DNA of 64,000 bases from Cordylochernes scorpioides. Its lineage: Eukaryota; Arthropoda; Arachnida; Pseudoscorpiones; Chernetidae. The stretch lies in assembly GCA_030710605.1 (NCBI GenBank), contig CP092870.1, positions 16,840,684 through 16,904,683 on the forward strand, in the 5' to 3' direction. The translations under genes and the position numbers were made by a program. The stretch's first letter is position 1. Each line of letters starts with the position of its first letter. The notes below the pieces were generated by a model, which was not told the DNA's origin, made no database searches, and worked only from the letters and a program-made list of their open reading frames with translations. Positions 1 through 64,000 of this stretch are shown here, piece after piece.

Positions 1-269
1 AAGCAATATATTTTAATTTTTAAGAGTTTTTCTTTTCGGAATTTAGATAACTTTGACAATAGAAATATTCAGATATGGATTTTGAGAATTACAAATTGAT
101 AAAATATTTCACTAGATTCGACCTTTTATAAAGAGAGTGTTAGTTTAGGTTTAACTATTTTTTACGAATATTGTGAGATGCAAATAAATACTAAGCAAAT
201 GTTTTCCCATTATAAAAGAATAGGCAGTATGGCGTATATATATAATATTATTATTTTTCTTCAAATTAT

Positions 270-400
270 AAAAATACTTCGGCCAGTAATTTTTTTTTTA
301 AATCTTTAATTTGAAGAAGAGACAATAAAAATGATTTAATGGCCGTCTTTAATTTAAAGAACTATGAATGCCGGCTAGGCAACCTCTATCTTTACGATGA
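270..400. repeat. Fragments of hammerhead family A repeat, inverted
   Basis: Near 278-288 is the motif cttcggccag and near 368-395 the motif gccggctaggcaacctctat in the opposite sense. Both belong to the flank next to the family A hammerhead at 14.4, 20.9 and 44.3 kb. The hammerhead itself is absent, so this is a short inverted pair of end fragments. Confidence 0.5.
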
Positions 401-780
401 TTATTTTTATGATTTATTATTCTGTATCTTGTTGGATTACATCAAAGTTATGGTTCTCCGAGATTTGGAGTATTATCTTCTTCGACTCTACAATATGATC
501 ATAAAAAAAAAAAAAAAAAAAGGTTTTGCAATATTCCCAAGAAATATATGGCTATTAATCTTTGACACAAGTTTGTAAGTTTTCAATTGGATTTCTTAAT
601 ATATTTCAAATTTTCTACCTATTAGATGCGATAATGGTTATTATGTTTTAAGTTTTGTCCATGAGTTTACTTACGCTTAACCCTTTGAATACCGGTCGTA
701 TTAGCCCTAAAATGAGTGTAAATAGCTATTACAGTGAATACAGTAAGAGAGAATATGGCCTTACGTGCTACTAACCAAAG

Positions 781-900
781 TTAAAATAAGAACATTTAAG
801 CATCCAGGGAAAAGTTGAAATAACAGCCCTGTGTTCTGGTCCTCAACAACCTATGTATATATCAACTTTCCCTGGAGGCTTAATCTTCTTATTTTAATAT
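781..900. repeat. Fold-back with CCAGGGAAA arms
   Basis: Arms of about 40 bp (781-819 and 861-900) are inverted copies containing catccagggaaaagttga and its complement. The same terminal sequence frames the repeat at 49508-49900 and occurs once near 56980, so this is a dispersed family, probably the outer end of an element carrying the hammerhead-like hairpin. Confidence 0.6.
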
Positions 901-2639
901 TGATTCAAGGGATTATTCTATCGAATTACTAACCAAAGTGTATGAATTTTGAGCTCAAAATGAATAGATAATAAATACAGGTACATTTTATTTAGATAAA
1001 CGAGATGTATATTTCATATAGATGGGATGGCTATGACATTATATTGGTTTTATTTATGTAAGTTGTTTTACAATTTATAATCTATTTGACTCTACACATT
1101 GTGAACGTGGTTATATTAGGTCTATGCATATTTTCCAGATGCTGATCATGGTGAAATTTGACATGTATAAGCTGCTTATATAGATTATTTGAAATTTAGA
1201 TGAATATTATTTCAGGATATTGATTTATTTTGCAGAAAATGGAATGCAAGATTGGCTCTTTCTTATCAGTTGAGAGGCTTCATGGTAAAGGCGTTCAGAA
1301 TCTAACATAGTGGTTATTGTCTTTTCTACATGATTAGGAGGGTTCCTCTGTTTTTTTTTTTTTGTGTGTGTTATTACAGCCCCGATGTGATCACCATAAG
1401 AATTCTTACCTTTAACTTATTCGACGTTAAAATTCCCTGTTTGTTTTGTGATAACAATTTGTTTCTCTCTCTCTCTTCTTCTAAAATATGAGAAAACTTG
1501 CTCAACCTGAATATCATCAAATATTGAGCTTCTTGGTAGAATCATTCTTCTACCAGACATTGAATAAATTCAATATTTGATCATCGAGAATTTCAATCAT
1601 GGTTATCATTCTTCTTTAATATCAATTATGATTAGGCGTGATTTCCTTTCGCTTCTCATTTAATGAATGGGAATCGTAATATATTACTTTGAAATTTGAT
1701 TGAACGATTAAAATATATTCACATAGAACATATGACATATAATATGATTGATCAAATATGTTTTATGAATAATTTTAAAACAAGAACATTTTTAAAGCCC
1801 CTTACCCCCATTGTTACTTTCTTCTTTACCAAATTATTAAAACTATTTTATTAATAAAAAAAAAAAAAACAGGTCCCAAATTCAATCTTCAAGAAGTCAT
1901 ATGTCCCTAGTTTCTAAACAGAAAAGACTCATTTTATAATAATTATTCTGCATAAATTAACATCCGATTGGTTTTGTTTGTTCCTTGTGGTTTTGAGTAA
2001 AGAAGTGGGTGGTCCCCTTGGATAATTTTGAAAGTTTAAATATCAAGTTATTCTAATTTTATTCGTTTCACGTTGTAATTGAAGAATTTGCTAGAATAAC
2101 TTTCATTCCCCTATTTCGATGTTTCTTCCAAAATTTTTTATCTTCTGAAGATGTTCGGCAAGACAACTCTTAGTATGACAGTTCTTATATTTCTTTATTT
2201 TTCTCTCATTAATAAAAAGAAATTAAAATCGGTCATTTTCTAGAGATAATCAGCGGCATTCTATTAAGTAAAAAATGGATTCTCGTAGAAGTTTATTAAG
2301 TTGAAGCAAATGTAATTGTTTAACCATATCTTTTGTGTGATACACGCCATCATCTTATACTGCTGTCATTTGTGATAGCAATCCACTTGTCATTTCAATA
2401 GATCATTCTGTTTTATATCGGTAGGTTATAAAACATGGTGGACTATAGAAATATCTCATTTTCAACTATACTGTTAAAAACAAATATGGAACCCTGTCTT
2501 AAATCTTCGAGAATTATATCTTATATATGGCGTTTCTATTCTCATAGAATACTTGGTAGTGGTCTATTTGATAATTTATCATAAGTCACGTGATATTAGA
2601 CTTATGCCGTTCCTTCCTAAGGTCTTTCTCCTGGAACCT

Positions 2640-4130
2640 GGTGCGAGTACCTGATGATGTCAATTGAATAGCGAGACATGACACGGCTGTCATCTTACTA
2701 TACCCGAAGTTGGCTTTCAGCAACCTTAACAGAAGTTATCTGAAGGCCGTGTTGGGGAAGCTGGGCTTTCCATCTACTTGTCGGGGGTATGTTACTGTCT
2801 TCTGTGGAGAAACAGACGTTGCCATTCGGGTCGAAGATGTCCACAACAGAGCTTTCTCGCTTCTCAATGGGGGTGAGGCTGAGCTGCGGCCTCAGTGCTG
2901 CATTCTTTGGTATCGGTATCGCTCTCTGGTGGGCCGCATCGAAAGAATCTTGGACAGCGGAAACATCATTCTCTTCACCAGGGATGACTCTCAGTTTGAG
3001 CTCTTATCCTTAATTTTGGAAGAGATCTGCACGACTTCCATGGTGGATGTCACATAGACAAGTTCTGTAGTCTTTAGTGAGATTCCTGAAAGCACAGGAT
3101 GTACTCTCTCGTTGAAATTTCCAGGACTTTCGAATCGCTTACATTCCGGGGTTGTATAATCTCGGCCAGGAATGCCTTCGCATTCCCGCCCAGCCATATG
3201 ATGTAGATGCTGGAGAGAGCCATCGCGCGCTGGCTTCCCTTCAGTCGCGCTCTTTCATTAGTCAGTTGGGCCAGTGAGCCCAATAGTCTGGAAGTGAGAT
3301 CCATCATGAAGCCCCATTTTCGTCTTACATGCAAGTATCATTGGCCAGCTGAAGAAATGAGGCTTGCGAGCTTCGTATGGAGAATGAGACGAATCCTGTG
3401 ATTCCAGGAGGTATCTTGACGCGCCAGTCTCCAAGAATCACCTGGCCTATGGCTTGCCTTCATGAAGAAGGTTAAGGCTTCACTACGTGGGTAATCAATG
3501 GCTTTTCTTGGCTGTTCCTCAGACTTCTGAGCTTATGAAAAAAAAAAGCCCTACAGCGTCTTTGAGTATGAGCACTGGGTTCTCCACCCTGTCAGTCTAA
3601 GAACCCTGCGTATTCGAGGCGACAATAGGTTCCTACGGCCACCAGACCTGATGGATCCCGAGCGTTGCTACAGGCCAGGCTCAACGCGTGCTGCGTTCCT
3701 GGATGCTTGGTGTCTGGAACCTTTGCCAAAGTCTACTGCAAGAAAATGACAACTCACTAAAATGCGAGGTTTTTTTTTTGGGATAGGTAACGTTATTCAG
3801 CAGCCAGTACACGCGCCGGTCTCGGAAATCTGCGCAGCTGCAAGTACTTTCTGTTGACGAGCTGGTGGCCCGGGAGACTACCACCGTGGAGGTGCCCGCT
3901 CCATACCTGGGCCGACCTGTTTGGCAATTGAATCTCAGAGCATCACGCAGGCATCACACTCCATATGGCCCTTCATGAACTATCCCATCATGACCAACCC
4001 TTCTCACATTTTTTGTCGCCTGTGAGTGCAGTAACGGATCGCTGATCCACAGATACTGGACTTACAGACAGTTAGAACCTGCTCCGGTCGGTGTTCGCCT
4101 CCTGCGAAGTATCCCTCGTCGGCCTCCATC
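2640..4130 (+). pseudogene. Decayed LINE-derived sequence
   Basis: This stretch is GC-richer than its surroundings and carries coding-like patches on the plus strand. At 2716-3050 the translation has the rhythm of a LINE reverse transcriptase (YLKAVLGKLGFP, then an AFSLLNGG-like block where family members have a GxRQG motif). At 3840-3930 the translation LVARETTTVEVPAPYLGRP resembles the segment that closes a LINE endonuclease domain. Many stops and frameshifts interrupt both. The order of the patches (RT-like before endonuclease-like) suggests more than one copy or a rearrangement. Family assignment is inference. Confidence 0.4.
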
Positions 4131-4689
4131 CTGGGGCCATAAAGACGACCGCAGTATACAAGTATACTTGTATAAAACATTTAGGATTTATTCTTGATCC
4201 ACGTCTTACTTGTATACAAGTATTTTCGTATTATTGATTAATGTAACTTGGTGACCGAGAGATGGAGAGAGAAATCTCACCAAGCTAATCAATGGGGTGT
4301 TGAGCCTTTCAATTAATCTATTCTTAAAAAATATTTGCTTGTGTCTTTTCTAGATTCATTCTACCCCTACAGATGTCGGACTAATCATCCACTTCATCGT
4401 CAGCCTCCCGGAGTTTTTCAGTATCTTCATGGAACTCTTAGATGTAATCAACACGGAAGTATCATTTTCATAATATTAGATCCATACCTGAAAAGAAAGA
4501 GATATTTAATCTAAAAATATATTGGAAAGCTAAGGGCCACAGAAACCTAACCTTAGGGGACTAATGCTGTAATAGGTCGAGGAAAGTACTACCTGACCTT
4601 AAACTTCTTCTCCTTAAAGTAGGACTCTATCAGATCGATAAAATTATTGGGAAGTTTCTGTTTAGTTAAACAATTAGAAAGCTTTCAGG

Positions 4690-4800
4690 AAATGAGTTTA
4701 TTTTTATTTTAAAACCGTCTCAAGCTTTCGGGCATCTCTGCCCTTCTACAGGAGAACTTATATAATGAATAAAACGCTGTCTGATACCAAACTATTACAA
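4690..4800 (-). repeat. End of hammerhead-like family E element, left copy
   Basis: On the minus strand this reads CTGTAGAAGGGC, a loop, GCCCGAAAGCTTGAG (4719-4754), flanked by sequence that recurs in the opposite sense at 7445-7585. The two copies form an inverted pair about 2.7 kb apart enclosing two other fold-backs. Confidence 0.6.
4719..4754 (-). ncRNA. Hammerhead-like hairpin, altered core (family E)
   Basis: Minus strand: core CTGTAGA where a hammerhead has CTGANGA, an extra A, stem GGGC/GCCC, then GAAAGCTT. The stem III segment AGCT is self-complementary. Same layout as canonical hammerheads in this window but with two core positions changed. Activity is unknown. Confidence 0.4.
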
Positions 4801-4924
4801 ATACACATATAAATATACATTGGGATATTTTTTGCATATAAAAACAATATGAAAAATATCCTAATGTCTATATATATGAAAAAACAATAGAAAAAAATAA
4901 AAGATAAGTGGGTCAGGTGTGATA

Positions 4925-5642
4925 TCTATATATATAAAAATGAATGTTTGTATGTTTGTTTGTCTGTTTGTCTGTTTGTTTGTTTGTCTGTATGACTCCT
5001 ATACAAATTCGCAGTAGTTCACTAATTCAAAACAAAATTTCCATACATAGGTAAAAAATAACGAGGATGACGATAGGCTATTTTAAAATATATATAAATC
5101 ATTTATTAAAACTATATATTCAAATTATTCAACTTAGCTCACGAGCAGCGCCCTCTAGAACACTCAGGCGGGCGACGGCGGCGCGCGACGATTGGCTGCC
5201 GGCGCAGCACGTGACTTCCCTGCCCCCTGCCCCCCCCGCCGAGTGAATGAGATCTCCCGGCTGACGGCCGGTTGAGCTCACGAGCAGCGCCCTCTAGAAC
5301 GCGTGACGATTTTGACGGCGCGGGGCGCTCCCGGTTGGACAGTTGCGCGGGGGCAGAGTGACCTCGCGGGTGCCCTCCGGGAACTACGTCGTGTAAACCC
5401 GGGCGTTGCCCGGGTCATTCGTCTACAAATTCGCAGTAGTTCACTAATTCAAACCAAAATTTCCATACATAGGTAAAAAAATACTGGGAAGACGATAGGC
5501 TATTTTAAAAATTTTGCTGTATCATGTTTGATTATCAGATACAAAATTATATCGGGAAAAATTCCAAAAAACAGAGACCACGGGCGAAACAGGGTACATT
5601 TAATAGGGTAAAACCCGGGCGTTGCCCGGGTCATTCGGCTAG
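4925..5642 (+). mobile_element. Non-autonomous Helitron(s), composite
   Basis: Starts with TC after an A (ATCTATATATAT), ends with a GC hairpin (cccgggcgttgcccggg), eight bases, then CTAG followed by T: the Helitron signature. No coding sequence. It looks composite: a first 3' hairpin lies at 5397-5425 with a CTAC end, then the body restarts (aaattcgcagtagttcac occurs twice) and a second hairpin ends in CTAG at 5639-5642. Insertion between A and T of the family D repeat leaves a reconstructable empty site. Confidence 0.75.
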
Positions 5643-5787
5643 TTAAAAATAAAAAAGGCATCTCCTGACCACGAGCACATGTGCTTTTTAGATGGCAGAG
5701 CGCCATCTGGTGGAACAGAAATCAACTAAACATTGATTTAGCCTGTTCCCTGATATTTGGCCAACCCAATTTCTTGATTGCGCCAAA

Positions 5788-5812
5788 AGCGCGAAACGCG
5801 TTCGTGGATGGC
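5788..5812 (+). ncRNA. Decayed hammerhead ribozyme (family D)
   Basis: The right half survives (stem gcgc/gcgc, GAAAC, GCGTT, then cgtgg as in family C and D copies) but the CTGANGA core has become a TTGATTG-like sequence. Probably inactive. It sits in the loop of the fold-back. Confidence 0.45.
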
Positions 5813-6033
5813 TTTTCTTGATTTATCAAGAAATTGGGTTGGAAAAATATGAGGGAACTGGCTAAATCAATGTTTAGTTGATTTCTGTTCCACCAGATGG
5901 CGCTCTGCCTTCTGTAAAGCACATGTGCTCCTGGTCAGGATATGCCATTTTTAATATTGATTTCAACACCTGATCTTTTTATCTTTCATTTTTTCTTTCG
6001 TTTTTTAATATATATATATATAAATAATATATA

Positions 6034-7440
6034 TGGTGTGCGATCCTGTCGACTCTCGTAGAATCCTTTCGACTCTCGCTATACTGTGGTAACCGAGGGT
6101 CTCTCGCTGTGGTATGGTAACCGAAAGGGACAAACCTGTAGTAACAGAGAGGGACAGTCAGGGCGTGGAGAGTTTTCCAGTACCTCTCTGTACCTTGGGA
6201 GACCTTTAACAGTTCTCACAGAGTACAGGCAGTCGTGGTCGAGGCAGAGTGGAAAGCTTGGGAATGTCCACACAAAAACGAAGACACAGTTGCACTAGGA
6301 AAGTTCCGAGAACAGATAAAAGTTGAGCTAGGAGCGAAAGATGGAGATAGAAGAGTTATTACTGGTCTACATGGCGGATGAGATGGACCTGGGACACAAC
6401 CGACGAGGGATTCCGCTGATGGTGAAGTGACTATATTTTTTGCTAGGACGGAGGCTTTATATATCTTTTCCGAGAAAGGAAGTATTGCATTTCAGCAGAT
6501 GCGACAAGAGCGTGGATCGTCTGGCGAAATCGTACACTGGCACCGTGGCAGTTTCCATCTTTAGACCTTGCTGTGGGACTTCCATCTATCTCGATTTTAG
6601 ACGTTTTTGACTTCTATCTCTTGCTTCAGCTCAACTCTTAATCTATTACAGAGTTTTATTTATTTATCCTCAGTTTGTAAAAAGTACATTACATATGATG
6701 ATGTAATGACACATGTCAATAATGCGTATAATCATTTACAGATGTGTTTCTATTATACATGTGTTATTACATCATCATATGTATTGTACCTTGTACAAAC
6801 TGAGGATAAATAAATAAAACTCTGTAATAGATTAAGAGTTGAGTTGAGGCAAGAGATAGAAATCAGAAACGTCTAAAATCGAGATAGATTTAGAATTCCC
6901 ACAACAAGGTCTAAAGATGGAAACTGCCACGGCGCCAGTTTAGAATTTCACCAGACTATCCACGCTCTTCACATCTGCTGAAATGCAATACTCCCTTTCT
7001 CAGAAAAGGTATATAAAGCCTCCGTCTTAGCCAAAAATACAGTCACTTGATAGTCACTTCACCATCTGCGTGAGCCCTCGTCGGTTGTACCCCAAGTCCA
7101 CCTCATCGACCATGTAGCCCAGTAAGAACTCTTCTATCTCCATCTTTCGCTCCTAGCTCAACTTTTATCTGTTCACGGAACTTTCTTAGTGCAACTGTAT
7201 CTTCGTTTTTTGTGTGGACATTCCCAAGCTTTCCACTCTGCCTCGACCACGACTGCCTATACGTTGTGAAAACTGTTAAAGGTCTTCCAAGGTGCAGAGA
7301 GGTACTGGAAAACTCCCCATCCTGACTGTTCCTCTCGGTCAACACAGTATAGCGAGAGTTACAGGGACTCACACCATAGTTTAAGTCGACTGGATACCTC
7401 ATCACATATTTAGTCGACAGGATTCTATAAGAGTCAACAG
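6034..7440. repeat. Fold-back with arms of about 700 bp
   Basis: Arms 6034-6720 and 6740-7440 are inverted copies, roughly 85-90% alike by eye, meeting at a short spacer near 6720-6745. Each arm holds ggctttatatat (TATA-like) followed by gcatttcagcagatg, and an outer gatcctgtcgactct that recurs with changes near 39825 and 45775. It may be two LTRs or 5' leaders in inverted orientation. Overlapping reading frames here are by-products of the repeat, not genes. Confidence 0.6.
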
Positions 7441-7444
7441 GACC

Positions 7445-7585
7445 TTCATATAGAATTGTAATAGATTGGCATCAGGCGGTGTTTTATTCATTGTATATGT
7501 TTTCCCGTAGAAGGTCAGAGATGCCCGAAAGCTTGAGACAGTTTTAAAATAAAAATAAACTTATCTCCGGAAACCTTTCAATTGT
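7445..7585 (+). repeat. End of hammerhead-like family E element, right copy
   Basis: Inverted partner of 4690-4800, sharing the upstream run gttttattcatt and the downstream run ttttaaaataaaaataaac. Contains the hairpin at 7504-7537. Confidence 0.6.
7504..7537 (+). ncRNA. Hammerhead-like hairpin, altered core (family E)
   Basis: Reads CCGTAGAAGGTC, loop, ATGCCCGAAAGCTTGAG. It differs from the partner at 4719-4754 by substitutions in the core (CCGTAGA) and stem, so it is somewhat decayed. Confidence 0.35.
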
Positions 7586-7589
7586 TTAA

Positions 7590-7900
7590 TTAATGTCTAG
7601 GAGATTTAAATCAATTGAAGTTCCTGTTTAGCCATTTTGTAAATAATGGTCTTATGTCAGACTGCCAAAAGTCTTGCTTATGTCGAAGAGCAAAACTATT
7701 GTAGCTCACATTTGTTGTTGTGCACGACTGTGGAAGGATAAGTAAAAAAAAAACATTTTTGTTGTTGAAACTTTAAAATTCCTTTCAAACTAAATTATTT
7801 TATGCGCTTCATGCTCTTACCTAAGCCCAAATTGTCCTTTTATGAAAGTCCCGTTTTTTAAGCTTTCGGGAGAGTTGCGATTAATTTTTTTTATCATTGC
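7590..7900. other. AT-rich DNA, nothing recognised
   Basis: I see no coding frame, repeat arm or RNA motif in this stretch. Confidence 0.5.
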
Positions 7901-8640
7901 ACTCACAAATACAACTATAAAGCTATACAACCAGTTTAACCGCATACGTTTCTTTTATTTATGAAAAATCATTTCCAATTTCAAAGAGAAATAATTTAAT
8001 ATTTCTAACTTTTGGATGACGTATGAAAAGGTTGAATATATGAAGAGTGATGGTCTATATATGAACTGACTAATAATACTTATAAATGACTGCGGCGTAT
8101 AATTATAAAGCTATACAACCAGTTTAACCGCATAAGTTTCTTTTATTTATTAAAAATCATTCTCTTTGAAATTGGAAATGATTTTTCATAAATAAAAGAA
8201 ACTTATGCGGCTAAACTGATTGTATAGCTTTATAATTATACGCCGCAGTCATTTATAAATACAAATGGATGACGTATGGAGGGTGAAAAAATGAAGAGTA
8301 ATGGCGAACGGAAAAATAAAAGTGTCCAGGAGCGGGAATCGAACCCACAACCTTCTGCTTACCGGGCAGGTGCCATGTCCACTAGGCTATCCTGGACGAT
8401 ATTTCTCCGTTCGTAACTAATATTTAAACTGACTAATAATACTTATAAATGACTGCGGCGTATAATTATAAAGCTATACAACCAGTTTAACCGCATAAGT
8501 TTCTTTTATTTATGAAAAATCATTCTCTTTGAAATTGGAAATGATTTTTCATAAATAAAAGAAACTTATGCGGCTAAACTGGTTGTATAGCTTTATAATT
8601 ATACGCCGCAGTCATTTATAAATACAACTATCTTCTCTAC
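7900..8640. repeat. Palindromes of the gcggc-tataattat family
   Basis: Two near-perfect palindromes (about 8070-8270 and 8430-8635) share arms with actgcggcgtataattataaag, split here as actgcggcg and tataattataaagc, and centre on caaagagaatgat. A single arm lies at 7900-8060. Between the palindromes is a tRNA-like sequence (8324-8396). Related fold-backs lie at 19800-20235, 23400-23740 and 25870-26225. Confidence 0.65.
8324..8396 (-). tRNA. tRNA-like cloverleaf inside a repeat
   Basis: Minus strand folds as a complete cloverleaf: acceptor TCCAGGA/TCCTGGA (7 bp), D stem GCC/GGC with a GG-containing loop, anticodon stem CCTGC/GCAGA with one mismatch, loop CCGGTAA (anticodon GGT, Thr by position), variable AGGTT, T arm GTGGG-TTCGATT-CCCGC. 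A TTTT run follows closely. Against a working tRNA: C instead of U at position 33, the mismatch, and presence of related pieces in fold-backs at 20.0 and 26.0 kb. I read it as a tRNA-derived part of a repeat. Confidence 0.5.
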
Positions 8641-9590
8641 ATATGTAACTCGGGTTAAAGCCGGGTATTTGGCGAGTATTAAAATAAAATGCAGACATCA
8701 TGTTGAAATAGACAGAAACGGTTTCTGTTGAAGGATTTAACAAAGTAGAGTTCTTTTATTGCTAACTCCAAAAATAACAAATGCGCATTTGAAATATATA
8801 AAAAATGGAAACGAATTCAATAAAAAAACGCCTAATATTTTCATCATAAAATTAACACTAATTTTCTCTCCAAAGCACTTAGTGCTCTCTCTTTTTGTGT
8901 TATTAAATAAATTATTTACATAATAGAGTAGAACAGGTGTTTAATATAAATCAAATTTCAAATTTTGAATCCTCCAAACGAAATAAACAGATAATCCAGC
9001 TCATCTTTCCCGCCAAATTATTGCATCCTTAATAGAGACTAATATTTTCCCGCCAAAAGTGACGATGATAAAATATTTAAATCAGTTCCGCTCATAGACT
9101 CTCGTAATTTCTTAAGCACCTTTTTTTTTCTTAAGTAATTCTCTCTATTTTTCTTTTCATCTTTCATCTTTTTCACCATCTCTATGCACACGGTAAAATT
9201 ACATAGCATCCATAAATTTGACAAGTCGCCCCGTGGGTTAATCAATTTGATGTCTAGGCCATCTTTTATTATCATTATTACCCCAGTTTTTCTTTTGAAA
9301 AAAATAATTGGACAATTTATTTTCTTTAAGTTTTATTCGGATTATTAGGGATTTATGAAGATAAATTTTGAAACATTTTTAGAGCCTTATAACATTATTT
9401 AAACCATTAATCATTAGCACAGGTAAAAAAGATGTGTAAAAATAATAAATTAATATTGAAAGAATTAAGGATGAGATAGGGGAGGGTATTAAAATTTGTA
9501 TTTGATTATTTGTATAGAATAACTTTGGTAATATCAATATAGTTATTCTAAAATCAATCAAACACGTTTAAATACGAAATATCCTCTTAT
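8640..9590. other. AT-rich DNA, no gene seen
   Basis: Long AT-rich stretch with short accidental frames only. No TIRs, arms or RNA motifs recognised. It ends at the target site of the copia element. Confidence 0.5.
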
Positions 9591-9593
9591 CTC

Positions 9594-9802
9594 TGTTGTA
9601 AGATTTAGGTACTTACAGCTTGTAGGAAGGCATGAGGACGTTGAGGATTATATGATAATAATCTTTATTATCCATTTAGCAAGAAAAGACAAAGTTATGG
9701 TAGCGAACAGTTATTGAAGTATAGAGAAGAAGGTAAACAAACAGTTGTGATGATGATAGGTCCAGTGTGGCGCTAGCTGTCGTAGCATTCAGTTATCCAA
9801 CA
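9594..9802 (-). repeat. copia 3' LTR
   Basis: 209-bp LTR identical to 12398-12606. The gag-pol stop codon lies inside it (9793-9795). Confidence 0.93.
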
Positions 9803-12324
9803 AATCCCCGGCATGAATGTGGAGACATCACGAGGTTGTAGCGTAACTTCTCAAATGTCGGCCTTGGTAGCGGCTTGGTCAGGATGTCCTGAGCTTCAGT
9901 TTTGTACAGCATGTAGTCATTTCTTATGGGAGGTATTCCCTTTGTTGGTCTCGTGGATCTTCTTTGTGTAACCACTTGTGTTCCTGTGCTTGTACTGGGT
10001 TGAAGGTAATCCTCGGTTTCTGAGTCCTCAAGGTTTTCGGGTTGTGCTCCTGGTTCCTGACTTTCCTCTGCATTACCAATATGATTGGAGGAAGTTAGAT
10101 CTGTACTTAGTACTTGTGGTGAAGTTGTTTTTGTGGAAGCGAGGTGAAACCCATTTTCTTTTTCTATAAATTTTACGGATCTGCTGATTGTGATGTTGTC
10201 TGTATCGTGCAGGATTCTGTATCCTTTGCTTCGATCATCGTATCCAAGAAAGATCCCTTCGATAACTTTGCTATCCAACTTGTTTCTTTTTATCTTGGGA
10301 ATATAGGCGAAGGCTTTACATCCGAATCTTTTTAGATGCTTCAGACTGGGCTTCCTGTTGGTCCATAGTTCAAAAGGAGTCTTGTCTGTAGCTTTCGAGG
10401 GTATTCGGTTGTGTAGGTAATTAGCTGTGGTAACCGCTTCCGCCCATAGAGACTGTGGGAGTCCTGAGTCAAACAGCATGCATCTTGTCATCTCCATTAG
10501 TGATCGATTTTTCCTTTCGGCTACTCCGTTCTGGGCTGGTGAGTAGGGGACTGTTAGCTGATGTTTGATTCCGCTTTGGTTCAGGAAATCTTCGACTTGT
10601 CGGTTTACGTACTCACGACCGTTGTCTGTCCGTATGGTTTGGATATTTTTTCCAAATTCCGTGTGTGCTGAGATGACGTAGTCTTTTATTTTTTCATAGA
10701 CTTCGTCTTTTCCTTTCAGGAGGTAGATCTTCGTGTATCTGCTGTAGTCATCAGTGAAGGTGATGAAGTATCTCTTACCGCTGAGAGAGTTAGTTGGTAA
10801 TGGACCGCAGATATCACTGTGGACAAGTTGAAGCGTTTCAGTTGCTCTGTACTCTGTCTTCTTTGGAAATGGGGTTTCGGTGAGTTTTCCTTGAATGCAC
10901 TGAACGCAGTCTGTGCTGTGCGAACAGTTATTTAGACTTAGTCCTCTTGCTAGGTTCTCATTTCGAATCTTCTTAATTGATTCTATATTTCTGTGTCCTA
11001 GTCTGTCGTGCCAGAGCATGAGGCAATTTTTGTTCTTGCAGTGGTTTTGTTTTGCAACATTTGCTTTGAATGTGCGAGTTTGGGGGTTGTCATCCAGGTG
11101 GAGTCGGTACATTCCATTGTCAAGTATACCGTTCGCGAGGGCTGTGTTGTCTCTTTCGATGGTACACCAACCTCTGTTGAACGTTACTTTACATCCGTTG
11201 GAGGTGGCCGCACTCACTGACAGAAGGTTGTCTGTTAGTTCCGGGATGTAGAGAACTTTTGTGAGAAGTAAGGTGTCAGTCTTTCCTTGGGGTGTGATGA
11301 CTTTTATTTCTCCTTGTCCTATCCCTTTGACCTGCAGCTTATTGCCATTAGCAACCACAACATTTTGTGTTTGTTCTCTGTTAAGTTCAGTGAAGAAGCT
11401 TTCATCGTACGCCATATGAGATGTGGCTCCAGAGTCGACGAACCAGTTGTGTACACTTGTTTCTCGTTGAGTGCAATTTAGAGCTTTTGGGTTAGGTCCT
11501 TTTGTTGTTCTCTGGTTTGTGGGTTGTTCTTGGGTGACACTCGACTGATTTGTGTACTTTGGTACGTTTCCTCTTCTGAAGTTTTCATATTTGTACTCTT
11601 TGTTGCTGTTGTTTCGCTTTTGATAGTGCCAACATTCTTCTTTGGAGTGGTTTGGTTTGTGGCAGAAAGAACAGAATTTCTTCTCTTTTTCTCTTCTTTG
11701 GCTTGAAGCTCCGTGGAGGCTTTTTAAGGCTTTTGATTCGGTGCTTTCGTCTTTCGAGCTTTCTACTCTGCGTGTGTGTTCATCAAGGAGTTTGTTCTTG
11801 GTAAATTCAAGCGTTAGCTCGTCATCGGGCCTTGATTCCAACATCGTGATGAGATTGGAGTAGCTCTTTGGAAGCGAGCAAAGCAGTATAGCCGTGATGT
11901 GAGAGTCCCTTAGTGTTTCGCCAATGGTTCGCAGTTTGTCAACAAGTTCCATCATGGTAGTGATGTGCTGTTGCATGTCTTTGTCTTCTTCGAGTTTTAA
12001 GCTGTATAGTTTCCTTAGCAAATAAATTTTTCCTGAGAGTGTTTTTCTTTCATAGATATTTTTAAGAGTGTCCCAGGTAGCTTTGGCTGTTAGTAGGTTT
12101 TTGACATGCACTATTTGTGAGTCGGCGATGCTTAGATTAATGATAGCTCTAGCTTTTGAGTCTTTCTTTTTCCATTCGATTTTAGGTTCATCTGGAATAT
12201 TTTCGGTGACAACATCCCAAAGATCTTCCTTTTGCAAGAGCATTTCAATTTTGAAAGACCATAGTGAGTAGTTATAGCCGTCGAGCTTATTTAGGGTTAC
12301 ATCGTGGCTCGAGAGTGACGCCAT
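9793..12324 (-). CDS. copia Gag-protease-integrase polyprotein, RT deleted
   Basis: 843-residue intact ORF starting at the ATG at 12324, about 75 bp inside the 5' LTR. In order: copia-type Gag (1-200), CCHC zinc knuckle CSFCHKPNHSKEEC (about 216-230), aspartic protease WFVDSGATSH (about 293), the pre-integrase HHCC segment with LWHDRLGH (about 437), and integrase with catalytic D (about 503), D (TDNG, about 565) and E (VAERKN, 35 residues later). The ORF then jumps in frame, near 9900-9915, from the pre-RT linker (RNDYML) straight to the C-terminal tail after RNase H (AQDILTKPLPRPTFEKLR). A usual copia polyprotein is about 1,300-1,500 residues, so RT and RNase H are missing. The protein could still make particles and integrate DNA but would need reverse transcriptase from a related element. 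Confidence 0.93.
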   Translation of the reverse strand: MASLSSHDVTLNKLDGYNYSLWSFKIEMLLQKEDLWDVVTENIPDEPKIEWKKKDSKARAIINLSIADSQIVHVKNLLTAKATWDTLKNIYERKTLSGKIYLLRKLYSLKLEEDKDMQQHITTMMELVDKLRTIGETLRDSHITAILLCSLPKSYSNLITMLESRPDDELTLEFTKNKLLDEHTRRVESSKDESTESKALKSLHGASSQRREKEKKFCSFCHKPNHSKEECWHYQKRNNSNKEYKYENFRRGNVPKYTNQSSVTQEQPTNQRTTKGPNPKALNCTQRETSVHNWFVDSGATSHMAYDESFFTELNREQTQNVVVANGNKLQVKGIGQGEIKVITPQGKTDTLLLTKVLYIPELTDNLLSVSAATSNGCKVTFNRGWCTIERDNTALANGILDNGMYRLHLDDNPQTRTFKANVAKQNHCKNKNCLMLWHDRLGHRNIESIKKIRNENLARGLSLNNCSHSTDCVQCIQGKLTETPFPKKTEYRATETLQLVHSDICGPLPTNSLSGKRYFITFTDDYSRYTKIYLLKGKDEVYEKIKDYVISAHTEFGKNIQTIRTDNGREYVNRQVEDFLNQSGIKHQLTVPYSPAQNGVAERKNRSLMEMTRCMLFDSGLPQSLWAEAVTTANYLHNRIPSKATDKTPFELWTNRKPSLKHLKRFGCKAFAYIPKIKRNKLDSKVIEGIFLGYDDRSKGYRILHDTDNITISRSVKFIEKENGFHLASTKTTSPQVLSTDLTSSNHIGNAEESQEPGAQPENLEDSETEDYLQPSTSTGTQVVTQRRSTRPTKGIPPIRNDYMLYKTEAQDILTKPLPRPTFEKLRYNLVMSPHSCRGFVG

Positions 12325-12397
12325 TTTTGCTAAGCCTTTTTTCTTTGTCTTAACTCGTTAGTTGAATTTCATGCAATATTCAGTCTCATAATCTAAT

Positions 12398-12606
12398 TGT
12401 TGTAAGATTTAGGTACTTACAGCTTGTAGGAAGGCATGAGGACGTTGAGGATTATATGATAATAATCTTTATTATCCATTTAGCAAGAAAAGACAAAGTT
12501 ATGGTAGCGAACAGTTATTGAAGTATAGAGAAGAAGGTAAACAAACAGTTGTGATGATGATAGGTCCAGTGTGGCGCTAGCTGTCGTAGCATTCAGTTAT
12601 CCAACA
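12398..12606 (-). repeat. copia 5' LTR
   Basis: 209-bp LTR identical to the 3' LTR. It would carry the promoter and polyadenylation signals for the element. Confidence 0.93.
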
Positions 12607-12787
12607 ATCTCTCCTCAATTCTCTGTAAATATTAATAAAATTTTTAAAGTGATGTAATAATTAATGTACAAGAGAGAGTGAGAGAGAAGGTTTTTATTGT
12701 TGGCTATTATAAAAATTTCTTATATAAAATTTTTGTAAAATTATATATATATTGTGGTGAATGATAAAGAACAATTTGGATTATAGA

Positions 12788-12937
12788 TTATAATACAAGA
12801 AAATAAGACCTAATCCAAATAATTTAATAATGTGTGACGTTTCAGCAACAGAATTATCACCATCATCAGACAAAAGAATAAAACACATCATACACTATTA
12901 AATTATTTGGATTAGGTCTTATTTTCTTGTATTATGT
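12788..12937. repeat. Inverted repeat with a hammerhead in its loop
   Basis: Arms of about 40 bp (12789-12830 and 12897-12937, containing aataagacctaatccaaat and its complement) flank a 65-bp loop that carries a hammerhead motif on the minus strand. Small, self-contained unit. Confidence 0.65.
12836..12869 (-). ncRNA. Hammerhead ribozyme motif in fold-back loop
   Basis: Minus strand: CTGATGA (12863-12869), a wobble-rich stem II (TGGTGA...TTGCT), GAAAC then GTC (12836-12843). Stem III would be the bare palindrome ACGT, which cannot close within one molecule but can pair between two. Stem I has only about 3 bp. Core is canonical, fold is weak. Confidence 0.55.
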
Positions 12938-13055
12938 TGTGGTGAATAAATTATTTTATAACTTATTTTATTGTTTGATTAATCAATGAAAATACATGGT
13001 ACAATATAACTCTGTATTTATGAAATCATCATATATGTTCCATAGCTTGGTTGTT

Positions 13056-13560
13056 CAAAATTCTCTAGCTATACCAGATCCCTCAGGAGAATTGCTTCCA
13101 CTCCAAGCCATCTTCTCAAATTTCTACCAAAAATCCGCCATGGAGAGGCCCCCACCACCATCCTCACGGGCCATGTACTGACAGACATTACACGTGTACA
13201 TCCCGAAACAGACCTTACCTGCATTCACTGTTCAGAAGAGCCACAGACAGTTGATCACCTTCTCTTCAGCTGTCCAGCATTCCTAAGACATAGGATGCAA
13301 ACAGCTATCCTGCTTGGACTGCACTACCTTAACTCTACATCTATGGCCTGTCTTCCAGACTCAACCTCAGCACGTAAATTTCTGGTCAACTGGTTCAACT
13401 CAGCAATCAAAACAGGACGCGAGTAAAAGCGTTCAGCACTAGTCCATACTAATGAGATAGACTCCCCGGGTAGTTGGCGCTCCAGAAACCTGGGTTTTAT
13501 ATCTCTCTCTAGCTGTAAATAATTTTTTAGTTGAATTGTGGTCGCCTAGTCGTGCTGACG
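13056..13560 (+). pseudogene. LINE ORF2 C-terminal end and 3' UTR
   Basis: Translation in one frame gives HGEAPTTILTGHVLTDITR, then CIHCSEEPQTVDHLLFSCPAF, the cysteine/histidine block after RNase H in LINE ORF2 proteins, and ends at a stop at 13424-13426. The 3' UTR that follows (ggtagttggcgctccagaaa, cctgggtt) recurs in reverse at 54466-54545. The 5' part of the element is missing. Confidence 0.7.
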
Positions 13561-14400
13561 TAATACATAGACAATCTTTTAGCTTTATCATTTTGATCTG
13601 TCTAATCATCCATTACTACGCTATAATATTGATATAAAACGGATATAAAATTTTCTATTAGTATTTTCTAACATTTGTAATATAATTCCCATATTTTGTT
13701 GAAAATATCACCATAGCTATGACACAACATGCTTGTAGTATCATTTTTCTAGAAATATATATTCGTTTTATATAAAAAATATCAACGTTGAATGTTTTTC
13801 AAGTTAAAGAAGACAATTTTATGTAAAACACGCAGAAGTGTGTTATAATTATTCACAAATAAAAAGATACATACTTTAAAATAAACAGAGTACAGTTTTA
13901 GGCTAATATTGTTATCTTACAGTGTTGGCCGGTTAAATATATGTTCGCAGAATATTATTTTAGACTTGAAACTTTCCTTTTCAATATACAAGATTACATC
14001 CAATTATAGAAGCATATTTTGGATTTTAAAAATTAAACACTATTTTATCCAATATTTTGATTGACTATTCGCTTTATATTTTCCTCGATGTTCAAGCTTT
14101 AAAACATATATTTCTCAAATTGTAACGGGAACTCCAATTTAACTTATTTTAAAAGGTATCAACTGCATGATATGAAACAAAATTATAAGTTATAAAATTG
14201 ACCAAAATATAAATTCTAGCCATTGTTCTTTGATTAAGGAAAGATTCATTCATTCTTTATCTACCTAATTCCATTCTTCTTTTAAATTTCTGGCTATTAG
14301 TTATTTATCTATGATAAAAATTGAGCAAAATAATTATCGGTTTTTATTTCAAGGATGTTGATGGTTTATTAATTTTCCTGTTATTCTGAAGATAGAAGTT
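13560..14400. other. AT-rich DNA, nothing recognised
   Basis: No coding frame or clear repeat structure seen. Confidence 0.5.
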
Positions 14401-14462
14401 GCCTGGCCAGCATTCATATTTCTGTGAAAAATAGACACTTAGGCCAGTTAGAGTTTTTTATA

Positions 14463-14506
14463 TCTTCTCAACATTTCAACAAAAATATTTTGTCTTCATC
14501 AGGAGA
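14463..14506 (-). ncRNA. Hammerhead ribozyme motif (family A)
   Basis: Minus strand: stem I TTCTC/GAGAA, CTGATGA (14496-14502), stem II GACAAAA/TTTTGTT with an extra A before it, GAAAT, GTT (14470-14477). The GAAAC has become GAAAT, so activity is doubtful. Confidence 0.5.
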
Positions 14507-14589
14507 AATAAATAAAAATGAAGCATTTGGCAAGGCGTTAAAAATCTCAGAACATTTTTTAACGCCTTGCCAAATGCTTTGTATTTATT

Positions 14590-14636
14590 TCCCATGACAA
14601 AGACAAAATATTTTTGTTGAAACGTTGAGAAAATAA
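14590..14636 (+). ncRNA. Decayed hammerhead (family A, opposite arm)
   Basis: The 3' half is intact (GAAACGTTGAGAAAA) and stem II survives, but the core reads CATGACAAAG instead of CTGACGAAG. Inverted partner of 14463-14506. Confidence 0.45.
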
Positions 14637-14973
14637 AAAAAAACTCTAACTGGACGAAGTGTCTATTTTTCAAAGAAATAAGTTTTCCTATTGTAATAAA
14701 TATTTGCTGTAATAAAGCTTATAAATAGGTAAACCCTATAGATCACTCCAGAAGATGTAGTGATGAGTTGCAGTAGAATCTCTTCTTGGCAATTATGACT
14801 CTATCATCTCGAAATAAAACGCAGATTTGTTGTAGAAAAGATAATCTTTGATATGTAGTGATGTGAATTCGTCATATATAGTTATGAACCGACCAAAAGA
14901 TTCATTCGGATTACGCCTGAATAAAGTCAATCTCAGATGAAATATTCAACCAACTGATGGTTTTGATCTAAGT

Positions 14974-15173
14974 CAGGGGTCGGCAAACTGCGGTTCGCGA
15001 GTCCCATGCGGCTCTTTGGATGTAAAGCTCTTTATATAGTTCCATACGTAAATATTATTTATGTGAGTACTATTTATTGTTGGCAAGAAACAAGTTTGTG
15101 GCTCTTTAAAATCTTTGATATTTTGTAAATTGTAATTTTGGACTCTTCCGACTCAAAAGTTTGCCGACTCCTG
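14974..15173. mobile_element. hAT MITE
   Basis: 200-bp element with terminal inverted repeats caggggtcggcaaact and caggagtcggcaaact (one mismatch) and 8-bp target duplications atctaagt/atctaaat (7 of 8 match). TIR start CAG and 8-bp duplications are hAT features. No coding capacity. Confidence 0.85.
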
Positions 15174-15500
15174 ATCTAAATAAAGCAAGGCGATATCCAT
15201 CTTGTGCAGAACCATGTCTGAGCTTATGTCTAAAACGAATGTGTAGAAAGCGAAGTGACTGTATATATGAAATACCACGACATCTAGTAAAGCTCAATCG
15301 TCTAGTGTTCTCGACCAGGAGTGGACCATTTCCACTTTGCTTATCTTAATCGTATGTCCACTTTCTTAACATCTTGCAGCTTAAATTTATCTACTAAGTT
15401 GGGAGTGGTTTTAAATATTGGGGAATATTCATTGAGAACGTTATCAATTTATTTATCTGTGCTGAAGTTTTAACTTAAAAAAAAATAAAATTATATATAT
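15174..15500. other. No gene seen
   Basis: Unremarkable AT-rich sequence leading into a TA microsatellite at 15491-15502. Confidence 0.5.
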
Positions 15501-15502
15501 AT

Positions 15503-15545
15503 CGCTGACGAGGGCAAACAGCCCGAAACGCATTCGTGGATGACT
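15503..15545 (+). ncRNA. Hammerhead ribozyme motif (family D)
   Basis: CTGACGA (15505-15511), stem II GGGC/GCCC with loop AAACA, GAAAC, GCATT. Core and stem II are canonical. Stem III has lost its palindrome (ACGCAT) and stem I is cut off by the TA repeat, so this copy is probably inactive. Confidence 0.6.
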
Positions 15546-15710
15546 TTTCTTGATTTATCAAGAAAATTTGTTGGCCAAATATTAGGGAACAGACTAAATC
15601 AACGTTTAGTCGATTTCTGTTCCACTAGATGGTGCTCTACCATATAAAAAACCCATGTGCTCGAGGTCAGGATATGTTTCTTTGATTTTATTACCAACAC
15701 ATGACTTTTT
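15503..15710 (+). repeat. Family D hammerhead retroelement end
   Basis: Starts at a hammerhead, then hairpin tttcttgatttatcaagaaa, then gttccactagatggtgctct and catgtgctcgaggtcagg. The fold-back at 4868-6015 is built of two such ends. The 5' side is cut off by a TA microsatellite. Confidence 0.65.
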
Positions 15711-15818
15711 TAATAATATTATTTTTTAAAAATTATTTTTTCACACACACACACACACTCGGCCGTGCGGCCACGCGTCGCGCGAGCTCCGTGTTTTTCG
15801 CCTCTGGCGAGCGATGAA

Positions 15819-17908
15819 ATGCACCTAAGCATGCCGAGTTCGGCATCGCCAGGGACCTCGGGATCTGCTGGAAAAGAGCCTGGAAGGCCCAGCATCCCAT
15901 CTCCAACTGGTGGACAGAAATTACAAAAAGATGAGATTCAGAAGACAATCTCAAGAGATAATTCTGAAAATCGTGAAAATGCAAATCCGCCGGCAGGCGT
16001 TAAAGATGTAAATCTGGCCGCCGCGCGTGACGTCACGCTCAGCCTGCCGGCCAGTACGTCATTCAATGGCGCTGCCCGTGTCCTGGGAAACTGGGCGGAC
16101 TGCATTGAAGATTTGGGCCCTGAAGCGGACGACGCTTTTACCGTCGTCAAGGGTAAGAAGAGGCGCCGCGAATCGACGAATTCGCCTACAGCGGCTGCAC
16201 CATCCTCCAACATCGGAGGTGCAAGGACAAGTCGCCGACCGCAATCTTCGGCAGGATCCGTGCCGCGGGCACAAGAAATAAGAACGACCAGGGCCCACAT
16301 CTCAGAGGCCCGGGCGCGGCAGGCATCCTCCTCTGAGGAGCACTGTGTATACCTGGAGCACGGTTCCATTACCTGAGAGCGCTCGACAGGATGCTTGGAG
16401 GAACTGCCGGAGTCATCCAAGTCTCCAAGGTGAACGGCCACCAACTCCTGGGACTGGCGAACAGAGGCCTGGCCGAGCGCCTCATAAACGAGGGCCTCGA
16501 GGTTGAGGGCACACTCCTCAGGGCCTTTCCTTTCCGCAAAAGAGCGGAAAGGATAACAGTGGGCAACCTCCCCTTCTTCGTGGAGGACTCCGCCATCATC
16601 AGTGCCCTAAAACCTTATGGGCGCGTAACATCAATTGCGCCCAAACTGATGAAGGCCGGCCCATACACCTACAACGACGGCCGCCGTGAGGCGTTCATTG
16701 TCCTCCACGATGGAGTGACTACCGAGAGGCTCCCCACTCGCCTCGATATTCCGATCAAAGGCGAGGCCTGGCCCGCCTACCTATCATCGGGCATCAAGTG
16801 CTCCAGATGCCACGGACAAGGGCACCGGAGGGCCAACTGCCCCCTGCTTGCAGGGCGGGCCAACACCACCAGATCGGCCCCACCAGCTTCCCCTGCCGGC
16901 CTACAACCAACAACCACCCCTGCACCGCCTCAGCGGCCTACGCCCCAGCATTCAGCACCGGCGCCTCCCTTGGAGATCTCCGATGCCTCGCCCGCGGCCC
17001 GAGCTACAATCCACCCAGCAGGCGCACCCCGACCATCACCAACAGCCCCCTCGGCCTCACCTACGGAGGAGACGCCTCCTGCCCCTCCACCTGTGACCCC
17101 TGATCCGTCATCGCAGGCTCCTAGAGATCCCGCATCCCAGGAGATCCTCGGGCCTGCAAACATCACTCAAGACATCGAGATGACTGCCGTGGAGGAGTCC
17201 ATCCCTCCCTCCGCGTCATCAAATAAGAAGTGCACGAGAATTGACCTCGCAGCCTTCATAAAGAGAAGTCCCAGCGTGTCCTTCGCTGGAACTGACGCCC
17301 TTGGCCTTGGGCGGGAGGAGGTTCTGGACCTCCTCTCCTCAAGGACCAAGGCACATAAGCGCGGTCGCCATCTGACCCCTCCGCAGAGCAATGCTTTTGC
17401 CGGCCTAGTAAACCAAATCCTCGACCTAAGGCCCGGAGGAGATAGTAATAGTACTATTTATAAGGTCCTGCGACAGGTCTTGTCGGAGCTGAGGACCGGT
17501 ACAGCCGCAGTGCCTCCAGCACCCACACTGCCTGCGCCTCGGCCTGCTGAGCCAGCACCACCCGCTCCCCAAAAGAGGGAGTCGACGCCGGCCATGGCCA
17601 CACCTCCGCCTCCCCCATCTGCCCAAATGGAGGTTGATCCAATCGATAAACGTTGCAAGGAATTGCAACTTTTGACCTTTGAATTGATGAAAGAATTCAA
17701 TCCGAAGCCCTTACCCCAATTTTACTCTTTCGAGCTTGACCTCGTGGAAGCGGTGTTATACCCTGAGGATAGGGAGGACTTCCTCGGGAGATTTTCGCCG
17801 GGGGACAAGAAAGTTCTCGCCCAAATCCTGGTTAAGCTTTCCACTCGGGACTTGGACTCCCTTACTCTCAGGGGACTATCTGAGCTTAGGGCCGCCTTGC
17901 CGTCCTGA
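15819..17908 (+). pseudogene. LINE ORF1 (RNA-binding, CCHC), one frameshift
   Basis: Two overlapping frames make one protein of about 700 residues. The first runs from the ATG at 15819 to 16376, the second from about 16337 to 17908. The switch falls near 16350-16370, where YLEHGSI in one frame should continue as HYLRALDRMLGG in the other. The second part has an RRM-like region (ITVGNLPFFVEDSAI, then DGRREAFIVLHDG), a CCHC knuckle (CSRCHGQGHRRANC at about 16800), a proline-rich linker and an acidic C-terminal domain ending RAALPS. ORF1 proteins of this type bind the element RNA. GC content is far above the surroundings, typical of a recent insert. Confidence 0.8.
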
Positions 17909-17922
17909 CCTCCTGTTGAAAT

Positions 17923-18014
17923 CATTTGGGCTCGGAGAAGCGGTGGAGGACCCGCTCTTCGCCTGGTCCAGGACCCTCCAGCGCCGAGGTCTCCTACCTT
18001 CGTCCCCTTTGTAA
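17923..18014 (+). pseudogene. LINE ORF2 C-terminal tail
   Basis: About 30 codons (FGLGEAVEDPLFAWSRT..RRGLLPSSPL, stop at 18012-18014) directly follow ORF1. The copy at 49117 encodes a similar tail (VGLGGVEDPLIAWRRT..RRGCLPSSS). Shared protein-level similarity in a different frame from ORF1 suggests this is what remains of ORF2 after a deletion that joined ORF1 to its end. Confidence 0.6.
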
Positions 18015-18160
18015 ATTTGACCATATATGTATATTTTTAATTCTATATGTATTTATTTTCCTCTTCTCTCTCTCTCTCTCTCATGTGAGATGTAAAATTG
18101 TCTAGATGGCAATAAATAATTTTTAATTGTCAATTGTCACACACACACATATATTATTAA

Positions 18161-18802
18161 AATTTTACACAAATAAATTTACTGGCAATGCGTTTCTTTT
18201 TTTTTTTTTTTAAATCTCTACAGACCTTACTGCAATGATATGATTTAATGAATGAGAGGGCTTGGCTCATCAGTAGTGAACCCTCTCAGCGGTTTCGCCA
18301 AATTAATCTCTAGACCGCTCTACTATTGTATTGGACTGGTTTTGTTATATACCCTGCATTTTCTATGGAAGGCAGCTAAATGGTGTTTAGTGAACTATGG
18401 ACATAAGCTTATATTTTAACGATAGAGGGCAATAAAATTTAATTTACTAATATATAATGGTCATGAAAACATGTTTTGCGCGGAAGAGCTTTGCTCGATG
18501 CAATACCTTGAAATTTATATGTATGTACCTCTACAGACTTATAAGCTTATGTCCATAGTTCACTAAACACCATTTAGCTGCCTTCCATAGAAAATGCAGG
18601 GTATATAACAAAACCAGTCCAATACAATAGTAGAGCGGTCTAGAGATTAATTTGGCGAAACCGCTGAGAGGGTTCACTACTGATGAGCCAAGCCCTCTCA
18701 TTCATTAAATCATATCATTGCAGTAAGGTCTGTAGAGATTTAAAAAAAAAAAAAAAAAGAAACGCATTGCCAGTAAATTTATTTGTGTAAAATTTTAACG
18801 AT
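18161..18802. repeat. Fold-back with mariner-MITE core sequence
   Basis: Arms of about 255 bp (18165-18419 and 18540-18800) both run from gccagtaaatttatttgtg through a T/A-run and agggcttggctcatcagtag to ataagctta. The segment around the CTCATCAGTAGTGAACCCTCTC word is shared with MITEs at 42510 and 56220. No coding capacity. Confidence 0.7.
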
Positions 18803-18834
18803 AGAGGGCAATAAAATTTAATTTACACATATAT

Positions 18835-19270
18835 TATGATGCATTAGCGCGCCATCTGTTATGAAAATTCGAAACTATTATAGACGCGTATGATTCTTTT
18901 AAAATAATATTTTTTGGGACAGTAAAGGATGCATCTTAGAAGAATATCTTCCTAAAGGCCAAACAGCCTACAGCATGATAATTCTCGGCCCCACGTGGCA
19001 AATCTCACCATTGAAATCATAAATGAATTAAATTTTAAAGTTCTAATCCATCCCCCTTACTTTCCTGATTTAGCCCCGAGTGATTATTATTTATTTGGAC
19101 AATTAAAACGATTTTTAAGTGGCATGACTTTCAAGACTGATGATGAGGTTAAAAATGCGGTGATAGATGGCTTGCCCAACACATTGCAGTAAGGGCAGTA
19201 GAAATTGTTTTATTTTTAAAATAATCATAAGCGTCTATAATAGTTTCAAATTTTCACATATACGGTATAT
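18835..19270 (+). mobile_element. Internally deleted mariner
   Basis: Left TIR at 18837-18905 (gcattagcgcgccatctgtt, then gacgcgtatgattc) and right TIR at about 19190-19270 in reverse. The 5' half of the transposase is missing. This TIR family also forms the MITEs at 30.1, 41.0, 42.8, 55.4 and 56.1 kb. Confidence 0.75.
18955..19192 (+). pseudogene. mariner transposase, C-terminal third
   Basis: Reads QHDNSRPHVANLTIEIINE, then YFPDLAPSDYYLFGQLKRFL and ends at a TAA at 19190-19192. The second and third catalytic aspartates are present with 34 residues between them (DD34D, mariner type). The helix-turn-helix region and first aspartate are deleted. Confidence 0.85.
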
Positions 19271-19454
19271 ATATCTAATCGAATTTCGTTTTTCAATTCT
19301 TAACGCAGAATGGCACACGTCTTTACCGTTCGATAAAATGACATTATTGAGCGTTCTGATGAAATTTACTTATTACCACTGCTACAGAGATGAATTTTCA
19401 CACAATATTATATTTTCCTTATCGTATACCTTTCTTATTAATCTGATTTCGTAT

Positions 19455-19690
19455 ATCCTGAAGATAGAGGTTGCCTGACCAGTATTCATAGTTTTGGAAT
19501 TAAAATACACTTCGGCCACAACACACACAGTAGATCTTTTTATTATCTCTACAATTCGAGAAAAAAATCTTTTGTCCCCTTTTTATAAAAGGACAAAAGA
19601 TTTCTGTCAAAACTTCGAGATAATGAAAAGATTTACTGTGTGTTGTGTTATGTGTGTATGTGTCTGGGGGCAAAGTGTCTTTTAATTCTA
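19455..19690. repeat. Family A fold-back, decayed
   Basis: Begins gatagaggttgcctgacc, runs through cttcggcca and an inverted pair of hammerhead remnants around 19555-19625 (gacaaaagattt stems, gtcaaaacttcgag) and returns. Core motifs are lost. Confidence 0.5.
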
Positions 19691-19799
19691 AAATTAATTT
19701 CGTATAATATACTTCTTATATTAAACGATATTAGTGCTACTATTTATTTTTCTACCCACAGGGAATGTGGGACTGTGCCACACAACATACATGTCATTT

Positions 19800-20235
19800 A
19801 TAATGCAATATAATGCGGCTTATGATTGTAAAACGACATTTGAAAATTATTCCGCATGTGTTTCTTTTTAAACGAAAAATCGAAATTTTTTTTTAAGGGA
19901 GAAATAACGATTATTTCTAACCTTAGGGGTGAAGTATGAAAGGATGAATTGTGAAGAGTAATGATAAACGGAAAAATAAAAGTGTTCAGGGATGGGAATC
20001 GAAACCACAGTGTTCCGCTTAGTGGACATGACATCTGCCCAGTAAGCGGAACACTGTGGGTTCGATTCCCATCCCTGGACACTTTTATTTATCCGTTTAT
20101 CATTAATCTTCACAATTCATCCTTTCATACTTCACCCCTAAGTTTAGAAATAATCGTTATTTTTCCTTAAAAATAAATTTCGATTTTTCGTTTAAAAGAA
20201 ACACATGCGGGATAATTTTCAAATGTCGTTATACA
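19800..20235. repeat. Palindrome with tRNA-like T arms
   Basis: Arms run from gcggcttatgattgtaaaacg through ggggtgaagtatgaaagg to a tRNA-like segment. Both arms end in a T arm plus acceptor (gggttcgattcccatccctgg, split as gggttcgattccc and atccctgg on the right, reversed on the left). The loop retains gtggacatgacatctgccc, the D-loop/anticodon part of the sequence at 8324-8396. Confidence 0.65.
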
Positions 20236-20890
20236 TGCCATTATTTTCTATTTTTCTTAAATGAAAATACCACGTCATTCTGTGTATTTCAGCATTTACT
20301 AAATCCCTGTAGTGTAAATATTCGTCGAGTTATTAATTTCGAAGTGTGTTTTGTACGAGACACTCCCTGAAAAGAATGAAAAAAGGTCCAATTGATTATC
20401 TAGTCGAGCATATTAAAAGTTAATTAATTATAAATATTGTTGATTTGATTAGTTTAGATTAATTACATATATAAGTAAAGTTTAATTAAAAATAAATTAA
20501 AACAGGAGTTCAGCTTTATATATATATTAAAAATTGAATATGTAAAAATGTACACGCTACAGGAAGCTGGGATAATAAAAGAGAATATATAAAAGGTAAA
20601 CCTTCTATATACTTAATTATAAATATGATGGCATTTTTTGATGTGTCTTTGAATTAATTATATTGAGTTTTAATATGCTTAAATTAATTAAAATGGAGAA
20701 TATGAATTTTACTTTCTATTCTAAAAATAATTATCCATCTATGAGATACCATTTGAGAGAAAAACTTCCATCCAGGGAAGAGTCTCTCGAAAAAAATAAA
20801 ATATAATTAACTCACGTTTTCGAGCCTTAGAGCCATTTTACAAAAGCAATGTTAAATACAAATATATTATCATCACATATTATCATCGTA
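20236..20890. other. AT-rich DNA, no gene seen
   Basis: No coding frame, TIR or RNA motif recognised. Confidence 0.5.
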
Positions 20891-21060
20891 AAGATAGAGG
20901 CTGCCTGGCCGGCATTCATATTTCTTGAAATTAAAGATACTTCGGCCAGTAAATCTTTTTATTACCTCGACGTTTCGACAAAAATCTTTTGTCTTCGTCA
21001 GGAGCAAACAAGAGGCTTCCTCAAGAGGCTATATATTTTCGACCCGCCAAAGAATAGCTT
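20890..21060 (-). repeat. Family A hammerhead retroelement end
   Basis: Contains gatagaggctgcctggcc, cttcggccag and the hammerhead at 20966-21004 in the same order as at 44312-44450. Confidence 0.65.
20966..21004 (-). ncRNA. Hammerhead ribozyme (family A)
   Basis: Minus strand: stem I CTC/GAG extended across a symmetric 2-nt internal loop, CTGACGA (20995-21001), extra A, stem II GACAAAA/TTTTGTC with a 3-nt loop, GAAAC, GTC (20969-20976). All core residues are present. Stem III is the palindrome ACGT. The predicted cut is after GTC. Confidence 0.7.
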
Positions 21061-21108
21061 AAACATAATTTAAAGAATATGAAAAGGCTAAATTTACGTC
21101 AGTACATA

Positions 21109-21328
21109 CAAGGTATGATCAAAAAGTTCGGGGAATTAGTCAAAAAAAATTCTGAAAGAGTTTTCGAAAAATAAAAATTATCATCATTCCGGAACTGGGA
21201 AAAAAAAGAATGAAACGCTGTATAGATTCCCTCGGACAGTATTTTAAAGAATATTAATCATTTATTGTATATATTCATCTAATAAATCTTTTATGACCCA
21301 ATTCCCCGAATTTTATTATCATACCTTG
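21109..21328. mobile_element. Tc1/mariner-type MITE, 220 bp
   Basis: TIRs caaggtatgatcaaaaagtt and its imperfect complement near 21300-21328, flanked by TA at 21107-21108 and 21329-21330. No coding capacity. Confidence 0.75.
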
Positions 21329-21536
21329 TACTTCAACACATGTTCAAAAGAAATAATTTAAAAAAAAGGAGAAGTTCAGATATCATTTTTTTTATGCTGA
21401 ACATATATATATACAATGTTACATTTGTACTATTTTTTCACATTGTGTAGCGTCCTCACGCAATTCTGGCCTTAACTACCCGTTTCATGATTTTTCAGGA
21501 TGCCTTAATGACCAATTTTTTGGTCGTTGAGGTACA

Positions 21537-21589
21537 GCTTGCATCACGCTGATGAGGGCCAAACAGCCCGAAACGCGTCCGTGGTTAGC
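21537..21589 (+). ncRNA. Hammerhead ribozyme (family C), well preserved
   Basis: Stem I: CACG/CGTG plus GCT/AGC across an internal loop (TGCAT/GTT). Core CTGATGA (21549-21555). Stem II GGGC/GCCC with loop CAAACA. GAAAC (21570-21574), GC, GTC (21577-21579), predicted cut after 21579. Every conserved position fits. The stem I internal loop and stem II loop are the kind that make the tertiary contact in natural hammerheads. Stem III (ACGCGT) is palindromic. Confidence 0.85.
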
Positions 21590-21780
21590 TTTTCTTGATT
21601 AATCAAGAAAGGGTATTTGGCCAATTCTGGAATAATTAAAAATCAACGAGAATAGTTGATATTTATACCGATAGATGGCGCCAGGCATCAGCAACTTTCA
21701 GTTGCACGATAAGGAGATGCCTTTTTCTTAATATATATAAGCATTTAAGTATTTTACTGTCATAAACTTACATTCAATCA
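21537..21780 (+). repeat. Family C hammerhead retroelement end
   Basis: Hammerhead, then hairpin tttcttgattaatcaagaaa, then atagatggcgccaggcatc and cagttgcacgataaggagat. The last part recurs as a palindrome at 41935-42075. The hairpin after the hammerhead is shared with family D. Confidence 0.65.
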
Positions 21781-21789
21781 GTTGAATTA

Positions 21790-22680
21790 AAATCTATCTA
21801 TATAGGGCGTCATATCAAGTACACGGTAGTCGCAGCACCCGTTAGGAACTGACTGAAGAATGTGCCAGGTCCAATTTACTCGGCCCCACCAACCAATTCA
21901 TAAAGTACCATTAAGGTGTCGGGATGTCGCCCCTGGTTATGTACAATGTCGGCCACTCATTCAATCACTAAACCCCACTTAGATATTATGAGATGGCTGT
22001 TGTTTATATTACAACCTTTACTGAACACGTCCTTGCTTATAATCCCATCGTGTTGTGTTTTATTTATAATATATTTTTAAAAGTCTTTTGTCACAAATAT
22101 TAGGAATATACGAGATAAGGGCAGGGCTTATTTTAAATTGTTATTTGTTATAAAATATATTTAAAAAAAACGATAGATATTAAAATAACAATAAAATAAA
22201 ATAAAATAAAAAATGAATGAGTGTTTTTACCAAAAAGAAAATATAATAAACAGAAAATACTAAAAATAGAATAGAAATAGATGTTATATAATTGTTTTAG
22301 TGTAGTCTTTCTCCTAAGGTGTTGCGAATTTCTTTTGCTATAGCAATCTTAGTAGAGGGAGAGCCTATATGGAAATATGAATAAATAACCCGTTATCTAT
22401 ATATATAGGAACTGGAAGCATTGAAGCACGAATGTTTTGATTTCCTATGGAGATATGTTTTTCCCCTTTGAAGAGGATGTTCTCACGAAAATAAAAATTA
22501 TTTATTTTCATCATCTCACATAGTTTGGAAGCCAGTAATAATATTCATATCCAAAACCCTACCAACATGTTAAAATATGAAAGGGCAAGCTTGATAATAA
22601 ATAAATCGTTTACCAATTTAGTTTAAATTATTTAAAATAATGCACCTAAATTGTCTTTAACACTGTTTCGTTTTTAAAAT
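21790..22680. other. No gene seen
   Basis: A slightly GC-richer patch at 21800-21970 is not recognised. The rest is AT-rich without structure I can support. Confidence 0.45.
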
Positions 22681-22688
22681 ATATATAA

Positions 22689-23394
22689 CTAGCGGATGTA
22701 CCCGGCTTCGCCCGAGGTTTTACCCGAGTAAAGGTTTGTCTAACGAACATTTGTTAAAACAATTCTCTATAAACTTATAAAAGAAAAGATATATTTTGAT
22801 AATTTGAAACTCGTAAATTTGGATCTCTCGATAAAGTGAACATTTTTTCCCGGTCCCTGTGTGCCGTGTCATCCTGAATTTTGTCTTTCCTAATTTTCTA
22901 TATTACAAAATCATCGTTTTATCTAGTGGACATTTTTTCCCGGTCCCTTGAAAAATACTCGATAAGTTGTATAAAACCATGGTCGTTTATGGAAGATGGA
23001 CGAAGTTCCCGGAGGTCACCCGCGAGGCTTTTTTCTTGTCTACTTGGCACAGCTATGTCACCAACTCTGCCCCCGCGCGCCAGGACCTCTCGATCCCTCT
23101 GATTGGTCGGTGGGAACTTGGACTGTCCATCCGGCCGGCGGCCGGACGATTCCATTCTCTCGACAGGGGGTGGGGCAGACCTAAGCCTATCTCCGTCGCA
23201 AGGTGGCGCTGCTTGCGAGTTAAAGCTACAAATCTGTAAATAACTCTAAGGATATTAAAGATATTCAAGAAATTATATTTCGAAAACCTTTCCGGGGATA
23301 TACCTAATAATATCCCAAAATTTCACGGCGATTGGATGTACGGTTTTTGAATCTATAGAGTACACACAGACAGACATTCATTTATATATATAGA
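22689..23394 (-). mobile_element. Non-autonomous Helitron
   Basis: On the minus strand it starts TC after A (ATCTATATATATAAATG), ends with hairpin-forming cgggcgaagccgggt and CTAG (22689-22692) followed by T. 706 bp, no helicase. It is the sister of the copy at 57299-57965. Reading frames over the GC-rich part (22990-23240) are not conserved in the sister copy. Confidence 0.75.
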
Positions 23395-23399
23395 TATTT

Positions 23400-23740
23400 A
23401 AAATACAATATAACGCGGCTGATGATTGTAAAACGAAAATTAAAATTATACCGCAAATGTTTCTTTTAAAAATCGAAATTTATTTTCAAAGATAAATAGC
23501 GACATTTCTAACTTTGAAGATGAGGTATGGAAAGGTGAATTTCAAAGAGAAATAGCGACATTTCTAACTTTGAGGATGAGGTATGGAAAGGTGAATTTCA
23601 AAGAGAAATAGCGACATTAGTTTCACCTTTCCATACCTCATCCTCAAAGTTAGAAATGTCGCTATTTCTCTTTGAAAATAAATTTCGATTTTTAAAAGAA
23701 ACATTCGCGGTATAATTTTAATTTTCGTTTTACAATATAT
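23400..23740. repeat. Palindrome of the gcggc family
   Basis: Outer arms with gatgattgtaaaacgaaaat and its complement. Inside, a 64-bp unit (gaatttcaaagagaaatagcg, split here, to gaggtatggaaaggt) is repeated in tandem before the turn, so the right-hand arm is one unit shorter. Confidence 0.65.
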
Positions 23741-23831
23741 AGATATATTAATATGTGAGCAATAGATACCCAAAAATTATTTGAAAAAGTAAAAATAAAT
23801 ATCAGGTAAAAAGTTTCTATTAATTTAAATT

Positions 23832-23870
23832 TGCAAGTTTTCGAGCAAATATACTGCTCTTTAACGGGCT
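23832..23870 (-). ncRNA. Hammerhead-like hairpin, altered core (family F)
   Basis: Minus: CCCGTTAAAGAGCA, loop, TGCTCGAAAACTTGC. Partner of 23898-23933 with two further changes. Confidence 0.35.
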
Positions 23871-23897
23871 GATATTCTATGTATAATAGAATATCAG

Positions 23898-23933
23898 CCC
23901 GTTGAAGAGCAGTATATTTGCTCGAAAGCTTGC
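23898..23933 (+). ncRNA. Hammerhead-like hairpin, altered core (family F)
   Basis: CCCGTTGAAGAGCA, loop, TGCTCGAAAGCTTGC. Stem II GAGCA/TGCTC, GAAA, palindromic AGCT as stem III. The core CGTTGA replaces CTGANGA. Confidence 0.4.
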
Positions 23934-24165
23934 AAACTTAAATTAAAAGAAACTTTTTACCTGATATTTATTTTTACTTTTTCAAATAATTAATTAATTA
24001 TTATTAAGACAACCACCAGATGTCGCGGCTTTCACTATATCAACCCATTGTTGTTGTTTCCCGTTGGCCGGTTCAAATATTTTGTTATTATGTAAGTAAT
24101 ATTTTGCTTTCTCTATTCTACTCGCCTTAAGTCAGGTAGTACTTTCGTAAATCATGTCTTATATA

Positions 24166-25580
24166 CACTGTATAACAAAAAAATCGACGCACCAAGAAGG
24201 AGTTGTCAGATTAGGACAAAAATTGGTGTATGTAAAGAGCATGTATAGGGGAAAAAACGATTAAAATTTCAGAACAATTAATTGTTTTATTTCAGAGTTT
24301 GATCGTCACAAATTGAGAATGTCAATATGTCGTTGGACCCCCACTGGCCTGGATTCAGGCTGCCACCCGGCGTGTCACGGACTGATAAAGATTCCGGATG
24401 GTCTGCTTCGGGATTTCTTCCCAAATTGTCTCCAACTGTCGGGCTAAATAGTCAACATTCCGGGATGGTTGCAATCGCCTTCCCATCAAGTCCCAGATGT
24501 GCTCTATGGGCGAGAGATCATGCGACCTTGCTGGCCACGGAAGAGTTCGGCAAGATTGAAGACAATCCATAGTAACACGTGCCGTGTGTGGCCGGGCATT
24601 ATCTTGTTGAAAAGTAAGCCCGGGGTGATGTGAGAGGAACGGCAACAAAACAGGCCGTAGAATGTCATCTACGTACCGTTGTGCTGTCAGGGTGCCAGGA
24701 ATGACTACCAATGGGGTCCTGCTATCAAATAAAATGGCACTCCAGACCATAACGCCCTGTTGTGGACCTGTGTAGTGTTCGACAGTAAGGCCAGGATCCA
24801 CACGCTGCCCAGGACGTCTCCAGACACGTTTGCAACGGTCGTCAGGGCACAGTAAGAAACGGGACTCGTCACTAAAGACTATACGTCCCCAGTCAGCGCA
24901 GTTCCAAGTTGATCGCTCCTGACACCACTGTAGTCGGACTTGTCGGTGCACGGGTGTGAGGGGTAGGCATCGTAACGGTCGGCGAGCTCTTAGATTCCGC
25001 TCTCTCAGTTGCCTGTTGATGGTCATTTTGGACACTTGTGTGCCGGTCACACGTTGGATGGTAGATAACGTGGATTCCGGTGCTGCGACAGCCATTCTGA
25101 CAATTGCTCTGTCCTCCCGTTCTCTTGTTGTCCTTGGTCGACCGCTGCCGTCCTGACGTTGCATACTTCCGTTGTTGACCCACTTTTGCCAACATCGCCT
25201 AATAGCCGCATCACTTCGACACACAGATGTCGCGCGATTAGACCAACCAGCCTCTTTCAATCCAATGGCACGACCAGTTTCAAACTCTGACATATGTTCG
25301 TAATGAGCACGAATATTTCGGCGAGGCATTGATACAGTAGAAATAGGCGTACTGCTAAAATATTAAACGGAAATTCTGAAAATCAGCTCGTGCCGCGCCG
25401 AATATTGAGTCGAGAATGCTCGTGCTGGATGCGCAGTTCAGATGCGCTGGAGCTCTTGCTTAGCATAATTCGGCTACCAAATTTCAATCATTTGCATGTT
25501 TGGTCGAAACCTCTTTGTATACGTATTTTCATATAAATCGGACAACTGCTTCTTGGTGCGTCGAGTTTTTTGTTATAGAG
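24166..25580 (-). mobile_element. Nearly intact Tc1-like transposon
   Basis: 1,415 bp bounded by TIRs (left cactgtataacaaaaaaatc, right end reads ctctataacaaaaaactcg in reverse, both then gacgcaccaagaag) and TA target duplications at 24164-24165 and 25581-25582. Encodes one transposase. Confidence 0.9.
24355..25329 (-). CDS. Tc1-family transposase, slightly truncated
   Basis: 324 residues from an ATG (MPRRNIRAHYE). N-terminal paired-like helix-turn-helix DNA-binding region (residues 1-110), then the DDE domain: first D in VFSDESRF (about 154), second D in QQDNARPH (about 244), E in SPIEHIWD (about 276). I count 32 residues between the last two, against 34 in Tc1 itself. The frame ends RRVAA-stop, and reading through that TGA gives IQASGGPTTY and a second stop, so a TGC-to-TGA change probably removed the last 11 residues, counting the lost cysteine. 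It would cut and paste the element at TA sites if active. Confidence 0.9.
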   Translation of the reverse strand: MPRRNIRAHYEHMSEFETGRAIGLKEAGWSNRATSVCRSDAAIRRCWQKWVNNGSMQRQDGSGRPRTTREREDRAIVRMAVAAPESTLSTIQRVTGTQVSKMTINRQLRERNLRARRPLRCLPLTPVHRQVRLQWCQERSTWNCADWGRIVFSDESRFLLCPDDRCKRVWRRPGQRVDPGLTVEHYTGPQQGVMVWSAILFDSRTPLVVIPGTLTAQRYVDDILRPVLLPFLSHHPGLTFQQDNARPHTARVTMDCLQSCRTLPWPARSHDLSPIEHIWDLMGRRLQPSRNVDYLARQLETIWEEIPKQTIRNLYQSVTRRVAA

Positions 25581-25582
25581 TA

Positions 25583-25865
25583 TATTTCTAACAGCTCAGC
25601 TGAAATAATAATGATTCAAAGTCGACTTTCTTGTATTTTACACGACTGCAAAAAAAATCACAAACATACTTATGTATCCTTAAACAACCTAAGCAAATTC
25701 TATATCAAACAAATTTATCATAACATATATAAAGAAAAATATTGAGATTATTTCCAAGTCTTAACGAAGCCTCTACTGTACTTTTCCTCACACACAACAA
25801 TTCAAATTATCAAATATTATTTCAAAAAACATTTATTCAACTTGCTTTAATGTCTGTCTACAAAT
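25583..25865. other. No gene seen
   Basis: AT-rich flank of the Tc1 element with no recognised structure. Confidence 0.5.
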
Positions 25866-26225
25866 ATTATACTACAATATAATGCGGCTTATGATTGTAA
25901 AACGACATATGGAAATTATCCAGCATGTGTTTCTTTTAAACGAAAGATCGAAATTTATTTTAAGGAGAAATAACGATTATTTCTAACCTTAGGGATAAAG
26001 TATGAAAGGATTAATTGTGAAGAGTAATGAGAGATAAACGGAAAAAAATTCCCATCCCTGGACACTTTTATTTTTCCGTTTATCATTACTCTTCACAATT
26101 CATCCTTTCATACTTCATCCCTAAGGTTTGAAATAATCGTTATTTCTCCTTAAAAATAAATTTCGATTTTTCGTTTAAAAGAAACACATGCTGGATATTT
26201 TCAAATGTCGTTTTACAAATATTAT
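25865..26225. repeat. Palindrome of the gcggc family, loop deleted
   Basis: Arms as at 19800-20235 (gcggcttatgattgtaaaacg, aaggattaattgtgaagag). Only ttcccatccctggac of the tRNA-like centre remains. Confidence 0.65.
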
Positions 26226-26229
26226 AATC

Positions 26230-26650
26230 AATTTTTACTATACTCTTACAGAGTACCTAGAAGCCTGAAATGTGGTGTACTTGTTCAAACTGATGTGGCA
26301 ATGCAAGTTGACAAAACTTTGGACTTATGGCAGGTCGAGGTGGTCTAAAACCGACTAATTTGTCTTTTTATTTCAAATTTAGTGATCGCGATTTTTAATA
26401 TACAGGTGTTCCAAAAGTTTTGCAGAACTTAAAAAATAGAACCTCAGCGAATATTTGTGTTAGAGCAATGCGGTAAACACCATTTTGTTCAAGATGCAAT
26501 GGGGACTTTTAAGGAGAAAAATGAAAAATTATAAATAGATTTAAGTTACAATTTTTATCGCTAGATGACCATCATCAGAGAATTAGTGGTCAAATTGTTT
26601 GATAAATTGAAAAATTATAATTGATCGATACGTAATTCTTTCTTTTGTAA
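26230..26650. other. No gene seen
   Basis: AT-rich. At 26400-26425 acaggtgttccaaaagtttt resembles a Tc1/mariner terminal repeat, but I find no partner. Confidence 0.4.
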
Positions 26651-26659
26651 TACCATTAA

Positions 26660-26930
26660 TATCCGATGTTGTTGTTGTCGTGTCCAATGAAGAGCCTCAG
26701 ATGTCTCCATGCATCTCTATCACAGCAGTCGCAATATTCACTATCTTAGGTGTGTTAAGCTGCTGCTCTGGGTTCATGTCAATTTTCTGCAAGGCTGCGG
26801 CCATTGCTGGACATGCTAATATGTGGGTAGATTTTTGTCCACACCAGGATAGTTTTTACATGTCCTGTAGGTTCTTGTGCCATCTGGATGTATTGCCATT
26901 CCTTTATAGTGTTTCGTTCTGAGTCTTTTT
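26660..26930 (-). pseudogene. LINE ORF2 C-terminus and 3' tail
   Basis: Minus strand translation: CGQKSTHILACPAMAAALQK, then NTPKIVNIATAVIEMHGDI and a stop, followed by a short (ACA)n-type tail. A cysteine block before HIL-CPA, and an ending in HGxI with a simple repeat tail, are features of I/Jockey-like LINEs. Only the last 90 codons remain. Confidence 0.7.
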
Positions 26931-27480
26931 ATAGTTTTTGTTAAATAATATCCGATGATAGATTAATAAAACACCATTTCGTCAAAAGTAGAAGAATTGT
27001 GTGACAATTTATAAATGTAATCCGATATATGTAAAATAGGTGAATGTAAATTAAAACATGCAGCAAATAAAATATTTTATATGCGATTGGTTGGGATTCT
27101 CAACGAATTAAATTTGAAGATAATACAATTTTCCACACTTTAAATTAAAAATGATCAATATATGTAATTCACAGAATATGCAAAATAGATGAGCCTGAAA
27201 TTGAATTAAATTTTGGTTTGCTTCTTATTAGAGAAAACATATAAATATTTTAATACCTTTCTTATAAAAAACTTCGCATTCCAAACTATACTTTTTTTAA
27301 TACTATATAATATAAATAATATATGTTCGATCTATAAAAATATTTTATATTAAATTCAAAACTTGATCAAAAATATACTTGGTAAATAATTCATTCCAAT
27401 AGATTTTTCAGCAAATGTATTTTTTAAATTCAAATTAGTTCATTTAATTTATTTTGGCTCATTAAAAAACAATATTACCC
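26930..27480. other. AT-rich DNA, no gene seen
   Basis: No coding or repeat structure recognised. Confidence 0.5.
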
Positions 27481-27484
27481 TATA

Positions 27485-27925
27485 TCTGATCTAAAAAGAC
27501 AAAGGTCGCCTCTCCCGTCAAAATATACTTCAAAGCCAGACGCCATCTTTGACGTCTATTTTGACGGGAGAGGCGACCTTTGTCTTTTTAGATCTATATC
27601 TAGCCGGAAAAATTTCAATTTATTTTTCAGCCATAGATATGGCCTAGCCACTAAGCCAGCTAAACACCTCTTTGACAGATTGTCAAGATTCCATTAGATC
27701 CCTTGTGGATCTCATGGAATAAAGTCCGCCCTAGACTGACGAGGGCCATTAGTTCGAAACCATGGTCTCTAGGTGGACGCTTTTCAGTTTGCCAAAGCTG
27801 GTGTTGTGCTTTGTTACCGATCCGAGGCCGCTAGTTTGCGGCGACGGTCAATAGATGGCGTCTATTTTGACGGGAGAGGCGATCTTTGCCTTTTTAGATC
27901 AATATCCTCCCGGCAAAATTTCCAT
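27485..27925 (+). repeat. Family B hammerhead retroelement with direct repeats
   Basis: A tail of about 66 bp (gtctattttgacgggagagg, then tttttagatc and a gcaaaatttccattta-like end) occurs as direct copies at 27555-27623 and 27857-27925, 302 bp apart, and once inverted at 27485-27525. The hammerhead (27724-27778) lies between the direct copies. A further tail without hammerhead lies at 34130-34290. The pattern (hammerhead within a repeat unit bounded by direct copies) resembles Penelope pseudo-LTRs or retrozymes. Confidence 0.7.
27724..27778 (+). ncRNA. Hammerhead ribozyme (family B), complete
   Basis: Stem I: CCTAGA/TCTAGG (6 bp) and GTCC/GGAC (4 bp) across an internal loop (GC/T). Core CTGACGA (27736-27742). 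Stem II GGGC/GTTC with two G-U pairs and a CATTA loop. GAAAC (27756-27760), CATG, GTC (27765-27767), predicted cut after 27767. Stem III ACCATGGT is an 8-base palindrome. All conserved bases are present. Confidence 0.88.
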
Positions 27926-27989
27926 TTATACCCTATATCTGATAATACTTTTATTCTGGAATGCTATCCCTACAGAATAATGCAAACCT

Positions 27990-28540
27990 GGTAATTTCTT
28001 CACTGCAATTCCGAGCGTTTTGTACCTTCAAAGATATTCGAAGCGATGAAGGATCCATGAGCTGTTCCTCTCTGAGGCGAATGATAGAAATATTTGAGAA
28101 AACTGAATTTTTCTGGAAGCAAAACCTCAGAGTGGAAGACCATCCACATGAAAGTCAGCGGTTGTTACGGTTTCGCAGCAAGTTGAAGCTATTGAAACGT
28201 TATCCACGTATGGGGAAGTAAGTATTCGACAAGTTTCTCGACAAACGGGGATTTTGTTTGAACAGTTTGGAGAGTACTAAGAATTTAAAAAATAATACTC
28301 GTATTTAACAACCTTCAAAGATTTCACGAGCTGTAAATAAACGATTTTGAGAAGCTTTAAAAATTCGCTGCAAGACCTTTCCGGCAAATCGATATTAATG
28401 AAAACTGGCTGTCGAGTGTTCTGTGGACAGATGAAGCTCACTTTCTCTAAATGGAGTAGTTCACGGTCAAAACAGTCACATTTGGGCAACATAAAACTCC
28501 AGAAAATTTACAGAAACGCCACTTCATCAGTCCAGAGTTA
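27990..28540 (+). pseudogene. mariner-superfamily transposase remnant
   Basis: Translation across frames gives a basic helix-turn-helix segment (SQQVEAIETLSTYGEVSIRQ, VSRQTGI) and then NWLSSVLWTDEAHFSLNGVV, HGQNSHIWAT and an ETPLHQS block, the stretch around the first catalytic aspartate in this superfamily. Several frameshifts and stops. It is joined at about 28540 to a gypsy fragment. Confidence 0.7.
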
Positions 28541-29030
28541 TTCAAGAAACAACGGGCTACTCTACATTTTTCTTGTTGTTTGGAAGAGAATCCATGTCCC
28601 TTTTGGACGATAGGAATATCTCGGTGAACCCCAGCATAGATGATTATGATGAATATATAAAAAAAATCAATTGGACAAAATAAGCAGAACGAGAAAAGTA
28701 ATTATTAACAGCACAGAGAAGACCCAAGAAAGAATTAAAAAGAACTATGACACGAAACACAAGGAGAGATGTTATGAATCAGCAGAATTAGTGGCAGTTT
28801 AAACACTAATTAAGAAAATAGGAAAATGTGAAAACTATTAAGAAACTATTTTGGCTCATATAGAATACTAAAGATGTTTAGCGTTAATTATTTAAAACCG
28901 AAAGATAATTCGGGCCAAGACTCGCTGATAGTTCATGTTTCAAGACTCAAACCTTATTATGAGAGAATTGATGAAATCATTCACTGAGGACGTGACAACC
29001 TCTGGAGGGGGAGAAGTGTTGCATCATGTT
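28540..29030 (+). pseudogene. Ty3/gypsy integrase C-terminus and polypurine tract
   Basis: Reads TGYSTFFLLFGRESMSLLDD, then far downstream LIVHVSRLKPYYERIDEI, the closing GPY/F-type and HVSRLKPY motifs of gypsy integrases. A purine run ggagggggagaagtg at 29003-29017 looks like the polypurine tract before a 3' LTR. Multiple stops between the motifs. Only the last 160 or so codons are present. Confidence 0.75.
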
Positions 29031-29204
29031 TGATACGCCCTCCATTTATTCAAAATTATCTATGATATAATAAATTTATTTTAAACATATTAGTTACGAT
29101 AGTATCATTTCATTTGTAACATTTTATTGTTTGTATTTTGATTATTTATTTTGGAATAGAGAGCCACGGACGTGAAGACTGAAGATCACCAACTAACACC
29201 AACA

Positions 29205-29400
29205 CACTAAGTACAATTCTCAGCCTGCAACCCCAGACATATTATTGACTGTATTGACTCATCCATTGATGAGCTCTACTCTTCCCCGGCAGACACCATC
29301 AAAAATCTCAAGCTTTACAAGCTTGATACCTTAGTGTGATTGAGAGGAGATAAGAAAGAAGAAGTGAAGAAGAAGAACTACGAGGAAAAGACAACAAATA
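29205..29400 (+). pseudogene. LINE ORF2 3' end, 5' truncated
   Basis: Homologous to the end of the LINE at 36890-37390, starting at caattctcagcctgcaac and ending gtgattgagaggag plus an AAG-rich tail. Both copies show the same frame problem after QPAT. Confidence 0.6.
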
Positions 29401-30120
29401 AACAATAACTTTTTAAAATTATTTTTTATTATTAACTTTTTTATTTACCTCTATTATGGAAAATCTCTCGGGAAACGTGTACGACACAAAGAAGAAAGGA
29501 ATCAAGGTGGATGACCCTACAAATTTGCAACGCCAGGTAACAATATCAAAGGGATAAATTAGGTGCAGCAGTTTGAGGCGTAATGAGCGACTGGCATTAA
29601 ATAAAAATAATTAGGTAGTGTGATCTAGAGATGAAAATAATTGTGAGGAGATTGCCAAAGAAATATATAATCATTTAAAATAATTCGAAATCAAATTTAC
29701 CCAAATAAAAATGTAACATCATATACGCACAAATATAATAATATATGTAAATATATATACTTGAAATCTGCAAATTTTAAAATTGATGACAAAATAAAAT
29801 AAATAATTGAAAAATAATCTCAAAAATGTTTTATTAAAACACATTAAAAGCGAAAAAATAAATATTTCAGCTTTCGCCATTAGACGATTAAATTAATAAA
29901 AGTTAAAATGAAAGCAGCGTGGGACGATCATGATGAATTTTAAATTTGATATAATATGGAGCAGCTGATAACCAATTTTACCTCTTCACTCAACAAACGA
30001 TGGTCGCTTCCGGCCGCCTCTATCTTGGATCTTATAAATATAATTGTTTTAATGGTGGAAGCTCTGAAATAATTATTTGATCCTTTTTACTGCATTTCAA
30101 TGAGAGAAAGATTTTTAAAA
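29400..30120. other. No gene seen
   Basis: AT-rich with no protein-like frame, TIR or RNA motif. Confidence 0.5.
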
Positions 30121-30124
30121 ACTT

Positions 30125-30325
30125 CTTTTGAAATTTCGAAACTATTATTGACGCGTATGATTCTTTTGAAAATTAAACAATTTATACTGCTGGTTGACCC
30201 ACCGATGAGCCAGGTCCTTCCATTTAGTTTTACATTGCAGTAAGGGCAGTAGAAATTGTTTAATTTTCAAAAGAATCATACGCGTCTATAATAGTTTCGA
30301 AATTTCATAACAGATGACGCGCTAA
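30125..30325. mobile_element. mariner MITE interrupted by a Helitron
   Basis: Inverted arms (gaaactattattgacgcgtat on the left, its counterpart at 30265-30305) around a centre with gatgagccaggtccttcca. The right TIR is cut at gcgctaa and resumes at 31042 with tgtatcata, on the far side of the Helitron. Confidence 0.8.
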
Positions 30326-31041
30326 TCCCTATATATATAAAAGTCAGTGTATGTATGTATGTGTGTTTGTTCCTATGTCGGCTATACACGTCCACAATAC
30401 GTAACTAATCTGACTGAAATTTTAACAGTATATAAAGTAGAATCTGGAAAAACTTATAGTGAAAATTTCAGGTCTCTATCCCGAATATTCTTTGAGTTAT
30501 TTGCAAATTGCGTTTCAAATTTGCCCTTTCGCTCGCAAGCAGCGCCTCTAGCGGTAAAGATAGGAGGTAATATCGGCTGACCTAATGTACATGTAAAACG
30601 TGTTTTAACAGGACATAGAGAAAAATCTGGAAGAGATATTTAACGGATTTTTAGCCAAGAAAATTTGAAATTGACAGGTTCTGGGCAAAAATAGTTGTTT
30701 TTTAGTCAGAAAATGATGACGACAATATTGCTGCATCATGTTTGATTATCATATGTGAAATTGTATCGGGAAAAATTCCAAAAAGCAGAGACCACGGGTG
30801 AAGCCAGTTCATTTTTAGTATGTGCAGGAACAATATTCTAACAGACAAACATTAATTCGAGCAGAAGACACAAAGCCAGATCATCTCTCTATAAAAATAT
30901 CGCTTCTCAGACACAAAGTTTGGAGCGGGACGTTTTACAAGAGTGACATCCACGGCGCCAATTTATAATTGTAACGAATAGTATTTGAATAAAAACATTT
31001 AATCGGGTAAAACCCGGGCGTTGCCCGGGTCATTCGGCTAG
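30326..31041 (+). mobile_element. Non-autonomous Helitron, 716 bp
   Basis: TC start after A (ATCCCTATATATATAAAAG), 3' hairpin cccgggcgttgcccggg, tcattcgg, CTAG (31038-31041), then T. Inserted exactly between the A and T of the mariner MITE end. No helicase gene. Shares its 3' 130 bp with the fragment at 36537-36670. Confidence 0.85.
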
Positions 31042-31042
31042 T

Positions 31043-31288
31043 GTATCATAAAAACTTCTTTATTTATTAATTATTGACCTTTGTAATTTTCCTCAATTCT
31101 GACTCCTTCCTTGCTTGCTACTCTATTGTCAATATTATTTCATATCAATTCTTAGCTTATTTATTAATAATCAACTTTTTTCCTTTATGAAAATTACCTT
31201 CTATATTATTATAAAAAGACTCTTGTTAAATATCTTGCCGTATTTTATACAAAGATTTCATTTATAATAAGAATATATGATGATTTTA
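31043..31288. other. No gene seen
   Basis: AT-rich, nothing recognised beyond the resumed MITE end in the first bases. Confidence 0.5.
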
Positions 31289-31497
31289 TAAGGTTTTCCC
31301 AAAAGTTCGTGTTTTTTTAAAACGTTTTTTTTTATTACTTGGCGAATAATATTATTACAGCGAATACATAATAATACTCAATACAATTACTTTATACATA
31401 ATACAAAGACATTATACATAACGGCGATTAATATTATGGTGAATAATAATGGTATTTCAATTTTTGTAAGTGTTCACGAACTTTTGGGATAATCTTG
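31289..31497. mobile_element. mariner-type MITE, 209 bp
   Basis: Ends taaggttttcccaaaagttc and, in reverse, caagattatcccaaaagttc, with TA at both flanks (31287-31288, 31498-31499). No coding capacity. Confidence 0.75.
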
Positions 31498-31559
31498 TAA
31501 TATATTATAATCCCTTCGATAAAATTATAAATAAAAGAAGTTTCGATGATGAAGGTTTT

Positions 31560-31705
31560 TTTTAATATATAACGGCAATATAAGTTTTCGGGCTCAACAG
31601 CCCTTCGAAAGGTATAACTACGGTACTGAAATTTTAGTAAAGTAGTTATACCTGTAGAAAGTCTGTTATTCCCGAAAGCTTATCTAGCCGTTATATAAAA
31701 AGAAA
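31560..31705. repeat. Family E fold-back, two hammerhead-like hairpins
   Basis: Head-to-head ends with atataacggc/gccgttatat arms. Hairpins at 31582-31612 (minus) and 31651-31684 (plus). Confidence 0.65.
31651..31684 (+). ncRNA. Hammerhead-like hairpin, altered core (family E)
   Basis: CCTGTAGAAAGTC, loop, TTCCCGAAAGCTTA. Same altered core CTGTAGA as at 4719 and 38783. Stem II is weakened. The partner at 31582-31612 is more decayed (TTCGAAGGGC...GCCCGAAAACTT). Confidence 0.35.
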
Positions 31706-31790
31706 CTCTTCCCTCAGCGAATTTTATTTTATTTATAATTTTGTCAAATAGCTCTCTACAGTCCCGGCCACAGGAAGCTCCATGGGATGC

Positions 31791-32045
31791 TTGTTAATGG
31801 GGTGTGAGGGGTTCTCGGAATCTTATCGGCAAATAAGAAAACCGAGACGCCTCGGTGGCTGAACACTCTTGCTATTATTATTATTATTATTATTTTATCT
31901 TGGGATAAGTTGTTATATTATCTGACTCTCTCACCCTATAAATACCTCTTGTATAGGTTTTATTGGAGAACTAAAAGGTAAATACCTCTTATAATAATTT
32001 TTTTATTCCCAAATTTGCCCTTGCTTTATTTATCTCCGCGACAAT
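31791..32045 (+). repeat. Possible solo LTR
   Basis: Starts tgtgaggggttctcgga and ends gccctt...tttatctccgcgaca. A second copy with the same two ends lies at 51867-52049. Both contain ccctataaata, a TATA-like box. No target duplication found, so the LTR reading is inference. Confidence 0.45.
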
Positions 32046-32590
32046 GTAATGCTGTGTGTAAGAAGAAACTGATTCGTAATAATTTCCTACACAGGTTAAA
32101 CATTGATAGATAGCACAATAATCTGGTTAGACGGTCGATCCGATATTTAACAAAAACTGCTGAAAAAAGATTGATCAGTAAATAGCCAGTTTTCTTAGCG
32201 CAAAAGCTAATACATAGTACGAAAAAAATGGAAGGAACCCTTTACAGACAAACGCCACATCATAAGCTGCTGTATTTATTGGCTAAGATATGTGAGCCAA
32301 GAATTCTGTATTGTTATTGTGACGACACTTTTCAGCCGTCGCTATTTGCGCACATGGTTTATAGGTTTTTTTTTTGCTTATCCCTAGTACACGTGGTACA
32401 GGCCATGATAATCATGGTGGGTAGTTAGCGACTGCTTTTTTACTGTAAGCGCACCACATGTCTACACATGTGAAAGCAGTTCGACTTTGCACTTACAAAT
32501 GTGCCAGAGCCCCGTTTGGTTACTTGCACTCGCTGGTGGGGTTGGACTTTTGCAAGAATCGGAAGGCCATTGGAGCATTTTTTTTAAACA
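32046..32590. other. No gene seen
   Basis: Mixed sequence without a protein-like frame. Short imperfect repeats only. Confidence 0.45.
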
Positions 32591-32596
32591 TAAAAA

Positions 32597-32675
32597 GTGT
32601 CCAATGCGGGAATCGAACCCGGGTCGTAGTGGTCGAAACCAAACGGTTTAACCAGCCTTCCACCGACCCCCCTTG
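32597..32675 (-). repeat. tRNA-derived fragment
   Basis: Minus strand has an intact T arm (CCGGG-TTCGATT-CCCG) and a partly complementary acceptor, followed by gtccaatg...acactttt. The D and anticodon arms do not fold well. Resembles the end of the tRNA-like part at 8324, so probably repeat-derived. Confidence 0.4.
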
Positions 32676-32779
32676 GTTTATAGTAAAACAATGAAAGTTC
32701 GTTGTAGATACAGCTTAGTTCGCTATTTTATTACCAGAGTTTAAAGGGGATTAATATTTATAGATAGTAGATGAACTTG

Positions 32780-33060
32780 TGCCTTCAATGTTCACCACGG
32801 GAACGTTCCTCCTCGTCCTTCTTTGCACCGTCTTCGTAGTTAATCCACACGGCCACAATCCTGGAGACAACTTGTTGCTTCTTCTCTCACCGCAGATGTC
32901 ACCCCTGATTCTCCCCTATGCTGGAATGCTGTCGTGGGGCCTGTCCCCTTCACACGTGGGCCATCCTTCCACAGCTGGAGTCTATCCATCTTTCCATAAC
33001 ATCAACCTAGGATCTTTGCCTCTCGAATAGCTTGTCATACAGAAAAGAGATTATCCATTT
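32780..33060 (+). repeat. Repeat shared with 46960-47250 (possible LINE)
   Basis: About 70% alike by eye to the reverse of 46960-47250 across 250 bp. In the other copy one frame reads NAVFSACLPHTWAIPRSW, similar to the P-x-x-W region near the start of LINE reverse transcriptases. An 83-codon frame here starts with a hydrophobic run but is not kept in the other copy, so I do not call it a gene. Confidence 0.4.
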
Positions 33061-34120
33061 AGCTATATATACCTTGTTAATCTTTTTTATTATCTTCTGT
33101 CTCATTGTCTTTCTCTCACATTATATATATATATATTTAAATAGTTCTTCCTCAATAGACTGTTATAAAGCATCCACATATACAGGACCTATCATTAGCT
33201 TTCTTGATATGATAAAAGGCGTTATGGCACGTCAAGGTCTCTTTGTCGAATTCTGAATATTTTATGTAGCAAGATATCTTATATATTGATATATTTAAAA
33301 TGTTTTATATACTTTCAATTATGTTTTATAGAAATTAAACCCTCCTGAAAAGTAAGCATTACAATATTCTAAGCAATGTGTTGAAAGAAAAATAATATTT
33401 TCAATATACTTCTATATATGCAAGAGAATTTGTGAGAATCCCAGGGAATTACACCATCTGCACTCTATATCCTCGCTGGTGGAAACTTAGCAATCAACGC
33501 AAAAATCCGCGAATGCAAATGAAATTTCCTCGAGGAATATCCCAGAAATCCAACATATTTCGATGCAAATATGCTGGAAACAATCAACCTCCAAATTTAC
33601 ACATATCATATGAATATTTTATTATTCATCAACCTATCTTGCATACAAAAGTAAATTAGTGAATAAATATTTTATTTGATTCCAGTTGAATCAGTCTATA
33701 GAGCCATTCCTAGTCTGGATCACTGAAAATTTGAAATACTTAAAGCATTTACTTTGGGCAGAAAATCTGCCTTCCTAAAGTGTACTGAAGAGTAGAAGCC
33801 AACGTGAACCAATCAGGATTGTTGATTTTATATTTGAGGAAATTAAAATGACCCCGCAAAAAGGGTAGCAAATGCTTAACTTAATGACGGAAATGACTAA
33901 TTTTCAAAATTCTATTCAGATTTTGCGATTAATTTTTAAATATACCTCTAGACCACCTAGAATTCTAAATTTTATACACCCTTTCAATAGAGCTATCAAA
34001 GCTAGATTACAAAATATTATGCTTTTATTCAAAACATTTGTTTTTCTTAATACACGCAACACACAAACATTTACATTTAACGTATATAAATATGAATATA
34101 TTTCTAGAAGAGAGAGGATA
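33060..34120. other. AT-rich DNA, no gene seen
   Basis: A 113-codon frame at 33872-34213 has no recognisable motif and runs into a repeat tail, so I treat it as chance. Confidence 0.45.
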
Positions 34121-34129
34121 TTGATCGAT

Positions 34130-34290
34130 AAAATTGAAGGTCACCTCTTCTGTCAAAATAGAGGAGAAACTAAGCGCTATCTATTGACTTTGTCACCGAG
34201 CCGAGTCCGCTAGTTTGCGGAGACGGTCAGTAGCCGGCGTTTAGTTTTTGAGTCCATTTTGACGGAAGAAGTGAACTTTATTTTTATGTA
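34130..34290 (+). repeat. Family B tail fragment
   Basis: Carries gtccgctagtttgcgg, ggtcagtag and ttttgacggaagaagtgaac as in the tail at 27800-27900, in the same order, without the hammerhead. Confidence 0.6.
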
Positions 34291-34719
34291 TAATCGTATG
34301 TTTTATGGTGTAAACATCAGGCTTCCGTTGGAAACTATTGATACAAGGGATTATTGAATTTTAAAAATACAAGGTATATGCTAATTAAGTTCCTGGACTC
34401 TCTTATTAAAAAAAAAAAAACACGAGTTTAAATAAAATTGACCGCTTTTCATAAATATTAAAGGATCGAGCTACCTGGGGGAAAGATTAGCCACGTGTTA
34501 TTTTTATTGTTCGATAAATTTCTATTTGAAACTAAACGTAGCTTCAGCTGCTCGGCAAATATCGCGATGGAATTTTTAATCGAAAAAAGGGTATGTTTGG
34601 AAATTTGTCTCAATTTGGTTGAATCGGGTTAAATTCGGTTAAATCGCAAAAAGCGTTCAGAGAAGAGGCTATTGAAATAACGACGACTTTTGAATAGTTT
34701 AAAAAATAAATAAGGATTA

Positions 34720-34925
34720 AAAGATTACAGGAGGAGCTTATTTTTAGATTTATTGCGAGCTTTCGAACCTTCCGTTTCTTCAACGGGCATGGATGTAGTT
34801 AATATATCCATGCTATCCATGCCCGTTGAAGAACCGGAAGGTTCGAAAGCTCGCAGTAAATCTAAAAAGAAGCTCCTCATGTAATCTTTTAATCCTTATA
34901 TATTTAAACTAAATTCTACTGATTT
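34720..34925. repeat. Family F fold-back with hammerhead-like hairpins
   Basis: Inverted ends around 34800 with aggattaaaagattacagga outer arms. Hairpins: minus 34754-34788 (CCCGTTGAAGAAACGG..AAGGTTCGAAAGCTCGC) and plus 34821-34855 (CCCGTTGAAGAACC GGAA GGTTCGAAAGCTCGC). Confidence 0.65.
34821..34855 (+). ncRNA. Hammerhead-like hairpin, altered core (family F)
   Basis: Stem II GAACC/GGTTC closed by a GGAA tetraloop, preceded by CGTTGAA and followed by GAAAGCTC. The clean stem with a different sequence from the 23.9-kb copy suggests the stem is maintained. Confidence 0.4.
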
Positions 34926-35199
34926 AATGTAGCCGAAAGTTTAAAAAATGTAAAGAAGGTGTGACGTCAGTATTTGATGAGCCAAGGTGCCGGAGACCAA
35001 AGACTCCAACACAGGTTATAGCTTCTTGGGAGTCATGATGGGCTCTATACTGATGGAAGGTCGTTGCTCTGCTGAAATAAATTAGTGGACTTCAAGTTAT
35101 TAATCTGTATTTTGTTGTATTATAGAACAAATTTGTGAGTACTGTGAATCTATTGAATCTATTAATTATCACGAAACCTTGATGGCTTTTGAATAAATA

Positions 35200-35554
35200 T
35201 CTTTATATATATAAAATTCAATGTTTGTATGTTTGTTTGTTTGTATGTGCGGTATACAAATTCGCAGTAGTTCACTAATTCAAACCAAAACTTCCATACA
35301 TAGGTAAAAAAATACGGGTAGACGATAGGCTATTTTAAAAAAATATATATAAATCAATTATTAAAACTATATATTCAAATTATTCTACTTAGCTCACGAA
35401 CAGCGCCCTCTATAAACGATTAAATTATGCTGATGCAAACAAATAGATAATGCTAATAACAAACAATTATAAAAAAATCTTATATAAATATATATCACTC
35501 GGGTAGATATGCACACGGGTCAATCCCGGGGCGAAGCCCGGGTCACCCGTCTAG
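35200..35554 (+). mobile_element. Non-autonomous Helitron, short
   Basis: TC start after A (ATCTTTATATATATAAAATTC), a 3' hairpin around cgaagcccgggtcacccgt, CTAG at 35551-35554 then T. The first 200 bp match the Helitron at 4925. Confidence 0.75.
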
Positions 35555-35589
35555 TTTACAATAAAGGTTCTTTCCTGATTTTACACATT

Positions 35590-35795
35590 GACAAAATCAA
35601 TTAGGAATCTAGAGTTTGGTTTCTTTTCACAACCTTTTATCCCTGTGGCCAACATGCCCTTCAACACGGGGTTAAGTAATACTTCTAGGTCTCGGTGTTG
35701 AAGGGTGTGCTGGCCCGATGGCTTTAGGGGTAAAAGGTAGTGAAAAGAGACCCGGCCCTAGATTACATATTGATTTTGCCAAATAATAAACATTT
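35590..35795. repeat. Fold-back of about 200 bp
   Basis: Inverted arms from cctgattttacacattgac through cttttcaca to cccttcaacac, meeting near 35690. No coding capacity. Confidence 0.65.
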
Positions 35796-36390
35796 ATAGC
35801 CAAAATTATTTTTGGTTATATTTTGGTTTGTCGCTTTTGGTCTTAACAAGCTATATATATTCTTGAATAGGTTTGATATGAATATACTGGACCCAAATTG
35901 CGCTGATGGGTTTCTCCAATATTTTCCCATTAATTTAACGGGTTCTCCATATTTTCATATTTGAAAAACTCTCGTTAGTCGCAGTGCGTATTCCCAGAAG
36001 TATCTTTGGCAACGAATTTATCAATTTGATAAAATAATACTTTAAAAGAGTCCGGTGTGTGTAATAGCTGAATTTTCCGTTAATATGCGGATATGGCATA
36101 GTGTTAAATGGTTACCAGATCTTCAAACACTTAAGATGAAAAATTGCCTTCCTTGATCCGAGACTAATGCATTAGGAGTTCCGAATCTTGTGATACTCAT
36201 TCTATATACAGTTACGAGCGTCATGCGTTCTTCATCTCTGTCACCGTTTGCTTTTTTTTTTGGAATGGCGCTCTCCTATTGGTTCGCTACGATGGCGCCG
36301 CCACTGCGCGAGACACTTTGTTTTTGACTTTGCCCCCCCCCCCCCACTCGCTTTTTGGTTTTTGTAACTATTGTGTTGGAGCGGATCGCT
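35796..36390. other. No gene seen
   Basis: Mixed composition with a C-run near 36335. Nothing recognised. Confidence 0.45.
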
Positions 36391-36392
36391 CC

Positions 36393-36536
36393 TTAAATAA
36401 ATGCATATATTAGTTAATAACTAAATGGAATCCTCTCTTTCTTTTTCCCAGTAAGAGACGCCTACGGAAGCCAACAGTACATATACAGATAAAGCACATA
36501 GGCTATAGTTATTAACTAATATATGCATTTATTTAA
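36393..36536. mobile_element. Small MITE
   Basis: Terminal inverted repeats of about 27 bp (aaataaatgcatatattagt and its complement) around a 90-bp unique centre. Superfamily not assigned. Confidence 0.55.
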
Positions 36537-36670
36537 GGCGCCAATTTATAATTGTAACAAATAGTATTTGAATAAAAACATTCAATCGGGGGTAAAACAC
36601 GGGCGTTAATGACCCAACAGGTCCACGTGTCTAAATTAAAACACGGGCCAAGCCCGGGTCATTCGGCTAG
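36537..36670 (+). mobile_element. Helitron 3' fragment
   Basis: Matches the last 130 bp of the Helitron at 30326 (ggcgccaatttataattgta) and ends gggtcattcggCTAG followed by T. The terminal hairpin is disturbed by an internal insertion. Confidence 0.65.
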
Positions 36671-36889
36671 TTTGTCATAAACGGCACTGGCAACTTATAG
36701 CACAATAACTGGAGCCATCTATTGACATTCCTTTGCATTATTTATTTCAGAGTGTTAATTTATATGTAAAATTACATGTTATTAAACATTATTTGTATAC
36801 TATTATACACATTTCAATTATAAATATAATTAACAATATTTGTATTATACATTGGTATATTTTGAATACAAATTTTTACTATTTGTAAT

Positions 36890-37390
36890 CTTCCAGCCAA
36901 CAGCTCTGGCACAGTGCAATGGCTTCCAGCTCACGTTGGAATTCCTGGTAATGAGCTAGCAGACTCTCTGGCAAAGGCTGGAGCTCTTGGCCTACCTGAA
37001 ACCAGAGAAGCTACCATCCAACTAGACGAAAGAGACCTCCTCCGTACCATCAAAACCCAATGCCTGCAGGAATGGAAATCTAACTCTGCGCATGACTGGT
37101 ACAGAGCAGGAGGGACAAGCACCGGTTCTGTCCTCCCAAGAGAACAACAGTCTTTGATTTTCAGACTTAAGTCTGGTCATCTACGGACAATAACTTTCCA
37201 GAATGGTTGCATGGTTTTCCCACTATGTACCAAGTGCAATTCTCAACCTGCAACACCAAACACATTATTGACTGTATTGACTCATCCATTGATGAGCTCT
37301 ACTCATCCCCAGCAGACACCATCAAAAGTCTCAAGCTTTACAAGCTTGATACCCTGATATGATTGAGTGGAGAGAAGAAAGAAAGAGAAG
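36890..37390 (+). mobile_element. 5'-truncated LINE with 12-bp target duplication
   Basis: Flanked by perfect copies of actatttgtaat (36878-36889 and 37391-37402), the product of target-primed insertion. It contains the end of ORF2 and an AG-rich tail. Confidence 0.85.
36899..37365 (+). pseudogene. LINE ORF2: RNase H end and C-terminal domain
   Basis: Begins within RNase H: VQWLPAHVGIPGNELADSLA contains the HVGIPGNE-AD signature of LINE RNase H domains (I/R1-like). A linker follows, then FRLKSGHLRTITFQNGC and the cysteine pair CTKC. After QPAT the frame departs from the expected one, while the neighbouring frame reads HIIDCIDSSIDELYSSPADT and KLYKLDTL, a better match for an ORF2 ending, so one base seems lost near 37255. 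Function in the intact element: removing RNA from the hybrid during reverse transcription. Confidence 0.85.
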
Positions 37391-37399
37391 ACTATTTGT

Positions 37400-38755
37400 A
37401 ATACGTATATTTACATTTTAAAAACATTTCTTTACATTTTGTAAAAATCTAATTATATTTTGCACAAAGCTCTTCATATTTTTTTCTCCGTCTGTAAAAA
37501 TAAGATCGGGGGTTCGATTCCAGGAAGTTATCTTAAAAAAAATTAAATAAATCTTTAAGACAATAATTTCTTTAAGACAAATCACTTCTTTGTTGTAGGA
37601 ATCTCATATTGATATTGAGCATTTCAACATCTTTGTATTATAGGTATATATAACCTTAATCTTCTGTAATGGTTAGCAGAATTCGAGTTTATCATATCGA
37701 AACATTTTTGGTTAATTTTTTTTAAAATATCCCTCCTATTTCACCCGGGCGACAGGGTAATGCTCTAGTTATTCAATATGAAACGATATTAAATATTGAG
37801 AATATAGCGATATATATTTATATTTTGAACATAGAGCAATCCACATTTAATTCATTATATAATAAAAAGGCATATATTGGATTTAATAATTATTAAATCC
37901 AATATATGCCTTTTTATTTTCTAATATATTTATTTGTGAAAAAATATCTAAAAAGGTCAGTTATTGGTATTAAAATCATGTGCCAACGTGTGGCATGAGA
38001 GTGTCCTGATATATATATATATATATATAAAAAAAACAATTTGCACGTGTCCAAGTCAGAAGTTGGGATAGGTAAATCTGGGGGACGGTGTGTCAATATT
38101 GTTCATTACGAAATCAAAGTAGGTCAAGTCTAGCCTGCGAAGGATTGTTAAAAGTTAAAGTGGGATGTTAGTATTTATTTAAAAAGTAACCTTCAAATTG
38201 GTTGATTAAGAGGTTATTGAAAATTTTGCCCTGTTTTCAGATCATGATTTTTAGTTTGATTTTAAAAGAATATATCATTGAGATATGAAATTGCGAAATT
38301 AAGGCTTTGCATATAGCGTTAAAGGATTTGAAAAATCGAAAATAGAATTGCGAAGTTAAATGCAAAGTAATATTTAAAAAAAAGTAAAAATAGTGATGAC
38401 ATAATACAAAGATTAACACACTATAGCAGTATATAGGGGGGAATAGAAAGTGAAAATATTGAATGAAAAAATGAGCAATAATATACTCGATAGCATTGAA
38501 CATGGTAGCGGAAGATGAAACAATGTAAATAACATCGAATTTATAAAGTGAGAGAAAATATAAAATGACAAATGCAAATTAGTGATATAAACATGAAACA
38601 TAAATTTGAGATTATTAGATATGAAAGATCAAATATAAAGTTGATTATAAAATAGAGTCATAAAGCAAAAGTAAAAAAAAAAAAACAATTTGGTAAAGAG
38701 GAAAAAGTAACTAATATAAAATGACAATAGTCTAAAAATAAAGATACAACCTTTC
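37400..38755. other. AT-rich DNA, no gene seen
   Basis: Contains a 58-bp perfect palindrome (listed separately), a TA run near 38012-38030 and isolated T-arm-like letters at 37510-37524. No protein-like frame. Confidence 0.5.
37861..37918. repeat. 58-bp perfect palindrome
   Basis: Each half is 29 bp (aataaaaaggcatatattgg then atttaataa) and the halves meet without a spacer. Confidence 0.9.
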
Positions 38756-38782
38756 GCAATGAGTTTCTTTTATTATAATATA

Positions 38783-38818
38783 CGCGAGCTTTCGGGCTGG
38801 AGCCGCCCTTCTACAGGC
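38783..38818 (-). ncRNA. Hammerhead-like hairpin of a Penelope-like element
   Basis: Minus: CCTGTAGAAGGGC, loop GGCTCCA, GCCCGAAAGCTCGC. The stem GGGC/GCCC is perfect. It is located about 185 bp after the GIY-YIG reading frame, which ties family E hairpins to Penelope-like elements, known to carry hammerheads in their pseudo-LTRs. Confidence 0.5.
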
Positions 38819-39001
38819 AAAAATGAACTATTTGATTTTTAGAAAGACAGTTATATACATTTAATTTGTTACAAGTTTTACATATATATATCAGAAAGAA
38901 AAGTATTAAATCTACATATATTATTACTATTTTACTATGTTTAACAATTGGAATGGAAATTAACCTTAATTACAATATTTTAATGAAGTTAAGTTTTAGA
39001 C

Positions 39002-39500
39002 TATGATTTGGATAAGCGAAAGATATGATTTTTGTGGTATGGAATATGGCAAAATTGTTCAGGGATATCTATTCTACGATTAATGCTATTGTGTTGTTTG
39101 GAGATCAGCGATTCAAGGATTAATCTTTCGGATTTGGTGGTTATGTTACTGTAGTTGCACAAGTTGGACTATCTAAATTAAATTTGTGGCCGGTATTAAT
39201 GGTATGCTGAAAAATGAGGGACCTAGGATCTTTGGTTTTCATATTGTAAGTATGCTCTTTCAATCTTGTTATAATTTTCCTGCCTGTTTCTCCGACGTAT
39301 ATAGATGGACAATCAATGCATGACACGGAATAAATGGCGTTTTTCTTCTGTAGGGGGTTCTGATCTGTGGGCGATTTTGTGATGGGATTTCTAAGGATAT
39401 TGCCGATGGTTCTTGGGGTCCGGAAAAAGAACTTGATGCCGTATTTATTTATTTCCAGGGCTATTTTTGAATTGGTTGGTGAGTGGTTAGTGGGTGAAGA
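39002..39500 (-). pseudogene. Penelope-like GIY-YIG endonuclease domain
   Basis: The frame reads FRTPRTIGNILRNPITKS, then IYSVSCIDCPSIYVGETGR, IITRLKEHTYN and IFQHTINTGHKFNLD: the CxxC-IYVGETGR-RxxEH pattern of the GIY-YIG domain that closes Penelope-like polyproteins. A frameshift near 39145 moves the tail to another frame (SERLILESLISKQHNSINRR and on to a stop near 39002). In an intact element this domain nicks target DNA for retrotransposition. Confidence 0.85.
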
Positions 39501-39504
39501 AGCT

Positions 39505-39771
39505 CTGCGCCTTGTAGGAACCATCGTAGCGCGGTAGTTCCACTTCTCGCGATAGTCCGGTCGCCGCGGACAGCTGATGTAGCGTCCTCGCCAAACTCCC
39601 CAGGACATCTGATACCACCGGCGGGGGCGTGGCGTCCTCCTGGCTGGGGGCGACTTCCTGCGTCCTACCGAGGGTGTTTTCTATCTTGGGAAACGTGGTG
39701 TTTTCGCCACTTTCATAGTCGGGATCGGACTCCATGGGCTCCTTTGGATCCTCCTCTCTTCCTTGTTCCAT
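39505..39771 (-). pseudogene. LTR retrotransposon gag, N-terminal fragment
   Basis: From ATG at 39771: an acidic leader (MEQGREEDPKEPMESDPDYE), then LSREVELPRYDGSYKAQSFF, the opening of a gypsy-type Gag. It breaks off at the Penelope-like junction. The upstream 400 bp look like its LTR and leader. Confidence 0.6.
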
Positions 39772-40195
39772 CTTTCTGTACAGACAGTGGTCTACTTGCT
39801 TACTTCTACCTTGGCGTCCACAATCCTGTCGACTCTTCGGACGGGGGAGTCTGTGATATCTTGGGACCTCTTGGACCAGTGTTACCTGATGCTAGACGAA
39901 CCTCGATGTCAACTCTACCGTGCAGTCGTGGTGGAAGGCGACACAGCTGGGCCAAAGGTGAAATAAACAAACAGAGATTCCACTAAGAAGCGTCTGAACG
40001 TCAATAAAGAATGGGACGAGGAGATTTCTGGAAGGAAAGGGTTTACCTCTATCGGAGCGGCCTGCGCGGAGGACTGAAACAAAGGACTGACTAACTAACT
40101 GAGGCTTGGGGCCTCCTTTTATAGCTTCAGGGTCCAGACAGGTCACTGCCCTTTTCTGACGTAAACAGGGGGGGGGGTTACATCATCCAGGAGGG
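39772..40195 (-). promoter_or_regulatory. LTR and leader with core promoter
   Basis: Minus strand has TATAAAAGGA (40124-40115) and about 25 bp downstream a TCAGTTAGT initiator-like run (40100-40090), the arrangement of a gypsy-type LTR promoter, followed by a leader to the gag ATG at 39771. LTR ends not determined. A G-run lies at 40170-40179. Confidence 0.55.
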
Positions 40196-40469
40196 CCACG
40201 ACCTCGTAAAAATTGGACTGGGCTCGATAGGCCTACTTTCTTATTCTCACTTAGGCCTGATTAGTTTTAGCCTTAATTTTCTCCTGTTATTTTCCATTCC
40301 TTCTATCTGTACAGTTGCTCTACTTTATTAGAGTCTTACGCGGTACAGATTGATATTATTTGATGCTTTCTATTTGCAGTAAATAACAAGTTATATACAG
40401 TCACGTGGTGAAATATGTGGTAGTAGATATCTGGATTATTTACAACAATTCCATGGTCTTAAATCATCA

Positions 40470-40605
40470 CATATATATATATATGAAAAAACAATAGAAA
40501 AAAATAAAAGATAAGTGGGTCAGGTGTTGATATTAAAAATAAAGAAGGCATCTCCTGACCACGAGCACATGTGCTTTTTAGATGGCAGAGCGTCCATTTC
40601 AGGAA
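40470..40605. repeat. Family D fragment, uninterrupted
   Basis: Same as the left arm at 4868-5700 without the Helitron: gataagtgggtcaggtg, ttgatattaaaaataaag, gcacatgtgct, agatggcagagcg. It serves as the empty-site reference. Confidence 0.7.
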
Positions 40606-40609
40606 TATA

Positions 40610-41030
40610 TTATATAAATATAAAAAATATTGCGATTTCACCGCCACTCTGTGTTGTGACGACGATCTAAATTCTATAGAGGTAGTCACTCACCTCTATT
40701 CTTGGTCGGCGGGGTTGAAGGTTCAAAATTAAGGCGTCGCTGTTTTTAGCACTATTAAAATATACGACGAAAACAGGAGGGAAAATTATATTTATTACAA
40801 TTTAAGAAAATAAGTAAAGTATTATTTAATTAATTATATATTTAAATATTTACACTAAAAGAATAGGAGATCAGGGCAAATTCTAGTGTTCGAAAGTTGT
40901 TTACAGGTCTTCTGTTATTGTTTTCTCATTTTAGCCGCTGCATCCCCGTAGCCGCTTCCGCCGGCCTCCCATTGGCTGCTTCGGACAGCTTCTTTTCCAA
41001 CATTATTTTTAATATATATATATATTTATA
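40610..41030. other. No gene seen
   Basis: Nothing protein-like. A TA/TTTA microsatellite lies at about 41010-41035. Confidence 0.45.
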
Positions 41031-41035
41031 TTTAT

Positions 41036-41175
41036 ATGATGCATTAGCACGCCATCTGTTATAAAAAATTGAAACTATTTTTGACGTTGATTTAATGAAT
41101 AAGGTGAGGGAAGAATCTATATTTTTGACGTGTACGGTTATTTTCAAAATAAAATATTTTTCTATTACCCTTACT
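41036..41175. mobile_element. Decayed mariner MITE
   Basis: Left TIR gatgcattagcacgccatct and internal gacg words. The right part is degraded. Confidence 0.55.
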
Positions 41176-41179
41176 TCAT

Positions 41180-41930
41180 AATAATATAAATATAATATTT
41201 TTATATTTATATATACTGCAAAAGTAATTTATAGCTAATAAAAAACATCAATTGCATATAACAAGACCAAATGATACCATTCCACGAACTACACAACAAT
41301 AGCGAAGTAACAGAGCTACAAATACGGAGAAGGGTTTAAAAACCAAGATGATGGTATACTACTACAGAACTACACACATCGTGGTACTGAATTAGTCTCT
41401 CTTGTATTTAAATAATTTAGTGCCAGATGCGGGGCCATAAAAGACGAACTGGAGTGGCGTTGTTTTATAGCCAACAGATAGGAGCTTTTAGGGCTAATTT
41501 ATTGAACTTGTGGTTCAGCGAGAGAGAGAGCTCTTGGAGGATTTATAGACCTTCCTATCATCAAACCTTTATTTATTTCTTCGTTTCCCGCACCTCGCCC
41601 ACCATTGATCGTCTGAATGGGCCACCATTTCCCTGTTTATTACATCGATATATTCAAATCATCTTCACTGAGTCCTTTTTCAAACAAATATAAAGAACGT
41701 ATTTGTTTTTTTTTTCTGTAGGATTCATGTGATTAATATTTGAAACTATATCTAACGAACCTTTGTACCTATATAAAAATGAGTTGTGTTATTAGTAAAG
41801 GTGGATTTTTGGGTGCAGAAGCTTTTGTTTTAATATAAATTTATGAAACTCATGCTGAAAATGCCTAAAACTAAAATTATATTGTGAAAAAATAGTACAA
41901 ATGTGATATTGTACTGGAATAAAGTTCATC
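41180..41930. other. No gene seen
   Basis: AT-rich. An 88-codon frame at 41427 has no recognisable motif. Confidence 0.45.
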
Positions 41931-42080
41931 GCCTCATCGTGTAACTGAAAGTGTCTGATGGCTTGTGCCATCTATCGGAATAAATATCAACTATTTGTTA
42001 ATTATTTTGGAATAATAGATGGCGTAAGCCATCGGCAACTTTCAGTTGCACGATAAGGAGATACCTTTTTTTCTTTTCTT
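41930..42080. repeat. Family C palindrome
   Basis: Inverted arms of the family C tail (cagttgcacgataaggagat, split as ttgcacgataag and gagat; gatggcttgtgccatctatc), without the hammerhead. Confidence 0.6.
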
Positions 42081-42384
42081 TTTTTAAAAATTAAAAGTTA
42101 AAAAAATATCACATCTTTTTATACCTTTTGGAGAGTTTGCCCTTTTAAAAATTAATTTATACTTTTAAAAATAAATAAATTATAGGTTAAAAGATTGGGG
42201 GGGAGGGGGGGGGAGCTTCTGAAAAAAAAAACTTCTATATAAATAATATATAACGTTGTTCCTTAATCTAGTGTCATCTATCAATAAACCATTTCCAAGA
42301 TCATAGTCTTTGACCAGTTTAATATTTGTTTTTGACTCGTGCTTTAGATGTTGTACTAAATTCGAAAAATCGCGTGAGAACGCC

Positions 42385-42490
42385 CTTGCAACCTCAGAAC
42401 AATTTAACACCTTGCCAAATGCTTTATTATTATTTATTTCTCCTGACGAGGACAAAAGATTTTTGTCGAAACGTAGAGAAAATCTCCAAG
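42385..42490 (+). repeat. Family A hammerhead retroelement end
   Basis: caccttgccaaatgcttt, hammerhead, then gtagagaaaat. Same order as at 14548-14640. Confidence 0.65.
42436..42482 (+). ncRNA. Hammerhead ribozyme (family A), complete core
   Basis: Stem I TTTCTC/GAGAAA (6 bp), CTGACGA (42443-42449), extra G, stem II GACAAAA/TTTTGTC with loop GAT, GAAAC (42468-42472), GTA (42473-42475), predicted cut after 42475. Cleavage base A is permitted in hammerheads. Stem III (ACGT) has no loop in one molecule. Confidence 0.7.
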
Positions 42491-42499
42491 CCGCTTTTA

Positions 42500-42890
42500 T
42501 ATTGTATTGAACTGAGTTCTGGAGATAAAAAAATGGCGAAACCGCTGGGAGAATTCACCACTGATGAGCATGCCCTCCCTTTTAGCGGCTTTTCTTTCTA
42601 AGTATAGTGCTAAATCGCACAACAGAGAATATTTTATTCGTTTTATTTTCAGGANNNNNNNNNNNNNNNNNNNNNNNNNNNNNNNNNNNNNNNNNNNNNN
42701 NNNNNNNNNNNNNNNNNNNNNNNNNNNNNNNNNNNNNNNNNNNNNNNNNNNNNNTTTTATACTGCCCTTACTGCAATGATAAAATAATAAGGGTTGTAGA
42801 AAATTGATTAATTGTTAAAAGAATCATGCGCTTTAAAAATAGTCTAAATTTTTATAAGAGATGGCGCGCTAATGCATCATTTTAATATGT
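42500..42890. mobile_element. mariner MITE pieces around an assembly gap
   Basis: Left of the gap: gaaaccgctgggagaattca and the ctgatgagcatgccctcc word. Right: cccttactgcaatgat, gaatcatgcgc and agatggcgcgctaatgcatc. These are the two sides of the MITE seen at 56125-56350, so the missing sequence is likely its palindromic middle. Confidence 0.6.
42655..42754. other. Assembly gap, 100 N
   Basis: Exactly 100 N, probably a gap of unknown true size. Translated frames across it are artefacts. Confidence 0.99.
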
Positions 42891-42894
42891 ATGT

Positions 42895-43620
42895 TTATTT
42901 ATTCATTTGTTTCTTACATACCTTTTCTCAATATTAAATTAATCTGACTAGGATTTGATCAGAATAAAGAGTTGAGTCTGGAAGAGGCTTTTTCACATTT
43001 TAAACCCAATAATAATTGAATTTAATAAAGTAATAGACTAAATTACCTTTTTTAGACAGTAAATTATTATGATAATATGGCTGCATCATTCTTTATGGTC
43101 AGAAACTGTGTAGGGAGTGAATCTTTTTACCAAGAAATATTGTTTCAACTAATATTTGTTAAGCAAAGTTTAACTAGAGTAAAAACAGGACAAATCTGTG
43201 AATATTAGCTAGTGCTTAAATAAACATACACATTCTGACCTTTATATTGCGGTGGTTCGTCTGATTTTGAAGAAACGATTCAATTATTCATTCCAAGATA
43301 TTTTAATTATTACAGATATAATATAAAAATAAATATCAATGTTAATTATTAGTGATTATAATCGTTATAAATTAAAATCTAGTAAAGAAGAGTTTAAAAA
43401 GGCTTGATGAAAATTGATGGATGAAAATGGCCGTTGGCTCGTGGAGGCGTCAAAACAATGGTCTCCTCCCCCGTGCTTACCACGTCACCACCGCCGCGCA
43501 TGCGCCGACTTAGCGTACACGGCCGGCCGAGGTGGTGGCGGTTGAAAGGGCTGTTCAAAATTGGCGGTGGGTCAAAACATCGTCACAATATATAGAGAGA
43601 TTATTTAATTTGATCTTCCT
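42895..43620. other. Decayed Helitron-like sequence and GC-rich patch
   Basis: 42895-43215 shows weak likeness to the Helitron at 30326 (tctgactaggatttgatc, ggctgcatcatt, tagctagt at the end). 43430-43580 is an unidentified GC-rich patch with several CpG. No gene. Confidence 0.35.
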
Positions 43621-43623
43621 CCT

Positions 43624-43757
43624 GTAACACTGATAGACAAAACTTAAGGAAGTTGTACCTTATAGCATATATATATCGGGATTCAGAAAATAACTCTGAG
43701 AGATATATGCTATAAGGTACACAACTTCCTTAAGTTTTGTCTATCAGTGTAACCTTT
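43624..43757. repeat. Fold-back of about 130 bp
   Basis: Arms contain ctgatagacaaaacttaagg and its complement, near perfect, with a spacer of about 35 bp. Confidence 0.75.
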
Positions 43758-43759
43758 AT

Positions 43760-44310
43760 CTTCCAAAGTACACAACTATATAAACCCAAAGTAGTTATGT
43801 TGAGTGAAACAAACTTACATATTCTTTTGGGTCTACTTAGATTTATCTGGTGCATCAACAGTTTTATATATTTTAAAATACTCCGACTTAGGTAAGTCAT
43901 ACTGATTGATTCACACCAACTTATACTTACACGAATGAAGAAATGTTTAGCTCTGGTCTCTCACAGAGCCAACATAGAGGCAATCTGATGAGCTTTATGC
44001 TTTCTAAACAATCTGCCCACGCTACTACGTTTAACAAAAGAGAAAGTTGTATTAGAAATAGAAATATTTTTCCTGATTTTTTTTTCTATATCAAATAATC
44101 CCACCTCCTTCTATCCTTACTACGATGCAGAATATATAAGCAGAATACCATTTTAGAGCGTATAGAGAAAGCTATTGAGAGAGGTCACCACGGAAGAGCT
44201 AGACCGTCCCTATACTTTTACATCGTTAAAGAAAATAAAGAAGTTGCTTCATTTGAAAAAGAAAAACACGTAAAATATTTTACATTTATAATATATAGAT
44301 GGCAAGATAT
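43760..44310. other. No gene seen
   Basis: AT-rich, nothing recognised. Confidence 0.5.
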
Positions 44311-44311
44311 T

Positions 44312-44450
44312 CCTTAATAGAGGTTGCCTGGCCGGCATTCATATTTCTTTAAAATAGACACTTCGGCCAGTTAGAGATATATTTTCTCAACGTCTCAACA
44401 AAAATCTTTTGTCTTCGTCAGGAGAAAATAAAATATATTGTTAAACATTT
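44312..44450 (-). repeat. Family A hammerhead retroelement end
   Basis: tagaggttgcctggccggca, gacacttcggccagttag, hammerhead, then ggagaaaataaaat. Confidence 0.65.
44381..44429 (-). ncRNA. Hammerhead motif (family A), one core change
   Basis: Stem I ATTTTCTC/GAGAAAAT is a perfect 8 bp. CTGACGA at 44415-44421, stem II GACAAAA/TTTTGTT. GAAAC has become GAGAC (44389-44396 region), which should abolish cleavage. Confidence 0.55.
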
Positions 44451-45590
44451 TATAAAATCTTGAAAATATGCAAAGTTGTACCTCGACTCACATAGTTTTC
44501 GTTTGTTTCGCTATACTTGAGCTATGGCTGTGGGATTATAAAGCTTCTTTGTTTATTCTTATATTTTTTAAGTGCTAATGTACCATATGATAATTGAAGA
44601 GTGTGTGATACATTCTACCAAAGTATTTAACCGATATATAAACGGAAGGAGTTATTTAAGGAAGAAAGCCCAATGAATATGCTCTAAATCAACCAAATGT
44701 TATACCTCCAGGGATTTACGGACTTTGGAAGTGGCTTGAGAATTTATGGAGCGTGCGGTCCGGCGCCGCTTCCATAAAGTCACAAGTCAAAGTTGATTTC
44801 CCGCGAGGCCGGGTTGCCAAACTTAAGAAAGAATTTTACAAGCTCGGCTGGCCACCATCATCTGCACGACAGTTTTATGAATAAATATATTTTGGCCAAG
44901 TTATAAAATATGGTGCCGCTCTCGAGAAATCTAGGGACCTATCACACACACATCTTGTAAATATTTTATAATTAGACATAGTGTCGCAGAATAAATAATC
45001 TGTGGTGGTCTACTCTACAAATCAAATGCCACGTCATAATCCTGATGTCAGCATTTTTTTTGAAGATATATCTCGGTTGTATGGAGAGAGAAGAGAGCCC
45101 TCTGGAAAACTTGGAAATACCTTTCTTGTTAAAATAAATGTGTTGTATGATTACTCTATGTTCTGGTCTCACTTATAATCTTGATATGGAACCATCGAAT
45201 ATTGACATGAAGCCAAAATCCCAGGACGGTGCAACAATATTTATATTACAAAGTAAATAAAGCCCCCAGGGCAAAGTATCTTGCCCAAACTTCACTATAT
45301 AGCACTCGGACCCGTCAGTCCCTCCACAGGAGTGTTAGCATCAAATGTTTTGATATCTAGCATATAGGATATAAAAGCAAATTGTACAAAATGAAGGCAC
45401 CCTATAGAATTCCTGTTGCTTGAAGTGCGTAATGAATTTTTTATTTCACACATTTCCCCTATATAGACATTGAATATAATTCATAAGAATATGTCTACGT
45501 TGTATATAAATACGGGAGCAAAATATATAATCAAATAAATAAAAGAAAAAGATAACATACCTGAAAGCAAATGAAAATATAATATAAGTA
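44450..45590. other. No gene seen
   Basis: AT-rich with a GC-richer patch near 44750-44830 that I do not recognise. Confidence 0.45.
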
Positions 45591-45599
45591 TATATATGA

Positions 45600-45742
45600 A
45601 ATAATTAAAAACGTAAAATATTAAGAAAATTACACAAGGTACATAATATATAATATGTTATTTAACATATTATATATTATATATCGGGTGTAATTTTCTT
45701 TATTCAAAATTTGATCTTAAAATTACGTTTTTTTTTTTAAAT
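45600..45742. repeat. Fold-back of about 140 bp
   Basis: Arms share taatatataatatgttattt at the centre and aaaattacac / gtgtaatttt outward. Confidence 0.65.
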
Positions 45743-45754
45743 TATTTTATTTTT

Positions 45755-46300
45755 ATATAAGTGGAGAATCTTGTCGATTCTCCGTTTGCTCTGTGGTAGT
45801 TGTGACAGCGAAGGTGCTGTCAACTGGAAGTTGGGATTGGATTGGTGAATTTTGCAGTCGTAATGGCAGGAGTGAGGACACAGGATAGGTTGGTCAAGGG
45901 AACCGATGTTGACAGACAGAGAGCATGGAGGAGAGTGAGCTACGCCCCGCGATTTACGCCGGATCAGAAAACACGTCTAGTACGGATGAGACTCGGAGAC
46001 GCTACTGAGGCTTCCCCAGTCGGGTGGTGTCACGTGACCTCTATTGAGATTCTGATTGGTCATTCATTACATCATGGAAGATGAAGAATCGCCTTGATTG
46101 GTCCAAACGACTGGGAAGCCATCTTTGATAGTTATAGCAGAAAATGTGAGGATGGAGCATTTACCTAAATAAAGTTGTTTTCAGCGAATTCAACTCCAGG
46201 GTCCTTTGTCTTGGAGTTCTCTGGAATAAAAGTGTCGTTGACCTAGCGCTAATGATGCGAGATAGAAATCTTTCCTTTTAACTCTAGGCCTAACTGCAAT
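45755..46300 (+). other. Unidentified GC-richer block, LTR-like
   Basis: Less AT-rich than its surroundings, with cctaaataaagttgttttc (polyadenylation-signal-like) near 46165. The start (cttgtcgattctccgt) is similar to the outer end of the 6034-7440 arms and to 39825. An old LTR or leader is possible. The 80-codon frame at 45842 has no known motif. Confidence 0.3.
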
Positions 46301-46955
46301 CGTTTATTAATATTTATAATCGTATTATCTCCTTGTTTTTCTCTGTCTGTCTGACATACAGTCCGTATTTTATTTGGCTCTTAGCAGTACATCATGTCAT
46401 ACAGTAAGTTGGTACAGGGTACAAGGTGGTTGGACATAGGCAGGGACATGGTAGAATGACTGGGGTTTTAAATTATCAGATATATACTTATTTTCATTTG
46501 ATTTCAAAAAAAGAAGATTGTTTGCCTGAAATAAAAGATCAATAAATAAAAGAAATATAATAAATAACAATAAAATCATAATAAACTATAACAACAGTAA
46601 ACAAGCAGCAGCCTCACATACCTATCAACATATAAAGGTGTGTGGGATGGTTGCGTACGTGTTGGTGTGGCTTGTGGAAAGGCCGCTGATAAAATTATAA
46701 TTATTTTTTATAATTTAAATTAATTTATTCAAAGCCAGAAATATATAAAGAAAAAAGAAGTAACGGCCGTTGGAAGCAAGCCTTGTTGTTGACGACGCGC
46801 GTGGCCAGAATGTCCCGGATGCCGCCCGCGCATGCGTAGTGACGTGTTCTTCCAGCTTGCGCTTGCCGAGGCCTAGTGAGGTCGCCACACTACTGCCCGT
46901 ATGTGTATTGAAGTTTTCTCCGCGCTCGCTGAAGCAAAGTGTGGTCGCCACAGGT
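46300..46955. other. No gene seen
   Basis: AT-rich, then a CpG-containing patch (46760-46930) with no recognisable product. Confidence 0.4.
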
Positions 46956-46959
46956 GTGA

Positions 46960-47250
46960 AATGGATGACAAGATATCCGAGAGGCCAATATTTCAGGGTA
47001 AAGTTGGGGAAAGATAAGTAGATTCCAGCTGCGGGGAATGGCCCATGTGTGAGGGAGACAGGCGCTAAAAACGGCATTCCAGTGTGGGGGACAGACAGTT
47101 CTGGTGATATCGATGATGACAGAGGATGTGGCGAGTTGCCTCCCTGCGTGTAAATCCTGCAAGACGGTGCCAGGAGAGCCTGACATCGGAGCGGCCTACA
47201 AGTCGGTGTAGCCCAGGCTGGACGTGTACAGTGTGGAACGGGACGTTTCA
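46960..47250 (-). repeat. Repeat shared with 32780-33060 (possible LINE)
   Basis: Reverse copy of the repeat at 32780. The frame NAVFSACLPHTWAIPRSW is the basis for suggesting a LINE reverse transcriptase remnant. The 178-codon frame over it reads a different phase and is not supported. Confidence 0.4.
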
Positions 47251-49110
47251 CAAGATTGACAGGAGAAACCTGATTTTGGCAAAACTGCCAGTTTAACCCA
47301 GAATAAAATAATTGTTTTCCGGAGAGATCTTAAGGAGGCTCTGACCATACAGGTAGAGAGCAGATGGAAGGGGGGGGGGGGGGGGCAACTCTGATTTACC
47401 GATTTAATGAAAGCCAATAATTCCAGGGCCATTTTGACGTAGACCAGATGGTTTTGGCCATGCAGGAGGCCCAGAGAATGGAGGATATAGACTCTCCAGT
47501 CCTTGGATCAAGTCAACAGAACTCTGAAAATCTGCCCCCAGTACTCTTTCTGAGAGGATCTCTACCCCGACACACTTCGTTCACTTGTCCTCCGAAGTCA
47601 AGAAATTTTCAAGAAGCTTCGAATTCTCTTCAAGATCATCATTTGGCTCCGGAGGACCATGCTATCCACCGAGGTCCAAAAGGCAGTGTCGCACGCATCT
47701 GTCTTTACAGAATGTCAAAAAGAGCTGTATCCTTGGTTATGTATTGGTTGAATACACTTCCTTGGTGAACTCCATAAAGGAGACGGTAGCCTATGTAGGA
47801 GATTCAAGTCGCCTACCTCATAGTTATCATCATGCGTCCGTTAAGCAGAACCCCGGATGCTGTCAAATTTAGAGTGAATTATAAAAAGTTATCTATAGAA
47901 TTAACTATTTGTGACCAACTTTCATACTTTTTAAGAAGGTATTTGTTTTAAAAATTCTTTAAATTTTGTAAAGAATTCGAGGATATTTCCTATATATATC
48001 CTTCTTTCTCTATAAAATCTTAAATCATATCTAAGACGGTAAGTATTCATACATTCAAATATTTAGCATTGACATCGTGTGTCAAAAGAAACTATAAAAA
48101 GACACACCTCTTATTCGACCCACCTGAAGACTCACATAACCTACATATCTAACGGCTTCATAAAATATTTTCCAAATCAATGAACGTATTGGACGAAAAT
48201 TAAAACTTATGATTTAAATCTCTTTTTAAAATCCTATTTTGCGACACCTTATCACCAAATCAGGAAGAAAACTCTATTACAGACAGAACAGTGATTTCGT
48301 ATATTCAGGTAAGTGCCAGAATTGTGAAGTCCTTTTTACTGGCTAAATCAGCAGAACCACAGAATGAAAGAATAAGAATAAAAGAAAAAAAAATTAAAAC
48401 ATAAAGAAGTTTAATAATATAACTCACCTTTTTTTTTGCCAACATATTACAGAAACCGGCCATAATTTCAATCTTGCAAAAAATCTTGCACATAAACTTA
48501 AATAATTTGGTTGCAAGCATTTGAAACCAACTTGTAGAGAAGGAATTATGGAAATTAGCAGTCCGATCCAGAGCACGGAGTTGTTTAAATTGGTTTTACC
48601 TAATGAAATTTCTAGATCGTCCCCTTAATTTTATATGTAGTTCTTGTCTTGGATGGAGGGATCCATTCATTTTTAAACTCTCTGTTCAATAAAAAGTTTA
48701 ATTCCATTTGATCTTATTGATCCCAGAGTCGACCTTTGGCGTTCTTTCTACGGGGGATTTGTGATATTTGGATCTGCGGCATTAGTCACTCGAATTTGTC
48801 TGAATAGGAATATTTATTATATATAAGCTTTCATGTAATTCTTTGATGAAAACCTATGTAAAAATAATGTATATGTGTGTGCATACAAACATGATGATAT
48901 TTGAGACAGATTGATAAATATTAGCATATACATTTTATATTGGATTTTAACAGTTTCGGCTTTTAACTACATCGAGGTTTGAAATAGATACATAAATATT
49001 CAGACTTTATCCTCTTTTGTGAGGTCATAAATAATCGTTAAATAAGGCGTAAGGAAAAGCAGAAGCGCTCATATCCCTCTCCACGATTGTGTGGTGGGCC
49101 AACTTGAGGG
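47250..49110. other. No gene seen
   Basis: 47300-47870 is GC-richer with broken frames of no clear family. The rest is AT-rich. A G-run lies at 47370-47385. Confidence 0.4.
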
Positions 49111-49116
49111 CGGTAT

Positions 49117-49332
49117 CGGTTGGGCTCGGTGGAGTGGAGGACCCGCTCATCGCCTGGAGGAGAACATTCGCGCGCCGAGGATGCCTCCCCTCATCCTCTA
49201 TTATATAACTTTTTGTACATATTTTAATTTTCCTATTTATTATTATATTATTTTACTATTATAACTCTTTTTGAGTGTAAATATTGACAAGATGTCAATA
49301 AAAGTTGTTTTAATTGTCAATTGTCATTGTGT
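49117..49332 (+). mobile_element. 3' end of the ORF1-type LINE
   Basis: Matches 17925-18138: ttgggctcgg, gtggaggacccgctc, the ORF2-tail translation VGLGGVEDPLIAW and the terminal aattgtcaattgtca. 5' truncated. Confidence 0.8.
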
Positions 49333-49507
49333 GATTCTCCCTTTGAAACAAGGGCTTCTTGGTTAATTATTCCTCTCCCCGACTGCTCATCACAACATCT
49401 CTCCATTATCATTATTATATATTTACAAGCACATAAATTTTAAAATATTTTATATTAATTATAATAACACACTTTTTGAATTCGATAAAATAATCCCTTG
49501 AATCAAT

Positions 49508-49900
49508 ATTGAAACAAGAACATTAAGCCTCCAGGGAAAAGTTTCTTTTAAACATATTTTTTATTTAAAAATCTATCAAGATTTCGGGCAAAAAGTCTCG
49601 GAATTTTATAACATAATATTCCCTGAACCCACCCCATAACCTCAAGTAAGGATATCGTCTTGGAATAGCAAACTCGAAAGCACGCGCAATAGAAGCCCGC
49701 GTTGATTCTGCATTGAAACAAATGTAAACAACCAAAGCACTTTATTTAATTTTAAATTTTATTTTATTGGCGTTTTAATGATGTAAAATATTTTCTCCCG
49801 TAGAAGGGATTTCTTGCCTGAAAGCTTGAGAGATTTTTAAATAAAGAATATTTTGAAAATAAACTTTTCCCTGGAGGCTTAATGTTCTTGTTTTAATTTT
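49508..49900. repeat. Family E element with inverted ends
   Basis: Both ends carry aagaacattaagcctccagg (left direct, right reversed as cctggaggcttaatgttctt). Inside are tcaagatttcgggc and the hairpin at 49797-49830. Confidence 0.6.
49797..49830 (+). ncRNA. Hammerhead-like hairpin, decayed (family E)
   Basis: CCCGTAGAAGGGA...TTGCCTGAAAGCTTGAG. The stem is weakened. Followed by aataaagaatattttgaaaa and the element end. Confidence 0.3.
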
Positions 49901-50079
49901 AACACTTTTTGAATCCCACCATAATCTGATCAATATCCTCCCAATCTTATAAAAATAATTAACTGAAACAAATCGCCTCATTCTACGATTGGATTTGCCC
50001 ACCATTGTCCATTTTGTAACTGCATATACCATATCAGTCAGCAGCCGGTCTGATAGATCAATATGCATACCCTGGCTTC

Positions 50080-50930
50080 AGAGCCTGAAGAATTCCAAGA
50101 GCATCGCCTTGGACAAACGTTATTTTCTTCGCAAAGAACGCTGAATTTATTAGCGTGGCCAAACCTTACGGCTGGGTGACGATTATTGTCTGGCAATGGT
50201 TACAGCTGAATGATTCCTGATACACTAACGCTCGTCGGGAAGCCTTTATAACACTACATTAGGGCGTGAAGCACTTACAGATAACTTCAAGGCTAGGTAT
50301 CAAGGCCAAGGAGGTTGTTGTCATGTCCGTTTAACGGCACCTATGGTATCTGCTGTTACCTGTATCCTCGACAGGGACATAAGCATGTCAACAGTTCCCA
50401 GAGGGCTGACATACCAGAAGAGAGGTTTATTTTCTCCAAGTGACCGCCTGTTGCGCTACCAAACGCCTGGTGTAAGATAACCGTTTCTTCTCCTCAAGTC
50501 TCCCTAGAAGCAAATTCCCAAAGCTTACTTCATCCAAAGAGAAGTGGGTTTTGGTGCAGAAAAAAATAGAAGTTCTCATAAGAACGAAGAAAATTTGCGG
50601 CCATTACCAAAGTCTAGCAGTTGGGTCTGGAAAGAAAACAATTACTCCAAGTCTTTACCAACAATTGCATGATGGACAAGATTCTGGCCAAATCAAATCT
50701 CCAGCAGAGACAGGTCATTGATATCTTGACCAAGGCGCTCTGATTGGAATACCATCAACCCCCGGGACAAGAAACTATAATGTGCAAGAAACACTGCTCG
50801 GCGTATGTCCGCGTTACGATTCTGAAGTGCGCGGCATCGCCGCTCTTTATAGGATAATTAAGCTATTCTTCTTTCTCAAGGACCATGGAGGTGACATGCT
50901 TCTTATTACCGTTGTGAAGGAGAGAACATC
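50080..50930 (+). pseudogene. Decayed copy of LINE ORF1
   Basis: Across frames the translation gives ITFFAKNAEFISVAKPYGWV and ARREAFITLH-GV, matching the RRM-like region of the ORF1 at 16555-16720 (ITVGNLPFFV..., GRREAFIVLHDGV). The CCHC zone and later parts are too damaged to read. Much older than the 15.8-kb copy. Confidence 0.65.
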
Positions 50931-51290
50931 TTTCAAACTAACCTTTTAGAAGAATCAATGAATAAGCCCCACTCTACTGTATTATGTTCATGACCAAGCG
51001 CATCCATTAGGCTAACAACATCTTTGCAGTATACTATGTAATTTTCTTGTGAAAAGAGGTCTTGAAATTCATTTTGTCTCTCTCTCGTTTTGCAAAAAAA
51101 AAATTATACTTTTGTGTCCTTATACAAAATACACCTTTTTTTACCTAAAATATAAAAATTCACTGTTTTTTGGATAAATAAAAATCACGTACGAAGTCAT
51201 TAAAATATCTTTTAGTTAATAAATGAGGTGCTATTGCATGTGCTTTAAATTTGTGTCTACGACTTTTGCTCATGACTGTTTGAATCATCG
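50930..51290. other. No gene seen
   Basis: AT-rich, no structure recognised. Confidence 0.5.
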
Positions 51291-51720
51291 TCACTAAATT
51301 TTACATTTTTGGGAGCTGTGGCACAGCTAAATCTTCACTATGAGGAACTGGTCTCATAACTGATGGCAAATCTGAATATTTAATTGTATGTTTTGATTTA
51401 GAGGTAATACCTTTAGTTTTTGTCAAACAAAAATAACGGTCTGAATAATGTTTAGTTCCCTCCAAACCATTGAAACCGAAAAAGACATATGGCCTTTATC
51501 TTTAATCCACCTTGTAAGAGCCCAAGCACAAGCTTGGTAACAATGATAATGAGCCCAAGTCTTATCTTGGTCACACTCTTTACATCCAAAGTTCAGAGCA
51601 TTTTTTGATGAACGATATAATGCCTTTGAGCTTTGAAAGTTAACCCTTCACAAATGTAACAGAAAGTTTCTGGATTATTCACGCAACATCTTGGCATATA
51701 GGTACCATCTTGTGTACACG
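51290..51720 (-). pseudogene. TE-associated cysteine-rich protein remnant
   Basis: Minus strand frames read PRCCVNNPETFCYICEGLTF, later YFCLTKTKGITSKSKHTIKY and LPSVMRPVPHSEDLAVPQLP. Proteins with this CYIC...YFC...RPVPH layout occur in many copies in arthropod genomes (recalled from general knowledge, not checked) and behave like mobile-element passengers. At least two frame breaks. Function unknown. Confidence 0.55.
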
Positions 51721-51866
51721 ACGTATACAGCAATTTGAAATAAAATACGGAAAGGGAAATCAAATTATTCAGAGGGTTGAAAAATATAAATATTGTCAAG
51801 AAGCTCCATTTAGATGGGACACCTGTCAATCATCCCTGAACCCCGGGGGGGGGGGGGGACCACAGG

Positions 51867-52049
51867 TGTGAGGGGTTCTCGGAAGCTGATCTGTAAATAA
51901 GGAAAACGGGACGGTGGCTGACGCCGTTCATTAGGATTTATCTTTAAACTGGGGTAAGTTGTACTCTCTCTCTCTCTCCCTATAAATATCCCTTATAATA
52001 AATTAATTTATTCCCAAATTTGCCCTTGCTTTATTTATCTCCGCGACAA
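51867..52049 (+). repeat. Possible solo LTR, second copy
   Basis: tgtgaggggttctcggaagc at the start, ccctataaatatccc inside, tttatctccgcgaca at the end, as at 31791-32045. A G-run precedes it (51843-51859). Confidence 0.45.
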
Positions 52050-53550
52050 TATAAATAGTGTATTTTCATTCAATCAGCCATTTCCCCTACAATGCTACTA
52101 AACAAATCGTTGGTTTACGTATCAAATTGTCCAAGCAAGAATAAACCCGCAGCAAATCTATCACCACTAGCTAATGTAATGAGGTTCAAGCAAAAGCCTA
52201 TAAGTAACATTGTTTACATTTATAACTGCGTCTTTATGCCGTTGCGAAATAAAGTTGTCACTCAGAAACTGTGTATGATAGAAAAAAACTAATGGTATAT
52301 TTGGAATCAGCACAAAAAGCCATATTAAGATCAGATATTTTTTTTTTTGAGTAAATTAAAAACTATTATTTTAATAGACCAGTGTAATTGGCCTTCAAGT
52401 TCTATGAAACACGAGTGAAGCCCTCAATCAGTGAGATATTTAACGTTAACCGGGGTTTACACTAAACTATTGATGACCGTTTCAATTTTATCTCATACAT
52501 ATCTGCACACTTCCAATCAATTTTCTGAATAATTATTTTTAGAATTAAATATTTTAGGAAATATTTTTACTCGTAGTTGTGAGAGAGAGAGATACATAGA
52601 AAGAAAAAAATAAAACATCTGGATATCTAAAAATAAAAAATGCGAATAAACTAAATTTGTATATGTATAATAAATAATTATATTTACATATAAACAAAGT
52701 TACATAAGCCTTTAAGAGTTTATGTAATCCTGAAAAGGCGCCATGTTCAGATCGTCAGTTAATAGATTGAAACTACATCAGATACATAAGACTATCAATA
52801 CAAACTCATCCCTTATGTAATAGAGTACTCAACCACGCCAAGCTTACATGTCGATAAAATAATTTCCCAGAATTTCTCGGTTAAACTGAAATTGGCCCTC
52901 CTCCAATCGAATATCGGCAACTCCAAAAATTATTCCAACATGCACTTAGGAAGTGTCTAATTCCCCATTTCTCTCTCACAAGAGCGAGAATGAAAAGTTG
53001 TTAATATAATTATAAACTTTGAAGGGCCCTAATTATTGGATAAGTAAGTTAATCGTGGCAAATTTAATTATTCGGGAAGATTTAGAGAGGGCAGCGAAGG
53101 AATATTTAATGGGAAATAAAGGCTACAGTGTAATTAGGACGTTTGAATTTTAAATATTTTGGCTCACATTTGTGAAGAATTAAATAAAGTCTTTATACTT
53201 TTATTTATACAGAAGATGAGAGGGGGGATATTGATTCTAGTACAATCTATTGTGTATACATTTACAATTTAAATTACCATAATAATATAGCTTTAATGAA
53301 ATTAAGAATTAAAAAAGAAATAGTTTTAAATAAACGGATAATAGGCAAAATGAGTGGCTTTAGAGAAGTTTTCTCACTCCATTCGAACTTTTAAAGGAAG
53401 AAACAACGATAAAATTGATTAACGATTGGTATCTTTATGTTAAAAAGTAAGCGCTTTCGAACGTTAATCGTTATTCTAAAAGTCGATCTGACTAATGAGA
53501 AATATTGAGACTGAATATATGTGGTAAAATATAATGGAGAAAGAAATAAA
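52050..53550. other. AT-rich DNA, no gene seen
   Basis: No protein-like frame, TIR or RNA motif recognised. Confidence 0.5.
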
Positions 53551-53557
53551 ACAATCC

Positions 53558-53897
53558 AGAGGTTAGAAGTGCCAAGGAAGGCTACGGCCCCAGAGGTTAG
53601 AAGTGCCAAGGAAGGCTACGGCCCCAGAGGTTAGAAGTGCCAAGGAAGGCTACGGCCCCAGAGGTTAGAAGTGCCAAGGAAGGCTATGGCCCCAGAGGTT
53701 AGAAGTGCCAAGGAAGGCTACGGCCCCAGAGGTTAGAAGTGCCAAGGAAGGCTATGGCCCCAGAGGTTAGAAGTGCCAAGGAAGGCTATGGCCCCAGAGG
53801 TTAGAAGTGCCAAGGAAGGCTATGGCCCCAGAGGTTAGAAGTGCCAAGGAAGGCTATGGCCCCAGAGGTTAGAAGTGCCAAGGAAGGCTATGGCCCT
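53558..53897. repeat. 34-bp minisatellite, ten units
   Basis: Ten tandem copies of agaggttagaagtgccaagg + aaggctaYggcccc. The only variation among the first nine is C or T at the Y (a CpG site). Order C,C,C,T,C,T,T,T,T,T. The last unit ends in a T instead of C. Confidence 0.97.
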
Positions 53898-54049
53898 AGA
53901 AAAAGAGTGTTGTCACTTCTCGAGCAATAAGATTGACCAGTGGGACGGCATCCTGTTTGATAGCTTAAACCGAACTGTTTTTAACAAGCCCCTTATATTC
54001 ATGATGAAATTGTGAAAAACGTCTAAAAATACAAAATAAATTTATCACA

Positions 54050-55090
54050 AGGTTGTAGCACATTTGAAGGTTCATGTTTCAATCAAATGGCTTCGTATTT
54101 TCTGCTGTGACAACGCTCATCGTCAAAATATTCCATGGCCATTCTCGTAGACGCTTGTAGGTTTTCTCCGACCCTACACATATCGACGTTCATTCTAAAC
54201 TACTCGTTCGTTCACTTTTAAACTGTTTCCCTTTTCAATACTTGTCTGTAGTTCCCTATTGCAGCTTCATTACAATTACACTCTCATAAATCCCTCAACT
54301 TCCAAATGTTCATGTCCCCGCTATGTAAATTGATATAGAACCAAGCTGCCACGTCTCTTTATGGGGTTGTCAGCCTTCCTTTAACGTTATTGTTTCCAAG
54401 CAAGAGTTATAATATATAATGAGGATATTCTGATTTTCTAATTATAGTGTCCCTTCTCTTTTTAAGAATTTTATATAGAGATAACCCAGGTTCCTGGAGC
54501 GCAGAACGCCAACTCTCCTGCAGTTTTATATATTTATAAATTCAATTTCCATCTATCGCTACAATTCGTAAAAAAAAAAAAAAAATCAATGTGTTTAATT
54601 TTTTACCTACAGCATCATACTGTATATTTTGCAGTAAGGATTGTAAAGATAATATATGTAAAAAGAAAAACATCTCCAAAAAATAAATATTTTCACAAAT
54701 TTAATTTTATATATGTTTGACAAGGAAAATAGAATTTGATAAGTAAGTAATTTTTAGAATTGATCTGTAGAAAGTGATATGGCAATTGGCAAGCGTAGCA
54801 AAGTATAACATTTTTAAAATATTTACATACAAATATTTGGAAGGTGGGGAATTTATGAAAGTGTAATTGTGATGAATCTGCGATAGGGAGCTACAGACAA
54901 GGACTGGAAGAGGAAGTAGTTTAAAAGAAAATTAACGTTAAGTTTAGAATTCACCTCGATATGTGTAGGGTCGGTCAAAACCTACAAGCGTCTACGATGG
55001 TCATGGGATATTATGACGATGAACCTTGTCACAGCAAAAAGACGACGCTGTTTGATTAAAACCTGATCCTTTAAAGGCGCTACAACCTTG
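54050..55090. repeat. Long inverted repeat, arms about 250 bp
   Basis: Arms 54050-54312 and 54835-55090 share tacaagcgtctac, tgtgtagggtcgg, cttgtctgtag words in opposite sense, about 80% alike by eye. The 520-bp spacer includes the LINE tail at 54466-54545. Family unknown. Confidence 0.65.
54466..54545 (-). repeat. LINE 3' UTR fragment
   Basis: Minus strand reads gagttggcgttctgcgctcc, aggaacctgggtt, as in the 3' UTR at 13470-13500. Confidence 0.55.
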
Positions 55091-55436
55091 TTGACAGGAA
55101 AAGGTAAAAAATAACAAGTGGGACGCAGTTTGTGTGAATGGATTGAATAGAAAAGGAAACTTTCTAAAACTAACATATAGGAAGGTTTACCATACGTGCG
55201 CCAGAAGTCTGGTGAATTAAGAAATAAAAATCTTTGTATACTTTGTTCTGAAAATAGAGCATCCATATTTAAAACTTTAGATAATAAAAAAGGAATATAT
55301 TAGATTAAATAAAACGATTTACTTGTCAATATTTTGGTTGGCTGAACGCCAACCTTTGTAAAGGCATTAAATATTGTATAAGCCAATATCATTGTAGAGT
55401 CAAAATTAAATAAAAAGTTGATAAGAAAGAAAGTAG
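55090..55436. other. No gene seen
   Basis: AT-rich, nothing recognised. Confidence 0.5.
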
Positions 55437-55439
55437 ATT

Positions 55440-55505
55440 ACGATGCACTAGCGCGCCATCTGTTATGAAAATTTGAAACTATTTTAGACGCGTAAGATTC
55501 AAAAG
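55440..55505. repeat. mariner TIR fragment
   Basis: gatgcactagcgcgccatct and ttagacgcgtaagattc. Isolated end. Confidence 0.6.
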
Positions 55506-55509
55506 AAAG

Positions 55510-56120
55510 TATATCATATTAACTTGTTTGTATGTCACTATATAAGACAATATAATTAGAATAAGAATTATTTTTTAAAAATTTTAAAATTATATTTAAA
55601 AAGAGAGAGTCTGAAAATGTTTGTTATTAAGATATTCAAAAATACAAATATTATGAGAAGGTGTGTATTATAGCATGAAATATGATTCTGAAAGGAATAC
55701 AATATGTTATCAAAGATGGTTTATATAGCCACAGTAGGTTTGGTTTTGAAAAATTAAAATAGGCAAAATACATTTCAAATGTATGACATCAAAAGTCAAA
55801 AATAAGATATGAAATTGGTTCAAGAAATAGTGATGTGTTGTTATGTATTCATAAAGTTAATATAAATATTCTAAATATAATTGTGTAAATAACAGAGTAA
55901 CATCATCACTGATTATAGTATTCATCATAGATATGTAAATAATAGAGTTTAAAAAGACTATGCAGATTGATACGGAAGGAATAAAATTAAATCTTTAATA
56001 TAGGACCAAGGAGAAAACAATTCTTCTCTTCACATTAAAACTCAACATGTGTATAGACAGGAAGTAATAGAGATAAAATATAAATAAATATTATTTGATA
56101 GGTATATGAATCTATATTAT
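55510..56120. other. AT-rich DNA, no gene seen
   Basis: No structure recognised. Confidence 0.5.
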
Positions 56121-56121
56121 G

Positions 56122-56355
56122 ATACATTAGCGCGCCATCTGTTATGATAATTCAAAACTATTATATACGCGTATGATTCTTTTAAACAATTTTCTTCTGA
56201 CCTTACTGCAATGAAATTAATGGGAGGGCCTGGCTCATTAGTGGTGAACCCTCTCTGCGATAAGCCAGGCCCTTCCATTAATTTCATTGCAGTAAGGGCA
56301 GAAGAAAATTGTTTAATTTGTGAAAGAATCATATGCGTATATACAAGTTTAGAAT
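56122..56355. mobile_element. mariner MITE, fold-back type
   Basis: TIR gatacattagcgcgccatct at the left, centre with agggcctggctcattagtgg and its inverted copy, right half reaching gaatcatatgcgtat. The extreme right TIR is degraded. Confidence 0.75.
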
Positions 56356-56359
56356 TCTC

Positions 56360-56920
56360 ATATGCATCTATGTACAAACTCAATGATAGTTATCAGTTTA
56401 GTGGGTGTGAGGGATGCTGAGTGACGAATATAAAAAAAGGAAGAAAGGGATCTTAAAGATGGATATTGTGGATTTTCGCCGGGAGCTTGTATAAATTTAA
56501 GTCAGGGAGGTAGTATGCTGCAGACTCCTCTGTTTGACATCTATCGAAAATTTATTTTAAGATGGCCCGTTTATGTCTTCTCTCGTTGTCTTTTATAGAA
56601 TATTTGACTTGTTCTTATATGTTTGAGGTAGATGAACGTAATTTCTGTATTTCTGTAATACCATAAACATACGAAGCAATATAAACAAATACTATCCCAT
56701 AGATGCAGGCAGTCTTCTATACCAAAATAGTTGCTGAGTTTATTAAATTTAGCTTGATGTCTCGAGATGTCGTTCAACCTACACGTATCTAAGATGTATA
56801 AATTTCAAAAAATGTTTATTTAAATGTTGTAATATATTTCTATCTTAATAAGTATTTAAACAATATATATAAATAAAAATATATATGATAAAAAATATAT
56901 TCTTCAATTGTTAATGTGAT
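56360..56920. other. No gene seen
   Basis: AT-rich, nothing recognised. Confidence 0.5.
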
Positions 56921-56923
56921 ACT

Positions 56924-56956
56924 CCTATTGAAGGGCTGAGAAGTCTGAAAGCTTGA
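56924..56956 (+). ncRNA. Hammerhead-like hairpin, decayed (family E)
   Basis: CCTATTGAAGGGCTGAGAAG, TCTGAAAGCTTGAA. Followed by ccctggaagcttt, the family end motif. Confidence 0.3.
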
Positions 56957-57298
56957 AAATAAAGAGTTATACAAGAAAATTAGCCCTGGAAGCTTTGTTT
57001 ATTTTATTAAATTTCTGTTTATGTTCTCTCTCTATCTAAATTCTGTTTGGGTTGAGGTAGTGGCCAGTTATCAAGAACTACGCGTGTGATTGATTGATTC
57101 GAAAACTAAAGTAGATTTGATTAATTGAAGAAAAGAATGCGCGAAGTGCCAAAAATTGAGACAAGTACGATGTTGTCCTTTACAATTGACAAGCTTCTCG
57201 TACAAGAGGTGTTTGATCCATCGTGGGAGTTTGTGAGAGGGAAAAGATTTCGCGACAGAGGTTTTTTTTCTTCACAATGAGTTTCTTTTTATTTTAAA

Positions 57299-57965
57299 CT
57301 AGCGGACGTACCCGGCTTCGCCCGAGGTTTTACCCGAGTAAAGGTTTGTCTAACGAACATTTGTTAAAAAAATTCTCTATAAACTTATAAAAAAAAGATA
57401 TATTTTGATAATTTGAAACTCGTAAATTTGAATCTCTAGATAAAGTGAACATTTTTTCCCGGTCCCTGTGTGCCGTGTCATCCTGAATTTTGTCTTTCCT
57501 AATTTTCTACATTACAAAATCATCGTTTTATCTAGTGAACATTTTTTCCCGGTACCTTGAAAAATACACGATAAGTTGAATAAAATCAATATTAATTGGT
57601 TCCCTCGGTAATTGGAAGTTAAAGGAATAGTATCTTCGCCTTGAATTGTATCATTATTCTTGTCTCAAATAAATTGCCGTGTCATCCTGAGATAATCTTG
57701 CTTTTGATAAATAATCTTTAAGATAACAAACTTAGTGATAAGAAAACTTGTTATCATCGTCACAATGGGGGCGCTGCTTGCGAGTTAAATCTACAAATCT
57801 GCAAATAACTCTAAGGATATTCAAGATATCCATGAAATTATTTTTCCAAAACCTTCCCGGTGATATACCTAATAATATCCCAAAATTTCACGGCGATTGG
57901 ATGTATGGTTTTTGAATCTATAGAGTACAGGCAGACAGACAGACATTCAATTTTATATATATAGA
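57299..57965 (-). mobile_element. Non-autonomous Helitron, 667 bp
   Basis: Sister of 22689-23394, sharing accctgagt-type body words (cccggcttcgcccgaggttt) at the 3' hairpin end, CTAG at 57299-57302 and the TC start at 57964-57965. Inserted between A and T. Confidence 0.8.
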
Positions 57966-57966
57966 T

Positions 57967-58002
57967 TGCAAGTTTTCAAGCAATAATCGCTCTTCAACGG
58001 GC
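57967..58002 (-). ncRNA. Hammerhead-like hairpin, altered core (family F)
   Basis: Minus: GCCCGTTGAAGAGCGATTAT, TGCTTGAAAACTTGC. Stem GAGC/GCTT with one wobble. The GAAAGC is GAAAAC here. Confidence 0.35.
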
Positions 58003-58069
58003 TTAAAAAACATCGACTATATCTAACAAGAAATATTTACAAAAAAAAAAAAAAACGCGACAGAGGTTG

Positions 58070-58325
58070 AGGGTTATACATAAAGACACCTAGAATAAAC
58101 CCGTGTCTGCACGAAATGAAACCGGACAAATTTAGCCTCGATTTTTAACGTACATACCTGGGAAATATCGGACGTAGGTTATATCGTGCTGGTTTAGACA
58201 AGAGAAAACATAGATTAGAAGACAGGGTACATGTGTCGAACGTGTGGCACGAAAAGCGATGTATCGTTCAAGATTGTTCAATAGCGAACGAAAATAAGTT
58301 GATCCAATCTAGCAGTTAATCAACC
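58070..58325. other. No gene seen
   Basis: Short mixed stretch between two insertions, nothing recognised. Confidence 0.5.
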
Positions 58326-58327
58326 TA

Positions 58328-59631
58328 CAGAGGGTTTTCACAATTATAGGAAACAAGTTTTTTTTATAAAATATTAAAAATTAACACCATATTTGAAATT
58401 TTTCAGATTTCCTATTTGAAAGCCTTTTTGTTTATTTACAGAACGGCACCTGATTTTCCACGATAGCAGACACTTTCTGATCATGGTCATACTCAAAAGA
58501 TCCCATTCTTCCTTTACCACTTTCCAGAGACCTTCAATTGTCGTAGGGTGTCTCTTTCCAAGTGCTCTTTTAAGGCATCCAAAAATGCAAAAATCCATCG
58601 GGGCTAAATCAGGAGATTTTACAGGGGTTCTGTTCTTTGGAATAGTGTTGATTCCTGTTCTTTGCCTTAGATCTTCCAAATAAGCTTGGGTTGAAGATGA
58701 GGTATGACTTGTGGCGTTATCATGGTGAAACCAGACTTTGTTGCTCTGTTTTCCATAGATAGAGGGAATATCATTTAAAATATAGGTTCTAAAATGTTGT
58801 TTTGATAGTACTCCGAGTTTAACTTGGCATTTCTCTCAACTTTTCTTATTTTTAATTTTCCTTCATATGATATACCACATGCCACCATAAATCCTTTGGG
58901 GTAACTTTCGGCACATTCCTTCAACCAAATTGGCCTAGATTTTTCCACCCTTTTTTGATAGTATATAGCTCTTTTTCTTTCGCAATCGGTTAAATATACC
59001 CATGCTCCGTCATATGTATCAATAAATTTCCATCTATCAGCAGCCAAGAAATTTTCATAAAAATATCTGCTGATAGTGTGTCGCTGACGAATATGGCTCT
59101 GAAACAATTTGTGAACCGCATGTTTTTTGTAGCTTTTAGGCCTAAATCTTTATTTATTATTTTATTTATTGTTTACACTGATGTTCCTATTAATTTGGCT
59201 ATATCTCTTTGTGGCATAGGATTTTCTTTTGTAATATATGTTTCACTTTTTTGACAGTTGCAGGAGTTCTCACAGATATAGGGTGATAATCCTTTGTCCA
59301 TTTCTCCGTAGGTGCTTTGAATAAAAACTTGATATTTTTGTCGTGATTAATATTATAAATACCTTTTTTAGAAATGTTGATGCCATCTTGTTTGCATATT
59401 TTAATTATGTCCAAATAGGTAAGATTAGCTCTGGAAAGTGGTAAAGGAAGAATGGGATCTTTTGAGTATGACCATGATCAGAAAGTGTCTGCTATCGTGG
59501 AAAATCAGGTGCCGTTCTGTAAATAAAAACAAAAAGGCTTTAAAATAGAACATTTGAAAATTTTCAAATATGGTGTTAATTTTTAATATTTTATAATAAA
59601 ACTTGTTTCCTATAAGTGTGAACACCCTCTG
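58328..59631 (-). mobile_element. Tc1/mariner-type element with duplicated end
   Basis: 1,304 bp between TA duplications (58326-58327, 59632-59633), TIR starting cagagggt. The inverted repeats are about 200 bp (58328-58532 and 59432-59631) and include the last part of the transposase gene, so the promoter-side end has been replaced by an inverted copy of the other end. Confidence 0.85.
58410..59430 (-). pseudogene. Tc1/mariner-type DDD transposase, broken
   Basis: In order on the minus strand: MPQRDIAKLIGTSV, a helix-turn-helix-like piece with a stop; ADRWKFIDTYDGAWVYLTDC with a candidate first aspartate, followed by KRAIYYQKR; GFMVACGISYEGKLKIRKVE; KVWFHHDNATSHTS with the second aspartate; VKSPDLAPMDFCIFGCLKRA with the third; and an end in LSWKIRC. 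Frameshifts near 59110, 58775 and elsewhere break it, and the N-terminus is missing at the inverted duplication. Cannot be functional. Confidence 0.8.
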
Positions 59632-59699
59632 TATATCCTGCGACGAAGGCACCAGTGGCTAGTGGTCGGAGGATATGATATTGAGAATATACAAAATAT

Positions 59700-59750
59700 A
59701 TTATCCTTAAAATATTAAATTTCTTATGAGAGATGACGTGCTAATGCATT
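59700..59750. repeat. mariner TIR fragment
   Basis: ttatgagagatgacgtgcta, atgcattg: right-end TIR of the 18.8-kb family. Confidence 0.5.
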
Positions 59751-59769
59751 GTGTTTATACATTATATGT

Positions 59770-59965
59770 ATATCAAATAATTATATTGATTTTAAATATA
59801 AAATTTATTTCTTGCTTCCCTCTTTCTCTCTTTCTTTCTTTTTTTTTCTTCTGTTTATATTGTTGTTTCCTTTGTCTCACTGCTTTGTTCTTATGCATAC
59901 CTTTGGTGAATCCTGTATAGGGTCAGTGACCCTAAATAAAGGCTTTTTGTTGTTGTTTGTTATTG
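59770..59965 (+). repeat. LINE-type 3' tail with (TTG)n
   Basis: Pyrimidine-rich stretch, then a hairpin agggtcagtgaccct, aataaag signal and (TTG)n at 59947-59960. This is a LINE/SINE tail without its body. Confidence 0.5.
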
Positions 59966-59999
59966 AATATAATATTTAATTTAAAAGGGATAATTCATT

Positions 60000-60840
60000 A
60001 TAGTGATTGTTCGTGTTCGTTTAAAAAAAAAAATAAAAGGGTGATCGATTGAAAAGAAAAACAATGGGGGAAATAAATGCACAGAAACACAGTATAATAA
60101 AAAAGGATTTATTTTAAAAAATTAAAAACAAAAGGGATAAAAACTATTATACTATTATTATGGGTAAAAACAAGAAAAATGGTTAAGCTAAATTATACTT
60201 ATATCTAAGGGATTATGTATAAAAAACAATAAACAAGGTTAAGCAAAAGAGAAAGTAAAAAAATTAACTAATCTCAGGGAAGGGAGATAAAAATAAATGG
60301 CGGGGGGGTGTCGACACAGTACCTCGTGGCAGCACCGTCGCAGGCTTGGCTTTCTCTTGTCGCGATGTCCAATTGTCGCGCGTTGGTTGTCTAATTGTCA
60401 CGACTCGTTGGTTGTCTAAGTGTCTTTTTTCCGTCCTCAAGTCGCTGCTTGAGGGATACTCCAATGCGTCCTTTCCCGTCCACGAAACTCTGCTCGTGGG
60501 ATTTTCTTCGACGTCTTTCCGTCCACGTGACTCTGCTCGTGGGATTTTCTTCGACGTCGTTCCGTCTACAAGACGCTGCTTGTAGGATTTTCTTGGCGTG
60601 TCTGCTCCGCCTGGCAAGGGAACTCAACTTTCCCTTCCGCTTCTAACAAGGGAATCCTGCCAACTGACCAAAAAAGAATGTAACATGACGCTCCGTCGTC
60701 TCCGCCCACGCCGACCTTTGCCCTCGGTCGGTCCAAGCTGGGGCTATCTATAGATATAGATGTCTTGCTCGTTGTCTCCCTTCACCTAAGACCTTCATTC
60801 TATGTACAAAAGGTAAAGGATCTGTAAAATAGTTTTAACA
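60000..60840 (-). repeat. BEL/Pao 3' LTR, outer end uncertain
   Basis: The inner boundary is clear: a purine tract (GTGGGAGAA on the minus strand) and then TGTTAAAACT starting at 60840. The outer end cannot be fixed because the partner LTR is outside the window. It contains four tandem stem-loops at 60431-60600. Short frames inside it are not genes. Confidence 0.6.
60431..60600 (-). repeat. Four tandem stem-loops with covarying stems
   Basis: Units spaced 43-45 bp. Stems on the plus strand: CCTCAAG/CTTGAGG (60435-60454), CCACGA/TCGTGG (60480-60499), CCACG/CGTGG (60523-60542), CTACAAG/CTTGTAG (60566-60585). Loops share an ACTCTG or CGCTG word and the spacer gattttcttcgacg. Stem sequences differ while pairing is kept. 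Confidence 0.75.
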
Positions 60841-61004
60841 TTCTCCCACAAAATTTTGCTCTGAAAGAAGTCAAAATTAAGTATAAGACAAAAGAGCATA
60901 TATATACACAATACACACAAGAGTAGGTATGCCTATTACATTACATAAAATACACATAAAAGAATACACATATTACACTTTTTTTTTCTCTACAGGTACT
61001 TTCA

Positions 61005-64000
61005 CTAGTCCTTCGAGTCATACCTTGCAGGCTTTCTGATTACCCTACCATATCTATTTCTAGAGTCCCTGGATTCAATATTGGGCCTATTTCCTAAAAA
61101 TGCATCAGATTGGGGTTCGGTATTTGAATTGTCCATTTGAATCGTCTTAACATTCGAGGATATTTCAAGAGGGTGTAAGCGTTGTAGAGCCCTGATCAAG
61201 GTTCCTGTGGATGTTTTAACATGGGCCACTCTCACTATTCCATCTTTTCCTGGTATGAGATTTACTATTCGCCCTTTAGGCCAAAACATTCTTTTAAGAT
61301 TTTCTTGCCCGATCAGTACAACGTCTCCTACTTTCAACTGTCTTCTATCAATATTTTCGGATTTCTGAATAAGCGCGCCTAAATATTCCTTTAAGAATCT
61401 CTGCTTCAATTCTCTCTTCAGTTGACCTAACTCTCTGTATCTAGTGTGCAACATTTCTGGCTTTAAATTTTCAAATTCAGGAAAGCTAGACTCTGGACCA
61501 TTTTGTAAAAACTCATTAGGAGTTAACGGTTTTAGATCATTGTCGTCTTCAGAGACATAAGTGAGGGGTCGATTATTAATGTTGGTTTTCATAATGTTTT
61601 CTTCAACATTTATTTCTTTTGGATTTATCGAGAATTCTGAATTGGGCCAGAATTCTTTAGGTTTTTTCAACCATTCTGGGCCCTCCCACCATCTGCTTTG
61701 CACAAACTGGCTTGGAGGGCAACCTCGAGACAGAAGATCGGCCGGGTTCAACTGACTAGGAACGAACCTCCAATCGTTCAAATTGGTAGTGGCCTGTATT
61801 TCTCTGACTCGGTTTCTCACGAAAACTCTCCACTCAATTTCTTTCTTTATCCAACTTAGCGCGGTAGTAGAGTCAGACCAAAGAGTTGTTTCACATTTTC
61901 TCTTCAAGGCAGCTTGGATTGCATTGGCTAGTCTAGCTCCTAGTACCATGGCCATTAATTCCAAGCGAGGGATCGTAATACTCTTCATAGGAGCTAATAT
62001 GACTTTGCTCCAAATCAAAGTTAGAGTATTTTCTCGTCCCGTTTCGCTCCGTAAATAGGCTACAGCTCCATAGCCTATTTGACTAGCGTCACAAAAGATA
62101 TGAACTTCTGTAGGGAAAATGAGATCATTCCACATATATCTCGGTATCTTTATTAACTCTATTAATTTTATTTGATCCAACCAGGTTCGAAATTCCTGGG
62201 CCATACTTTCGGGTAGTGGTGTATCCCAACCTAGTTTCAGTCCCCATGATCGCTGCAGTAACAACTTTGGTGTCAAGAATACTGGAGCGCAAAATCCAAG
62301 TGGATCAAATATCCGCTGAACCATGGACAGTACCAACCTTTTCGTTAATTTGGGTTGAAGACTCAAATTGTCAGGGAGTTCGCATTTTAATGAATCTTCC
62401 ATTTTATTCCAAACAACACCCAATATTTTTGTACAAGTCCCCTTTTCAGGGTTTTCCTCCAGAGAATATTCCCACTCTCGTAAGTCCATTTTAGCCCTGT
62501 CCATAATTTCAATTGCGGCCTTTTGAAATTCCTGCACTTCCTGCTTGGTTTCCAGCGAGGTAATACAATTGTCCATGTAGAAGGATTGAGCTAAAATCTT
62601 TGCCCATTGAACAAGTGGGCCTCTTATTGATTGAAGATGGTATTCTATTACGGCGTTCAGCACAAAAGGACTACAGTTTAAGCCAAATACAAGTCTCTTA
62701 TGCCTGTAAGCTATTAGTTCTCTATCGCTCTCCTTTTCCCACCAAAGGAATCTAAGATAGTTCCGTTCAGATTCTTCAATCGCCACCATCTGGAATGCTT
62801 TTCTTATATCTGCCGTGACTCCAAATTTATTTTCCCGAAATCTTATCATCATTTCAGGGATTCTTTCCAATAAATTCGGTCCCTTTTCTAAACATTGATT
62901 CAAAGATAGTCCATTATGACCTAGACAAGAAGCATCGAAAACCGAACGTATGGGCGTCGTTTTAGATTCCATCTTGTACACAGGGCGGTGAGGTAAATAA
63001 TAGCCTCTTCTCTCGAGAGGATTTTCCTCGACTCTTTCAATGAGTCCCTCAGTCAGCCAGTCTCTAAAGACCTGACTATATTCGGTCAACTTATTCTGTG
63101 AGGTCATTTTCTTAGTGCTTATATCTAACCTTTTTATCGCTATGTCAAGATTGCTGGGGATTGACTCCTTTTCTACCTTCCAAGGTAGACCTACAGAATA
63201 TCTCTGATCACTTTGTCTTTGAATTTTTGTTATAAACTTTTCTTTTATTTCCTGATATCTGGTCTCTTTGGAGCAAGTTTCAACAGGATCCCTAATGCCT
63301 AGTACTTCTAGATCCCACAAATCCTTTAAATCGCATCGCGTTGTTAGCAGATTCAAAGTCTGCTGCACATTGTCATTGCTATCAATAATTGGCGAATTGC
63401 CCATTAGTGTCCAACCTAATTTCGTTTCCACCGCAGTTAAATCTGCTTCAACTTGAACTATTTTTCCTGTCAAAATCATACCTAGATAGTTAGCACCAAT
63501 CAATATGTCAATCTCTTGTCCTTTAAAATTGTCCTGAGACAATATTATGCCCTTAATCTTCAATTTTTCTAACCAATCTCCTTTTGGCAAAGGTGGTATG
63601 GCGTCGCAAATTTTACGTTGATCCAGCGCCTCAATATGGATCACATCTCTTTTATTACCTAAATTCTCTAATTCTAACATAAATTTACCGTGCTTTTCTT
63701 CACCAATCTTATTACCTCCAAAAAGACTTTTAGCTATAGTTATTTCGCCTTTTCTTTCTATTCCTATACTCCAGACTAACGACTGTTTGATATACGAAAA
63801 CTGACTTCCACTGTCGAGGAGAATTCTAACCCTTCTAGAGGCATTTGGGCCTCTTAACAGTGCTACCGTGGTCATCAGCAAGACCTGACCTGTGCAGGCT
63901 TGACTAGAAAGCGATGCAATGGGTTCAGTTGCATTTTCCTTTGGATTTTCTCTTCCCGGTTTCGTTAACCGGTTAGAAGAATTTCCTTCACATAAAACTT
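61005..64000 (-). CDS. BEL/Pao Pol, integrase core deleted (partial)
   Basis: Open from the window edge (reading LCEGNSSNRLTKPGRENP from 63995) to the stop at 61005, about 998 codons. In order: aspartic protease (RILLDSGSQFSYI, 63830-63785), reverse transcriptase (PIRSVFDAS; TADIRKAF; catalytic box SFYMDN near 62575), RNase H (HIFCDASQIGYG near 62095; LWSDSTTALSW near 61870; NPADLLSRG), then directly the BEL C-terminal DUF5641-like domain (PLTPNEFL, LKVGDVVLI, RALQRLHPLEI). The integrase zinc finger and DDE core that normally separate the last two are missing in frame near 61560-61600. A particle-internal polyprotein that could copy RNA but not integrate alone. Gag lies outside. Confidence 0.92.
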   Translation of the reverse strand, partial: VLCEGNSSNRLTKPGRENPKENATEPIASLSSQACTGQVLLMTTVALLRGPNASRRVRILLDSGSQFSYIKQSLVWSIGIERKGEITIAKSLFGGNKIGEEKHGKFMLELENLGNKRDVIHIEALDQRKICDAIPPLPKGDWLEKLKIKGIILSQDNFKGQEIDILIGANYLGMILTGKIVQVEADLTAVETKLGWTLMGNSPIIDSNDNVQQTLNLLTTRCDLKDLWDLEVLGIRDPVETCSKETRYQEIKEKFITKIQRQSDQRYSVGLPWKVEKESIPSNLDIAIKRLDISTKKMTSQNKLTEYSQVFRDWLTEGLIERVEENPLERRGYYLPHRPVYKMESKTTPIRSVFDASCLGHNGLSLNQCLEKGPNLLERIPEMMIRFRENKFGVTADIRKAFQMVAIEESERNYLRFLWWEKESDRELIAYRHKRLVFGLNCSPFVLNAVIEYHLQSIRGPLVQWAKILAQSFYMDNCITSLETKQEVQEFQKAAIEIMDRAKMDLREWEYSLEENPEKGTCTKILGVVWNKMEDSLKCELPDNLSLQPKLTKRLVLSMVQRIFDPLGFCAPVFLTPKLLLQRSWGLKLGWDTPLPESMAQEFRTWLDQIKLIELIKIPRYMWNDLIFPTEVHIFCDASQIGYGAVAYLRSETGRENTLTLIWSKVILAPMKSITIPRLELMAMVLGARLANAIQAALKRKCETTLWSDSTTALSWIKKEIEWRVFVRNRVREIQATTNLNDWRFVPSQLNPADLLSRGCPPSQFVQSRWWEGPEWLKKPKEFWPNSEFSINPKEINVEENIMKTNINNRPLTYVSEDDNDLKPLTPNEFLQNGPESSFPEFENLKPEMLHTRYRELGQLKRELKQRFLKEYLGALIQKSENIDRRQLKVGDVVLIGQENLKRMFWPKGRIVNLIPGKDGIVRVAHVKTSTGTLIRALQRLHPLEISSNVKTIQMDNSNTEPQSDAFLGNRPNIESRDSRNRYGRVIRKPARYDSKD

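What the first reader, a model, noticed from the sequence alone, without database searches (positions are those of the whole stretch)
27724..27778. Textbook hammerhead ribozyme between direct repeats (family B)
Every conserved base of the hammerhead core is present, stem I is 6+4 bp across an internal loop, and the cut site GTC is intact. It lies in a 302-bp unit bounded by direct copies of a 66-bp tail (27555 and 27857). I see no protein in the unit. Hammerheads between direct repeats are known from Penelope-like pseudo-LTRs and plant retrozymes. A protein-free animal unit would be a candidate retrozyme-like element.
Basis: partly seen in the sequence, partly recalled or inferred. Interest (0 to 1): 0.8.

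Follow-up and report, generated by a model that had tools for sequence, protein, structure and literature searches.

The report
Ribozyme retroelement moved by Penelope machinery
The hammerhead ribozyme belongs to a protein-free mobile element of about 320 bases with thousands of copies in this animal genome, and the way its copies end suggests that Penelope-type retrotransposons insert it, which bears on the open question of what moves such animal 'retrozymes'.

Summary
The hammerhead (27724-27778) is real: all core bases are present, and a strict descriptor finds it while 200 shuffles give none. It lies in a 438-bp insertion flanked by a perfect 15-bp duplication. The genome has 25,391 places within 3 mismatches of its core, and two fetched head-to-tail arrays of about 320-bp units without protein. 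It is a metazoan non-LTR retrozyme, a known kind.

The new part is how copies end. Inserts stop at one of two sites about 33 nt apart downstream of the ribozyme; many begin with an inverted arm whose outer end is also at one of these sites. In 32 of 35 readable two-armed inserts one end carries the 33-nt tail and the other lacks it. Penelope-like elements of the same genome show the same rule in 9 of 9 inserts, 8 of them independent. A published Penelope protein has two RT start sites and extends both strands (PMC11167929). I infer that Penelope machinery mobilises this retrozyme from circular or multimeric RNA. Cleavage, circles and the enzyme are untested.

The parts
27476..27490 (.). left target-site duplication TACCCTATATCTGAT
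   Evidence: exact 15-mer repeated at 27929-27943
27491..27547 (-). inverted arm of the insertion; its outer (left) end is at RT start site 1 (no tail); inner end approximate
   Evidence: 48-nt inverted repeat, 96%; outer end read against the duplication
27548..27623 (+). end of a first, 5'-truncated unit, including the tail; the direct run goes on without a break into the next unit
   Evidence: direct run of 397 unit positions, more than one 320-bp unit; repeat 27550-27623
27624..27928 (+). one complete unit (306 bp here; about 320 bp in relatives); no protein
27724..27778 (+). type I hammerhead ribozyme, predicted cut 27767^27768, palindromic stem III ACCATGGT
   Evidence: sequence; descriptor and shuffles; core intact in 51 of 57 family members
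27899..27900 (+). site 1: where untailed ends of relatives stop
   Evidence: end clusters u279-299
27901..27928 (+). the optional tail between site 1 and site 2; site 2 is the right end of this insertion
   Evidence: end clusters u309-u8
27929..27943 (.). right target-site duplication
34114..34285 (+). second, truncated copy: inverted tail fragment, then the 3' part of a unit; no ribozyme
   Evidence: blastn matches

Best explanation
It is one insertion of a high-copy, protein-free metazoan non-LTR retrozyme of about 320 nt. Proposed cycle: tandem copies are transcribed; the hammerhead, as a monomer or as a dimer through its palindromic stem III, cuts the RNA into units that are ligated into circles (inferred). 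A Penelope-like RT/GIY-YIG protein binds the region downstream of the ribozyme, cuts both strands of AT-rich DNA with about a 12-nt stagger, and starts reverse transcription from both DNA ends at two fixed internal sites, one end at site 1 and the other at site 2 about 33 nt further on (inferred). One cDNA runs round the circle or along the multimer, usually for more than one unit; the other is shorter and appears as the inverted arm; the two are joined. The result is an inverted arm plus a direct run with one tailed and one untailed end. Shown here: the copies, the tandem units, the duplications, the two end sites, the one-tailed rule, and the same rule in Penelope-like inserts of the same genome. 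Inferred: cleavage, circles, and the enzyme.
For: Copies: 25,391 core matches with up to 3 mismatches, 0 for the reversed pattern. Tandem units. Duplications in 26 of 48 inserts against a mean of 1.32 (max 4 in 60 rounds) when flanks of different loci are paired; commonest length 12; AT 0.83 over 27 duplications, L037 included. Right ends at site 1 or 2 in 48 of 48 inserts by the alignment windows; outer ends of inverted arms in 30 of 31. Complementary ends in 28 of 31 and 4 of 4. Direct runs longer than one unit in 42 of 49 inserts; 2 of 188 segment ends near the ribozyme cut. Penelope-like inserts of the same genome: 9 of 9 with one tailed and one untailed end, 8 independent, duplications of 12-13 bp in 5 of 6. 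Published Penelope protein: two internal RT start sites, 30-40 bp tail, both strands extended, AT-rich target (PMC11167929).
Against: No RNA or protein experiment. The unit has no detectable homology to the Penelope loci, and terminal similarity is weak: 26 and 76 of 300 shuffles reach the two scores; shared 12-mers are in register near site 1 for unit-Penelope (3 of 3), but 0 of 2 for unit-family C and 0 of 13 for unit-family A. Seventeen of 48 inserts do not begin with an inverted arm. Exceptions L014 and L087, and L027 by alignment. End windows were set after the ends had been seen. No LINE inserts were examined as a control. The ribozyme is not clearly more conserved than its surroundings: core 0.011, ribozyme 0.020, but the neighbouring block u81-100 0.007. 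Covariation is weak (two double changes; 36 of 500 shuffles reach it).
Confidence: 0.75

Rival explanations
1. The unit is simply the solo or tandem pseudo-LTR of an autonomous Penelope-like family not found here, not an independent retrozyme.
For: Same layout and ends as Penelope inserts; solo pLTRs and pLTR-driven mobilisation in trans are described (PMC3846280, passages).
Against: Arrays of bare units with the ribozyme in each; no frame of the Penelope family tested in or beside the fetched B loci and no match of the unit in 31 Penelope loci. Only one Penelope family was tested; others were not searched.
Confidence: 0.14
2. A LINE moves the element, and the inverted arms are ordinary twin-priming products.
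For: Target duplications of 10-19 bp also fit LINEs; a 15-bp duplication of Nematostella repeats was likened to LINEs (PMC4918200, passage). PMC7229834 names LINEs as possible.
Against: Outer ends of inverted arms lie at the same two sites as the right ends in 30 of 31, whereas twin priming should start at varied internal places (recalled); one tailed and one untailed end in 32 of 35.
Confidence: 0.06
3. A decayed satellite or palindrome-prone repeat spread by DNA-level recombination or snap-back synthesis; the ribozyme is a relic.
For: Arrays exist; self-priming is discussed for Penelope palindromes (PMC3846280, passage); in 6 of 26 inserts the own arm is strictly the closest.
Against: Dispersed inserts with duplications; the two arms are often no more alike than copies at different loci (20 of 26); core intact in 51 of 57.
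Confidence: 0.05

Closest known systems
Metazoan non-LTR retrozymes (Cervera and de la Pena 2020, PMC7229834)
   Same: Type I hammerhead, protein-free units of a few hundred bp, tandem copies, GC under 50%, duplications longer than 4 bp, self-paired circle predicted.
   Different: Here the insert ends are resolved: two sites, inverted arms, one tailed end. Circular RNA and cleavage are shown there and not tested here.
Penelope-like elements (PMC11167929, PMC3846280)
   Same: Hammerhead upstream of two RT start sites, optional tail of about 30 nt on one of two inverted ends, partial tandems, AT-rich targets, duplications near 12 bp.
   Different: No RT/GIY-YIG frame in the unit; hammerhead with a loop in stem III instead of the minimal form; no sequence homology found to the Penelope family examined.
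Plant LTR retrozymes (PMC4918200)
   Same: Protein-free hammerhead element with a proposed circular RNA intermediate.
   Different: Those have type III hammerheads in LTRs and 4-bp duplications.

Membership tests
Metazoan non-LTR retrozyme | type I hammerhead with intact core | tested here: met
   window copy; 51 of 57 family members
Metazoan non-LTR retrozyme | units of 150-450 bp in head-to-tail copies | tested here: met
   306 bp here, 319-320 bp in L025 and L026
Metazoan non-LTR retrozyme | no protein | tested here: met
   longest stop-to-stop frame 68 aa in a concatemer
Metazoan non-LTR retrozyme | GC below 50% and target duplications longer than 4 bp | tested here: met
   GC 0.4875 in the L026 unit; duplications 10-19 bp in 26 of 48
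Metazoan non-LTR retrozyme | highly self-paired circle | tested here: met
   circular MFE z -6.66, 0 of 100 shuffles as stable, L026 unit
Metazoan non-LTR retrozyme | no PBS or PPT | not tested
   not searched
Metazoan non-LTR retrozyme | self-cleavage and circular RNA | not testable with these tools
   no RNA data
Penelope-like element (autonomous) | RT plus GIY-YIG frame | tested here: not met
   one Penelope frame (L070) searched in 66 B loci: none at E 1e-3
Penelope-like element (autonomous) | two RT start sites / optional 30-40 bp tail, one of two inverted ends | tested here: met
   32 of 35
Penelope-like element (autonomous) | minimal hammerhead without stem III loop | tested here: not met
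   stem III A-C / CATG / G-U
Plant LTR retrozyme | type III hammerhead in LTRs, 4-bp duplications | tested here: not met
   type I layout; duplications 10-19 bp
Rfam hammerhead families | covariance-model score at gathering level | tested here: not met
   no hammerhead match at this site up to E 10

The most novel reading that the evidence does not exclude
Animal retrozymes are, in working terms, Penelope-like elements without a reading frame: minicircles that keep the ribozyme and the two RT start sites. Each insertion is a concerted two-ended event in which one DNA end primes at site 1 and the other at site 2, often on two different RNA molecules. That would name the machinery that mobilises retrozymes, and read a two-strand Penelope mechanism out of genomic copies. 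(That retrozymes may descend from Penelope-like elements has been suggested in print, PMC11722881, passage; the shared insertion signature is what is new here.)
Probability: 0.55. Interest if true: 0.75.

Novelty: new member of a known kind. Interest (0 to 1): 0.6.

Why it matters
PMC7229834 and PMC7761336 name Penelope-like elements as likely candidates to move animal retrozymes, on the grounds of shared type I hammerheads, tandem copies and co-occurrence; a 2024 review (PMC11722881, passages) still says LINEs or Penelope-like elements. Insert ends give a test that needs only genome sequence: two sites, and one tailed end per insert. This genome passes it for one retrozyme family. The same ends agree with the in-vitro finding that a Penelope protein cuts and extends both strands, and suggest that each strand uses a different start site. 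I found no paper that shows this signature for retrozymes in the searches; the library lacks most subscription papers.

Tried and rejected
Rfam search of the window, the unit and three relatives' loci: no support for this ribozyme; the many miRNA-family matches are palindromes under their cut-offs. Folding of the bare 55-mer: not informative, since the core is not modelled. Exact 20-mer of the tail: 0 in viral contigs; 1 in an alphaproteobacterial MAG, where only those 20 bases match the unit: taken as chance. Homology between unit and Penelope loci: none. Terminal similarity: only suggestive. Of eight comparisons of Penelope ends with retrozyme units, the lowest shuffle counts are 18 and 26 of 300, the others 76 to 296; tail strings score well for B against C and one Penelope tail (0 and 6 of 2000), but I chose their starts by eye, mostly at AATAT, which biases this; register test mixed. 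Snap-back as the general source of inverted arms: not supported. Genome-wide copies of family A were only counted as first-look candidates (6,722); their ends were not examined.

Full report
What is there. The hammerhead at 27724-27778 is as described: CTGACGA, GAAA and GTC are in place, stem I is 6+4 bp, stem II is GGGC/GTTC with two wobbles, and stem III is the palindrome ACCATGGT. A strict descriptor finds two hammerheads in the window, 21549 and 27736, and none in 200 dinucleotide shuffles. Rfam does not report this one, nor those in three relatives' loci.

The insertion. The ribozyme sits in a 438-bp insertion, 27491-27928, flanked by the perfect 15-mer TACCCTATATCTGAT. From left to right: an inverted arm (27491 to about 27547), the end of one unit (27548-27623), and a complete unit (27624-27928) with the ribozyme in it. 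The direct repeats are 306 bp apart. A shorter copy lies at 34114-34285.

The family. The window's own genome is held: 2.62 Gb in 24 contigs. The unit query gave 4,841 first-look candidates, 40 of them scored, with 72 matches. The 32-base core with up to 3 mismatches occurs 12,620 + 12,771 times, and 0 times when the pattern is reversed. I fetched 39 loci around the best matches, which favours complete copies, and nine plus ten picked by position among the first 100 exact matches on contig C1. L025 and L026 each hold three full units and one partial unit head to tail, 319-320 bp apart. The core is intact in 51 of 57 ribozymes. Among 50 aligned units the mean minor-letter frequency is 0.011 in the core, 0.020 in the ribozyme, 0.026 upstream and 0.035 downstream; but the 20-nt block just upstream (u81-100) has 0.007, so the ribozyme does not stand out. 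On 44 sequences (34 distinct) 97.1% of cells pair and two pairs show double changes, a number that 36 of 500 shuffles also reach. One unit folded as a circle is far more stable than its shuffles (z -6.66; 0 of 100).

Template. Against a 320-bp reference unit, 42 of 49 inserts have a direct run longer than one unit, four of them 781-960 nt, and 2 of 188 segment ends lie within u140-149, around the cut after u144. So most templates ran through the cut site: circles or uncut multimers. The four units of L025 share a loop change not seen in the other loci, as expected if one circle was copied repeatedly, though later array growth would give the same.

Ends. Right-hand ends fall at u279-299 (site 1) or u309-u8 (site 2) in 48 of 48 inserts (details). 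L037 (duplicate of L021) and L082 (left end outside the stretch) were left out. Of the 48, 31 begin with an inverted arm, and its outer end is at site 1 or 2 in 30 of 31. The two ends are complementary, one at each site, in 28 of 31 (15 + 13). Exceptions: L014 (outer end at u97), L027 (both called site 2, though the duplication found puts its right end at site 1) and L087 (both site 1). In the later ten, 4 of 4 readable two-armed inserts are complementary (L093, L094, L095, L098; L096 is cut, five have no inverted arm), so 32 of 35 in all. If ends were independent and equally likely, 32 or more of the 34 inserts with both ends at a site would have a probability of about 3.5e-8 (hand calculation); the end windows were set after the ends had been seen. 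Seventeen of 48 do not begin with an inverted arm. Duplications pass the score in 26 of 48, against 1.32 on average (max 4) when flanks of different loci are paired; the commonest length is 12.

Penelope-like elements. The window holds a remnant of a GIY-YIG element (39010-39680, minus strand; GIY-YIG 20.4 bits, under the cut-off of 22.6; frame match to L070). In a relative, L071, GIY-YIG passes its cut-off and RVT_1 is just under (28.7 against 29.6). The family is abundant (37,787 first-look candidates, 150 scored). In 31 loci and the window a hammerhead-like motif pattern gave 36 hits, L050 being the window's own copy. Copies end about 54 nt after the motif or about 30 nt later. Nine inserts have both ends readable: L051, L054, L057/L058, L059/L060, L064/L065, L073, L074, L075 and L080. 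All nine have one tailed and one untailed end (L059 was read by eye because the pattern missed it). L057/L058 and L059/L060 share flanks and are one insertion duplicated, so 8 of 8 independent. Duplications of 12-13 bp were found in 5 of 6 measured (not L054; no shuffled control). A third family, short elements with minimal hammerheads (window family C), has the tail at one end only in 4 of 4 fetched loci, read by eye; in L103 the untailed end stops short of site 1.

Mechanism. PMC11167929 (abstract passage and section 3) shows a purified Anolis Penelope protein that starts reverse transcription inside the RNA at two adjacent sites, identifies the 30-40 bp tail with the stretch between them, prefers AT-rich DNA, and cuts and extends both strands. 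It also finds that ribozyme mutants do not affect insertion in vitro and that uncut RNA is the main substrate there. PMC3846280 (passages) describes a 31-bp tail on one of two inverted pLTRs and head-to-head inverted repeats, best read there as self-priming. The retrozyme inserts match this layout. The two arms of an insert are somewhat more alike than arms of different loci (mean divergence 0.046 against 0.074), yet the own arm is strictly the closest in only 6 of 26. This favours starts on separate RNAs in many inserts over snap-back of one cDNA, with a shared source in some. Sequence sharing with Penelope is weak: no homology of the unit to the 31 Penelope loci; terminal comparisons reached by 26 and 76 of 300 shuffles. 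The only three 12-nt windows with at least 10 identities between unit and Penelope end, of 30,996, lie in register near site 1; for unit against families C and A the counts are 0 of 2 and 0 of 13, for Penelope against C and A 4 of 9 and 10 of 32.

Known or new. Animal retrozymes with type I hammerheads, tandem 150-450 bp units and circular RNA are established (PMC7229834: abstract, one sixth of the text, sections 14 and 17, passages), and a putative one from a tick was drawn in 2016 (PMC4918200, passage). So this is a new member of a known kind. The insertion signature shared with Penelope-like elements is not in the passages I read on retrozymes; searches. Cervera and de la Pena 2014 (not held) and Lunse 2017 were not seen.

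Noticed in passing
window 15503-15712, 21412-21726, 5646-5981, 40519-40591, 41883-42070: Family A: other short elements, two with canonical hammerheads (15505, 21549), also with inverted arms (5646-5778 against 5782-5981); 6,722 first-look candidates in the genome.
   Followed up: partly
window 14389-14680, 20883-21011, 42403-42483, 44317-44432; L100-L103: Family C: about 130-bp elements with a minimal hammerhead (stem III only the palindrome ACGT in intact copies), palindromic inserts, tail at one end.
   Followed up: partly
window 38786-38816 (minus) and copies in L051-L080: The Penelope family carries CTGTAGA where the hammerhead core has CTGANGA, in 34 of 36 hits (the search pattern itself held CTGTAGA); perhaps an inactive or variant ribozyme.
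   Followed up: partly
window 12790-12935; L070 2092: Another palindromic repeat with a hammerhead-like core and GAAACGTC, also seen beside a Penelope copy in L070.
   Followed up: no
window 27850-27860, 15627-15637, 21671-21681: Families A and B share TAGATGGCG or a near variant ahead of the tail; it resembles a CTCF core motif as I recall it.
   Followed up: no
window 53556-53900: Near-perfect tandem array, about 10 copies of a 34-bp unit (98% matches), unexplained.
   Followed up: no
window 9793-12357, 24355-25359, 61005-63998: Long frames of transposable elements: one Copia-like by eye, one Tc1-like transposase and one Pao-type polyprotein by Pfam.
   Followed up: partly
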